DNA of 40,356 bases from a virus: the IMG/VR virus record IMGVR_UViG_3300020428_000847, positions 1 to 40,356 of that record; one strand, 5' to 3'. Both the position numbers and the translations under genes were made by a program. The notes below the pieces were generated by a model. It was not told where the DNA came from. It did not search any database and worked only from the letters and a program-made list of their open reading frames with translations. Shown here piece after piece: positions 1-40,356 of the stretch (its first letter is position 1; every line of letters starts with the position of its first letter).

Positions 1-396
1 TATTCTTGTTCTCAAATTAGTTGTACTAAAAGAGTGTTGTCTTTTATTATAGTACAATTCTATGTCGTTGTCAACACATAATTGCTTACCAGTGAACTCT
101 TTTGTCTTATATTCTTCGCCAATAAAACGTTTATCAATTTTATATGTTAAAAGTATATCTTCAATTTCTTTTTCTGTTGCATAAGGAACAATTTGGTCAA
201 TATATTTGCAACCTTCTAGTTGTACATATCTTTCAAAAACACTTTGGATAGGTTTATTCTTTTCTGGACGATCAACTGTTGGATCAGTTTGTACACCTAC
301 CATTAGATGATCACAATTAGCTTTTGCTTCTTTGAGCATAGCAACATGACCTGAATGAAATAAGTCAAATGAGCTAAATGTAATACCTATAATCAA
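1..396 (-). CDS. Cytidylyltransferase, glycerol-3-phosphate type (3' end cut by window)
   Basis: Nucleotidyltransferase of the TagD-like family, which joins CTP to a phosphorylated alcohol or sugar to give a CDP-activated building block in the cytosol. The translation begins MIIGITFSSFDLFHSGH and shows the family HxGH nucleotide-binding motif (HSGH, residues 14-17) and, near the edge, the C-terminal S-F-S-T-T-N-L-R-T-R-I stretch matching the ISTT..I..R motif. With 132 codons visible and a usual family length of about 130-140, only a few residues are probably missing. No ATG fits; TTG at 396 overlaps the stop of the cupin gene as TTGA, so I chose it. The partner cupin may act on the same sugar. 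In a phage this could serve glycan decoration or host surface change; substrate is unknown. A consensus promoter lies inside the gene at 46-74. Confidence 0.8.
   Translation of the reverse strand, partial: MIIGITFSSFDLFHSGHVAMLKEAKANCDHLMVGVQTDPTVDRPEKNKPIQSVFERYVQLEGCKYIDQIVPYATEKEIEDILLTYKIDKRFIGEEYKTKEFTGKQLCVDNDIELYYNKRQHSFSTTNLRTRI
46..74 (-). promoter_or_regulatory. Sigma-70-type promoter inside the cytidylyltransferase gene
   Basis: On the minus strand TTGACA (74-69) is followed by a 17-base spacer and TATAAT (51-46): a perfect consensus. It lies within coding sequence and reads off the window edge, so it may drive the next gene to the left. It could be chance in AT-rich coding DNA, but six plus six matches at exactly 17 bases is unlikely. 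Confidence 0.6.
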
Positions 397-719
397 TGTG
401 ATCTTCTTCCGTCAAAAACACAAACAAAATAGCAACCCATTGGACCTGCATGAACACGATGAAATACACCATCTTCAATTAATACTATATCATTTTCTTT
501 GACACTTATTGTTTTATCGTCTAGTTCCATTCTGCCACTACCTTTTATAAAGTAATAAACTTCTTCTTGTCCTTTATGCTTATGTCCACTAGTTGACTTT
601 GTTGGTTTTAAATCAGTACTACTCAATACAAGATTTTTTAGTGTTGTATTATCCTTTACAACGTATCTTTCGTCTTCTTTGGCAATACTACCACCAATGT
701 CACTTATTGTTATTTTCAT
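393..719 (-). CDS. Small single-domain cupin
   Basis: A 108-residue protein that is essentially one cupin barrel. Motif 1 is G-H-K-H-K-G-Q-E-E-V (residues 45-54), giving H46, H48 and a Glu as metal ligands, and motif 2 has H87 in D-G-V-F-H-R-V. Such cupins include phosphomannose-isomerase-like and sugar epimerase-like enzymes as well as dioxygenases, so the substrate cannot be told from sequence. The start ATG overlaps the stop of the upstream membrane-protein gene (ATGA) and its own stop overlaps the cytidylyltransferase start, so the three are translationally coupled in one early operon. That coupling makes a role on a sugar or polyol phosphate used by the neighbour plausible, but this is inference. 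Confidence 0.8.
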   Translation of the reverse strand: MKITISDIGGSIAKEDERYVVKDNTTLKNLVLSSTDLKPTKSTSGHKHKGQEEVYYFIKGSGRMELDDKTISVKENDIVLIEDGVFHRVHAGPMGCYFVCVFDGRRSH

Positions 720-886
720 TTCTTAGTGGCACCACGTTCCTGTCCGATACCCATCAAAATCAAAACTACATATAATATAGGCCAAGCCCACCCTGTTAAA
801 TATCCTAAGATATGTAAGGTCATCAGTACAATGCCTGTAGCACCAGTGGTACCGATTCCTTGTAATTCCGTTGCTGGAAGTTTCAT
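716..886 (-). CDS. Small membrane protein, unknown role
   Basis: A 56-residue protein (MKLPATELQGIGTTGATG...). About residues 16-48 are strongly hydrophobic (I-V-L-M-T-L-H-I-L-G-Y-L then W-A-W-P-I-L-Y-V-V-L-I-L-M-G-I-G), enough for one long or two short membrane helices, ending in a short charged tail R-G-A-T-K-K. The start has the Shine-Dalgarno sequence AGGAG nine bases or so upstream, and the stop overlaps the cupin start. It is the first gene after an early promoter at 907-935. I do not recognise the family; a host-membrane effector or holin-like role is possible but unsupported. Confidence 0.7.
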   Translation of the reverse strand: MKLPATELQGIGTTGATGIVLMTLHILGYLTGWAWPILYVVLILMGIGQERGATKK

Positions 887-906
887 ATATACTCCTATTT
901 TGTTAT

Positions 907-935
907 ATTATACAATAAAGTTTAATAAAAGTCAA
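907..935 (-). promoter_or_regulatory. Sigma-70-type early promoter for the membrane protein/cupin/cytidylyltransferase operon
   Basis: Minus strand TTGACT (935-930), 17-base spacer, TATAAT (912-907), about 20 bases before the start at 886. Eleven of twelve consensus bases match. It would be read by host RNA polymerase from the start of infection. Confidence 0.8.
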
Positions 936-1483
936 GCATATAATCCTGAAAAAAGGAAAGATATACTAAATCTCGGAGTAAGTTTTTTTGGCTTTAGTTC
1001 TTTATGTACAGTTCGAGCAGGAAAGGCTATGCATCTACCTTTTTTGAAATCAACTGTTTCAAAAATAGTTTTACCATCTCTATGATAAAATTCCATTCCA
1101 CTGTCACCTTGTAACATATAATAAAATACCCAATTAGACTTCTCAGAGTAAACCATTTTACCTGAAGCATCAGTATCATATGGTTCGTCAAATGCAATTA
1201 TGTCAGGAAAATGTTCTTCTGTTGACATTATTGTTTTTACATTTAACAAAGATAAAAATCCAGCTTTTCCAAACAAAGGAATCTTAGCTTTGATATCATG
1301 TCTTCTATAATTAAATGCACACCAAAGGGCTTTTATTTCCCAAGGTAAATTATTTAGATCTGGCCAATGAGAACTAAATCCGTTTTCACCAAACACTACT
1401 GGCTGATGTGGCAATGTAGCTTCACATTGTTCTTGTAACCAATCAGGAACGATATCGTCCATTACTATAATATTATTTGACAA
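932..1483 (-). CDS. 2-oxoglutarate oxygenase-like protein with altered iron site
   Basis: A 183-residue paralogue of the gene just upstream. The two share the start (D-D-I-V-P-D-W-L against D-D-V-V-P-K-W-L), the G-D-S-G-M-[ED]-F core and the end G-R-C-I-[AV]-F-P....H..L.PKK.[ST]PR....[FY][IL]FSG. The distal His (T-V-H-K-E-L) and the 2-oxoglutarate-binding Arg (T-P-R-F-S-I) are kept, but the H-x-D iron motif of the sister (L-H-V-D) aligns with I-I-A-F-D, which has no histidine, so this copy may bind iron differently or not at all. TTG at 1483 is chosen because AAGGAG lies ten bases upstream; the next ATG (1462) has no ribosome site. It overlaps the upstream gene by 11 bases. Confidence 0.7.
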   Translation of the reverse strand: MSNNIIVMDDIVPDWLQEQCEATLPHQPVVFGENGFSSHWPDLNNLPWEIKALWCAFNYRRHDIKAKIPLFGKAGFLSLLNVKTIMSTEEHFPDIIAFDEPYDTDASGKMVYSEKSNWVFYYMLQGDSGMEFYHRDGKTIFETVDFKKGRCIAFPARTVHKELKPKKLTPRFSISFLFSGLYA

Positions 1484-2261
1484 TGTTCTCTTGCTCCTTT
1501 TTAAATATCGGCATAATGACTCCTCTATCTCTAGCAAACTGAGAAGCCTTTCCACTAAAAATATATCCTATAGTTACTCTTGGACTAAACTTTTTAGGTG
1601 GTAATCCTTGATGTATAAACTTACTAGGAAATACAATACACCTTCCGTCTTTGTATCCAACTGAATGCCACTTGTATGAGTCTAGTTCACCTTCATGATT
1701 ACTAAAGTCATCTTCGTACCAAGTAGCGTCTTTTGTTCTTAAGCCACCTTCTGCACTTGCACGTTCTTTTGTCTTACGCATTTCTTCTTCTACTTCTTCT
1801 TGCGTAGCTTCTCCTTTGCCAACCTTGTCAGCCAACTCAGCAATACGTGGATTAATATGTTCTGGATTGTTACTCCAGAAGTCCATACCACTATCACCGC
1901 ATACAGAATATACCATGGTGTATGCTTCTGTACCGTCATGAATATCTACATGAAGACCACCTATATGGTCCTTAGTTGTTAAGTTAATTTGAACTTGGTT
2001 AAGCTGTAGGTCACCAACATCGGGTCCGATAAGGTGTTTATTTTCTTCAAACGCCATCCATATGGCTTGTAGCACCCAAGGTGCTTTTTCAATTTCTTCG
2101 TGTTTCCATTGATTACTAAAGAACTGATAACCCTGTGAAGGTCCTAGTCCTCGGTGTCCCCATTTAAGAGGAAGGTAAGGTACAGTTTCTACTGCCTTTT
2201 GATGCAACCATTTTGGTACAACATCATCTAATACTTTGATTTTTTCTAGTTCTAGGTCCAT
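1473..2261 (-). CDS. 2-oxoglutarate/Fe(II)-dependent oxygenase
   Basis: A 262-residue protein with the complete double-stranded beta-helix signature: H104-V-D106 in G-G-L-H-V-D, the distal H217 in K-F-I-H-Q-G and R228 in S-P-R-V-T-I-G-Y. These are the three iron ligands and the 2-oxoglutarate anchor of the prolyl-4-hydroxylase-like superfamily. The insert between residues 140 and 195 is charged and helical. Substrate is unknown; phage enzymes of this kind may hydroxylate a protein, a nucleotide base or a small molecule. It sits upstream of its degenerate paralogue, with an 11-base overlap. A T4-late-like box ends five bases before the ATG. The gene is separated from mazG by 24 bases. Confidence 0.8.
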   Translation of the reverse strand: MDLELEKIKVLDDVVPKWLHQKAVETVPYLPLKWGHRGLGPSQGYQFFSNQWKHEEIEKAPWVLQAIWMAFEENKHLIGPDVGDLQLNQVQINLTTKDHIGGLHVDIHDGTEAYTMVYSVCGDSGMDFWSNNPEHINPRIAELADKVGKGEATQEEVEEEMRKTKERASAEGGLRTKDATWYEDDFSNHEGELDSYKWHSVGYKDGRCIVFPSKFIHQGLPPKKFSPRVTIGYIFSGKASQFARDRGVIMPIFKKEQENIVK

Positions 2262-2266
2262 GACAG

Positions 2267-2274
2267 TATTTAAT
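2267..2274 (-). promoter_or_regulatory. Weak T4-late-like box (ATTAAATA)
   Basis: ATTAAATA on the minus strand ends five bases before the ATG at 2261. One base differs from the NATAAATA form seen at virion genes. No Shine-Dalgarno sequence stands between it and the start. Confidence 0.35.
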
Positions 2275-2285
2275 CTGCCAATGTT

Positions 2286-2690
2286 TTATAGATCACCATC
2301 CTGGCGGTTTTCTGAATAATGCACATCAAATTCTCCGTCTGGGTATCTTGATTCTAACTTTTTAACGTTTTCTTCTATGACCTCGTTTGGGTCAAGGCCA
2401 AGGCTACGGCAAGTACTGATCCAATACCATATAATATCACCAAGTTCTCGTTTACAATGAAATATAGTTTCATCATCCATAGGTTTACCTTGGAAGATAC
2501 ATTTTTTAATAATTTCATTTAGTTCTCCTGTTTCCGACGATAGACCAATTCCGCCTGTCATCAATAGTGAAATATTTACTTTATCATTCAGCTCATGTAG
2601 TCGAGCCTGGGTATATGCCCAATCGTTGCTTTCTTCTGAAGTTACCTTCTCAACGAAGTGTTCATATTTTTTGAGATCTATATTAGGCAA
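2286..2690 (-). CDS. mazG: MazG-type nucleoside triphosphate pyrophosphohydrolase
   Basis: MazG enzymes hydrolyse NTPs or dNTPs to the monophosphate; in marine phages they are thought to recycle host nucleotides or alter ppGpp-like signals. The 134-residue protein has the all-alpha MazG core with the magnesium-binding pairs E53-x-x-E56 (S-S-E-T-G-E-L) and E82-x-x-D85 (K-R-E-L-G-D), then the family tail N-V-K-K-L-E-S-R-Y-P-D-G. Length fits phage MazG. The open frame runs further upstream, but that part overlaps the co-chaperonin gene; TTG at 2690 is chosen because AAAGGA lies six to seven bases before it. It follows the co-chaperonin gene by 13 bases and is likely co-transcribed with it. Confidence 0.88.
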   Translation of the reverse strand: MPNIDLKKYEHFVEKVTSEESNDWAYTQARLHELNDKVNISLLMTGGIGLSSETGELNEIIKKCIFQGKPMDDETIFHCKRELGDIIWYWISTCRSLGLDPNEVIEENVKKLESRYPDGEFDVHYSENRQDGDL

Positions 2691-2703
2691 GATGTTTCCT
2701 TTC

Positions 2704-3135
2704 TTATTGTTCGTTAACGAATGTGCTAGGATCGATTGTTGGTTGAGATAAGTCTGTTGAATGTCCCATACCTTCATCGTCTGGAACTTCTTTACTCATT
2801 AAAAGAACGTCTTTGGTATCTATAAGTCTAACCTCAATTTTGCCTAAGTCAGGCTCATCAAGCATTACGCCTCTACTCCAACGACCATGATCTACATAGA
2901 TCCAATCACCTACCTCATAGTCATCTTTGTTATCTGGCCCTTTGGCATATACTTGACACCAACGAGAACGTATACCACGTTCCTGGCCATCGTCACTAGT
3001 TATAATGATACCACCTTTAGTTGTACGTTCACCAAAGTTCATGTTATAACCAAGAACACGATCTTTGATAGGTCGTAGTGTACCCTTTAGGTTTGGTTTG
3101 AGCTTAGGCCCAGCACCTAGTGTGGTTGCGTCCAT
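2704..3135 (-). CDS. GroES-like co-chaperonin
   Basis: A 143-residue GroES/Cpn10-type protein. The fold begins near residue 18 (L-R-P-I-K-D-R-V-L-G), with the mobile loop around residues 34-46 carrying the hydrophobic GroEL-contacting tripeptide within K-G-G-I-I-I-T, followed by the roof and second strand set (W-C-Q-V-Y-A-K-G-P, then Y-E-V-G-D-W-I-Y-V). T4 gp31 is the known phage equivalent, replacing GroES so that the host GroEL can fold the large capsid protein; the same job is likely here. The tail after residue 115 is acidic and probably disordered. The gene sits between the small acidic protein (3-base gap) and mazG, downstream of a late-type box at 3577, which fits a role in virion assembly. 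Confidence 0.85.
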   Translation of the reverse strand: MDATTLGAGPKLKPNLKGTLRPIKDRVLGYNMNFGERTTKGGIIITSDDGQERGIRSRWCQVYAKGPDNKDDYEVGDWIYVDHGRWSRGVMLDEPDLGKIEVRLIDTKDVLLMSKEVPDDEGMGHSTDLSQPTIDPSTFVNEQ

Positions 3136-3138
3136 TAA

Positions 3139-3555
3139 CTACTTGTCCTTTTTTACAAAATTACCATCGGCATCTTCTACCCATGCTGTACCTGTTTCAT
3201 CAGCTTCAGCATCGATCTCTGCCATCTCATCACTTGCTTCGTCCGCCTTTACCGCTGGTGCAGTTTCTTCAGCTACTTTTTTAATAGCATCTTTACTTTC
3301 TGCATCTGGTTCTGAAATACCTTCTCCTGGTACTTCATTCGGAACGGCTTGTGGATGATCTCTATAGTATTCACCTAAAACATCTTCACGTTTTTTGATG
3401 ATCTTACCACCCGGACCTAATTCATCGCCACGTGCATTTACACGAGCATTTCCTACAGCCGGAGTAAGTTCATTTCTTTGTCTAAGCAAATCCATATCAA
3501 CCATTTTACCTTGCATTGATTTATATTGCTTTCGACCGCTTTGTTTTACTGCCAT
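3139..3555 (-). CDS. Small acidic-tailed protein, conserved phage type, unknown role
   Basis: A 138-residue protein in two parts. The first 60 residues are basic and mixed (M-A-V-K-Q-S-G-R-K-Q-Y-K-S-M-Q-G-K-M); the rest is low complexity, rich in Glu, Asp and Ala, and likely unfolded, ending V-K-K-D-K. I recall proteins of this look from T4-like cyanophages, but know no function. It starts 22 bases after a GATAAATA late box and has the ribosome site AGGAG, and it leads the co-chaperonin and mazG. The late promoter argues for a virion or assembly role. Confidence 0.6.
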   Translation of the reverse strand: MAVKQSGRKQYKSMQGKMVDMDLLRQRNELTPAVGNARVNARGDELGPGGKIIKKREDVLGEYYRDHPQAVPNEVPGEGISEPDAESKDAIKKVAEETAPAVKADEASDEMAEIDAEADETGTAWVEDADGNFVKKDK

Positions 3556-3576
3556 AACATTCTCCTATTATATACG

Positions 3577-3584
3577 TATTTATC
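3577..3584 (-). promoter_or_regulatory. T4-like late promoter box (GATAAATA)
   Basis: GATAAATA on the minus strand, 22 bases before the ATG at 3555, with AGGAG between. T4 late promoters use TATAAATA alone, read by the phage sigma gp55; this differs only in the first base. The stop of the upstream gene (AGATAAATA) lies in the box. Confidence 0.65.
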
Positions 3585-4101
3585 TAAGGAACTCACGCCA
3601 GTCTAGTCCAAACTGGATTGAGTCTATCTTGTGTATTCCAATCAAATATAAAACGTAACTAGCAGTACTAGATCCACGTCCTACACCCCATAGTATGTTG
3701 TTATCACGCATATAGCTTACCAAATAAACCATATAACGTAATAAGTTATACATATCTCTTTCTTCAAAAGCTCTTAATTCTGATTCTACCCTTACTATTT
3801 CTTCTGGGTTTTTACATTTACCAATAACATAGTTTTCAATATCTAGGTTCTTATATTCTTCTGGCATAAACCATTCTGATTGTAATGTCTTATCAAACTT
3901 GTCTTTGTCAACATCAATTGGAACATACTTTTTAAGTGTATCAATTCCATTTTCTTTTGCATGAATATTAAATTTATCTATGTCATCATTAGGATCACAC
4001 AGTACCACATGACATTTATCAATATGACCTGTATAGATCATATCTAATAAATCCTTGTTAGTAAATCGTGGTATTCCTAGGTTATCTGTTTTCATCAGCA
4101 T
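3580..4101 (-). CDS. Short homologue of the DNA polymerase III alpha (DnaE/PolC) core
   Basis: A 173-residue protein. Residues from about 105 to the end match the start of the DnaE palm: R-V-E-S-E-L followed by a helix, then W-G-V-G-R-G-S-S-T-A-S-Y-V-L-Y-L-I-G-I and D-S-I-Q-F-G-L-D-W-R-E-F-L. In bacterial alpha subunits this is the G-P-G-R-G-S-A-A-G-S-L-V nucleotide-binding segment followed by R-Y-D-L-x-F-E-R-F-L. The catalytic aspartates of the alpha subunit lie after this point and are absent, so it is not a polymerase. The first 100 residues look unrelated to the PHP domain. I infer a nucleotide- or DNA-binding helper. An early-type promoter ends six bases before the ATG, which would give a leaderless mRNA; a second ATG is at 4095. 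Confidence 0.65.
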   Translation of the reverse strand: MLMKTDNLGIPRFTNKDLLDMIYTGHIDKCHVVLCDPNDDIDKFNIHAKENGIDTLKKYVPIDVDKDKFDKTLQSEWFMPEEYKNLDIENYVIGKCKNPEEIVRVESELRAFEERDMYNLLRYMVYLVSYMRDNNILWGVGRGSSTASYVLYLIGIHKIDSIQFGLDWREFLR

Positions 4102-4107
4102 ATATAT

Positions 4108-4136
4108 AGTTTACTCGATGTTGATTAATTTGTCAA
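4108..4136 (-). promoter_or_regulatory. Probable sigma-70-type promoter for the DnaE-like gene
   Basis: Minus strand TTGACA (4136-4131), 17 bases, TAAACT (4113-4108), then six bases to the ATG at 4101. The -10 box is weaker (four of six). It lies in the last codons of the upstream gene. Confidence 0.45.
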
Positions 4137-4335
4137 GATCATTATTGGATCCATTTGCTCGTTTTTTCAAAAGTCGATCCCTGCTCTCAAGTTTGTACAT
4201 ATCAAGCATTAAATTTATTTGTGATTTGGCTTCCGGATTTCTAGTTTGGAAATATTTTTTTGTCAGCATACTAATCTTTTCTTGTATCTGTTCGTCTGAC
4301 ATAACCGAGGTATCTTCACCTAGCGGATGATCCAT
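4111..4335 (-). CDS. Short helical protein, unknown role
   Basis: A 74-residue, highly charged protein predicted by eye to be almost all helix (E-Q-I-Q-E-K-I-S-M-L-T-K-K-Y, then E-A-K-S-Q-I-N-L-M-L-D-M-Y-K-L-E-S-R-D-R-L). It resembles small proteins found beside fibre genes in T4-like marine phages; I know no function. It follows the fibre gene at 4348 by 12 bases and precedes the DnaE-like gene, whose promoter lies within its 3' end. Confidence 0.6.
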   Translation of the reverse strand: MDHPLGEDTSVMSDEQIQEKISMLTKKYFQTRNPEAKSQINLMLDMYKLESRDRLLKKRANGSNNDLDKLINIE

Positions 4336-4347
4336 AATAATTACCTA

Positions 4348-4914
4348 TTAAGTAAATACGCCAACGTACTCTGCATACACAGTAGTTCCACCATCGTCAG
4401 TCCAAAAGTCTACTACTACTGGATTAACATTTGAAGCAACGTTAAATGGGCTAGGAAAGCCAGGACCATATTTAATAGTTCCGCCACCTGTTGTTGCCCA
4501 AGTTACAACTCTAGTTGTACTGTCGCCTAGTGTATCTAATAAGACTAATCTTATTTTTCCTACTTTGTTTGCTGTTGGCCAATCTGCAAATGTAAGTGTA
4601 AGGTTGTTCCCAATAGTAAACGTCTGATAATTACCATTTGTAAAGCTGACGTTTTGTGGGCCTGTAATTGTTCCACCTGCATATAATTTTTGCGTGTTAG
4701 CAATTAAATTTGCACCACTAACATCATTTCCTAGAAAGTTGTTTGCGGCATTTAGCTTTGCAGTATTTGTTTGAAGAGCTTCAATTTCACTCTTTGCCGC
4801 TGTAAAGTTATTTTTAACAGTATTGAAGTTATTTCTAAATCCCTGCGAGTCGTTGTCTTGACCTGCTATAGGAAATGTTGCATCAATGCTGGTTGCGTCT
4901 ATATTACTTGCCAT
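4348..4914 (-). CDS. Short virion fibre or fibre-attachment protein
   Basis: A 188-residue protein beginning with the fibre N-terminal module: I-D-A-T-F-P-I-A-G-Q-D-N-D-S-Q-G-F-R-N-N-F then N-N-F-T-A-A-K-S-E-I-E-A-L, a pattern also seen in a variant form in three larger fibres of this window. A heptad-like helix follows (about residues 28-60) and the rest is Thr/Gly/Val-rich beta sequence typical of small adhesin domains. It starts 23 bases after a GATAAATA late box and has the ribosome site GAGAGGA. Likely a short tail fibre or baseplate decoration; exact place in the virion is unknown. Confidence 0.65.
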   Translation of the reverse strand: MASNIDATSIDATFPIAGQDNDSQGFRNNFNTVKNNFTAAKSEIEALQTNTAKLNAANNFLGNDVSGANLIANTQKLYAGGTITGPQNVSFTNGNYQTFTIGNNLTLTFADWPTANKVGKIRLVLLDTLGDSTTRVVTWATTGGGTIKYGPGFPSPFNVASNVNPVVVDFWTDDGGTTVYAEYVGVFT

Positions 4915-4936
4915 TTTTGTTCCTCTCTAGTGTATA

Positions 4937-4944
4937 TATTTATC
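4937..4944 (-). promoter_or_regulatory. T4-like late promoter box (GATAAATA)
   Basis: GATAAATA on the minus strand, 23 bases before the ATG at 4914, in the short gap after the 1163-residue gene. Same spacing as at 3577 and 8461. Confidence 0.7.
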
Positions 4945-4947
4945 CTG

Positions 4948-7900
4948 CTAAACATTAAAGCTGTAATTCCCGAACGGAATATACTGCTCTAAGCTGTTTC
5001 CAGTGGTGTTATCAATAACATATCTGTCAATTTCAAAGTCTAGCTGTCTAAAATCAAAGCCATTATTCTGTATATTTAACAGTATTTGGGCACTTGTACC
5101 TGGTTTACAGTAGCATAGCGGAATAGCACTTACATAGCCTAATTCTTCTACAGTATTGGTCTGTGCAGTAGACATCCATAATGGTAAGAAGTTTTGCTCT
5201 GTAGTTCCTACTTTACTTAAATTTTCTCTCATATTAGTTATATTACTAATGTATCTAGTTTGGCTACTTGGATCACTAATTTTAACTGCATCACTTGATA
5301 CCTTAATTGGTGTTCCGTCCGGTCTAAATCTAAATGGATCACTTGATGTTGTAGCTACTAGTCCTGCTGTTAGTTCAGCACCACTTCTTGTAGTTACTTG
5401 TATAATACCATTAGCGTCAATAGTAACACTACCACCGTTTCTAGATAGGATATTTAGATCATTTCCAAATGCTCTAACTAATACTGTTTGACCAATTGAG
5501 TTGGTAATTTCAAATACTGCCAATCCAGCACCTTCTTTAGATGCATCATCTCCTGTTTCGTACTCTACACTATCAACAGTAATTTTTCTGTCATTTAAAA
5601 TAGTTTGTTTAGATGCCACTGAAGTAACACCTGATGTTATATCACTAGGATCAATAACTTCAACATATATAACTTCGTATATTGTATCTGTACTTCCTGT
5701 CTTTCTTGCTATCGCAGATTTTATTGCACCCATTTTAAATCTTTTTCTTTTATGATTTTTTCTAGTTGCCGCGATGTATTCTCTAATCTCTTTTGTTTCC
5801 AATCCTGAATAAACTAACATCTTAACCTGCTTCTGTAAACCAAATTCTGGATCGTTTGGTCTATAAATTGATGCGGGTGTAAACACATTAGGATCACCGA
5901 TGAAGTTGCTGTATGCAGACCTCTGTGTGCTTTTAAGAAGGGGTTTTACGTAGAGATTGCTGTACGTTATGTTGTCAGGATCGCTTACTATAATATTGAA
6001 TTCTCTTGTAGTAGCACTAAATCCAAATCTATCCCTTGCTCGAATTGTAAACTTAAATTTTCTATCAGTAGTAGTTGTACCACCGTCCATTGAAAAGTCG
6101 TTGCCATCAATAGTTGTTAGTCCTAGTAGTGTACCACTAGCAAACTGTCTTACTTTACCTACTATCTCACCATTATAATTTAATACAAGTCCTGGTGGTA
6201 AAATTCCTGCTGTAATATCATATAACAATGATGATGTTGAAACTGTTGTTGTAGCACTTACGGCAAATGTACTGATAAAGTTTGCATTAATGCTACCAAG
6301 TGCCGCCGCAGTATTCCAAGTAATTGTACTTTCAACTTCACCTAATATTTTAATTGTAAATGTTTTTTGTTTTTCAGCTATCAAAGATGCTTTGCTAATA
6401 CTTGTATATCTTTTAGCTGATACAGTAAATTTATATTCTTTAGTTACCGCAGGCATATAAGGTACTCGTCCTGCAATCTCACCACTTGTTGGATCTATTG
6501 TCATTCCTGGTGGTATGGTACTTGTTGTACCGTCATCATTATTCTGTTGTAGTTCATATGACAATACACCAGTAAGTGTATTAGGATCAAATACTTCTAA
6601 AAATATTGTTACATAGTTGTTTGCTCTTTTGTAACCTAAGTCTGCTGGAGTTAACCATAATGGCGTTCTTAGATATGTATTATCAGCAGTAAATATTCCT
6701 GTTCCTATCTGCATGATAGTATTATCTGCACGTAGGAAATCATCTCCAACTAAAAATATTTGAAACTTACGTTTTTCAATAGTATCGCCATCACTAACAC
6801 TTACAGTGAACTCGTATATCCTGTTTAATTTCTTTGGACTTTGTGTAGGTATTGCGTAGTCATAACCTTGAGTATCATAGTAGTAACTTTCAAAACCGTT
6901 TGCACTTCTCATTCCATAATCAAAAGCAAAGGTATCATATTGTGTTTGATCGTAATATCCATTTCCGCTTCTAGCATCTAAGGCCATTATAGGATCAACA
7001 ATACCAACTAGCTTACCATCTGTGGTTAGCGTTATTCCTGGAGGTAGCGTACCGTCACCATCTGATATAAAATATTCTAAACTTTGTCCTGTTGGTAAAT
7101 CAGCATCAATGGCACTTAATTGGAAGTCAACTATGCTACTATCTAATATGTAAAAACTGTTGTTAGGTCCTAAAGGTAGTTTACCTGTATTAGTTGTCCA
7201 TACTGGATTGTCAGCACCTTGTACTTGAATCTTAAATGTTCTATCTCTAGTACCATCATTGTTTTTTGCTCTAAGAACAAATTCGTAGTCTGTATCTCTT
7301 GCTACTTCAAAAGGTGTTCCTACAATTTTATTATCTAGTAAACGCATACCATCTGGTAATGATCCACTAATAACTGTAATAACATCTGTGTTTAAATTAA
7401 TATCTGTAACAGAACCAGATTCTAAAAATATGTCTGGAGCACTTGCTTGAGTATATGTTAATTGGTTACCTACTATTTGTTTCATATAATCTTCTACGCC
7501 ATGTGCGGCATTTGTTTTGTAATGTAGCACCTGACCTGCTAGATATGAATAATAGTAAACACCGGTAACACCATAATATACACCACCAGCATCTGGAATG
7601 ATTCCTCCTGTGTATCCTTGTGACTTCGCTACTTGGTAAACACTATTTTGGGCTTCTAAGAAACTATATCCAAACGCATGAGATCCTCCTGCGTAAGGAA
7701 TGACCGTATCTGCTGTACCATGTATGTTTAAAAACTTTCTTCCTTTTAAAGGAGTCTTTGCAGTATTGTATTCTGCTGTCGTAACACCTGTTTCTCCAGA
7801 TGGAATATAAAATGTATCATTTCTAAACATAGGATCAAAGAATTGTGTTCCTATTGTACAAACGACATCCAAAGATGTATCATCTATCTGTACGTATGCT

Positions 7901-8439
7901 CTATTAGCCAATGCCGCACCATTACTAAATCCTACTATTCTAATTTTAGTATTATCAACGTTTGAATAATTTGTTAATTGTGTAATTAAGTCTTGCAACA
8001 TTTCAACGTCTGGTGCTTTTGTATTTTCGTGTGCAACGTTCCAAGCATTATTATAACCAGTTGGTGCAATAAGAATATGATCACCTAAGTAATTTTCCCA
8101 AGCAGTAATTTCGTTAGGACCATTACCACCATTACCATGTAATAGTATTGCAACAGGTAAACGTTTATTTGTTAGTGCAGGTATTGTTGGAATTCTAATA
8201 GCAAAAGGATAATCATATGTTACAGATGATCCACCTTGTGTCCAAGTTTTGGAAATACCTATATTTGTAGCATTTTGTATTCTTGATTGAGCTGGAAGAC
8301 TGATAGAAGTTGTTCCTGGATCAAATCCTGTTCCACTTGCTGAACCTGGAGCAATAGGTAAAGTGATAGAAGTCGTAACTCTTTCTTGCAGAGTTGCTAG
8401 TCTATATCCTGAATTTTGTGTCCACTGTGGTACTGCCAT
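4948..8439 (-). CDS. Virion protein: esterase (PHB-depolymerase/feruloyl-esterase type) fused to Ig-like repeats
   Basis: A 1163-residue protein. Residues about 70-325 form an alpha/beta hydrolase of the LpqC/PHB-depolymerase esterase family: oxyanion L-L-H-G-N-G-G (99-105), nucleophile elbow G-F-S-N-G with Ser172, acid in H-G-T-A-D-T-V-I-P (Asp244) and His313 in A-A-H-G. All three triad residues are present in order. Residues 335-820 hold four Ig-like (He_PIG) repeats, each marked by L-P-x-G-[IM]-x-L...G.[IL].G and ending in a F-x-F-x-[VI] strand pair. The last 340 residues are a separate module ending R-Y-V-I-D then Y-I-P-F-G-N-Y. This is best read as a tail adhesin that removes ester groups from a surface polymer; the substrate is unknown. 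The late box at 8461 precedes it. Confidence 0.8.
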   Translation of the reverse strand: MAVPQWTQNSGYRLATLQERVTTSITLPIAPGSASGTGFDPGTTSISLPAQSRIQNATNIGISKTWTQGGSSVTYDYPFAIRIPTIPALTNKRLPVAILLHGNGGNGPNEITAWENYLGDHILIAPTGYNNAWNVAHENTKAPDVEMLQDLITQLTNYSNVDNTKIRIVGFSNGAALANRAYVQIDDTSLDVVCTIGTQFFDPMFRNDTFYIPSGETGVTTAEYNTAKTPLKGRKFLNIHGTADTVIPYAGGSHAFGYSFLEAQNSVYQVAKSQGYTGGIIPDAGGVYYGVTGVYYYSYLAGQVLHYKTNAAHGVEDYMKQIVGNQLTYTQASAPDIFLESGSVTDINLNTDVITVISGSLPDGMRLLDNKIVGTPFEVARDTDYEFVLRAKNNDGTRDRTFKIQVQGADNPVWTTNTGKLPLGPNNSFYILDSSIVDFQLSAIDADLPTGQSLEYFISDGDGTLPPGITLTTDGKLVGIVDPIMALDARSGNGYYDQTQYDTFAFDYGMRSANGFESYYYDTQGYDYAIPTQSPKKLNRIYEFTVSVSDGDTIEKRKFQIFLVGDDFLRADNTIMQIGTGIFTADNTYLRTPLWLTPADLGYKRANNYVTIFLEVFDPNTLTGVLSYELQQNNDDGTTSTIPPGMTIDPTSGEIAGRVPYMPAVTKEYKFTVSAKRYTSISKASLIAEKQKTFTIKILGEVESTITWNTAAALGSINANFISTFAVSATTTVSTSSLLYDITAGILPPGLVLNYNGEIVGKVRQFASGTLLGLTTIDGNDFSMDGGTTTTDRKFKFTIRARDRFGFSATTREFNIIVSDPDNITYSNLYVKPLLKSTQRSAYSNFIGDPNVFTPASIYRPNDPEFGLQKQVKMLVYSGLETKEIREYIAATRKNHKRKRFKMGAIKSAIARKTGSTDTIYEVIYVEVIDPSDITSGVTSVASKQTILNDRKITVDSVEYETGDDASKEGAGLAVFEITNSIGQTVLVRAFGNDLNILSRNGGSVTIDANGIIQVTTRSGAELTAGLVATTSSDPFRFRPDGTPIKVSSDAVKISDPSSQTRYISNITNMRENLSKVGTTEQNFLPLWMSTAQTNTVEELGYVSAIPLCYCKPGTSAQILLNIQNNGFDFRQLDFEIDRYVIDNTTGNSLEQYIPFGNYSFNV

Positions 8440-8460
8440 ATCAAATCCTTACTGTTACAG

Positions 8461-8468
8461 TATTTATC
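8461..8468 (-). promoter_or_regulatory. T4-like late promoter box (GATAAATA)
   Basis: GATAAATACTGTA on the minus strand, 22 bases before the ATG at 8439, followed by the ribosome site AAGGA. It is the only regulatory signal in the 44-base gap. Confidence 0.7.
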
Positions 8469-8483
8469 GGATCGTGATGGCTA

Positions 8484-9359
8484 TTAAAATGCTCTTTGTT
8501 GTTTTGTGCTAGGGCCAACAATATATGGATATACGGGCTGTAAATTTGAATCTACTGTTACATGATAACAGTATGTACCAGCAGTATATTCTGGTGTTTT
8601 TTCAAATCTACCGTTGTATTCATCTAATAAACCTGTACCAATTTGATACTCATGATCGTTAACAAATGTACCTGCTGTTTTGGCACCGTACAAGTAACCT
8701 CTACCTGTAGGTTCTGTTGAATAGTATTGATAAGAGCTTGTCATTCTAACTACTGTTGATGATGGATCATTGTAGTCTGAATAACCATAAGGTCCGTAAA
8801 TAGGATAACCGTCAAAACAATATCCTAAAATTTTACTGTGTCCATCTGCGTGTCTAAAGTGATCTCCACTAAAGTTACTTGCTGTATAATATGTTGCCGC
8901 CGGAGTTGCACCTGTAACCATTGCTGTATTCCAGCCTGCACTTGCTTCTGATGAACCTGTTGGTAAGTTTAAAAACTGTCCTGACATATAATGATATTGT
9001 CCTGAAAGCTCTGGCCATCCACCTGCATCATCTCCGCCATAGTTTGTTCTAAATTGTACAGCATTATATTCAAACCCTGTACCTGGTGCGTCTGTACTTG
9101 GATCTAGTCCTGGAGGTACCGCGGCAACTCCCGCTGATGGGCTAAAAAATACAACACCATTGTTCATAATTCCAATTGGTGTAAGAGCAGTTACTAATTG
9201 TGGGTTAGACGTATTAGTTCCACCTCTGTAAGTAAATGAATAGTTATATGTTTGTGCCGCCGCTGTATTGGCGCTTGGTGAAAATGCGTTATTACCGAAT
9301 GCCTTTCCAAATTGTGCTGGATTAGGTAAACCGTTTGATGTTACTGTTAGTGTTGCCAT
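8484..9359 (-). CDS. YHYH-domain virion protein
   Basis: A 291-residue protein with the hallmarks of the YHYH domain: Q-Y-H-Y-M-S-G (121-127), G-H-S-K-I-L-G-Y-C-F-D-G-Y-P-I-Y-G-P-Y-G-Y (173-193) and the closing T-Y-C-Y-H-V-T-V-D (262-270). The domain is common in secreted and surface proteins of marine bacteria and in fibre regions of marine phages; its biochemical activity is not established, though the conserved His, Cys and Asp suggest metal or ligand binding. The first 90 residues are beta-rich. The ATG shares one base with the stop of the upstream fibre gene (TAATG), so the two are coupled. Likely a tail adhesin subunit. Confidence 0.75.
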   Translation of the reverse strand: MATLTVTSNGLPNPAQFGKAFGNNAFSPSANTAAAQTYNYSFTYRGGTNTSNPQLVTALTPIGIMNNGVVFFSPSAGVAAVPPGLDPSTDAPGTGFEYNAVQFRTNYGGDDAGGWPELSGQYHYMSGQFLNLPTGSSEASAGWNTAMVTGATPAATYYTASNFSGDHFRHADGHSKILGYCFDGYPIYGPYGYSDYNDPSSTVVRMTSSYQYYSTEPTGRGYLYGAKTAGTFVNDHEYQIGTGLLDEYNGRFEKTPEYTAGTYCYHVTVDSNLQPVYPYIVGPSTKQQRAF

Positions 9360-10063
9360 TAGCTTATTACTCCTGCGTCAAAGGATCTTGCATCTGGTGT
9401 TAACATAGCACCAAAGTCAATATCAGTTTGATATATTAACCAATCTGACAAACCTCTAACATCGTTACTTAAAGATCCAAAATCAAATCCAGCTGTATTA
9501 GGTTCAATGTTTCTAATATCAACCCCGTATACTAAACCTTGTACGTTACCAGTTAAGGCACCTGCAAAGTTACTTGCTGTAAGTGTATTTACATTTGAAA
9601 TATCATTTCCTTGAGCATCTAAGTTTCCACCTAATTGTGGTGTAGTGTCTGATACAACATCAGCAGTAGAATTAATTGTTAAAATATTTCCACTTACACT
9701 AGTGTTTGCACCTGCTCCACCTTGAATGTTTAATGTTTGTCCATCTGCTAACTGCATACTTCCTACATCAGAAACAACATTTAATTGTTGTAATCCGCCT
9801 GTAGCATTTATAGTAATACCTGTAGTAGAACTAGTTAGTGTTACGTTAGATCCTTGAACTAATTTTTTTAATTGTAAAGCTGAACCAACCTTTTGTGCAA
9901 AAACACCCTCACCTGTATTACCTAAATTAGATACAGTTGTTGACTCTGGTGAACGAAGATCTAAATCATCAAAGTTTTGATTAACTTTAATAAATGCTTC
10001 ACGCAGATCATCACCTGTTCCGTCGTTTGCTAGTGTTCCTATATTAATTGTTTGTAAAGCCAT
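9359..10063 (-). CDS. Tail fibre protein
   Basis: A 234-residue protein opening with the fibre attachment signature I-N-I-G-T-L-A-N-D-G-T-G-D-D-L-R and F-I-K-V-N-Q-N-F-D-D-L (residues 6-33). The middle has the beta-repeat style of phage fibres (V-T-L-T-S-S-T-T-G-I-T-I-N, then P-Q-L-G-G-N-L-D-A-Q-G-N-D-I). The tail (from about 185) has I-R-N-I-E-P-N-T-A-G-F-D-F-G. It starts 20 bases after a CATAAATA late box and is coupled to the YHYH gene. Probably the stalk to which the YHYH protein or another head binds; this is inference. Confidence 0.7.
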   Translation of the reverse strand: MALQTINIGTLANDGTGDDLREAFIKVNQNFDDLDLRSPESTTVSNLGNTGEGVFAQKVGSALQLKKLVQGSNVTLTSSTTGITINATGGLQQLNVVSDVGSMQLADGQTLNIQGGAGANTSVSGNILTINSTADVVSDTTPQLGGNLDAQGNDISNVNTLTASNFAGALTGNVQGLVYGVDIRNIEPNTAGFDFGSLSNDVRGLSDWLIYQTDIDFGAMLTPDARSFDAGVIS

Positions 10064-10082
10064 ATTTTCTTATCCTATACTG

Positions 10083-10090
10083 TATTTATG
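10083..10090 (-). promoter_or_regulatory. T4-like late promoter box (CATAAATA)
   Basis: CATAAATACAGTATA on the minus strand, 20 bases before the ATG at 10063. The same extended tail, ATAAATACAGTATA, recurs before the genes at 30027 and 38517. Confidence 0.6.
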
Positions 10091-10092
10091 CT

Positions 10093-11703
10093 CTATAAGT
10101 CCGTTTGATCATTACCACTAGTACCTCTAAATTTAAGAGGATTTGGACTGCTATAAGGCCAGTGTGCTACTCTGTTAGGAGCACCGTATAAACGTGGGTA
10201 ACTGTTACCATAGCTAAAACTTTCTGCTGTACCACTGTCGTATGCTGTTGGTGTACTATTATCTGTTAAAAACTTTTTAAACTGTGCCGCAGTTCCACCT
10301 GGGTTTGCTTGTAGCCATAAAGCACCCATTCCACATATTTGTGGAGCCGCCATGCTAGTTCCACCAATCTTAGCCATGTAGTGTGTTGAACTTCCTGGAT
10401 ATAGCTGTTTACTTCCGTATGCACTTACTTGGCTAGTTGCACTAGAAATATCATCACCTGCGGCAATAATATCTATCCTTGGTCCGCGTTCACTATCTAT
10501 TCTAACTTTTTCTTCACTACCATATTGTTGAGTATCCATATTTGCGACAAATAAAGTATCTTCACTATGTGGTGAACTAGGACGATTGTAATAGAATCGA
10601 TATGCTCCATAAGTAGCTGTGGTGTAATAACTGTCATATATACCACTTCCATATTGTCCTGTTGTTAGATACGCACAAGGGTGATATGCGTTACCGGCCG
10701 CCTTGACACAAATAATACCTGCGTCAGTTAGCTGTTGTTGTTCTACGTCTGCTGAACTACTTTGTATAGGGTGTTTACTACCAGTCATTCCATAGTTTAC
10801 AAATGCACTTGAAAAGTTTGCTGGTGTAATATTCTGATTAACACCTTTGAAATAGATTGATGTTAGTTGTCCATTATTTGAATATGTATTAGAATAACCC
10901 CAACTTTGATTTACAATAGTAGGACGTCTAAATCCTGTGTTAGGATCAATAGGTTTTTTCAAATGCCATTCTCTAATAACATCATAGATATCATTCATTG
11001 ACATAGCACTCGTTCCACCAAAAAGTCTTACTGAATATAGTTGTGCATTCTTGGCCCAACCGTATGTCTTACCTGCGGCAATACCACAGCAATGACTACC
11101 ATGAGCACCTGCTCTGTTCGTATCTGAATAGTTGTTTGTATAGTGACCACTTGGCATGGTTCCACTTACACCAGATGCCGCATACCAATCTATTTGATTA
11201 AATCTTGTAACCCCATTGTAATCTTCCCACTCAGGATGTCCTGTAGGATCAACACCGTCATCTTGTATAACAATGTCTACACCTGTTCCATCTAGTGTGT
11301 AGTTGTAATCTCCTGTGAAAGTCTGGTCTGCCGCTTGATCGGCTTGCCATTCTTTAAACAAGTGTCTATACAATCCCCAATTTTTATCAGTTTGTTGGTC
11401 AACTGTTGTTCTTTGGAAATTATCATTTTGTACTGCATAAGGTTCAGCATACTGATCTATGCTTGAAGGTTCAACGTCAAGTATTCTTCCATCAGCTTTT
11501 AGTTTTTCTGCTTCTGCTGGTTCAAGCATATAACAAGTTATTCTATTGTTAGTTGCTTTTGCGTGTGAAACATCACAGGTTCTATCAGGAAAGACATTTG
11601 AATCAACACCAGCATCACTGCTAGTATCTCTTTGTAAGTCATAGTCTATTTCAGCTACATCTATTCCTTTGTTTGTTATTACTCTATATTCTTCTTGTGC
11701 CAT
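10093..11703 (-). CDS. Subtilisin-like serine protease (S8), virion-associated
   Basis: A 536-residue protein with a complete S8 catalytic set: Asp148 in I-V-I-Q-D-D-G-V, His201 in G-A-H-G-S-H-C-C-G-I, oxyanion Asn338 in K-A-A-G-N-A and Ser450 in G-G-T-S-M-A-A-P. Residues 1-130 resemble an S8 pro-region or attachment domain (I-T-N-K-G-I-D then repeated D-V-E-P). There is no signal peptide, so it is unlikely to be exported by the host Sec route and fits a virion part instead. Together with its paralogue upstream (stop and start overlap, TAATG) it sits between fibre genes. It may cleave a host surface protein or mature neighbouring fibres. Which of these is not visible from sequence. Confidence 0.85.
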   Translation of the reverse strand: MAQEEYRVITNKGIDVAEIDYDLQRDTSSDAGVDSNVFPDRTCDVSHAKATNNRITCYMLEPAEAEKLKADGRILDVEPSSIDQYAEPYAVQNDNFQRTTVDQQTDKNWGLYRHLFKEWQADQAADQTFTGDYNYTLDGTGVDIVIQDDGVDPTGHPEWEDYNGVTRFNQIDWYAASGVSGTMPSGHYTNNYSDTNRAGAHGSHCCGIAAGKTYGWAKNAQLYSVRLFGGTSAMSMNDIYDVIREWHLKKPIDPNTGFRRPTIVNQSWGYSNTYSNNGQLTSIYFKGVNQNITPANFSSAFVNYGMTGSKHPIQSSSADVEQQQLTDAGIICVKAAGNAYHPCAYLTTGQYGSGIYDSYYTTATYGAYRFYYNRPSSPHSEDTLFVANMDTQQYGSEEKVRIDSERGPRIDIIAAGDDISSATSQVSAYGSKQLYPGSSTHYMAKIGGTSMAAPQICGMGALWLQANPGGTAAQFKKFLTDNSTPTAYDSGTAESFSYGNSYPRLYGAPNRVAHWPYSSPNPLKFRGTSGNDQTDL

Positions 11704-13247
11704 TAGTTACCACTCGCTTTAAATCCTGTTGGACCTGTTGTGTCTAAACCTTTTTTCTTACTAAACGTTTTACTCTTACCTAAGTTTCCAAAGAATGCAA
11801 TTCTATTTGAAGTTGCATCTGGACTCATCAAGTTTCTGTTATTGTTAAAGAAGTTAGATGGTGTATTTTCATCTGTTGAACCTTGATATAATAATCCTTT
11901 GATACTATTCTTATGCCACCACTCACGTAGTTGTGCAGGAGTGTATCCCGGATTAAGTTGTAATACCAAACAGCTCATTCCTGCTACATTAGGAGTACTC
12001 ATTGATGTTCCACTGAGATTTAATATTGCAGTACTGTTAGAATTTGTAGCACTAACAATATTTGTACCTGCCGCATAAACATCTACTCTTGGTCCTTTAT
12101 CACTTGAACTTGAACAGGCTTCTGAACTTGAATATAATGCACTATCTAAGTTACCACAAACAATAGTATGAGGGCCTATGTTACCTGCACCTCTGTTATA
12201 GTATATAGGATTACCTGCTGTAATATTTCCTGAATTAATACTTCTTGTAATGTAGTTGTTATAATCCACATCAGTTGAGTAACAAAGTTTTTGTCCTTGG
12301 TTACCTGCACTCTTATGATAGTGTACACCTTCGTCTTGCATTTCTTCTACTTCTGCCATCAAGTTGTAAATCTGTGCATTGAATCTATTTGCACCATCTC
12401 CGATCATTCCGTATTGTGATTGTTTTACAGAACCAACACTTGATCCTCTAAAGTTTATATCAGTGATACTTGAGAAGTAACTTTTATATCCCCAACTAGC
12501 ACTTACCACTGTTGGTCTTTTAAATCCTGTAATTGGATTAACAGTTTTTGCTTTGTGAAATTCTTTGATAGCATCAAACCAATAGCTTGAGTTTACTGTA
12601 TTCATATCCAAACAATATATGTTTGCGTTCTTGGCCCAGCCATATGTTTTACCAACTGCCGTTCCGGCACAGTGAGTAGCATGATAGCTTGAACTTGCTG
12701 AATTAGTATAGTCTAGTGTTGCTATTGAAGAACAGTTAGGAAGTGTGTTCCATTGAAACTGTTGTAAGCGACTGTTACCGTTCTTGTCTTGCCATTCTTC
12801 GTGATCATATCTAAATTTTGTTTCTTGGTGTATGTAATCAATACCACTACCATCTAAATGATAATCATGTGATCCACCTATGTCACCTGTCTGAGAACCT
12901 GCTCCCCAAGGATTGCTTTCTTGTACGTGTCTTTTAAATCCCCAATTATCTCTTGAAGTAGCTGTAGCATTTCTAATAAATGTTCCTGCTTGTTCGTAGT
13001 CTAACCATTCATCGTCCCATACCAAAGGTTCGTTTACACCACCTACTCTTGAATCTTTTAATAATGCTGTTGCTTCTTCATCTGTAAGAGCAACCTCCAA
13101 CATACGTTTACTAATTGGTCTTTCGTTTACTGTTGAAACTTCTCTGTCAGGAATGTCAGTAATAGATGTAGAAGTATTCAGTTCATTTAAGAACTGTTCC
13201 TTGTCTACCCCTTTATGTAATGAAACAACGTAATGTTTTTCTGACAT
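11703..13247 (-). CDS. Subtilisin-like protein with altered catalytic acid
   Basis: A 514-residue paralogue of the downstream protease, with the same order: a 100-residue N-terminal domain (Y-V-V-S-L-H-K-G-V-D), then the S8 fold. His189 (Y-H-A-T-H-C-A-G-T), Asn316 (K-S-A-G-N-Q-G) and Ser415 (S-G-T-S-M-S-T-P) are kept. The segment that holds the catalytic Asp in the sister (V-I-Q-D-D-G-V) reads I-H-Q-E-T-K-F, so Glu142 replaces Asp and the following Gly is Lys. This suggests weak or no protease activity, perhaps a binding or structural partner of the active copy. The ribosome site AGGGG precedes the ATG. It lies between the cupredoxin-tipped fibre (8-base gap) and the active protease (1-base overlap). 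Confidence 0.8.
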   Translation of the reverse strand: MSEKHYVVSLHKGVDKEQFLNELNTSTSITDIPDREVSTVNERPISKRMLEVALTDEEATALLKDSRVGGVNEPLVWDDEWLDYEQAGTFIRNATATSRDNWGFKRHVQESNPWGAGSQTGDIGGSHDYHLDGSGIDYIHQETKFRYDHEEWQDKNGNSRLQQFQWNTLPNCSSIATLDYTNSASSSYHATHCAGTAVGKTYGWAKNANIYCLDMNTVNSSYWFDAIKEFHKAKTVNPITGFKRPTVVSASWGYKSYFSSITDINFRGSSVGSVKQSQYGMIGDGANRFNAQIYNLMAEVEEMQDEGVHYHKSAGNQGQKLCYSTDVDYNNYITRSINSGNITAGNPIYYNRGAGNIGPHTIVCGNLDSALYSSSEACSSSSDKGPRVDVYAAGTNIVSATNSNSTAILNLSGTSMSTPNVAGMSCLVLQLNPGYTPAQLREWWHKNSIKGLLYQGSTDENTPSNFFNNNRNLMSPDATSNRIAFFGNLGKSKTFSKKKGLDTTGPTGFKASGN

Positions 13248-13255
13248 AGTAACCC

Positions 13256-15886
13256 CTAAACTATTGTTAAGTTACCTACCATGCCCCCGTGAATAGTACA
13301 CTGGTATACCAATGACGTATCACTTGGTTCATGTGGTACTGTAAATACTTGCGTTCCTGTAGTACTTCCACTAACACCTTCTGTGAATGAACTACCACCA
13401 TTTGATACTCTAATTGCAAATGGATGTCCTGATCCAGTAGTGTTATTAAAGATATAAGTAGCACCCTTGTACAATGTAAAGTTTGGATTGTCAGCTGTTG
13501 CACTAACACCTGGTCCTGCAAATCTATATGCACTTGCACCATTTGATGTTACCGTGTAGTAGTAAACTGGACCTTGTGTTGCCGCCCAAGCACTACCATT
13601 GTAGTAAACCATATCACCAGCCGCCGGTGAACTTATTGAAATTCCTGATATTGTATCATTTACCCAAGCACTACCATTCCATTTTAAGAACTGTCCTGAA
13701 CTTGGAGTTGATATAGTAACGTCTGCTAGATCATCTAGATCAGTATTACCTGCATTAATTGTTATGTTACCTTCTGTATCACTTGCAGTTGTTATTCTTG
13801 TACCACCAATAATTTTAATTGATTCGTTGCTGTTAATTGCAATCATCGAAGAGTCATCAGCACCTATGCTAAAGCTAAATTGTCCGCCTGTACTTTTCCA
13901 TGTACTACCATTGTAGAATACAACATCACCTACGTTGGCATCATATATCATATCACCTGCTTGTCCTGTTAAACCATTTATTCCATCTTGGTCATAACTT
14001 CCTAGTCTTAAAGGTGTTCTTTGTAATACCACAGCATTCGCGGCATCAAATATAATATTACTTGCACTTGTAAATGTTGGTACACCAGTTCCTGATGTTT
14101 GCATTGTGTCTGCTGTAATAGTTGTTGCATTTATAGTTGTAAACGATCCTGTTACACCTGTTAGTGTATCAGTTGTTTTGTTGTAAGTTAAACCTGAATC
14201 TCCACCAAATGAACTTGCATCATTAAACTGAACCTGTGTATCAGAACCTCCTGGAGTTCCTCCTCCACCACCGCCACCTGATGAGTTAATTGTAATTGTA
14301 TCTGTACCTGAGTCAGTTGTAATTGTTACGTTGGTTCCTCCAACAAGAGTTAATGTATCTGTTGTTGAGTCTGCTGTAACTGTATTCTGTCCTGCTACTG
14401 CTATGTTGGCAAATAAGTTTTGTGTTCCGCCGCCACCAGTTTGGTCAACCCAAGCTAGTACTCCTGATCCGTTTGTTTTTAAAACTTGATCTGCACTTCC
14501 ATCACCGTCTGGTAAAATAAATGTTGTGTTAGATGTTAGTGTAGCTGGTGCTCTAACGGCAGTATAGTTTCCGTTATCACCTGCATAGTATCTAGTTTCT
14601 GCGGCACTTGCCATCTTAAAGTGTGTGCCAACTGTAATTTCGTTTGTTCCGTTATCTAGTGTGCCACTTACGTTTACGTCTGTTGCATTTATTGTTGTAC
14701 TGTTTAAAGTTACAGCCGCTAATGTATTTGTATTAGGATTATAATTAAAGTTTGCATCTGTTCTAGCTGTTTGAGTACCACCGCCATTGGAACCTACAAA
14801 CATTGGATATTGTGTTGCCGCACTATTGTCAGTTGTTACTGTGATAGTTGCCGCATCAATATTGTTTAATGCACGAGGTCTCCATTTGTTTGCACTTGCT
14901 ACCCAACTTAATGCATAATCATTTTGTGGAGCAACCGTAGTAACATCAACATCTGATAAGTCACCAATTTCTGAAATAGAACTTGATACTGTTCCTGGTT
15001 CCCATCTGCTTTGTGCATTGTCCCAAATAAGAGCTTGTCCATTGTTAGCACCTGCTGTAACTACATCATTGATATCACCTAAGTTTAATGATGCTGTAAC
15101 TGTAATTTTTCCTTCTGCGTCTGAGGCTGTAGTTATTCCACCGCCACCTGCAATTTGTAATGTTTCACCGTAGCCGATATTTCTAACTGTTGAATCATCA
15201 GCCGCCACTTGTATTAATGTTCCACCAGTTTCTTGTGCTAGTGGTATCCAAGCACCTGCGTGTGCAAAGTAGGCTTTACCTGTTGCGTGTACGTGTGCAA
15301 ACATTCCGTGCCAATCTGTTGCACTTGGTAAGTCTGCCAATGTTGCGAATACGTTTTTAAAATAAACTTTACCAACTGATATATCTCTAGTTGAAGTTGC
15401 ACCTCTGGCTAAAACTGTATCTAGTGTATCAGCTTCTGTAACAGTTGCTCTGTATTTGAAAGTTTGTGACGCATGGTCATAATAAAGAACTTTACCATCA
15501 TCACTTGATACCGGAGTAGTTACGTTAGCTAATGTTTGTATGTTTGCCGCTTGTATACGTGCATCTGATCTTGCATTTGAAAAGAATAAATTAGTTGTTC
15601 CTTCTACTATTTGATCTGATGTTGTACCTGTTGCTAGATATCCAATGTCGTTTGCAAAAGAACTTATAGCACTTGGTACTGTAGGAATAATTGGCTTATT
15701 AGATAAGTCGTTATAATCACCACTGAACGGATTGTTAAATGATACGTTGTTAATTCTTACGTCTGTTGCGTTTACTGTTCCTACGTTAGTAAGTCCAGAT
15801 CCACCAAGATCTAAATTATCACCGACTGGTAATTCTTTAATCTTTTTATCCGTTGTATCTACTACTAGTGGTATTCTATTTGCCAT
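13256..15886 (-). CDS. Tail fibre with C-terminal cupredoxin-like copper-site domain
   Basis: An 876-residue fibre. The body consists of repeated beta units typical of phage fibres (L-S-N-K-P-I-I-P, A-Q-N-D-Y-A-L-S-W, G-Q-F-L-K-W-N-G-S-A-W) and a Gly-rich hinge near residue 540. The last 105 residues differ: Y-Y-Y-T-V-T-S-N-G-A-S-A-Y-R-F then F-T-L-Y-K-G-A-T-Y-I-F, G-H-P-F-A-I (His821) and Y-Q-C-T-I-H-G-G-M-V-G (Cys863, His866, Met869). His, Cys, His and Met in this order and spacing are the type 1 copper ligands of cupredoxins. The domain would sit at the tip of the fibre, where receptor contact occurs. It starts 19 bases after the exact T4 late box TATAAATA. Confidence 0.75.
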   Translation of the reverse strand: MANRIPLVVDTTDKKIKELPVGDNLDLGGSGLTNVGTVNATDVRINNVSFNNPFSGDYNDLSNKPIIPTVPSAISSFANDIGYLATGTTSDQIVEGTTNLFFSNARSDARIQAANIQTLANVTTPVSSDDGKVLYYDHASQTFKYRATVTEADTLDTVLARGATSTRDISVGKVYFKNVFATLADLPSATDWHGMFAHVHATGKAYFAHAGAWIPLAQETGGTLIQVAADDSTVRNIGYGETLQIAGGGGITTASDAEGKITVTASLNLGDINDVVTAGANNGQALIWDNAQSRWEPGTVSSSISEIGDLSDVDVTTVAPQNDYALSWVASANKWRPRALNNIDAATITVTTDNSAATQYPMFVGSNGGGTQTARTDANFNYNPNTNTLAAVTLNSTTINATDVNVSGTLDNGTNEITVGTHFKMASAAETRYYAGDNGNYTAVRAPATLTSNTTFILPDGDGSADQVLKTNGSGVLAWVDQTGGGGTQNLFANIAVAGQNTVTADSTTDTLTLVGGTNVTITTDSGTDTITINSSGGGGGGGTPGGSDTQVQFNDASSFGGDSGLTYNKTTDTLTGVTGSFTTINATTITADTMQTSGTGVPTFTSASNIIFDAANAVVLQRTPLRLGSYDQDGINGLTGQAGDMIYDANVGDVVFYNGSTWKSTGGQFSFSIGADDSSMIAINSNESIKIIGGTRITTASDTEGNITINAGNTDLDDLADVTISTPSSGQFLKWNGSAWVNDTISGISISSPAAGDMVYYNGSAWAATQGPVYYYTVTSNGASAYRFAGPGVSATADNPNFTLYKGATYIFNNTTGSGHPFAIRVSNGGSSFTEGVSGSTTGTQVFTVPHEPSDTSLVYQCTIHGGMVGNLTIV

Positions 15887-15904
15887 TTTGTTTTCCTACT
15901 AACA

Positions 15905-15912
15905 TATTTATA
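15905..15912 (-). promoter_or_regulatory. T4-like late promoter box (TATAAATA, exact)
   Basis: TATAAATA on the minus strand, an exact match to the T4 late consensus, 19 bases before the ATG at 15886. The ribosome site AGGAAAA lies between. Confidence 0.7.
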
Positions 15913-16399
15913 ATGCCGCTATCCTAGTTTTAAAGTCAGCGAAGTCTGTACTTGCCGCTACTTCTGTTTTTAGTGTTGTTAAAGTAATTGTTTCAGCAGT
16001 TAAGTAACCAGCACCGTTTGTTAACGTGTTATTGTTTGTTGGTATAGTTGGTGTACCACTTAATACTGAGTATGGAATAGTACCACTTACACCGTCAATG
16101 ATTACTGTTGAGTCATCTGCTACAACTGAACCTTTTAAATTTCCTATGATGTTTTGTGCTGTAACTGTGCTTGTAGCATGGTTAACTATCACAGTTGAAT
16201 CTGCACCTATAACATCTCCAATGATACTTTGTTGTATAGTAGCACCACCTGTATTTGAAACACCTAACTGGCCTTCAGCAACAATTAGTCTTGTGTATAA
16301 ATCTGTAAAGTTGTTCTCTGCTTTACTAAAGGCTGTTCTTATCGGATCTCCGTCACCTTTGTTTGCACTTGAACCTATGTTTATATTTTGCTGTGCCAT
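15908..16399 (-). CDS. Short tail fibre protein
   Basis: A 163-residue protein with the fibre N-terminal module (I-N-I-G-S-S-A-N-K-G-D-G-D-P-I-R and F-S-K-A-E-N-N-F-T-D-L, residues 6-35), two short repeats of the form D-D-S-T-V-I-[VI] (residues 64-110) and a helix-forming end T-L-K-T-E-V-A-A-S-T-D-F-A-D-F-K-T-R-I. It looks like a fibre that keeps the attachment module and lacks a receptor head. The ATG overlaps the stop of the 2247-residue fibre gene. It could be a real short fibre or adaptor, or the remains of a longer gene; reading frame and start are intact, so I treat it as a gene. Confidence 0.65.
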   Translation of the reverse strand: MAQQNINIGSSANKGDGDPIRTAFSKAENNFTDLYTRLIVAEGQLGVSNTGGATIQQSIIGDVIGADSTVIVNHATSTVTAQNIIGNLKGSVVADDSTVIIDGVSGTIPYSVLSGTPTIPTNNNTLTNGAGYLTAETITLTTLKTEVAASTDFADFKTRIAAL

Positions 16400-19300
16400 T
16401 ATACTCTACCCACCACTATTTCAATTTCACCGTGTCCAGGTTCTAAATGATCTTGTAATGCTTTACCAATAACTGAACCAACAGTTGGATCAATACCTTT
16501 TGATGCGTGTCCTGGTACACTAGAAGCTACTAACATATCTCCTTTGTGTATGATTCCTGCCACCTTAACTTTTACTCTACCTGTTAATGCTACTGGAATA
16601 ACAAACTCGCCTTCTTGATGTGAGTTCATTAAGTAAGCTGGATGTTCTGAAACAACACCTGCTACTCTTGTATCCTTGTGTAATGAACTTTGTGTAACTT
16701 CTTTGTCGCCACCAAATATAATAACTGTACCTGGTTGATAGTTTGCATCTGCAACGTAGTTCTCTGCCAAGTCAGCATATTGAGCCGTTGTTGCAGTACC
16801 ACTGAATGTTGTTGCGTAAACTGTATTCCATTTAGCTGTTGCAGTACCTAGTGTGTAAACATTGTTTAGTCCTGGTATTACACTTGTTGCGTTAACTTTA
16901 AGTGGAGTAGCACCATCGGCCACAACAGAAACTTCTCCTGCCGCACTATAACCTGTGTTAGCACCAATACCTATACCTGTTGAATTTGCATCAAGTTCGC
17001 CTGGCGCTTCAATAAATGAACTGTGTATCCAGTCAACTGCTAATCTACTTTCACCTGCTAATGCAGAGTTAGTTTGGAATGAACCTTGTGTAACTCCTGT
17101 GTTACCTATGTTAACACTTCCTGGTATTGCTACTGTAGGAGTAACTGTACCAGCCGCTGTCATAAACTGAGCACCACCTGGTGTACTAAATTGTACTTCT
17201 GTACCTGACGTATCAATAATTAAGTAACTGTCAACTTTTAATCCTTGCATTGACGCATTACCGTTACCATCTGTTTTAACTAGAGCGTTCGCGGCACCTG
17301 TTGTTGAAACTGTTTCAATAACACCGCCACCACCTTGTACAACATCTGCAAAGGTTACTTCAGTAACGTCACCTGTACTTGAATCCTGTACAGATCTACC
17401 AAGTACTGTTTGGTCAGCTATGTTAATTAATTTTCTATAATCTAATTTGCCGTTGTCAATAGTTGCCCAACCGTTAGTTGCTGTAAAGATACTGCTATCT
17501 AAACTTATAACACCTAAGTCATTTTGTGAAATACCTGTTGCGTTAGCTCTTGTAGTTGCCGCATTTAAGTTTAACTTACTTTGTGCAATAGCCGCCGCTG
17601 AATTTACATCTGCGTTTACAATGCTATCTGCTCTAAGTTGCATATCAACTGTGACTGCACTTGCGGTTCTTTCAACCTGGATGTTTACATCTGAAACTGC
17701 TTCTTCTACCGCAGTAGCAAATTCATGATGTGGTCCATTATTAACTTGAGCTGTAACTGTACCACTTTGTGCTGAAACTATATCAGCTGTCGTAAATGCT
17801 CCTGATGTTGCTGTGTATATTAATAAGTTTTCTGCAACGCCTTGTCTTGATACGTTCTTAACTTCAACAATAGTACCAGCCGCACCTGAATTACTTCCTG
17901 ATATTACGTTACCTGCAACAAAGTTACCACCTGTTGCTGGTGCTGTATAAAGTCTAAATTTACCTGTTAAAAGAAGTGCCTGGTTTGCCGCAGGTGCTTT
18001 CATTTCAACATCAATGTTCTCTGGAATAGTATCACCAGCCGCAATCAATCCGTCAACGTATGATTTAGTTGCCGCGTCTTGGTTACTTGATGGATCACTT
18101 AAATTAGTAATCTTAAATCCGCCTGCTGGTATGTTTGCAGTAAATGATGTTGAACCATCTCTTGCTACTGCACCTGGTCCTATTGGACTTCCAACTACAT
18201 TACCAGCATGATCCCAACCTAATCTCTTATTAACGTAACCTCTAACTGCTGACTCTGTTGGAACAGCATCAGTGGCATTATCAGTCATTGTGTCGTCTGC
18301 ACTAAATTCGCCAACAACAACACCACGTTTGAATCCAATACCATCTAAGTTACTTAAGGCAATACTTGCTGAGAACGTAACAGTACCAGTACCTTGATCA
18401 ACTGTAAAGAATTTACCAACTCTAAAGAATCCATCTTGGTCTGTACTTACGTAGAATACTCTACCTTTATCTCTTTCGTCTGTTTCTTTGGTTTGGTCTT
18501 TTGTTTGTGTAGCTTGACCAAAAGTTGAATTTGGATAGTTTGAACTATTAAATCCACCTGTACCAATGTTTAAGAAATCATGTCCTGTTGCTCTACAAGT
18601 TGAAATATTAATTGTAATTTCTGCACCTTCAGTGGAAGCCAATCCAGCTCTTAAAGTTACAACCGATTGTGTATTAACCAGTGTGCTATGAATACCTGTT
18701 ACTAAACTTGAACTGTTAATTTCTTTACCAGCAACGTCTGTAATTGCAATAGTACCAAATCCTGATCTTTGTGTGTATCCTGTAATCTGGTGTGTCTTAC
18801 CATCCCAAACAAATATCATGTCACCGGAGTTTAATCTATCTATTTGGTCTTGTGATGTAATTGTTACAACAGCGATAACATCGTCACCTGCTGTGTTACC
18901 CATTGTAGTACCACCTGCACCAGCAAAGGTTGTTAGTGCGGCGTTTGTATTATCAATAACTAGTTTAATGTAATCATATGGACTATCAAATCTAATATGT
19001 CTTACACCTGAAGCCAATGTAGCCCCTAATGAATCTGTAGTATTAAATGCTAATGTTCTGTAAACTGTTTCTGACTCATCAAATATTAAAGCTGAACTTG
19101 GTCTTGTTGTAGTTGACTCAACACCTGAGAATTGGAATGATGAACTTGATCTTATCATCACCTTCTGGTCGTTTGCCAATACTGCTTTTAGTCCTGTTGA
19201 ACTTGTAGTATTAGCACCAGTTGTTGCCAAGTTTAATTTGTAAACTGTATTGCTTCTAGTTCCTGTTGGAGGTGAACCAGGTTGTGTTGGATTTTGTACA

Positions 19301-22300
19301 GTTGTAACTTCATATCTAGTTGTACCAAGTGTACCACCATGATCGATTTCAATTTCTGATCCTACTAAAGGAACGTATTCTGTGTCATACACATAGATAT
19401 ATAATTGATCTATTGCATGATTAAATGTTGAACCACCGTCGTCAAAGACCTTAGCAGTCTGTATCATGTTATTGTCTAAGACAATAGTGTCTGGTACTTC
19501 GTTTGGATCTGATCCTGTTGAAACTAATCCGTATGTACCATAAGCATTAGATCCGTTTAATGATCTAATCTCAGCACCTGTTCCTGCATAGTAGGCCGCT
19601 TCGTTGTAATATGTAAACTGTGATACAAGTTCTGATAATGCTGTATTAATTGCAACAGTACCATAACCTAGATCGTTAACCTGTGTAAAGTCGTTTGCCA
19701 ACATACTTCTGTTACCAGCAGTTTGTAATGTAATTGCGTAAGGTGTGTTTAGAGTGTAACCAACACCTGATGGTCCTGATGTTGGATCTAATATTAGTGT
19801 AGCACTTCCATTTGCTTGGTCATAAGCTGTAACGGCATTAACTTGATAACGTACACCATCAACATAGAATGGGCAAGGTACTTGAGGTCTTTTTATTCTT
19901 AGACCTTCACCTGTTTCACTCTGTACGTTAATGCTGTATGCTGTATTTGTACTTAAAATTTTTGTTCTTAGGTTTCCTACAAAACCATCAATAAACATAC
20001 CACCTGCAAAACGTTTCTTGTTAATGCTTTGTGAGAAACTTGAAGCAGTTTGTATGTAAGGTGATTTAGTTAATACTGATCCTTCTGGATCAAGTACACA
20101 CATAAACCCGCCATGTCCTTTAACACTGATGTTTCTTAATATGGTTGCATCACCCATTAAGAAGACATCCATTTCTTTGTTGTTCTTAGCTGTACTTGAT
20201 GAGTTTGTATGATCTGTTAAGTAATGATAACCATAACTGCTAGATTCTAAAGTAGGTAAACTTCCCAAGCCACTTGTTAGAACACTTCCAAGGAATGTAA
20301 ATTGTGTATTTGTTTTTGTAACTGCGGCAGTTTCACCTGCTGTTGAATCAATTGTTTGTGTTGTAACACTTTGTAAACTTGTATGAGCCGCATTGGCTAA
20401 AATGTATGTTCTAATAATAGAACTTAATTGATCAAACGCCGCTTTTGTCTGTGCTTCTCTACCTGCGATGTTTGAAACTGTTCCATCGTAGTATGTGTTA
20501 GCTTGATCCCAAAACTTTTCATTACCACCATGTTTAATATCATAGATTAATGCATCAAGAACTCTACCAGTGTCTACTTCAAACTTTTTCTTATCATAAG
20601 TAAAGCCACTCCATATACCTGCGGCACCGGCTATCTGTGCGTCGATCCATGCAACGGTTTCATCTTTTAAATATTCTTTGTTTAAAGTTAAAAGTTCTAC
20701 TGCACTTGGATTGTAAGTTGTTTTTAAATCAATGCTATCAAATGTAGGCTCTCTGTAGAAATAAACGTTACGCCATTGTGAAGTTGAAACTCCGTCTACT
20801 GGTTCAATTATAACACGTCTAAATTCATCACCTTTTATTGATACACCGTTTGGTACTCTAATTGGAAACTGTTCTTTGTATGTTCCTGATTCAACATGAA
20901 TACTAATATTCTTTATTGAAGTTTTGTTACCGTAATCTAGTTCTTCACCAACTGCAAATGTTAACGGTTCTAATAATTCTAATTCTAATGTGTCGTGTGT
21001 TGCACCTGCTGTAATTTTTACTAGTCTACCAACTGCTCCAGATGTTTTACCTACAACAAGTTTACCTGGAATTAAGTCTTGGTTGCTTGATATGTTTTGA
21101 TCAACATAACCAACACTACCATTTGTAATTGTGATTGACCATGTGCTACCTTCAACAAGTTGTGGAGCACTTGCAATAGTTGGACCTGTAATAATTGTTG
21201 AAACAATATCCCATTTTGCCGCTACTGCTGATTGTCCTACTGCATCAACTACCTGTGCATTGTCAGTTGTTTGTACATGAACTTCTGGATATACCTTGTT
21301 ACCTAATGAACAGTTCCAAGTTATGTTTGCTACTGTAACAATGTCACCTGCTACTGCACCGTGAGTGGTTGCAGTTGTAATAGTAACAACACCATTAACA
21401 TGATCGTATGTTGCACCTGTAATAGTATGTGCAACGCCATTAAATGTAACTGTACCACCACTTACATAAGTGTGAGCATAGTTATTGCTACCTGTGTTTA
21501 TTGATATAGTGTTTGCACCTAAGCCAATTGTTCTTACTGCAAATTGACCTTGGTATAATGTTGTTTCCATTACATTGGTAATAACTTTTGCGTGTAGAGC
21601 CTTAGCAAATGTAATAGCCGCTAATGTTTCTGTTCTTTGTGACTGTCTTGCTTTTTGTCCACTTGCAGTACTGTAATATCTTAAACCTGCATTTCTACTG
21701 TGATAGTTTGCAGTTGTACCATCTAGTATGTCTAGTATAATACCGTTAGCAATTCTTGTTAAGTCATTTCTACATTGACTTCTATCAAACAAGTACGTTG
21801 GATAAGTTGCGTTCAAGTAACTGATAGTTTCTTCTCTGATGAACTTTAAGTTAGCATCTGTAAGAACTTTTACTTCTTCGTATCCACTTGAACTAGTAAC
21901 ACCACTTGTTGCTACTGTTGAATTACTTACACCACTGTTATATGTAATTGTTTGTTTGTATGGGCCAATGGTTAAAGGAGAAGTTGTTATAACTTCTTCT
22001 GCCTTAGCCGCCGCGGCCGCTATTGATTTGTAAGCATAGTTCCAAGCTCTACCTTCACTACCAACTGGCACGTTAGCCATTGCGTCATCACCCTTGGTGC
22101 TAACATATAAGTTTGTAGCACTTGCAAATGCTGAATTGTCTACGTAGTATTTTGTAACTGCTTGTCTATCTGTAATTCCGTTTGGTTGTCCTGCACCTGC
22201 AAATGAACCTGGGTGGTCATTCAAGTACAATGTACCAGTCATCTCGTCACCTTGACGTCTAGTAATTGATTCTCTTGGTAATGCTTCTGACTTAATCCAA

Positions 22301-23142
22301 TATCCTGCTAACGTTGGATCAAAGTCAGCATCAGTCATTGTCTGTGTTCCAGAACCTCCTGAAGCTACAATTCTTACTCTAGTGCCATCGTCATTGTTTT
22401 GTGCTTCTGCCTTTGAAGCATGAATTGACATTTCAGTAGCACTTACATATCTTAGATAATAAGTTGTTCCTGTTGTTAGGTTAGTTGCATCTGTGCTTGA
22501 TGATTTGTATTTGTATGCAATACCATTTGAAGTAGTTGTAAATCCGTGAGCCGCACTAGCAACAACGTTACCGTTGTTATAACTTGCAATAGTAAATGTA
22601 TAACCTGATGCGTCAGCTGGTTCACTTCTAACTCTAACTTGTCCGGAAGCACCTGGCGATCCTGTTGAAGTTAAGTATCTACCATCTGCAAAACCTTTTG
22701 TAATAACAAGGTCGTCTTCTGTAAAACTTGTTCCGTGTGCTGAGTTTAATGCGTTAATGGCCGCTTGTGAAATGTTAACGTTAGCAATACCTTGGTTTGC
22801 CGCGTTAAGTGGTCCACCTAAACTTGGTATACCATCAGTACTAACTATTGATCCACTGTTTGTAATTGTAATTGCATTTGAACTTTGTGTAACAGTAATA
22901 CCTATTCCACCTTGTAATGCTTTCATTTCAAGAGCATCACCTGCCGCATTTACTTGAGGTACCGTATTGGCTGTTAGTGTATCAGGAACATCACTTAATG
23001 CTCTAAATGATATCGATCCACCTTGTCCAAATACTGCATATAATTCTGTAAAGTTTTCGTTAGCTTTTCTAAACGAATTTCTAATACTATCACCAGTACC
23101 GTCATTACCCTCTACACCAATATTAATTATTTGTTTAGCCAT
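16399..23142 (-). CDS. Giant tail fibre/tailspike, 2247 residues
   Basis: The longest gene in the window. It opens with the fibre module (I-N-I-G-V-E-G-N-D-G-T-G-D-S-I-R, F-R-K-A-N-E-N-F-T-E-L). From about residue 350 it carries helical and beta-helix segments; I-S-I-H-V-E-S-G-T-Y-K-E-Q-F-P-I and G-V-S-I-K-G-D are typical of right-handed beta-helix tailspikes. Further on are long Thr/Ser/Gly beta regions, A-A-T-K-S-Y-V-D-G trimer repeats, and a C-terminal domain (Y-A-D-L-A-E-N-Y then G-T-V-I-I-F-G-G) of the type found at the end of many fibres, related to the G2 peptidase/autoproteolytic family. The gene begins 3 bases after the iscA-like gene and is probably on the same late mRNA. Receptor is unknown. 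Confidence 0.75.
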   Translation of the reverse strand: MAKQIINIGVEGNDGTGDSIRNSFRKANENFTELYAVFGQGGSISFRALSDVPDTLTANTVPQVNAAGDALEMKALQGGIGITVTQSSNAITITNSGSIVSTDGIPSLGGPLNAANQGIANVNISQAAINALNSAHGTSFTEDDLVITKGFADGRYLTSTGSPGASGQVRVRSEPADASGYTFTIASYNNGNVVASAAHGFTTTSNGIAYKYKSSSTDATNLTTGTTYYLRYVSATEMSIHASKAEAQNNDDGTRVRIVASGGSGTQTMTDADFDPTLAGYWIKSEALPRESITRRQGDEMTGTLYLNDHPGSFAGAGQPNGITDRQAVTKYYVDNSAFASATNLYVSTKGDDAMANVPVGSEGRAWNYAYKSIAAAAAKAEEVITTSPLTIGPYKQTITYNSGVSNSTVATSGVTSSSGYEEVKVLTDANLKFIREETISYLNATYPTYLFDRSQCRNDLTRIANGIILDILDGTTANYHSRNAGLRYYSTASGQKARQSQRTETLAAITFAKALHAKVITNVMETTLYQGQFAVRTIGLGANTISINTGSNNYAHTYVSGGTVTFNGVAHTITGATYDHVNGVVTITTATTHGAVAGDIVTVANITWNCSLGNKVYPEVHVQTTDNAQVVDAVGQSAVAAKWDIVSTIITGPTIASAPQLVEGSTWSITITNGSVGYVDQNISSNQDLIPGKLVVGKTSGAVGRLVKITAGATHDTLELELLEPLTFAVGEELDYGNKTSIKNISIHVESGTYKEQFPIRVPNGVSIKGDEFRRVIIEPVDGVSTSQWRNVYFYREPTFDSIDLKTTYNPSAVELLTLNKEYLKDETVAWIDAQIAGAAGIWSGFTYDKKKFEVDTGRVLDALIYDIKHGGNEKFWDQANTYYDGTVSNIAGREAQTKAAFDQLSSIIRTYILANAAHTSLQSVTTQTIDSTAGETAAVTKTNTQFTFLGSVLTSGLGSLPTLESSSYGYHYLTDHTNSSSTAKNNKEMDVFLMGDATILRNISVKGHGGFMCVLDPEGSVLTKSPYIQTASSFSQSINKKRFAGGMFIDGFVGNLRTKILSTNTAYSINVQSETGEGLRIKRPQVPCPFYVDGVRYQVNAVTAYDQANGSATLILDPTSGPSGVGYTLNTPYAITLQTAGNRSMLANDFTQVNDLGYGTVAINTALSELVSQFTYYNEAAYYAGTGAEIRSLNGSNAYGTYGLVSTGSDPNEVPDTIVLDNNMIQTAKVFDDGGSTFNHAIDQLYIYVYDTEYVPLVGSEIEIDHGGTLGTTRYEVTTVQNPTQPGSPPTGTRSNTVYKLNLATTGANTTSSTGLKAVLANDQKVMIRSSSSFQFSGVESTTTRPSSALIFDESETVYRTLAFNTTDSLGATLASGVRHIRFDSPYDYIKLVIDNTNAALTTFAGAGGTTMGNTAGDDVIAVVTITSQDQIDRLNSGDMIFVWDGKTHQITGYTQRSGFGTIAITDVAGKEINSSSLVTGIHSTLVNTQSVVTLRAGLASTEGAEITINISTCRATGHDFLNIGTGGFNSSNYPNSTFGQATQTKDQTKETDERDKGRVFYVSTDQDGFFRVGKFFTVDQGTGTVTFSASIALSNLDGIGFKRGVVVGEFSADDTMTDNATDAVPTESAVRGYVNKRLGWDHAGNVVGSPIGPGAVARDGSTSFTANIPAGGFKITNLSDPSSNQDAATKSYVDGLIAAGDTIPENIDVEMKAPAANQALLLTGKFRLYTAPATGGNFVAGNVISGSNSGAAGTIVEVKNVSRQGVAENLLIYTATSGAFTTADIVSAQSGTVTAQVNNGPHHEFATAVEEAVSDVNIQVERTASAVTVDMQLRADSIVNADVNSAAAIAQSKLNLNAATTRANATGISQNDLGVISLDSSIFTATNGWATIDNGKLDYRKLINIADQTVLGRSVQDSSTGDVTEVTFADVVQGGGGVIETVSTTGAANALVKTDGNGNASMQGLKVDSYLIIDTSGTEVQFSTPGGAQFMTAAGTVTPTVAIPGSVNIGNTGVTQGSFQTNSALAGESRLAVDWIHSSFIEAPGELDANSTGIGIGANTGYSAAGEVSVVADGATPLKVNATSVIPGLNNVYTLGTATAKWNTVYATTFSGTATTAQYADLAENYVADANYQPGTVIIFGGDKEVTQSSLHKDTRVAGVVSEHPAYLMNSHQEGEFVIPVALTGRVKVKVAGIIHKGDMLVASSVPGHASKGIDPTVGSVIGKALQDHLEPGHGEIEIVVGRV

Positions 23143-23145
23143 TTA

Positions 23146-23469
23146 CTAAAATCCTACACTTTCACCACAACCGCAACTTGATGTTGCATTAGGGCTTTTA
23201 ATATCAAAATATGATCCAAATACTTCTTTCTTATAATCTATTGTAGTACCTAATAAGTACATAACACTCGCAGGATCTACAACAAACAAACCGCCATCTA
23301 CCTTAATTTGTTCGTCATCGCTCTTGATTTCGTCTTCCATACTCCACTCGTATTTGAATCCAGCACAGCCGCCACCCTTTAATCCTAGCCTAATAGCCGG
23401 TTTATCGTGTTCTTTAAGCATTGTTGCCATATGCTCCCTTGCTGTTTCTGTTAGATTTACAATTGACAT
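23146..23469 (-). CDS. A-type iron-sulfur cluster carrier (IscA/ErpA/HesB family)
   Basis: A 107-residue protein of normal family length with the three conserved cysteines: C35 in G-G-G-C-A-G-F-K-Y and C99, C101 in S-S-C-G-C-G-E-S. The family F-D-I-x-x-P-N-A motif comes just before the last two. A-type carriers receive [2Fe-2S] or [4Fe-4S] clusters and pass them to target proteins in the cytosol. All ligands are intact, so the protein should be active. It starts 19 bases after a GATAAATA late box and leads the giant fibre gene by 3 bases, which is an unusual place for a metabolic gene. Whether it serves host enzymes late in infection or a virion protein is open. Which family member it is (IscA, SufA or ErpA) cannot be told. 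Confidence 0.9.
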   Translation of the reverse strand: MSIVNLTETAREHMATMLKEHDKPAIRLGLKGGGCAGFKYEWSMEDEIKSDDEQIKVDGGLFVVDPASVMYLLGTTIDYKKEVFGSYFDIKSPNATSSCGCGESVGF

Positions 23470-23487
23470 AGTATCTCTCTTTGCTTT

Positions 23488-23495
23488 TATTTATC
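23488..23495 (-). promoter_or_regulatory. T4-like late promoter box (GATAAATA)
   Basis: GATAAATA on the minus strand, 19 bases before the iscA-like ATG at 23469, with the ribosome site AAAGAGAG between. It probably drives the iscA-fibre operon. Confidence 0.65.
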
Positions 23496-23522
23496 CTATC
23501 CTTTATAATCCGAATGTAATCT

Positions 23523-23530
23523 TATAAATA
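23523..23530 (+). promoter_or_regulatory. T4-like late promoter box (TATAAATA, exact), plus strand
   Basis: TATAAATA on the plus strand, eight bases before the ATG at 23539. No ribosome site lies between, so an mRNA from here would be nearly leaderless. It stands back to back with the minus-strand box at 23488. Confidence 0.5.
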
Positions 23531-23538
23531 TTGTTGTT

Positions 23539-23829
23539 ATGTTTTTAAGAACTGAACGCAAAATACAATACTTTTTACGCAAAGGTAAAAAGGGTCAACA
23601 CCATACATACAAACGAAAAAAGACGTTAGTAGTATTTAAGTGCGACGACTGTCATGAGGAGTTTATCCGAGACAAGGGTAAAGTAGACCCTAAAAGACTA
23701 GCAGACGACTATAGTCACGTTTGTCCTAAATGTGATCCTAAAAGATTTGCACAAAAGAAAGGTGTTGAGCAACGCAAGAAATTGAATATGCGTATAGATG
23801 CTGACACGATTGATATTAGTAAATTATAA
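23539..23829 (+). CDS. Small zinc-ribbon-like protein
   Basis: A 96-residue, very basic protein. Two CxxC pairs (C35-D-D-C38 and C62-P-K-C65) give a likely four-cysteine zinc site. The first 30 residues are rich in Lys, Arg and His (Y-F-L-R-K-G-K-K-G-Q-H-H-T-Y-K-R-K-K), as in nucleic-acid binding proteins. It is the only plus-strand gene between two long minus-strand blocks and has its own late-type box. I do not recognise a family; HNH-type nucleases share the CxxC pairs, but no HNH motif is visible. A small DNA- or RNA-binding factor is the most likely reading. Confidence 0.65.
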   Translation: MFLRTERKIQYFLRKGKKGQHHTYKRKKTLVVFKCDDCHEEFIRDKGKVDPKRLADDYSHVCPKCDPKRFAQKKGVEQRKKLNMRIDADTIDISKL

Positions 23830-23853
23830 TACCAACCGTGTAAGCTATTTTGA

Positions 23854-24027
23854 TTATTTCTCTTTTTTCCAAAGAGTCCAAGCACCATAACCAATTGCGG
23901 CGTAGGCGGCAATTTTAGCAAATGGTCCTGCAATAAGAACAATTACTCCGATGGCTATAAGCATAGCACCGTCCCAAGATGTTCTTTCGTCTAATCTGGA
24001 TTTGATCCAGTCTATTGGATTGATCAT
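23854..24027 (-). CDS. Small membrane protein, unknown role
   Basis: A 57-residue protein (M-I-N-P-I-D-W-I-K-S-R-L...) with an amphipathic start, one hydrophobic stretch at about residues 20-50 (M-L-I-A-I-G-V-I-V-L-I-A-G-P-F then A-A-Y-A-A-I-G-Y-G-A-W) and a basic end K-K-E-K. The stretch could form one or two helices. A strong ribosome site, AAGGAG, lies seven bases before the ATG. It follows the superoxide dismutase gene by 11 bases and faces the zinc-ribbon gene, 24 bases away. A holin-like job is possible given its size, but there is no direct evidence. Confidence 0.65.
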   Translation of the reverse strand: MINPIDWIKSRLDERTSWDGAMLIAIGVIVLIAGPFAKIAAYAAIGYGAWTLWKKEK

Positions 24028-24038
24028 AATATTTCTCC

Positions 24039-24590
24039 TTATATTGATTGTAGTCTGTTATTAATAACTTCCCAGTTAATTAACTTCATTGTGCTAGTGA
24101 GATATTTCTTTTTGCACTCTTTACCTTCTTTGGTATAATCTGAAAATGAATGTTCCCACATATCCACAGGCATCAGTATATCTGTTTTGAAAGATTGGTT
24201 TGGTGTTGTTTTAAGTTCGCCTTTCTTAGAAAGATAAACCCAACCCGATCCTTGTATGCCCATAGCAGTTTTAACAAGCTCTTCTTGGAAATTTTTATAA
24301 TCACTAAATTTGTCTTTAATAAGTTCCAAAATTGAACCTGTAGGTGTATTAGTTCCTGTTGGTTTCTTCAATTGTGTCCACCATAAATTATGTAGCTTTG
24401 CACCACCATAATTAAATTTAGGATCTCCTTCACCTGCATTGTATCTATCCACATATCCTTTTGACAGAACATTGTAATGATAGTCTACGTTCTCCTTTGA
24501 TAATATAGGAGCCAAGTCACCTATTGAATACGGTAACTTCTCTAGAGTTAGTGATTGCTCTTTGGCTTCTAATAGTTCTCTTATTATCAT
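24039..24590 (-). CDS. Superoxide dismutase, Fe/Mn family, Mn-type signature
   Basis: Converts superoxide to oxygen and hydrogen peroxide. The 183-residue protein has all four metal ligands: H38 in D-Y-H-Y-N, H67 in G-A-K-L-H-N-L-W-W, D143 and H147 in P-V-D-M-W-E-H-S-F, and the second-shell Tyr46 and G-S-G-W (114-117). Two residues that part the subtypes are of the Mn kind: Gly63 four before H67 and Gln132 in P-N-Q-S. The gateway His-His pair after the first ligand in E. coli SodB is replaced by Leu42-Ser43, which may slow or change catalysis. The first 12 residues (M-I-I-R-E-L-L-E-A-K-E-Q) are an extra helix outside the fold. No signal peptide, so it acts in the cytosol or in the virion. The gene lies 18 bases downstream of uvdE. 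Confidence 0.88.
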   Translation of the reverse strand: MIIRELLEAKEQSLTLEKLPYSIGDLAPILSKENVDYHYNVLSKGYVDRYNAGEGDPKFNYGGAKLHNLWWTQLKKPTGTNTPTGSILELIKDKFSDYKNFQEELVKTAMGIQGSGWVYLSKKGELKTTPNQSFKTDILMPVDMWEHSFSDYTKEGKECKKKYLTSTMKLINWEVINNRLQSI

Positions 24591-24595
24591 GCTAA

Positions 24596-24603
24596 TATTT
24601 AGC
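24596..24603 (-). promoter_or_regulatory. Weak T4-late-like box (GCTAAATA) at the superoxide dismutase gene
   Basis: GCTAAATA ends five bases before the ATG at 24590, the same close spacing as at 2267 and 35433. Two differences from the exact late box and no ribosome site make this uncertain; read-through from uvdE is the alternative. Confidence 0.3.
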
Positions 24604-24608
24604 TGATA

Positions 24609-25619
24609 TTATGCGGCTTCTAATAGTGCTGAGTTGGCTAGGTTCTTGTGTTTGGATTCTACCATGATGTCTGCTGACGGTTTAAACGTTAATGCCCAGT
24701 CATTTACTGCATGATTCCACATCATATCACTGTGGGCACGTAGTTTAGCTTTCTTGTAACCTTGTTCTAATAGCTCGTCCATGTTAGGTAGTGTATTAGC
24801 ATCATGACCTACAAGTAGATCTTCACGTGATACAGAATAATGTATGACAGGTCTAACGCCACGCCAACTATCTACTATGCGTAAAAATCTATCGTCGGTG
24901 GGGTGTATGTATTCACCAGTTCGTACCCAGTGGTGGTGTATGTCAAGTACGAGTGCGACATCATCTTGGAGTTCGAGCGATGCTTCGATGCCCCACGACA
25001 TTTCGTCATTCTCGATCGTAATCGTGTTTCTCGCTTCTTGAGATAATCTTGGGAGGACTCGTTGGATACCGGCTGGACCTTGCCTACCTGATATATGGAC
25101 GTTGCATTTAAAGTCCTGGAATTGTTGGCCGTAGCCCATCCATCTGATGCAATCAACATGATATTCAAACTCCTCTATACTTCTATTTACTATTTCTGGG
25201 TTATCACTAGCAAGGACAGTAAATTGTCCTGGGTGCATAGAAAGTCTAACATCTAGCTTTCTTGCAAGTTCGCCTACCTTGGCAAAGTGTGTTTCACAGT
25301 ATGCAATTACGTCAGGCTTCTTCCAATAGTAAGACCAATCTGCCTGTGTGTAAACAGGAAGTACATCTGATCCTAGTCGAACCATTCGTAACTCATCTCG
25401 TAGTCCACCAACATATTCTATCAAGTTATGAAAACTCTGTATGTTGTGAACCATAATGTCCCATAGCCTTTGTTCTGCTACATCTCGTGTTTGCCTATTC
25501 AACCATTGTACGGTTGTGCTACGAGTGTTCAAAGGTCGTTGGATCTCTTCTAGCAGTTTTTTCTTCTGCGTCTGATCCGGGTGCATATATTTACAGGCGA
25601 AACCTATACGTTCTATCAT
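24609..25619 (-). CDS. uvdE: UV damage endonuclease UvdE
   Basis: A 336-residue TIM-barrel endonuclease that nicks DNA 5' of UV photoproducts and starts excision repair without the Uvr system. The opening R-I-G-F-A-C-K-Y, the metal-binding segments R-L-S-M-H-P-G-Q-F (149-157), N-V-H-I-S-G, I-E-N-D-E, D-I-H-H-H-W and the late K-A-K-L-R-A-H-S-D-M-M-W and M-V-E-S-K-H-K-N are all family hallmarks, and length is normal. A perfect early promoter (25626-25654) ends six bases before the ATG, so the mRNA should be leaderless. Bases about 24840-25100 are near 50% G+C by count, well above the neighbours, which suggests a more recent origin from another genome. Surface-water phages meet strong UV, so the role is plausible in repair of viral DNA. 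Confidence 0.92.
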   Translation of the reverse strand: MIERIGFACKYMHPDQTQKKKLLEEIQRPLNTRSTTVQWLNRQTRDVAEQRLWDIMVHNIQSFHNLIEYVGGLRDELRMVRLGSDVLPVYTQADWSYYWKKPDVIAYCETHFAKVGELARKLDVRLSMHPGQFTVLASDNPEIVNRSIEEFEYHVDCIRWMGYGQQFQDFKCNVHISGRQGPAGIQRVLPRLSQEARNTITIENDEMSWGIEASLELQDDVALVLDIHHHWVRTGEYIHPTDDRFLRIVDSWRGVRPVIHYSVSREDLLVGHDANTLPNMDELLEQGYKKAKLRAHSDMMWNHAVNDWALTFKPSADIMVESKHKNLANSALLEAA

Positions 25620-25625
25620 AATACT

Positions 25626-25654
25626 ATTATACTACTTTTTCTCAAAGGTGTCAA
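25626..25654 (-). promoter_or_regulatory. Sigma-70-type early promoter for uvdE
   Basis: Minus strand TTGACA (25654-25649), 17 bases, TATAAT (25631-25626): full consensus. Six bases then separate it from the ATG at 25619, which places the start of transcription at or next to the A of ATG. Confidence 0.8.
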
Positions 25655-26318
25655 CTTCTTTTGCTTCTAATTGTGCATGAACTTTTTTGGCTCTGTTCTT
25701 AACTAGCTTGGTATAGTCTGGGTTAGTACTCCATTTATGTAAATGATCAATCTGTGCATTAACATCAATCTTTCCTGACTCAAACTGCTTTGCTCTTTCA
25801 GTTCTAAAGTCTTCGTAAACATGAAGTTTGTTAATAATACTAATCATGTTTTTTACAGATAAACATTTTGTTGGATATTTCTTTACACCCCAACTTGCAT
25901 TAGGATTTTCTTTTGCTTTAAGTTGTGGTGTGTTCTTATCCCATGTTCTAATACCAAATAGATTATTTGCCTCTTTGGCAAACCTACTAGTACCATAACC
26001 TGTTTCTAACACAGCCATTGCTATAATGATATCTCTGTGTACTCTTTGTTGTGGTTCAAGGTGTAAGTTAATAAAATCAATACATCTACCTACTGCTTTT
26101 ACAAATTGTAGATTTGTTGAATATTCAATACTAGGTTCTATGAAACCATAACTATTCCATTCTGCTACAAGACTTGATTCGTATTTTGCCTTGAGTTTTT
26201 CTTTTACAAGATAGTTAGGTTTAAACGTTCCGTATGCAAAGGTAATTAACATACCTAACAATGCAATAACGACATAGAACGAGATGCGAAATGCTTTATG
26301 TTTAAATATTTTTTTCAT
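25632..26318 (-). CDS. Membrane-anchored glucosaminidase (Bax/GH73-like), likely endolysin
   Basis: A 228-residue protein. Residues 1-10 are basic and 13-30 form one membrane helix (F-Y-V-V-I-A-L-L-G-M-L-I-T-F-A-Y-G), a signal anchor that puts the rest in the periplasm. Residues 90-190 are a Bax-type glucosaminidase domain with the catalytic Glu105 in M-A-V-L-E-T-G-Y-G-T-S-R-F and the family N-N-L-F-G-I-R motif, ending near Y-P-T-K-C-L-S-V. It should cut the glycan chains of peptidoglycan. The N-terminal anchor is like that of SAR endolysins, which stay inactive in the membrane until released. It has its own consensus early promoter. The stop lies inside the uvdE promoter. Confidence 0.82.
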   Translation of the reverse strand: MKKIFKHKAFRISFYVVIALLGMLITFAYGTFKPNYLVKEKLKAKYESSLVAEWNSYGFIEPSIEYSTNLQFVKAVGRCIDFINLHLEPQQRVHRDIIIAMAVLETGYGTSRFAKEANNLFGIRTWDKNTPQLKAKENPNASWGVKKYPTKCLSVKNMISIINKLHVYEDFRTERAKQFESGKIDVNAQIDHLHKWSTNPDYTKLVKNRAKKVHAQLEAKEVDTFEKK

Positions 26319-26324
26319 AGTTAT

Positions 26325-26353
26325 ATTATATTAGTAGTTGAGGTTAAAGTCAA
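26325..26353 (-). promoter_or_regulatory. Sigma-70-type early promoter for the glucosaminidase gene
   Basis: Minus strand TTGACT (26353-26348), 17 bases, TATAAT (26330-26325); the ATG at 26318 follows after six bases, again giving a leaderless or nearly leaderless mRNA. Confidence 0.78.
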
Positions 26354-26358
26354 GCGAT

Positions 26359-27057
26359 TTATCGCCAATTTTCCCTGCACCAATCATCAATACAGTCTTT
26401 TGGATTTGGATCGCCATGAAATACTGCAATACTTGTCTCTGGCAGTATATTTGGTATACCTTTGGTTGCAAAGTTTCTTTTACCAGAAGCTCTACTCATT
26501 TCAGGTCTACCACGCATTTCCCATTTATAACTCTGTATCCATTCATCTGGAAAGAAATTGAAATGCGTTTTTACATTCGCATATAACCAATCCTGATCTC
26601 CATGATACCTTGCGGCATGATATTTTGGATCCTTCATAAATTCTGTATATACGTTTTGATGTTGTCCTGGGTGTAATCTAAAGATACTAGAGTTCATACG
26701 ATCCCAATTAGATTGTATGCATCTATTAAAGTCTCTAAGAACACAAAATTCTCCTGCCTTGTATTCAAACAGATTATCTATGTTTTTAAATATAATAATA
26801 TCTAGATCCATATAAAGCATTGGACCTTTAAAGTTTAGTCCAGGATTAAAGAACATTGGTTTATACCACCAACCCTTAACGTCAGGGTGCAATGGAATAG
26901 GTTGAATTCGAACACCTGAGTCGATGCCTTTAGGATTTTCAGTAAAGCAAATGAACTCAATGGGGATAGTAGTATGTCGTTTGACCATACTGTAAAGTGT
27001 ATTGACGTACTCAGCACCGTATTTGTCACCGTGTTTTAGACAAACTACATAATTCAT
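26359..27057 (-). CDS. Glycosyltransferase-like protein
   Basis: A 232-residue protein with the look of a GT-A fold: M-N-Y-V-V-C-L-K-H-G-D-K-Y at the start, the metal-binding D-x-D in Y-M-D-L-D-I-I-I-F (D84, D86), then Y-H-G-D-Q-D-W (151-157) and a C-terminal F-H-G-D-P-N-P. These are the features of enzymes that move sugar from a nucleotide-sugar onto an acceptor, of the family-8-like kind. Donor and acceptor are unknown. In a phage it may glycosylate DNA, a virion protein or the host surface. It is the last gene of the run starting near 28092, 17 bases after the cupin-like gene, with a GGAGG ribosome site somewhat far (about ten bases) from the ATG. Confidence 0.72.
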   Translation of the reverse strand: MNYVVCLKHGDKYGAEYVNTLYSMVKRHTTIPIEFICFTENPKGIDSGVRIQPIPLHPDVKGWWYKPMFFNPGLNFKGPMLYMDLDIIIFKNIDNLFEYKAGEFCVLRDFNRCIQSNWDRMNSSIFRLHPGQHQNVYTEFMKDPKYHAARYHGDQDWLYANVKTHFNFFPDEWIQSYKWEMRGRPEMSRASGKRNFATKGIPNILPETSIAVFHGDPNPKDCIDDWCRENWR

Positions 27058-27074
27058 AGGCTTATGGCCTCCCT

Positions 27075-27662
27075 TTAATTATACGGCTGTGAAGTGTTAG
27101 CAGGTTGACTCATGAAGTTGTTAGTAGTCATTGCCTTAGATGGGTTAGCACCTAAACTTAATGTTACCCTTGGACCCATTGGAACCGACTTATGACCATA
27201 CAGTCTTGGAATGAATATTGCATCGCCTGTTTTAAGTGTATGAACTTCTTTTTGACTGTTGTCTTCGTTAGCAGTAATAAATGTAACGTCTCCGTATCCT
27301 TGAATTAGTAATACTGATTCGTAATCTCTGTGTATGTGTACACTATGATGTCCGTCACTTAAACTAAAAAAGAAACTAGCATTGAAAAGTGTTTCAGTAT
27401 CAACCCTTTCATAGTTTTCCATAAACTCTATGTGATAAGGTTTTACTCTTGGATCCATCTCAACACCTGGCAGATGAGCAGTACCTTTTAGTATCTTGTC
27501 ATCATTTGTAATTGCCGCTTGGTATTGATTAGCTTCTAGTAGTGTGTGGAAGTTAATATTAGTTGCTTCAGGAAATACTTGTTTCCAAACCTTAGGTTTA
27601 CCACCTGCTCTAGCTTGATTAAGTTCTGCCCAGAAGTTTCTTCTATCCTTCGTAAATTGCAC
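27075..27662 (-). CDS. Cupin/JmjC-like oxygenase
   Basis: A protein of about 195 residues with a beta-barrel metal site: D-G-H-H-S-V-H-I-H-R-D-Y-E-S (H-x-H-x-D near the middle) and a second motif L-K-T-G-D-A-I-F-I-P-R-L-Y-G-H-K-S. The P-R-L-x-G-H element and the final P-R-V-T-L-S-L-G strand fit JmjC-type or cupin oxygenases, which use iron. Whether it needs 2-oxoglutarate is unclear. GTG at 27662 is chosen because GGAG lies six bases upstream; an ATG at 27674 without a ribosome site is the alternative. It overlaps the end of the QueD-like gene by 20 bases. The C-terminal 25 residues are Asn/Ser/Gln-rich. Confidence 0.65.
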   Translation of the reverse strand: MQFTKDRRNFWAELNQARAGGKPKVWKQVFPEATNINFHTLLEANQYQAAITNDDKILKGTAHLPGVEMDPRVKPYHIEFMENYERVDTETLFNASFFFSLSDGHHSVHIHRDYESVLLIQGYGDVTFITANEDNSQKEVHTLKTGDAIFIPRLYGHKSVPMGPRVTLSLGANPSKAMTTNNFMSQPANTSQPYN

Positions 27663-28092
27663 TATTGGCTCCATGTTCTGCACATTCTACTGATACCACA
27701 TAACATCTGTCATCTGTCTGTGCTCTAATATGTTTGTCAGCAAAGTTAAAGGCGTGTTCGGCAAACTTCTCTGCACCAACTCCGTCCATAATAACAATAC
27801 TTGCTAGATCCATTTCTTCTAGCTCTCTAAATTTATCTATGTGAGGATCCTTAGAATCTAAAACAAGTTTATGATCAAAGTTATCTTCTAACCATTTCTT
27901 GACAGGCTTCAGCCCACCAAAGTCAACTGCCCAATTCTTATTGTCTAATTTATCACAACCAAACTTAAATGTAAATGCTAGACTGTATCCGTGTAGCAAA
28001 TGACAATGTGAATGATCTGCGTTTGGCTGTCTAAAGACTGCACTCAACCCAATGTTGTGTCCGTAATGTTTTGTACTATAATGTTTACTCAT
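27643..28092 (-). CDS. QueD / 6-pyruvoyl-tetrahydropterin synthase-like protein, divergent
   Basis: QueD makes 6-carboxy-tetrahydropterin in the path to queuosine and 7-deazaguanine. This 149-residue homologue keeps the catalytic Cys30, Asp73-His74 (N-F-D-H-K-L-V-L) and the C-terminal A-E-H-G-A-N-S-A substrate site. Of the three usual zinc histidines only the L-H-G one (H34) is kept: the first falls at V19/F20 and the H-G-H second is Tyr36. Spare histidines in D-H-S-H-C-H could offer other ligands. It may therefore be a pterin-family enzyme with a changed metal site or substrate. No other 7-deazaguanine gene is in the window. An early promoter (28160-28188) leads the operon with the cupin-like and glycosyltransferase genes. 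Confidence 0.78.
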   Translation of the reverse strand: MSKHYSTKHYGHNIGLSAVFRQPNADHSHCHLLHGYSLAFTFKFGCDKLDNKNWAVDFGGLKPVKKWLEDNFDHKLVLDSKDPHIDKFRELEEMDLASIVIMDGVGAEKFAEHAFNFADKHIRAQTDDRCYVVSVECAEHGANSAIYEG

Positions 28093-28159
28093 ATTTCTCT
28101 CCAGTTATAACGGCGGAGTATTTAAAGAGGGTCGACGTTGTTAAAGTCCTCATTGTTTA

Positions 28160-28188
28160 ATTATATAACCTTTCCAATCAAATGTCAA
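28160..28188 (-). promoter_or_regulatory. Sigma-70-type early promoter for the QueD-like operon
   Basis: Minus strand TTGACA (28188-28183), 17 bases, TATAAT (28165-28160): full consensus. It leaves a leader of about 60 bases before the ATG at 28092. The -35 overlaps the stop of the upstream gene. Confidence 0.82.
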
Positions 28189-28784
28189 CTGTTTTTATGA
28201 AAAGTATTGAAACTAATCGTAATACGTTTTGCCGTTTTATTTGGAAGGCTACTATGGTATAACCAACTAGGGAATAATATCAACATTCCGCTTTTTGGTT
28301 CAAATTCCATTTTATCAGCAGTAAAGTTTGTTGCCTTGTTATGTATCTCAGACATACGTGGAGTTCTAATAGGACTTTCAAATACTATACTTGCACTTCC
28401 TTCTTCTACTATTGGATAGTATGCTCCACTTACAATAGATAGTTCATGTCTATGACTAGCAACATAACCTTCCTGTACTTGATGATTGATCCAACTCTTA
28501 CCTATGTCAACAGGTTCAAGTCCTGCATCATCACAGTATTCATTTAAACGTTCTTCGATAGTTTTTTTCATATCTGCAAATTCGTTTATGTGTAATAAGT
28601 TTTCAACTTGTCTACTACTGGTTGTTCCTTTACCTATATCATCTGGCCAAGTTTCCATATCACAATCATCTAAGAATGCGTTTACTATTTTTGTGTCACA
28701 ATCTATATGATGTACTTGTACCAGTGTAGGAAAAATATTATAGTCTGCTTTCCTAAACTGTTGATCAGGTATCTGTGCTTTCAT
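28185..28784 (-). CDS. 2-oxoglutarate/Fe(II) oxygenase-like protein (copy 2 of a pair)
   Basis: A 199-residue protein, paralogous to the gene upstream: both share F-P-T-L-V, S-W-[IF]-N, [AS]-H-R-H-E-x-S-[IV]-[VI]-S-G-A-Y-Y-P, F-E-S-P, the L-F-P-S-W-L-x-H-S end and R-x-T-I-S-F-N. The iron site is H-x-H (H111, H113) rather than H-x-D, as in the small family often annotated from TIGR02466-type proteins of marine phages, with distal H177 and R187. The substrate is unknown. It overlaps the paralogue by 20 bases, and its 3' end carries the -35 of the QueD-like operon promoter. Confidence 0.75.
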   Translation of the reverse strand: MKAQIPDQQFRKADYNIFPTLVQVHHIDCDTKIVNAFLDDCDMETWPDDIGKGTTSSRQVENLLHINEFADMKKTIEERLNEYCDDAGLEPVDIGKSWINHQVQEGYVASHRHELSIVSGAYYPIVEEGSASIVFESPIRTPRMSEIHNKATNFTADKMEFEPKSGMLILFPSWLYHSSLPNKTAKRITISFNTFHKNS

Positions 28785-29412
28785 GTGGGTCCGTTCTATA
28801 ATCTCTTAATGTTTGAAAGTGTTCTCTATCATCTCTTCTAATCGTATTAAAACTAATTGTGTATCTTTTTTCTGTTGGGTTTGAAGGAACAGAATGCCTT
28901 AGCCAACTAGGAAACAAAACTAACAAGCCATCCTGTGGCATAAAGTCTAAGTTATAAGCATTGTAGTTGGTCTGTCTTATATTGTTCATGTTCATTTGAT
29001 ATGGTTGTAAAGGACTTTCAAAAACCAACGGTGAACTGTTTGGATCTACCTTAGGATAGTATGCTCCACTGATAACACTTCTTTCGTGTCTATGAGCAGT
29101 AACAGATCCTTTTTCATACAATGTGTTAAACCAACTTGTAGAAATAAGTGTGTAATCAATACCCGATTCGTTGCTATATTGATCGCAACATTCCTGTATT
29201 GTTTTCCAAAGGTCAACTAATCTCTTATCATTTAAAAACATTTCATCACCAGTGATGTAACTGCTTTGACCTTCATGTACCAAAACATGATCACCTGTGC
29301 GTTCCCAGGTTTCGATCATATCAATAACAGTCTTTTCACAAGAATGATCCTTCAAGTCGAAACTTGAAACCAAAGTTGGAAAAGCTGGATAGTGTCTAGC
29401 TTCGTGTTGCAT
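28765..29412 (-). CDS. 2-oxoglutarate/Fe(II) oxygenase-like protein (copy 1 of a pair)
   Basis: A 215-residue protein with A-H-R-H-E-R-S-V-I-S-G-A-Y-Y-P (H107, H109), the later L-F-P-S-W-L-R-H-S and the closing K-R-Y-T-I-S-F-N; see the paralogue at 28185 for the shared pattern. It has a longer, charged C-terminal tail (R-R-D-D-R-E-H-F-Q-T-L). The pair in tandem with overlap points to a local duplication. It overlaps the upstream gene by 17 bases, with AGAAG as a weak ribosome site before the ATG. The two copies differ mostly in the first 90 residues, which may set the substrate. Confidence 0.75.
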   Translation of the reverse strand: MQHEARHYPAFPTLVSSFDLKDHSCEKTVIDMIETWERTGDHVLVHEGQSSYITGDEMFLNDKRLVDLWKTIQECCDQYSNESGIDYTLISTSWFNTLYEKGSVTAHRHERSVISGAYYPKVDPNSSPLVFESPLQPYQMNMNNIRQTNYNAYNLDFMPQDGLLVLFPSWLRHSVPSNPTEKRYTISFNTIRRDDREHFQTLRDYRTDPHESTDT

Positions 29413-29980
29413 TAAATTCTTCTGTCCTTTTGCTTGTTACATTATTAATTATCTTAGGCCATGGCTTATTATTGTAATAAATGAACTGTACCTTATCAAA
29501 ACATTCAAATACCTTGTTCATTTGATATATCCAATAACTTGGATCAACAGGTTTGGTATCAGCGTCATTATAGTTTGGTGTGCTTTTATATATGTTATTA
29601 ACTTTGTCTGATTCAGATCCTATGTCAAATCCAATTATGTGTATCGTAGGATCAGTCATGTGCTTTTCAGATAGGTATGCTCCTAGCAATAATGCATATG
29701 GTCCACTGCCCCAATGCCACGGATCATCAGGCCTTGTGTCGCCTTCATAAGGTAATGGCGGTACTAGCCCACATAGTTTAAATTGGTCTTTCCAATCTGA
29801 TCTAGTATATATTGAACCGTAGTTACGTTTCTCTTGTGCTTCTATTACCATACGGCGGTCACAACACACCAAATGATGTACATAATAGTCTCTGTGTATT
29901 GCATTACAGCCTATTTTTATACGTTTATATGTGTCTATATCTAGGCCTAGCCTACTTTCTCCGTTACCTATTACAAGCAT
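29396..29980 (-). CDS. Nucleotide-fold protein, possibly glycan-related, unknown role
   Basis: A 194-residue protein opening with a Rossmann-like strand and loop, M-L-V-I-G-N-G-E-S-R-L-G, followed by I-G-C-N-A-I-H-R-D-Y-Y-V-H-H-L-V-C-C-D-R-R-M, then W-H-W-G-S-G-P-Y-A-L-L-L-G-A and I-H-I-I-G-F-D-I. This layout is seen in DUF115-like and glycosyltransferase-like phage proteins. I do not know a proven activity. It begins seven bases after a weak late-type box and faces the plus-strand fibre island, whose start lies only 46 bases away. Confidence 0.6.
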   Translation of the reverse strand: MLVIGNGESRLGLDIDTYKRIKIGCNAIHRDYYVHHLVCCDRRMVIEAQEKRNYGSIYTRSDWKDQFKLCGLVPPLPYEGDTRPDDPWHWGSGPYALLLGAYLSEKHMTDPTIHIIGFDIGSESDKVNNIYKSTPNYNDADTKPVDPSYWIYQMNKVFECFDKVQFIYYNNKPWPKIINNVTSKRTEEFNATRS

Positions 29981-29987
29981 GATACTT

Positions 29988-29995
29988 TATTTAAT
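29988..29995 (-). promoter_or_regulatory. Weak T4-late-like box (ATTAAATA), minus strand
   Basis: ATTAAATA on the minus strand, seven bases before the ATG at 29980. It overlaps the plus-strand box at 29993 in the near-palindrome TATTTAATAAATA, so the two divergent genes may share one control site. Confidence 0.35.
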
Positions 29996-30000
29996 AAATA
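29993..30000 (+). promoter_or_regulatory. T4-like late promoter box (AATAAATA), plus strand
   Basis: AATAAATACAGTATAAG on the plus strand, 26 bases before the ATG at 30027. The extended tail ATAAATACAGTATA matches those at 10083 and 38525. It would drive the plus-strand fibre island. Confidence 0.6.
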
Positions 30001-30026
30001 CAGTATAAGTTAGGACATGATACGAA

Positions 30027-32234
30027 ATGACAGCATTTTACGATTTTTTTAGATATATTAAGTTGTACTCTACAGACGGTACAACACTAGAAGCTACACT
30101 TGAAGGTGATAGTGTAACTGATAGCTTGAATATTAGCAGAGGTAATGGTGTAGCTTTTACAGGGGCTAACGCATCTACGGATACATTTAAGATAGATGTT
30201 GATTATGATTTAACAGTACCAGTATCAACCACAAGCATAAGACTGTCTGACGTAAATTCAAACAACAAAGACATAGCACTAGTGGCAGGTGGTAACATGA
30301 CCATTGTAAGAGATAGTGCTAACCAACTTACTATTTCAGCATTGATTGGTGGTGTTAGTAAGAGCATAAGTGCAATCACACAGGGCAATCCTGCTAGGGT
30401 AACAACTACCAACGCACATGGATACACAGAAGCTACACCAGTAACCATAGTTGATGTTGTAGGAATGACCAACGTAAACGGTAACGAATATTTCATGAAC
30501 GTTATCGATGGTAACAATTTTGATTTGTACACAGACGAACTTTTAAGCACTGGACTAAACAGTACAGGCTTTCCTGCATACACATCAGGAGGTGTTGCTA
30601 CTGCCGACTATGGTGGAGCCAAACAAGCATTTAAAACAATTAGGGTATCAGGACAGAGTGATGTCGTAGCAGATACCATTGCTGATCTACTTACACTTGT
30701 AGGTGGAACAGGTATTGACATAACAACCACAGCAGGTACTGACACAATTTCATACGCAATAGATTCAACTGTGGCGACATTGGCAGGTTCACAAACATTA
30801 ACAAACAAAACAATTAATGGACCTGACAATACATTAACAAATATTGCAAACAGTTCATTATCAAACAGCAGTATAACTTTTGCAAGGGTTGGCGGTAACT
30901 CAACAGCGGCCTCATTGGGTGATACAGTTTCCTTCCAAGGAACTGCAAGTGAAGTAACGGTAGGTGAAAACTCAGGAACATTTACTATTGGATTACCAGC
31001 CAGTGTGGCAATCACAACAGGCTTAACTGTAAACGGTATAACGGCAGTTACTGAAAGTGCAACTCAAACACTTACAAACAAGAGCATAGACCTAACAGAT
31101 AATACTTTAACAGGAACACTTGCGGAACTTTCAACTGCTATCAGTGATGATACTGTGGCAGGTATAGCCGCATCACAAACACTTACAAACAAAGGTATTG
31201 ATCTTACAGATAATACTTTAACAGGAACACTAGCAGAATTTAATACTGCTGTTTCAGATGCAACTCTAGTATCTACAACTGGTACAGAAACATTAAGCAA
31301 CAAGACACTTAACTCTCCAGGAATAGATACACCGAACATAACTGCTCCTGTGATAGCACCAGGTGCCACTGCGGCAGGTAAGATAGAATTTATGGAGGCA
31401 ACAAACAATGGCTCAGGTAAAGTAGTATTAACTGGTGCGGACTCTGTTACTAATAATGAGACTAAAACTATAGCCCTACCAAATGGCTCAGGTACGGTGG
31501 CCGTAAGTGTTTTATCACCACTGTCACTTTCATCAGCAGGTCAAATAAGTCTAGGCACAGTTCCTATAGCAAAAGGTGGAACGAATTCAACAACGGCCGC
31601 AGATGCCAGAACAGCACTAGGACTTGCCATTGGCTCAGACGTACAGGCCTATGACGCAGACTTGGCCGCACTTGCAGGATTAACTTCCGCGGCTGACAAA
31701 GGAATATATTTTACAGGTTCAGGTACTGCTGGGGTATATGATTTACCTTTACAGGCAAGAACATTATTAGCCGCGTCGGCAGTTAGTGGTGCAGGCTCAC
31801 AACGTAAACTATTAACACTTGACACAGATGATGATGTACAGTTTGATTCATTTGGTGTTGGCACAGCCGCTTCAGGTACAACTGGAGAAATAAGAGCTAC
31901 CAACAACATCACAGGTTACTATTCATCAGACAGCAGACTAAAAGAAAACATACAGAATATTCCAGATGCACTTGATAAGATCATGATGTTGAAAGGTGTA
32001 ACGTTTGATTGGACAGATGAACACATCAAGGAACGTGGTGGTGAAGATGGTTACTTTGTTAAGAAACACGACACAGGATTAATTGCACAGGACGTACAAC
32101 AGGTGTTACCAGAGATAGTACGTAAGAAAAAAGACGGCTACCTAGGAATACAATACGACAAGACAGTAGGACTTCTTGTAGAAGCAATCAAAGAATTGAA
32201 AGCAGAAATAGAGCAGTTGAAATCTAAGGGGTAG
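30027..32234 (+). CDS. Tail fibre with C-terminal S74 intramolecular chaperone
   Basis: A 735-residue fibre. The first 250 residues are beta-rich, then come repeats of the form Q-T-L-T-N-K-x-I-D-L-T-D-N-T-L-T-G-T-L-A-E (about residues 345-420), a beta-rich head region, and a C-terminal S74 chaperone beginning near Y-Y-S-S-D-S-R-L-K-E-N-I with the Ser and Lys of the self-cleaving dyad, L-I-A-Q-D-V-Q-Q-V-L-P-E and a final coiled coil (E-A-I-K-E-L-K-A-E-I-E-Q-L-K). This domain folds the fibre trimer and then cuts itself off. The gene is on the opposite strand to nearly all others and leads a three-gene island. Its N-terminus lacks the INIG module found in the minus-strand fibres. Confidence 0.85.
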   Translation: MTAFYDFFRYIKLYSTDGTTLEATLEGDSVTDSLNISRGNGVAFTGANASTDTFKIDVDYDLTVPVSTTSIRLSDVNSNNKDIALVAGGNMTIVRDSANQLTISALIGGVSKSISAITQGNPARVTTTNAHGYTEATPVTIVDVVGMTNVNGNEYFMNVIDGNNFDLYTDELLSTGLNSTGFPAYTSGGVATADYGGAKQAFKTIRVSGQSDVVADTIADLLTLVGGTGIDITTTAGTDTISYAIDSTVATLAGSQTLTNKTINGPDNTLTNIANSSLSNSSITFARVGGNSTAASLGDTVSFQGTASEVTVGENSGTFTIGLPASVAITTGLTVNGITAVTESATQTLTNKSIDLTDNTLTGTLAELSTAISDDTVAGIAASQTLTNKGIDLTDNTLTGTLAEFNTAVSDATLVSTTGTETLSNKTLNSPGIDTPNITAPVIAPGATAAGKIEFMEATNNGSGKVVLTGADSVTNNETKTIALPNGSGTVAVSVLSPLSLSSAGQISLGTVPIAKGGTNSTTAADARTALGLAIGSDVQAYDADLAALAGLTSAADKGIYFTGSGTAGVYDLPLQARTLLAASAVSGAGSQRKLLTLDTDDDVQFDSFGVGTAASGTTGEIRATNNITGYYSSDSRLKENIQNIPDALDKIMMLKGVTFDWTDEHIKERGGEDGYFVKKHDTGLIAQDVQQVLPEIVRKKKDGYLGIQYDKTVGLLVEAIKELKAEIEQLKSKG
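31065..31286 (+). repeat. Tandem 111-base coding repeat in the S74 fibre
   Basis: Two adjacent 111-base units (37 codons), the first starting at 31065 and the second at 31176, both beginning Q-T-L-T-N-K-[SG]-I-D-L-T-D and sharing the T-L-T-G-T-L-A-E stretch. Degenerate copies lie before (near 30790) and after (near 31285). Such repeats set fibre shaft length and are prone to gain or loss. Confidence 0.75.
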
Positions 32235-32236
32235 GA

Positions 32237-33832
32237 ATGGCACTTCAAACTTCAGGAGCAATAAGTTTCGCAGATCTTCAAACAGAGTTTGGAGGAACAA
32301 ATCCCATATCATTGAGTGAGTACATTAGAAACGTTGGTGACACGTCATTGGCTGGCGGGGCCAATGAAATAAGATATACTCCTGCGGTATCAGGTAGTTC
32401 TTTCACACTCGGTGGTAGTCAAGCAACAAATCTAGTTGTTCAGAAACATCAAAAATTTATATTCGACGTCAAGGACGCAAACATGACGTTCGCTTCAAAC
32501 AAATTATATTTTAGCACATCACAGACACTTGGTAATAATAATCTAATAACAGCAGGAGTAACAAACAATGCAACGGCAACAGACGCTCTTATGGTCATTG
32601 ACTTTAGCAACGCAGGTTTTAGTAGTAGTGCTAGTGGTACACTTGTTGGCTACTTAAAAACTGATACTGCTACAAATGTTACTGCGGTCTATGTTGTAGA
32701 TACTCCAAGCACAAATTACGTTCAGACACACCCTGGTGAAGCAAAGATAGAACTGTCATCTAGTTTCTCAGGTGGTGATTATAACCAGAAAGTAACTACC
32801 TATAGGAATATAGGAGCCAACGAAAATGTAGCAATAATACCTTCAGGTGGAAACGTATCATTCCAAGTAACTTTACCTGGCGGAGCATCCGGTGGTGTGT
32901 GGGCAGGAGGTACATGGACCTATGTTACTATAAATGTCTATGATTCCACTTACAATACAAGCACAGGATCAAGTACATTTACCAACTACAGACAGGTTGG
33001 TTGGACCAACAACACATCTTACACAAATGGAAGCGGAAATTACATAGGAGGCAGTGGAGCATATTCAAACACCGCCAGTGGTTGGGCTAGTACCGTTGCT
33101 TCTTGTTTGAACAGCAACAGTGGTGCACCTAATTATCAATCTACCAGTGAACCTGTTGTAATGAGTGCTTCAACAAGTGGAGCAACACTCACAATGACAC
33201 TTACAAACAATAACACTGGTCCGATATTGATTAACAAGTACGTTACCAATCAGACTGGAACTTCCAAAGACAGACCTATAAACATAGGTTGGCAGAACAA
33301 TGCTGGTAACTTTGAAATGATGTATAACGGAGGTGCTGGTGGTAATGGCGAATTTAACACCAACTGGCAAAGGAACGAGTATGGATATCCATCACTGCTT
33401 AGATTACAATATGACTTACAGAAATTTGACGGTTCATCAATAGACCTAGGTTACTTTAATCATCTGCTAACCAACAACGCCACAAGAACTGAAGCATTGG
33501 CATCAATAAAGTCACAGTCAGAAGCATACTTTCATGATGCTTTAGACACAGGAGAGCTTTATCCTTTGTTAACTTACAATAGCATTACTAATGGATTCAA
33601 GATTAGATATTATTTGTCAGGAAGATTAACTGTTACTGCGACCTATCAAAACTTTGGGTATTCTCAAATTGATCAAGGATCAGGTAGTGCGGCAAATGGT
33701 GTAGCAAATGGTACGGTCACAACAACTGCGTCAGGACCTACAAATGCTACAGAGCAAAACGTCAATATAAAATATTATGCACAGAATATGAGTTTGAATC
33801 ATTACTATGGAGGTGAAAGTGACTTCATTTAA
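32237..33832 (+). CDS. Virion structural protein, fibre-linked
   Basis: A 531-residue protein that starts two bases after the S74 fibre gene. The first 35 residues (A-I-S-F-A-D-L-Q-T-E-F-G-G-T-N-P-I-S-L-S-E-Y) are a common start of structural proteins in T4-like marine phages. The rest is Asn/Ser/Thr/Gly-rich beta sequence (I-I-P-S-G-G-N-V-S-F-Q-V-T-L-P-G-G) with a middle W-A-G-G-T-W-T-Y-V-T-I and a late Y-F-H-D-A-L-D-T-G-E-L-Y-P. No enzyme motif is visible. It is likely a head or collar protein of the same fibre; the exact place is unknown. Confidence 0.7.
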   Translation: MALQTSGAISFADLQTEFGGTNPISLSEYIRNVGDTSLAGGANEIRYTPAVSGSSFTLGGSQATNLVVQKHQKFIFDVKDANMTFASNKLYFSTSQTLGNNNLITAGVTNNATATDALMVIDFSNAGFSSSASGTLVGYLKTDTATNVTAVYVVDTPSTNYVQTHPGEAKIELSSSFSGGDYNQKVTTYRNIGANENVAIIPSGGNVSFQVTLPGGASGGVWAGGTWTYVTINVYDSTYNTSTGSSTFTNYRQVGWTNNTSYTNGSGNYIGGSGAYSNTASGWASTVASCLNSNSGAPNYQSTSEPVVMSASTSGATLTMTLTNNNTGPILINKYVTNQTGTSKDRPINIGWQNNAGNFEMMYNGGAGGNGEFNTNWQRNEYGYPSLLRLQYDLQKFDGSSIDLGYFNHLLTNNATRTEALASIKSQSEAYFHDALDTGELYPLLTYNSITNGFKIRYYLSGRLTVTATYQNFGYSQIDQGSGSAANGVANGTVTTTASGPTNATEQNVNIKYYAQNMSLNHYYGGESDFI

Positions 33833-33968
33833 AACTAAAGAAACTCAACCAGACGGTACTGAGATTGAAATTGATATGCCTGGACAGGCAAACGATTGTC
33901 CACCTTTACCTACACTAGACAAATATAAAGCAAAAGTAGATAGTGAGTCTTTAGAAAAGAAAGATTAA
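33819..33968 (+). CDS. Small acidic ORF at the end of the plus-strand island
   Basis: A 49-residue protein (M-T-S-F-K-T-K-E-T-Q-P-D-G-T-E-I) read from GTG at 33819. GGAGG lies five bases before this start, inside the end of the upstream gene, with which it overlaps by 14 bases. The end D-S-E-S-L-E-K-K-D is charged. Its stop overlaps that of the facing minus-strand gene by four bases. The strong ribosome site is the main support; function is unknown. Confidence 0.55.
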   Translation: MTSFKTKETQPDGTEIEIDMPGQANDCPPLPTLDKYKAKVDSESLEKKD

Positions 33969-34312
33969 CTGTCGGGCTTATTAAGATCTTTTTCAAAAGG
34001 AATAACGTTATCCCTTTCAATTATTCTAGCTCTACGTCCTTTAGCTAGTTCTTCTTTTAATGATGAAATTTCTGTAACAACCTTTTCAAAGTCGTCTCTG
34101 CTTTTAGCTAACATTTCTGTAAGGCTTTTGACAGCATAGACTACCCACCACCACCATGCAAATGCTATGGATCCGAATGCTACTGCTATTCCTATGATTA
34201 CGTATTCTGTCCAGTGTTCTGGATCTAACCAAATAGATAGGCAAAGTCCGAGTAAAGCTACCATCGGGGCTATTCTTCCTAGCCAATGCCAAAACTTAAT
34301 CTGTCCTAGCAT
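33965..34312 (-). CDS. Two-helix membrane protein with coiled-coil tail
   Basis: A 115-residue protein read from the ATG at 34312, three bases after the stop of the upstream gene; the longer open frame would overlap that gene by 100 bases. Residues about 11-29 (I-A-P-M-V-A-L-L-G-L-C-L-S-I-W-L) and 36-61 (Y-V-I-I-G-I-A-V-A-F-G-S-I-A-F-A-W-W-W-W-V-V-Y-A-V) are two membrane helices, followed by a charged helix likely to form a coiled coil (D-D-F-E-K-V-V-T-E-I-S-S-L-K-E-E-L). Two helices near the N-terminus and a charged end match some holins, but the tail is longer than usual. A membrane role is clear; holin is only one option. Confidence 0.6.
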   Translation of the reverse strand: MLGQIKFWHWLGRIAPMVALLGLCLSIWLDPEHWTEYVIIGIAVAFGSIAFAWWWWVVYAVKSLTEMLAKSRDDFEKVVTEISSLKEELAKGRRARIIERDNVIPFEKDLNKPDS

Positions 34313-34314
34313 TT

Positions 34315-35427
34315 TTAAGCCCCTATTTGACCGAACGGTTTCCACTCTCCAGGTGTTCCGTCCATGATGCACACCCACCCAACGTATCCTGTTGGAGTCG
34401 GATTTGCATTCCAAATCACATCACCTTTTCTATATACGCCTTGAGTTGGCAAGTCGTTTAAGACCTGCATCTTTTTATTCTCGATCTTTATCGGTCCTGA
34501 TGTACTAAAACATACATCTGGATTCTCAACACCTATTCCTAGTTTTCCTTTAACAGTAGTAATAGAATCAGCATCAGTACCAACTTCTATTCTATTGTTT
34601 GATTTTAGTTTAATTCTTGTTTGGTCATCAGTAATAAGTTCCATATCACTTGTAGTGAATGCACCAACTTTTACTGTGTCGTATCCAGGATCAACGATGA
34701 ACTCAACTTCATTACCTGAAACTGTAAGTTGACCATTGCCTGCGTCAGCACCAATGCCCAAACGCATATGGTCGCCATCGTAAAATATAAATTGATCTAG
34801 TACGAAGTTACCTTCTGTTCTTAGATTCTTAATTGTGCCTAATTCTCTTATGCTAGATTTTGTAATATCTGGACCTAGTTCATTTCCTGAAAGCACAGTA
34901 ACATTATTGATTCTGTATTCTTTAAGAGTATCTACTATCTCAGTTGACATTATTCTATCTGGATTGCCCTGCATTACTAATTGCTTGGTATGTCCTGATC
35001 CAGTCCACATTAATCCTTTACCATATAAGGTATCGTTTTCACAATCAAAGTTTAATGGACTTGTTCTGTCATTACGTACATCAGCTTTGATTTCATTAAC
35101 TTCTAGTTTAGAGGCTTTGATAGTACCTGCTACTTCTAAGTCTTCTTCTACCTTAAGGGTATCTTTAATTAAGTCAACTTTTAAATTGCCAGTAGTTACA
35201 AGATCGTTTTCAACTACTAATTGAAGTGACGTAGCTTTGTCTTGTATTCCTAATGTGCTAAATTCTGTAATGGTTCCACCGTGAATCTTATCACCGCTTA
35301 TCTCATTGTTTTGAAAGTCAGGCTTAGGTAGTTCACGTTTTGCAATAGTTTCAATAGACTCGCCTAGCTTAACTAAACCGTCTTTTACTGCTTTTAATTC
35401 AGAATCTTGGATGTCATTTGTGCTCAT
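34315..35427 (-). CDS. Virion structural protein, unknown position
   Basis: A 370-residue protein (M-S-T-N-D-I-Q-D-S-E-L-K-A-V). After a helical start (to about residue 40) come beta repeats such as L-E-V-A-G-T-I-K-A-S-K-L-E-V-N-E-I and R-L-G-I-G-A-D-A-G-N-G-Q-L-T-V, then a closing unit G-D-V-I-W-N-A-N-P-T-P-T-G-Y-V-G-W-V-C with an end-cap like that of fibre or tail-spike tips. The ATG at 35427 is preferred to a TTG at 35442, which lies in the late-type box. I know the type from T4-like marine phages, without a set role. Confidence 0.65.
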   Translation of the reverse strand: MSTNDIQDSELKAVKDGLVKLGESIETIAKRELPKPDFQNNEISGDKIHGGTITEFSTLGIQDKATSLQLVVENDLVTTGNLKVDLIKDTLKVEEDLEVAGTIKASKLEVNEIKADVRNDRTSPLNFDCENDTLYGKGLMWTGSGHTKQLVMQGNPDRIMSTEIVDTLKEYRINNVTVLSGNELGPDITKSSIRELGTIKNLRTEGNFVLDQFIFYDGDHMRLGIGADAGNGQLTVSGNEVEFIVDPGYDTVKVGAFTTSDMELITDDQTRIKLKSNNRIEVGTDADSITTVKGKLGIGVENPDVCFSTSGPIKIENKKMQVLNDLPTQGVYRKGDVIWNANPTPTGYVGWVCIMDGTPGEWKPFGQIGA

Positions 35428-35432
35428 GTAAG

Positions 35433-35440
35433 TATTTATC
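35433..35440 (-). promoter_or_regulatory. T4-like late promoter box (GATAAATA)
   Basis: GATAAATA on the minus strand, five bases before the ATG at 35427. The spacing would make the mRNA start at or just before the ATG, unlike the 19-23 bases at most virion genes. Confidence 0.55.
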
Positions 35441-35459
35441 AAACGAGCAACTCGAATGT

Positions 35460-36758
35460 TTAGTCTAATGTCTTGAGTAATATAGTGTCAGGATTGATAC
35501 GACCATTGAGCTTGATGTCTACTGCATTGATCTCGTCCAGGAACTTCTTGATTTTAATCTTACCAGCATCTTTAAACTCTTTAAGTTTTTCCTCTGGTTT
35601 ACGTAGTGTTTTTTGTATGGATTCGTCTTCGCTGAACCCTATAACAGTGGTTCCTTTTACACTCAATCCTGTACCTTCTCTACGTTGATGTAGTGGATCT
35701 TTGCTACTAGCAATATATCTACCTAGTTTACGTGTTTTTGTGTTAAACACCCAAAGCTCTTCAGCACCTATAATCTCTTGCGGATTGATACTTGCTAGTT
35801 GGAACTTCTCATCATTGACTCTAAATTTAAGTTTAGCAACCATCTTCTCTTTGCTACGGATTCGTTTACGTGGTTTCCTGTTTGCTTTGGCTGTGTCAAT
35901 GATAATATCTAATGCACCCATGAATAACATTAATGCTTCTAAGTATTTCTTAACATCTTTCTTTTCAAAGTCTGCGTATGCTTCAATTAATTGTTCTGCA
36001 TAGTCTCTGTCTCTTTCGGACATCTTCTCACGAGAAGCCTTGCTAGGAGGATTCAATACTTCTTCAAATTCAGCAATTTCGCTAGAATAAAACTCTTTTA
36101 TCTTTCTTGCGTGTGCCTGTGTACACTTTACATCATTTAGATGTTTACTAATTCTAAATCCTTTAGGATCAAACTTGCTAGGATTATCTCCCCACTTGTC
36201 CAACCATTCGTCCACAGCGGCTGACATAAGAATTGATTGTGTTTGAATTCTTTGTTGTATGTTTGGTCTATTCTGTTCTAATTTCTTTTCCACTTCTTCT
36301 TTTTTCTTTACTTCTTTAAGTGCCTTTGTACCTTCTGTTTCAAGTTCACTTAGATTTCTATTTATAAAATCAGTCATCGGTTTTACTTCTCCCATGGTGC
36401 CGGCGAGTGTTAACCAATGTTTTGCATAGGCTTCATGAATGTTTGGAAAACCTTTGTTTAGTAACCTACAACTTGTTCCAAGTGTAGGACTATAACGCCA
36501 GTCTGGATTCTTAGAAATAACTTTTACCTTGTTCTTCCATTCAGGAGTGTTCTTACAATATTCTATAATCCACTTCTTATAGTCAGAACCTTTAAACTCC
36601 ATTCGATAAAAGTTATAACAAGCATCCTTCAATCTCCCAAAACTGGGACCATCCAATTCACTTGCATTAGATATATCTGGCTCGTAATTCTTTTGACTTA
36701 CTCGCCTCGTAACTCTTTTCTTTCTACGAGGAGCTCCTTTTAAGAGCGATTTGGCCAT
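35460..36758 (-). CDS. Conserved T4-like phage protein, unknown role
   Basis: A 432-residue protein. The first 20 residues are strongly basic (K-G-A-P-R-R-K-K-R-V-T-R-R-V), the middle is helical and charged with possible coiled coils (about 140-170 and 215-285), and the last 150 residues hold a beta-rich part with the pattern P-Q-E-I-I-G-A-E-E-L-W-V-F-N-T-K-T-R-K-L and K-G-T-T-V-I-G-F. I recall the same pattern in cyanophage genomes, always without function. The basic start suggests DNA or RNA contact. It lies between the virion gene and ligase, after an early-type promoter. Confidence 0.65.
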   Translation of the reverse strand: MAKSLLKGAPRRKKRVTRRVSQKNYEPDISNASELDGPSFGRLKDACYNFYRMEFKGSDYKKWIIEYCKNTPEWKNKVKVISKNPDWRYSPTLGTSCRLLNKGFPNIHEAYAKHWLTLAGTMGEVKPMTDFINRNLSELETEGTKALKEVKKKEEVEKKLEQNRPNIQQRIQTQSILMSAAVDEWLDKWGDNPSKFDPKGFRISKHLNDVKCTQAHARKIKEFYSSEIAEFEEVLNPPSKASREKMSERDRDYAEQLIEAYADFEKKDVKKYLEALMLFMGALDIIIDTAKANRKPRKRIRSKEKMVAKLKFRVNDEKFQLASINPQEIIGAEELWVFNTKTRKLGRYIASSKDPLHQRREGTGLSVKGTTVIGFSEDESIQKTLRKPEEKLKEFKDAGKIKIKKFLDEINAVDIKLNGRINPDTILLKTLD

Positions 36759-36793
36759 GTCTGCAATCTCCTACAAATCTATGTAATACAGTT

Positions 36794-36821
36794 ACTATAT
36801 AGCAAAAAAATAAAAAGTCAA
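36794..36821 (-). promoter_or_regulatory. Sigma-70-type promoter overlapping the ligase terminator
   Basis: Minus strand TTGACT (36821-36816), 16 bases, TATAGT (36799-36794), about 35 bases before the ATG at 36758. The -35 is one arm of the hairpin at 36812-36837, so ending the ligase mRNA and starting the next one use the same bases. Confidence 0.6.
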
Positions 36822-36837
36822 CTAAAAATGACTTTTT
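36812..36837 (-). terminator. Rho-independent terminator after DNA ligase
   Basis: On the minus strand the arms AAAAAGTCA and TGACTTTTT form a nine-pair stem with an eight-base loop, followed by further Ts (TTTTTATTTTTTT). It begins four bases after the ligase stop. Confidence 0.65.
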
Positions 36838-36840
36838 AGA

Positions 36841-38169
36841 TTATACTTTTTCGCCATTACTGAAGTTTCTAAATGTCTTAAATCTAGGAAATCTTAGACT
36901 GTAAGTGTCTGAATCTTGTGATTTTGTCCTAGCATCTGCTCTTATTTCTACTAAAGAATCAATGAGGTTATCACGGTCAGCCCAGAACTGATCACGTTGA
37001 CTGTCAGTGAAACCACTTCCACAGTTAAGGTGATAAGTGTATCCATCGTCTTCTCCTTCTACTATGATTGCGCCAAGTCTGCCTACGTTACGTCCAGTGC
37101 CTTCTTCAACACCAACTACTTTTAATGTAATTTCAATAAATGGTTTGGCTTTTAACCATGCATGAGATCGCTTACATTCGTATACTGCTTTCTGATCTTT
37201 GATCATAACCCCTTCATATCCACCGTCTACAGCCGCTTTATTAAGCTCTACAAAGCGATCTTGACCTTCAGGGCTACTTAGATCCACATCTTCCCAGTCC
37301 AGTGCTTGTACGTGCTCTAAGGCATCTTTATTAGCTTCTACCCAATGCCATACATACTGACTTCTTTTGGATTGTTCTACTTCATACTTTCCTTCTAAGA
37401 ACTTGTCTAAAGGTATCATATCAAATAAATGTAGTACTGCATCTTTGGCAACACCACCACTCTTTCTATGTACCTGTTTCATAAGGTCTTGGAAGTTAGC
37501 ACTCATTACCTCTCCGTCTAATACTAGATCATATGGAGCAGGCTTTTGTTTTAATACTGCTTCTAGTTCTTCTATGATATGTCCAAAGTTATGAAACTGC
37601 TTACCATTCCTGCTAAACATTTCTACTTTACCATCTTTGATAACTGTTAGCACCCTAACACCATCAAGTTTAATTTCTATTTGTTTAGGACCAACCATCT
37701 TCTTTTCGTGGTTAGCTGAGTCGTGTGCTAGTTGGCAAGTGAACGTAGGAACAATGTATTTGTCAAAGTTATTCTTCTTTGCAACATTGTTTACAGTCTT
37801 TTCACTTACACCGCAACGTAAATCCTTAATTAAGATACGTCTATAAAACCCATTCCATTGTTCTGCTGTCGCTGAACTCATTACAAGGTTTATTGCATCT
37901 CTGGCCGCATGACCAGTTAATTCTCTTTTGTTAAGTTTATCTGCAAGTTCTACAAATACTTTCCATTCACAACCTTGTCCACTAATTACTGTGTCCTTGG
38001 TTGGAACTTGCTTAACGCCAAATGTGTGTAATGGATCAAGTGCCATCTTTACACCTTCAAAGAACTCATCTAGTCCTTCGTTCATTGCGTCTAATAATAT
38101 TGATTCTTTAGCAAGACGTGAATTGTCTGCTTCTAGTTTTTCTATGATTGCCTGTGGTTGTGTTCTCAT
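36841..38169 (-). CDS. ATP-dependent DNA ligase (T4 gp30 type)
   Basis: Seals nicks in double-stranded DNA during phage replication and repair, by way of an AMP-lysine intermediate. The 442-residue protein has the active-site motif I-E-I-K-L-D-G-V-R (Lys167), then F-S-R-N-G-K, L-V-L-D-G-E-V-M, E-G-V-M-I-K-D and the closing W-L-K-A-K-P-F of motif V, followed by an OB-like domain (L-G-A-I-I-V-E-G-E-D). The first 150 residues are a helical DNA-binding domain. Length is close to T4 gp30 (487). An excellent early promoter at 38197 leads it, AGGAAGAGG is its ribosome site, and the hairpin at 36812 ends it. Confidence 0.93.
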   Translation of the reverse strand: MRTQPQAIIEKLEADNSRLAKESILLDAMNEGLDEFFEGVKMALDPLHTFGVKQVPTKDTVISGQGCEWKVFVELADKLNKRELTGHAARDAINLVMSSATAEQWNGFYRRILIKDLRCGVSEKTVNNVAKKNNFDKYIVPTFTCQLAHDSANHEKKMVGPKQIEIKLDGVRVLTVIKDGKVEMFSRNGKQFHNFGHIIEELEAVLKQKPAPYDLVLDGEVMSANFQDLMKQVHRKSGGVAKDAVLHLFDMIPLDKFLEGKYEVEQSKRSQYVWHWVEANKDALEHVQALDWEDVDLSSPEGQDRFVELNKAAVDGGYEGVMIKDQKAVYECKRSHAWLKAKPFIEITLKVVGVEEGTGRNVGRLGAIIVEGEDDGYTYHLNCGSGFTDSQRDQFWADRDNLIDSLVEIRADARTKSQDSDTYSLRFPRFKTFRNFSNGEKV

Positions 38170-38196
38170 TTGTGCCTCTTCCTAATTATTATATAC

Positions 38197-38225
38197 ATTA
38201 TATAATCAATATATTCATTTGTCAA
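38197..38225 (-). promoter_or_regulatory. Sigma-70-type early promoter for DNA ligase
   Basis: Minus strand TTGACA (38225-38220), 17 bases, TATAAT (38202-38197): full consensus, with a leader of about 20 bases that holds the ribosome site. Confidence 0.85.
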
Positions 38226-38234
38226 GTCTTTTTT

Positions 38235-38311
38235 TGGCGGACCCAAAGAGATTCGAACTCCTGGCCTCCAGTTCCGCAAACTGGCGCTCTATCCAGCTGA
38301 GCTATGGGTCC
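38235..38311 (-). tRNA. tRNA-Arg, anticodon GCG
   Basis: A 77-base cloverleaf on the minus strand: acceptor GGACCCA pairs with TGGGTCC, D arm GCTC/GAGC, anticodon stem CCAGT/ACTGG with loop TTGCGGA (anticodon GCG at 38277-38275), T arm AGGAG TTCGAAT CTCTT, discriminator G and an encoded CCA (38237-38235). GCG reads CGC and CGU; most bacteria use ACG (inosine) for these, so the anticodon is unusual. A consensus promoter stands ten bases before it. Confidence 0.93.
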
Positions 38312-38320
38312 GTAGCTTAT

Positions 38321-38349
38321 AGTATAGTTTATTATTTTGGATTTGTCAA
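38321..38349 (-). promoter_or_regulatory. Sigma-70-type early promoter for tRNA-Arg
   Basis: Minus strand TTGACA (38349-38344), 17 bases, TATACT (38326-38321), nine bases before the 5' end of the tRNA. Confidence 0.8.
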
Positions 38350-38517
38350 TTAAAAACTACAGCCGAGTGTAGCTTTTGGTACAATATTCTCTTGTACTTC
38401 TTTTACTGTGGGCTTTGATATTTTGATGTCTACGTCTGGTGTTAATTCGCAATTTGAAATCTGCCTGGAGCAACTCATTATAAATGCAAGGAGTACACAG
38501 GCGATTAAGATCTTCAT
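38350..38517 (-). CDS. Small lipoprotein, possible outer-membrane spanin
   Basis: A 55-residue protein (M-K-I-L-I-A-C-V-L-L-A-F-I-M-S-C...). Lys2 and a hydrophobic core lead to the lipobox I-M-S-C with Cys16 as the lipid site. The mature part is only 40 residues with two more Cys (C23, C53). Small lipoproteins of this size act in phages as outer-membrane spanin subunits or as lysogenic-exclusion proteins; a spanin would fit with the glucosaminidase and the membrane proteins in this window, but no inner spanin is identified. A late-type box ends seven bases before the ATG. Confidence 0.6.
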   Translation of the reverse strand: MKILIACVLLAFIMSCSRQISNCELTPDVDIKISKPTVKEVQENIVPKATLGCSF

Positions 38518-38524
38518 TATACTG

Positions 38525-38532
38525 TATTTATT
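38525..38532 (-). promoter_or_regulatory. T4-like late promoter box (AATAAATA)
   Basis: AATAAATACAGTATA on the minus strand, seven bases before the lipoprotein ATG at 38517; the same extended tail as at 10083 and 29993. It starts 11 bases after the terminator hairpin. Confidence 0.5.
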
Positions 38533-38542
38533 ATTCAGTCAT

Positions 38543-38580
38543 AAAAAAAGGGCAACTGAATAAACAGTCGCCCTTTTTAA
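38543..38580 (-). terminator. Rho-independent terminator after the winged-helix gene
   Basis: On the minus strand GGGCGACTG pairs with CAGTTGCCC (one mismatch) around the loop TTTATT, flanked by A and T runs on both sides, with seven Ts after the stem. It can work in both directions, and lies ten bases after the stop at 38591. Confidence 0.85.
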
Positions 38581-38590
38581 GTAAAGCTAA

Positions 38591-38839
38591 TTAGCTTCTA
38601 GATGCAGTAGCCATTGCTTTGTAACCAGCGGCAATAACTGCTCTTGAGGCAGAACCTAATCTGTACTTTCTAGCACCAGTCTTAGTAGTGTTTAAGTACA
38701 CAGGGTATCCTGCAAATCTCAATGATTGGATAACCGCTTGTGGGTTACCTGCTTTAAACTTGCTCTTAAGTTGAGCAGAAGTTAGTTCTGAACCGTTTTT
38801 AAGTGCGGCCAATACACTATCTTGAATTGTATTTTTCAT
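38591..38839 (-). CDS. Small winged-helix DNA-binding protein
   Basis: An 82-residue protein. Residues 1-60 look like a winged helix: helices around D-S-V-L-A-A-L-K-N-G and T-S-A-Q-L-K-S-K-F, a recognition helix N-P-Q-A-V-I-Q-S-L-R-F-A-G-Y, then the wing Y-L-N-T-T-K-T-G-A-R-K-Y-R-L. The Ala/Ser-rich end has basic residues. Small proteins of this kind are common in T4-like marine phages, where they are thought to regulate transcription. It is a single-gene unit with its own early promoter, a strong AAGGAG site and a terminator. Target sites are unknown. Confidence 0.75.
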   Translation of the reverse strand: MKNTIQDSVLAALKNGSELTSAQLKSKFKAGNPQAVIQSLRFAGYPVYLNTTKTGARKYRLGSASRAVIAAGYKAMATASRS

Positions 38840-38875
38840 GTAATATCTCCTTAATTAAGTTTCAAATACAGTAAT

Positions 38876-38904
38876 AGTATAACAAAAAAGTTTAATAAAG
38901 TCAA
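38876..38904 (-). promoter_or_regulatory. Sigma-70-type early promoter for the winged-helix gene
   Basis: Minus strand TTGACT (38904-38899), 17 bases, TATACT (38881-38876), leaving a leader of about 30 bases before the ATG at 38839. Confidence 0.78.
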
Positions 38905-38919
38905 GTGGTTGTTTGCCAA

Positions 38920-39519
38920 TTACACAAAATCGGGTCCATGTACCCAACCAACCAATGAAACTCTCGTACCTTTTGTTACCGGTACTACCTTGTGAGGCAT
39001 CCAACTAGGGAAGAAACATATCTCATATTTCTTTAATTGGATAGGGTAACCAATCGAGTCTGGCATCAATGTTAGATCGCCTCCTTCAAACTCGCTTGGA
39101 TCATTTAGTAAACAACTAAATGAAATCTTTCTACTATCGTTGTTCTGTCCTTTCAGCCCCGCGTCCGAATGAACCGAATAGTGTCCTTTCTTATCTGCAC
39201 TATACACACTATATTGGAGTGTTTCCAAATACGTAAGTGAGTATCTATACAAATCATCATTTGCTCGGTGTATTGCAGTACCTAGCAAATTATATAATCG
39301 AGGGTTAGTTCTTGTGTCAATCCAACTTATTTCGGTAGAACGCAAGTCGTCATCGTGTTCGGCATCACCTTCTCTTAAGTACTCTGCCCGTTGTAAAGGA
39401 TTAAACTCCTTAACCCAATTATGTAATTCTTCTACCACGTCATCAGTTAAACCCCAATCTTCTATTCTATACTCTGGTGGAGGATTTTGATTTAAATGTG
39501 GTTGTGTCAAGTTAAACAT
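38920..39519 (-). CDS. 2-oxoglutarate/Fe(II) oxygenase, prolyl-4-hydroxylase-like
   Basis: A 199-residue protein with the full motif: H117-S-D119 in Y-S-V-H-S-D-A-G, G-G-D-L-T-L, distal H176 in F-F-P-S-W-M-P-H-K-V-V-P-V and R186 in G-T-R-V-S-L-V-G-W. It is close in style to PiuC/P4H-type hydroxylases. The ATG at 39519 is chosen over the adjacent GTG at 39522 because AAGGAG is seven to eight bases away. It overlaps the upstream gene by eight bases. Substrate is unknown. Confidence 0.85.
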   Translation of the reverse strand: MFNLTQPHLNQNPPPEYRIEDWGLTDDVVEELHNWVKEFNPLQRAEYLREGDAEHDDDLRSTEISWIDTRTNPRLYNLLGTAIHRANDDLYRYSLTYLETLQYSVYSADKKGHYSVHSDAGLKGQNNDSRKISFSCLLNDPSEFEGGDLTLMPDSIGYPIQLKKYEICFFPSWMPHKVVPVTKGTRVSLVGWVHGPDFV

Positions 39520-40267
39520 CACTTGTCTCCTTCTCTCTGTCTTGTATTGCTAATGATCTAATGTAGCTTCTAGTAACTAGATCACAAAACCTTTGGAACT
39601 GTACACCTATCTGTCCGTGTGCATACATACGAATACTGTCTGTTGCTCCTGTGTTTACTACACATCTCAGTTTAATTGGATTAATTAAGAATGTCTTACC
39701 TAACTGATTAGGTACAAGACCAAAGTCTTCTACTACTGTATGACAATCCAATCCTGGTTCGTTAATACAAGTCATAAGTGGTAAAGGCCAGCCAATCAAA
39801 TCTAGTGTATCTACGTTATCAGTTGGCTTGTCTATATTAAAATTATGTGGTCGAACATAGCCACCTGGCTTCACATTCCACATATTTAATTTGTTAAGTT
39901 TGTCTATTGCTGAATTGTTAAACCACCAGTCAGCTATTTCCGTAACATCTGCTCCTGGCATCTCAAACCATTTGTTATTGTATAAGGTTAGTCCTTCTAC
40001 TTCGCCCAATGGTAAGGGTTTCATCTTAGTAGCAACTCTATCTGCTTCTAGTCTTGCTTTATAATTAAATGCAAGATCCACGTAGTCATGTTGATTAACA
40101 CACTTCATATCTAGTTCAAGAAAACCAATCTTGTTAGAAAGCATTTGTTGTATTACCCATTTACAAACGGTAACACCATCTTTCTGATTCATATCACTAG
40201 GTAGGTGCGGAAGTTTAAAAGTTTTTTCTTTATGTGTGTTATAAAATAATTCTGTTTCTTTATCCAT
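39512..40267 (-). CDS. Asp/Asn beta-hydroxylase-like protein, tentative
   Basis: A 251-residue protein. Two late segments suggest a 2-oxoglutarate barrel: W-N-V-K-P-G-G-Y-V-R-P-H-N-F-N (H141) and I-N-P-I-K-L-R-C-V-V-N-T-G then S-I-R-M-Y-A-H-G (H217). These resemble the aspartyl/asparaginyl beta-hydroxylase pattern, but the H-x-D motif is not clear, so the call is tentative. It overlaps the next oxygenase and probably shares its mRNA. The ribosome site is a weak GAGAAG. The tRNA-Thr gene lies 14 bases upstream. Confidence 0.5.
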   Translation of the reverse strand: MDKETELFYNTHKEKTFKLPHLPSDMNQKDGVTVCKWVIQQMLSNKIGFLELDMKCVNQHDYVDLAFNYKARLEADRVATKMKPLPLGEVEGLTLYNNKWFEMPGADVTEIADWWFNNSAIDKLNKLNMWNVKPGGYVRPHNFNIDKPTDNVDTLDLIGWPLPLMTCINEPGLDCHTVVEDFGLVPNQLGKTFLINPIKLRCVVNTGATDSIRMYAHGQIGVQFQRFCDLVTRSYIRSLAIQDREKETSDV

Positions 40268-40281
40268 AGTCTTCTCAAAAA

Positions 40282-40356
40282 TGGTGCCGCTTCACGGATT
40301 TGAACCGCGGACCTACTGATTACAAATCAGTTGCTCTACCAACTGAGCTAAAGCGG
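40282..40356 (-). tRNA. tRNA-Thr, anticodon TGT (first base outside window)
   Basis: Minus-strand cloverleaf: acceptor (G)CCGCTT pairs with AAGCGGC, D arm GCTC/GAGC, anticodon loop TTTGTAA (anticodon TGT), T arm CGCGG TTCAAAT CCGTG, discriminator A and encoded CCA (40284-40282). Only the 5' G should lie beyond the edge. Confidence 0.92.

Follow-up and report, generated by a model that had tools for sequence, protein, structure and literature searches.

A compact superoxide dismutase of large phages bears a short N-terminal leader that suggests loading into the virus particle

The window, by which we mean the whole 40,356-nucleotide stretch of viral DNA analysed here (IMG/VR record IMGVR_UViG_3300020428_000847), encodes on its minus strand an Fe/Mn-type superoxide dismutase (SOD). 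The gene, the main features of its product and its conserved neighbours are as follows.

24039..24590, minus strand: Fe/Mn-type SOD gene, 183 aa (Pfam, AlphaFold2, Foldseek).
24567..24590, minus strand: codons 1-8 of SOD, leader MIIRELLE, with a family-wide motif following the gp21 rule; candidate capsid-targeting sequence.
24390..24479, minus strand: H38 (first ligand) to H67 (second ligand), a shortened alpha-hairpin with 29-residue spacing.
24195..24197, minus strand: Q132, the C-terminal water-coordinating Gln (Gln146 of E. coli SodA); Gln in 33 and His in 29 of 62 phage representatives.
24150..24164, minus strand: D143-M-W-E-H147, third and fourth ligands with the dimer-bridge Glu (E. coli Glu170); D, E and H in 62/62.
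24141..24143, minus strand: S150, at the Tyr174 position, from comparison with 62 phage and 21 cellular sequences.
24609..25619, minus strand: UvdE UV-damage endonuclease adjoining SOD (PF03851, E=1.2e-40); 24/33 close loci.
23854..24027, minus strand: small protein of 57 aa after SOD (family f1), hydrophobic by inspection; 28/33 loci.
23539..23829, plus strand, opposite to SOD: Cys-rich, zinc-ribbon-like protein of 96 aa (family f2); 28/33 loci.
23146..23469, minus strand: A-type Fe-S cluster carrier, IscA/ErpA-like (PF01521, E=7.7e-19); 27/33 loci.

The SOD reading frame allows a single ATG start, an in-frame stop lying seven codons upstream. Its product matched two Pfam domains above their cut-offs, Sod_Fe_C (PF02777, E=2.5e-17) and Sod_Fe_N (PF00081, E=2.4e-10), and its top PDB match was 1n0n, a human MnSOD H30 mutant (E=1.5e-21). 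Neither PHROG nor the defence-system models gave a match. The AlphaFold2 model reached a pLDDT of 91.9 and a pTM of 0.87, residues 1-7 being below pLDDT 50, and Foldseek aligned it with MnSODs at TM 0.79-0.83. By Pfam, AlphaFold2 and Foldseek alike, both the alpha-hairpin and the alpha/beta C-terminal domain are present, the hairpin being short. The protein has a SOD fold with an intact metal site: the four ligands listed in the initial annotation, H38, H67, D143 and H147, are all in place, and so are Gly63, Gln132 and the Leu42-Ser43 that it had reported in place of the usual His pair.

A profile-guided scan found relatives of this SOD on at least 594 IMG/VR contigs, so that the earlier opinion that phage-borne SOD is uncommon was wrong for large phages. 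The identical protein occurs on contigs up to 82 kb (L006), and no near nucleotide relative of the window was present in INPHARED (50,697 phage records). When 43 phage and 21 cellular sequences were placed in a tree, with a small cellular sampling, the trait columns included and no SodFM4 reference, phage and cellular SODs were split by one long branch (SH-aLRT 100). The phage SODs form one clade apart from the cellular SODs sampled, within which the MIJ3 and Vibrio phage 2.275.O rows are long-branched. In the phylogeny proposed as a check in the initial annotation, the window SOD falls in a phage-only clade, which may or may not be enzymatic; all 62 of its representatives keep the four metal ligands (three His, one Asp). 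With the MIJ3 and Vibrio phage proteins as queries, further searches added one locus and none, respectively. A single scan of 84,980 bacterial and archaeal genomes returned 13 loci, a figure that is no census of cellular SODs in general, because the scan patterns were built on the phage family. We could not point to a cellular donor: among the cellular SOD matches aligned, none exceeded 37% identity to the window protein. SOD matches in Listeria, Acinetobacter, Staphylococcus and Salmonella “phage” records appear to be host DNA, and the “freshwater phage” MW462191 carries a full-length cellular-type SOD amid bacterial-looking genes; none of these was counted as a phage SOD. The BFVD entry A0A6J5L953, a 501-aa uncultured-phage protein named superoxide dismutase, is matched by the SOD model along part of the sequence and is possibly a fusion protein.

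In the SodFM classes, a C-terminal Gln goes with the Mn-type SodFM1/5 and an N-terminal Gln is that of the Fe-type SodFM2, while X_D-2, the residue two positions before the Asp ligand, is a strong metal determinant, Gly in Mn enzymes and Thr in Fe enzymes (PMC10172142). SodFM2 is excluded for the window SOD, because Gly63 replaces the N-terminal Gln (Gly in 62/62 phage representatives). The protein has the C-terminal Gln of SodFM1 and SodFM5 (Q132), but HxxxLS and Pro141 where these classes commonly, though not invariably, have HxxxHH and Gly at X_D-2, and for this reason we did not file it under either. Compared with SodFM4, in which the last His of HxxxHH is lost, the C-terminal residue is usually His and the hairpin is of the tetrameric type, both His are lost and the hairpin is very short. 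Gly63 and Gln132 had been taken to indicate manganese. They are in line with Mn, but the 29 of 62 representatives with His at position 132, and the Pro or Leu that most phage relatives have at X_D-2, are not, and on these residues the enzyme may be either Mn-dependent or cambialistic.

The gene order in close relatives is UvdE, SOD, the 57-aa protein, the Cys-rich protein on the opposite strand and the A-type Fe-S carrier, each neighbour family being found at 24 to 28 of the 33 close loci. The 57-aa protein had no Pfam match, and the Cys-rich protein gave a weak HypA-like match, below cut-off. By inspection, several divergent loci have an A-type-carrier-like small protein or a UvdE-like gene near SOD. 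Because superoxide destroys exposed Fe-S clusters, the cassette reads as one that guards against oxidative and UV damage and repairs it. At locus L189, an IscU/NifU Fe-S scaffold-like gene (MAYSDKVIDHYENPRNVG) lies between SOD and the A-type-carrier-like gene, and heme oxygenase-like proteins are encoded after SOD at L164 and elsewhere in another SOD-bearing contig (L061:15186-15731).

Tail-fibre-type genes, a glucosaminidase, 2OG-Fe(II) oxygenases and QueD are also encoded in the window. In its tail/structural region, two tandem subtilisin-like genes (10093-13247, minus strand) were recognised, the first by PF00082 (E=1e-24) and the second by eye. An 876-aa fibre-like protein (13256-15886, minus strand) has a C-terminal stretch, HPFAIRV...YQCTIHGGMVG, that resembles a cupredoxin/plastocyanin domain with possible copper ligands. 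A 1163-aa structural protein (4948-8439, minus strand) looks at its N terminus like a PHB-depolymerase/esterase-type alpha/beta hydrolase, followed by cadherin-like repeats, and in a 291-aa protein among the tail genes (8484-9359, minus strand) the segment HSKILGYCFDGYPIYGPYGY resembles YHYH-domain proteins.

E. coli SodA and SodB start straight at the SOD core, without a leader. The leader of the phage SODs is hypervariable and about 8-15 residues long; length and other residues vary, and only L/I-x-E followed by A, S or G is retained across relatives, as in MREYLDLFE/A, MKLNDFLIE/A, MLKELKDIIIE/A and, in MIJ3, ...YISIAE/A (the slash follows the E of the motif). In phage T4, the prohead protease gp21 cleaves C-terminal to L/I-X-E (PMC9026906), the internal proteins have leaders of 10-20 residues, and the first ten residues of IPIII are enough to take a foreign protein into the head (PMC9026906; PMC5694885). 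The window SOD has a short N-terminal leader ending in L/I-x-E, as in T4, and a cut by a prohead protease is predicted after LLE, before A9. The motif [LI]xE[ASG] was present in the leaders of 47/62, 35/44 and 15/18 sequences at the 90, 75 and 60% identity cuts, as against 4.8±2.1, 3.2±1.7 and 1.7±1.2 in shuffled leaders; the maxima over 1000 shuffles were 13, 9 and 6, all exceeded by the observed counts. With the motif in 35 of 44 leaders, a gp21-type propeptide and capsid-targeting sequence fits the N-terminal segment better than the helix anchoring SOD to another protein that was at first proposed, and the option that the protein is found in virions, also raised then, is now the leading one.

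In a small clade (L034-L036), the SOD leader is of another kind and longer (MDLERLKxLAGI...), with no L/I-x-E-A/S/G near its start. In this group, two genes just before SOD, of ~160 and 520-790 aa (L076:12621-15146 on the plus strand, L035, L036), have leaders of the L/I-x-E type and may, from this resemblance, encode further packaged proteins. The SOD of Vibrio phage 2.275.O is without an N-terminal leader and has a unique C-terminal tail that holds LDE/S, possibly a C-terminal propeptide by analogy with T4 Alt, which, like gp21 itself, undergoes C-terminal cleavage as well (PMC9026906). When [LIVF]xE was counted loosely around the starts of all genes in four records, no clear peak emerged, and a tighter leader motif was found genome-wide 44 times against about 20 expected in five records; a second genome-wide pattern was shaped after inspection of the data and was excluded from the statistics. 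As the genome-wide enrichment is modest, the leader argument rests on the SOD family and on proteins of the head region.

A gp21-type S77 prohead protease is encoded in all six SOD-bearing records of at least 240 kb. Distant SOD-bearing contigs with this protease measure 243-453 kb, and in the two contigs examined T4-type portal and major head genes adjoin the protease, which assigns the SOD family to large T4-like phages. The window, a genome fragment, contains no head genes, so protease and SOD were not seen together on this contig. In four of the six large genomes, a small protein beside the protease has the same type of leader (MKLFEFFE/A in G001, MRYKELKE/A in G002, MKINDIITE/G in MIJ3, MKLVELFE/A in Vibrio phage 2.275.O). 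It sits between portal and protease in G001 and G002, and in the three genomes tested it belongs to PHROG 13986, annotated as of unknown function. Homologues of a PHROG “virion structural protein” (head and packaging) start with MKTFTQYLSE/A in G002 and MKSFASYLTE/S in G001. The motif is not general to the SOD region, as 15 of the 132 neighbours of SOD at divergent loci have one. Two other proteins, of 460-512 aa (L051:479-2017 and L061:17918-19300, both plus strand), start with MREYLDIITE/G and MRFFEFKINE/S, like capsid-targeting leaders, and had no match in Pfam or PHROG. The 243-kb phage contig G002 also carries a DnaK-like gene of 630 aa (L074:10246-12138, plus strand).

The leader suggests that in these large marine phages a short removable N-terminal tag serves to load SOD into the virus particle, from which it would be injected with the DNA. 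We give a probability of about 0.58 to the reading that the capsid takes up this phage-specific SOD, which is trimmed and then leaves with the DNA as an active enzyme. The compact Fe/Mn SOD would be synthesised as a precursor whose short N-terminal capsid-targeting sequence would, late in infection, draw it into the prohead core. There, cleavage after LLE (L/I-x-E) by a gp21-type prohead protease would leave mature SOD free inside the head, to exit with the DNA into the next host. In the new host and in the producing cells, SOD would clear superoxide, sparing Fe-S proteins and DNA, presumably to the benefit of the infection. The shortness of the leader motif counts against this reading, and no virion proteome containing this SOD was found in the open-licence literature.

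Genes for repair and Fe-S functions, rather than head genes, are the conserved neighbours of SOD, and the SOD of Vibrio phage 2.275.O lacks the N-terminal leader, as would be expected of an ordinary auxiliary metabolic enzyme that acts in the host cytoplasm only and, while replication proceeds, guards Fe-S enzymes and DNA. The plating of a T4-like Campylobacter phage is affected by oxidative-stress genes of the host, sodB among them (PMC8540345). The N-terminal segment would then have another role, in docking, turnover or translation. However, a purely cytoplasmic SOD leaves unexplained the exact gp21 cut motif within a hypervariable leader in most lineages, and the same leader on a protein of the head-gene cluster, and we regard it as unlikely.

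Residues were compared between 62 phage representatives (90% identity) and 21 cellular sequences, in E. coli SodA numbering. Tyr34 (Tyr46 in the window SOD), Trp128, Glu170 and Gly77 are invariant among the phage representatives; the retention of the ligands, Tyr34 and Glu170 in 62/62 is what selection on an enzyme would be expected to produce. The matching Tyr of cellular MnSOD (human 166) and His30 interact from opposite subunits of the dimer and form part of the lining of the substrate funnel. L42-S43 of the window SOD stand at His30-His31: position 30 is Leu in 62/62 phage representatives and His in 19/21 cellular sequences, and position 31 is Ser, Ala, Thr or Tyr in the phage proteins. 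Position 174 is Tyr in 20/21 cellular and 0/62 phage sequences, the Tyr giving way, alongside the change to Leu30, mainly to small or flexible residues. The ligand spacing of the hairpin is 28-29 residues in phage SODs versus 47-55 in cellular ones. The gateway change seen at first is genuine and invariant across the clade; the loss of Tyr174 that goes with it, the much shorter hairpin and what the N-terminal segment signifies had been missed.

In human MnSOD, H30V almost abolishes k1, H30N and H30Q remain active, and H30N/Y166F has rates about tenfold lower, a loss that is no larger than in the single mutants and was read as cooperativity of the residues (PMC9208312). The joint loss of His30 and Tyr174 in phages fits such coupling. 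Since rates fall in H30V and H30N/Y166F, Leu at position 30 could mean slow catalysis, and this gateway leaves real doubt on the catalytic rate of the phage SOD. The fixed Leu30, the loss of Tyr174 in 62/62, the near inactivity of human H30V in k1 and the deletion of about half of the first hairpin would all suit a component of the virion in which the SOD fold and metal persist while dismutase activity is weak or absent, be it a metal carrier, an internal structural protein or a DNA-bound one. We find this quite improbable: every representative retains the ligands, Tyr34, Trp128, Glu170 and the water-coordinating Gln or His, and the small or flexible residues at 174 may, with Leu30, reopen the substrate funnel, human H30N and H30Q being active. 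An origin of the leader motif in misalignment, in miscalled starts or in chance is barely credible, for although it is short and starts were called by rule, the window SOD and many relatives have one possible start codon only, and the counts lie above all 1000 shuffles at three redundancy cuts.

Returning to a packaged and ejected enzyme, we see an even chance that large phages of a widespread class carry a SOD of their own in the capsid as an ejected internal protein, with a re-engineered gateway suited to the head or the first minutes of infection. If so, phages would deliver an antioxidant enzyme at DNA entry, which would suggest that superoxide belongs to the costs of infection or to the defence against it; the [LI]xE[ASG] short-leader rule could also serve to find packaged enzymes among the uncharacterised genes of large phages. 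To our knowledge, no antioxidant enzyme is yet known as a phage ejection protein, and a packaged SOD would be the first. For SOD enzymology, a clade of hundreds with joint loss of His30 and its partner Tyr174 is a natural experiment.

The phage SOD gene itself is not new, as it is annotated in MIJ3, Callisto, Vibrio phage 2.275.O and uncultured phages. In the open-licence literature we found no study of the function of a phage-encoded SOD, and no report of the phage-wide clade, its fixed gateway or its leader. The annotated SODs of the Pseudomonas phages PA5oct/MIJ3, Vibrio phage 2.275.O and the uncultured phage A0A6J5L7W0 are of the same compact type, 32-41% identical; those of MIJ3 and 2.275.O share the gateway and hairpin of the window SOD and have His at the Gln132 position. 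With cellular SodFM1-5 (E. coli SodA/SodB, human MnSOD), the phage SODs have in common the fold, the four ligands, Tyr34, Glu170 and the C-terminal Gln/His, but they differ by the change of His30 to Leu, the loss of Tyr174, a first hairpin shorter by ~20-26 residues, Pro or Leu at X_D-2, the N-terminal leader and their separate clade.

T4 IPI-III and Alt have, like the phage SOD, a short N-terminal leader ending in L/I-x-E (PMC9026906). However, the T4 internal proteins serve host takeover or anti-restriction and are not antioxidant enzymes, and packaging of the phage SOD is a prediction from its sequence. Giant eukaryotic viruses do package a SOD in the particle, but the one that has been solved belongs to the unrelated Cu,Zn family, in viruses with eukaryotic hosts and a different packaging route (PMC9405923).
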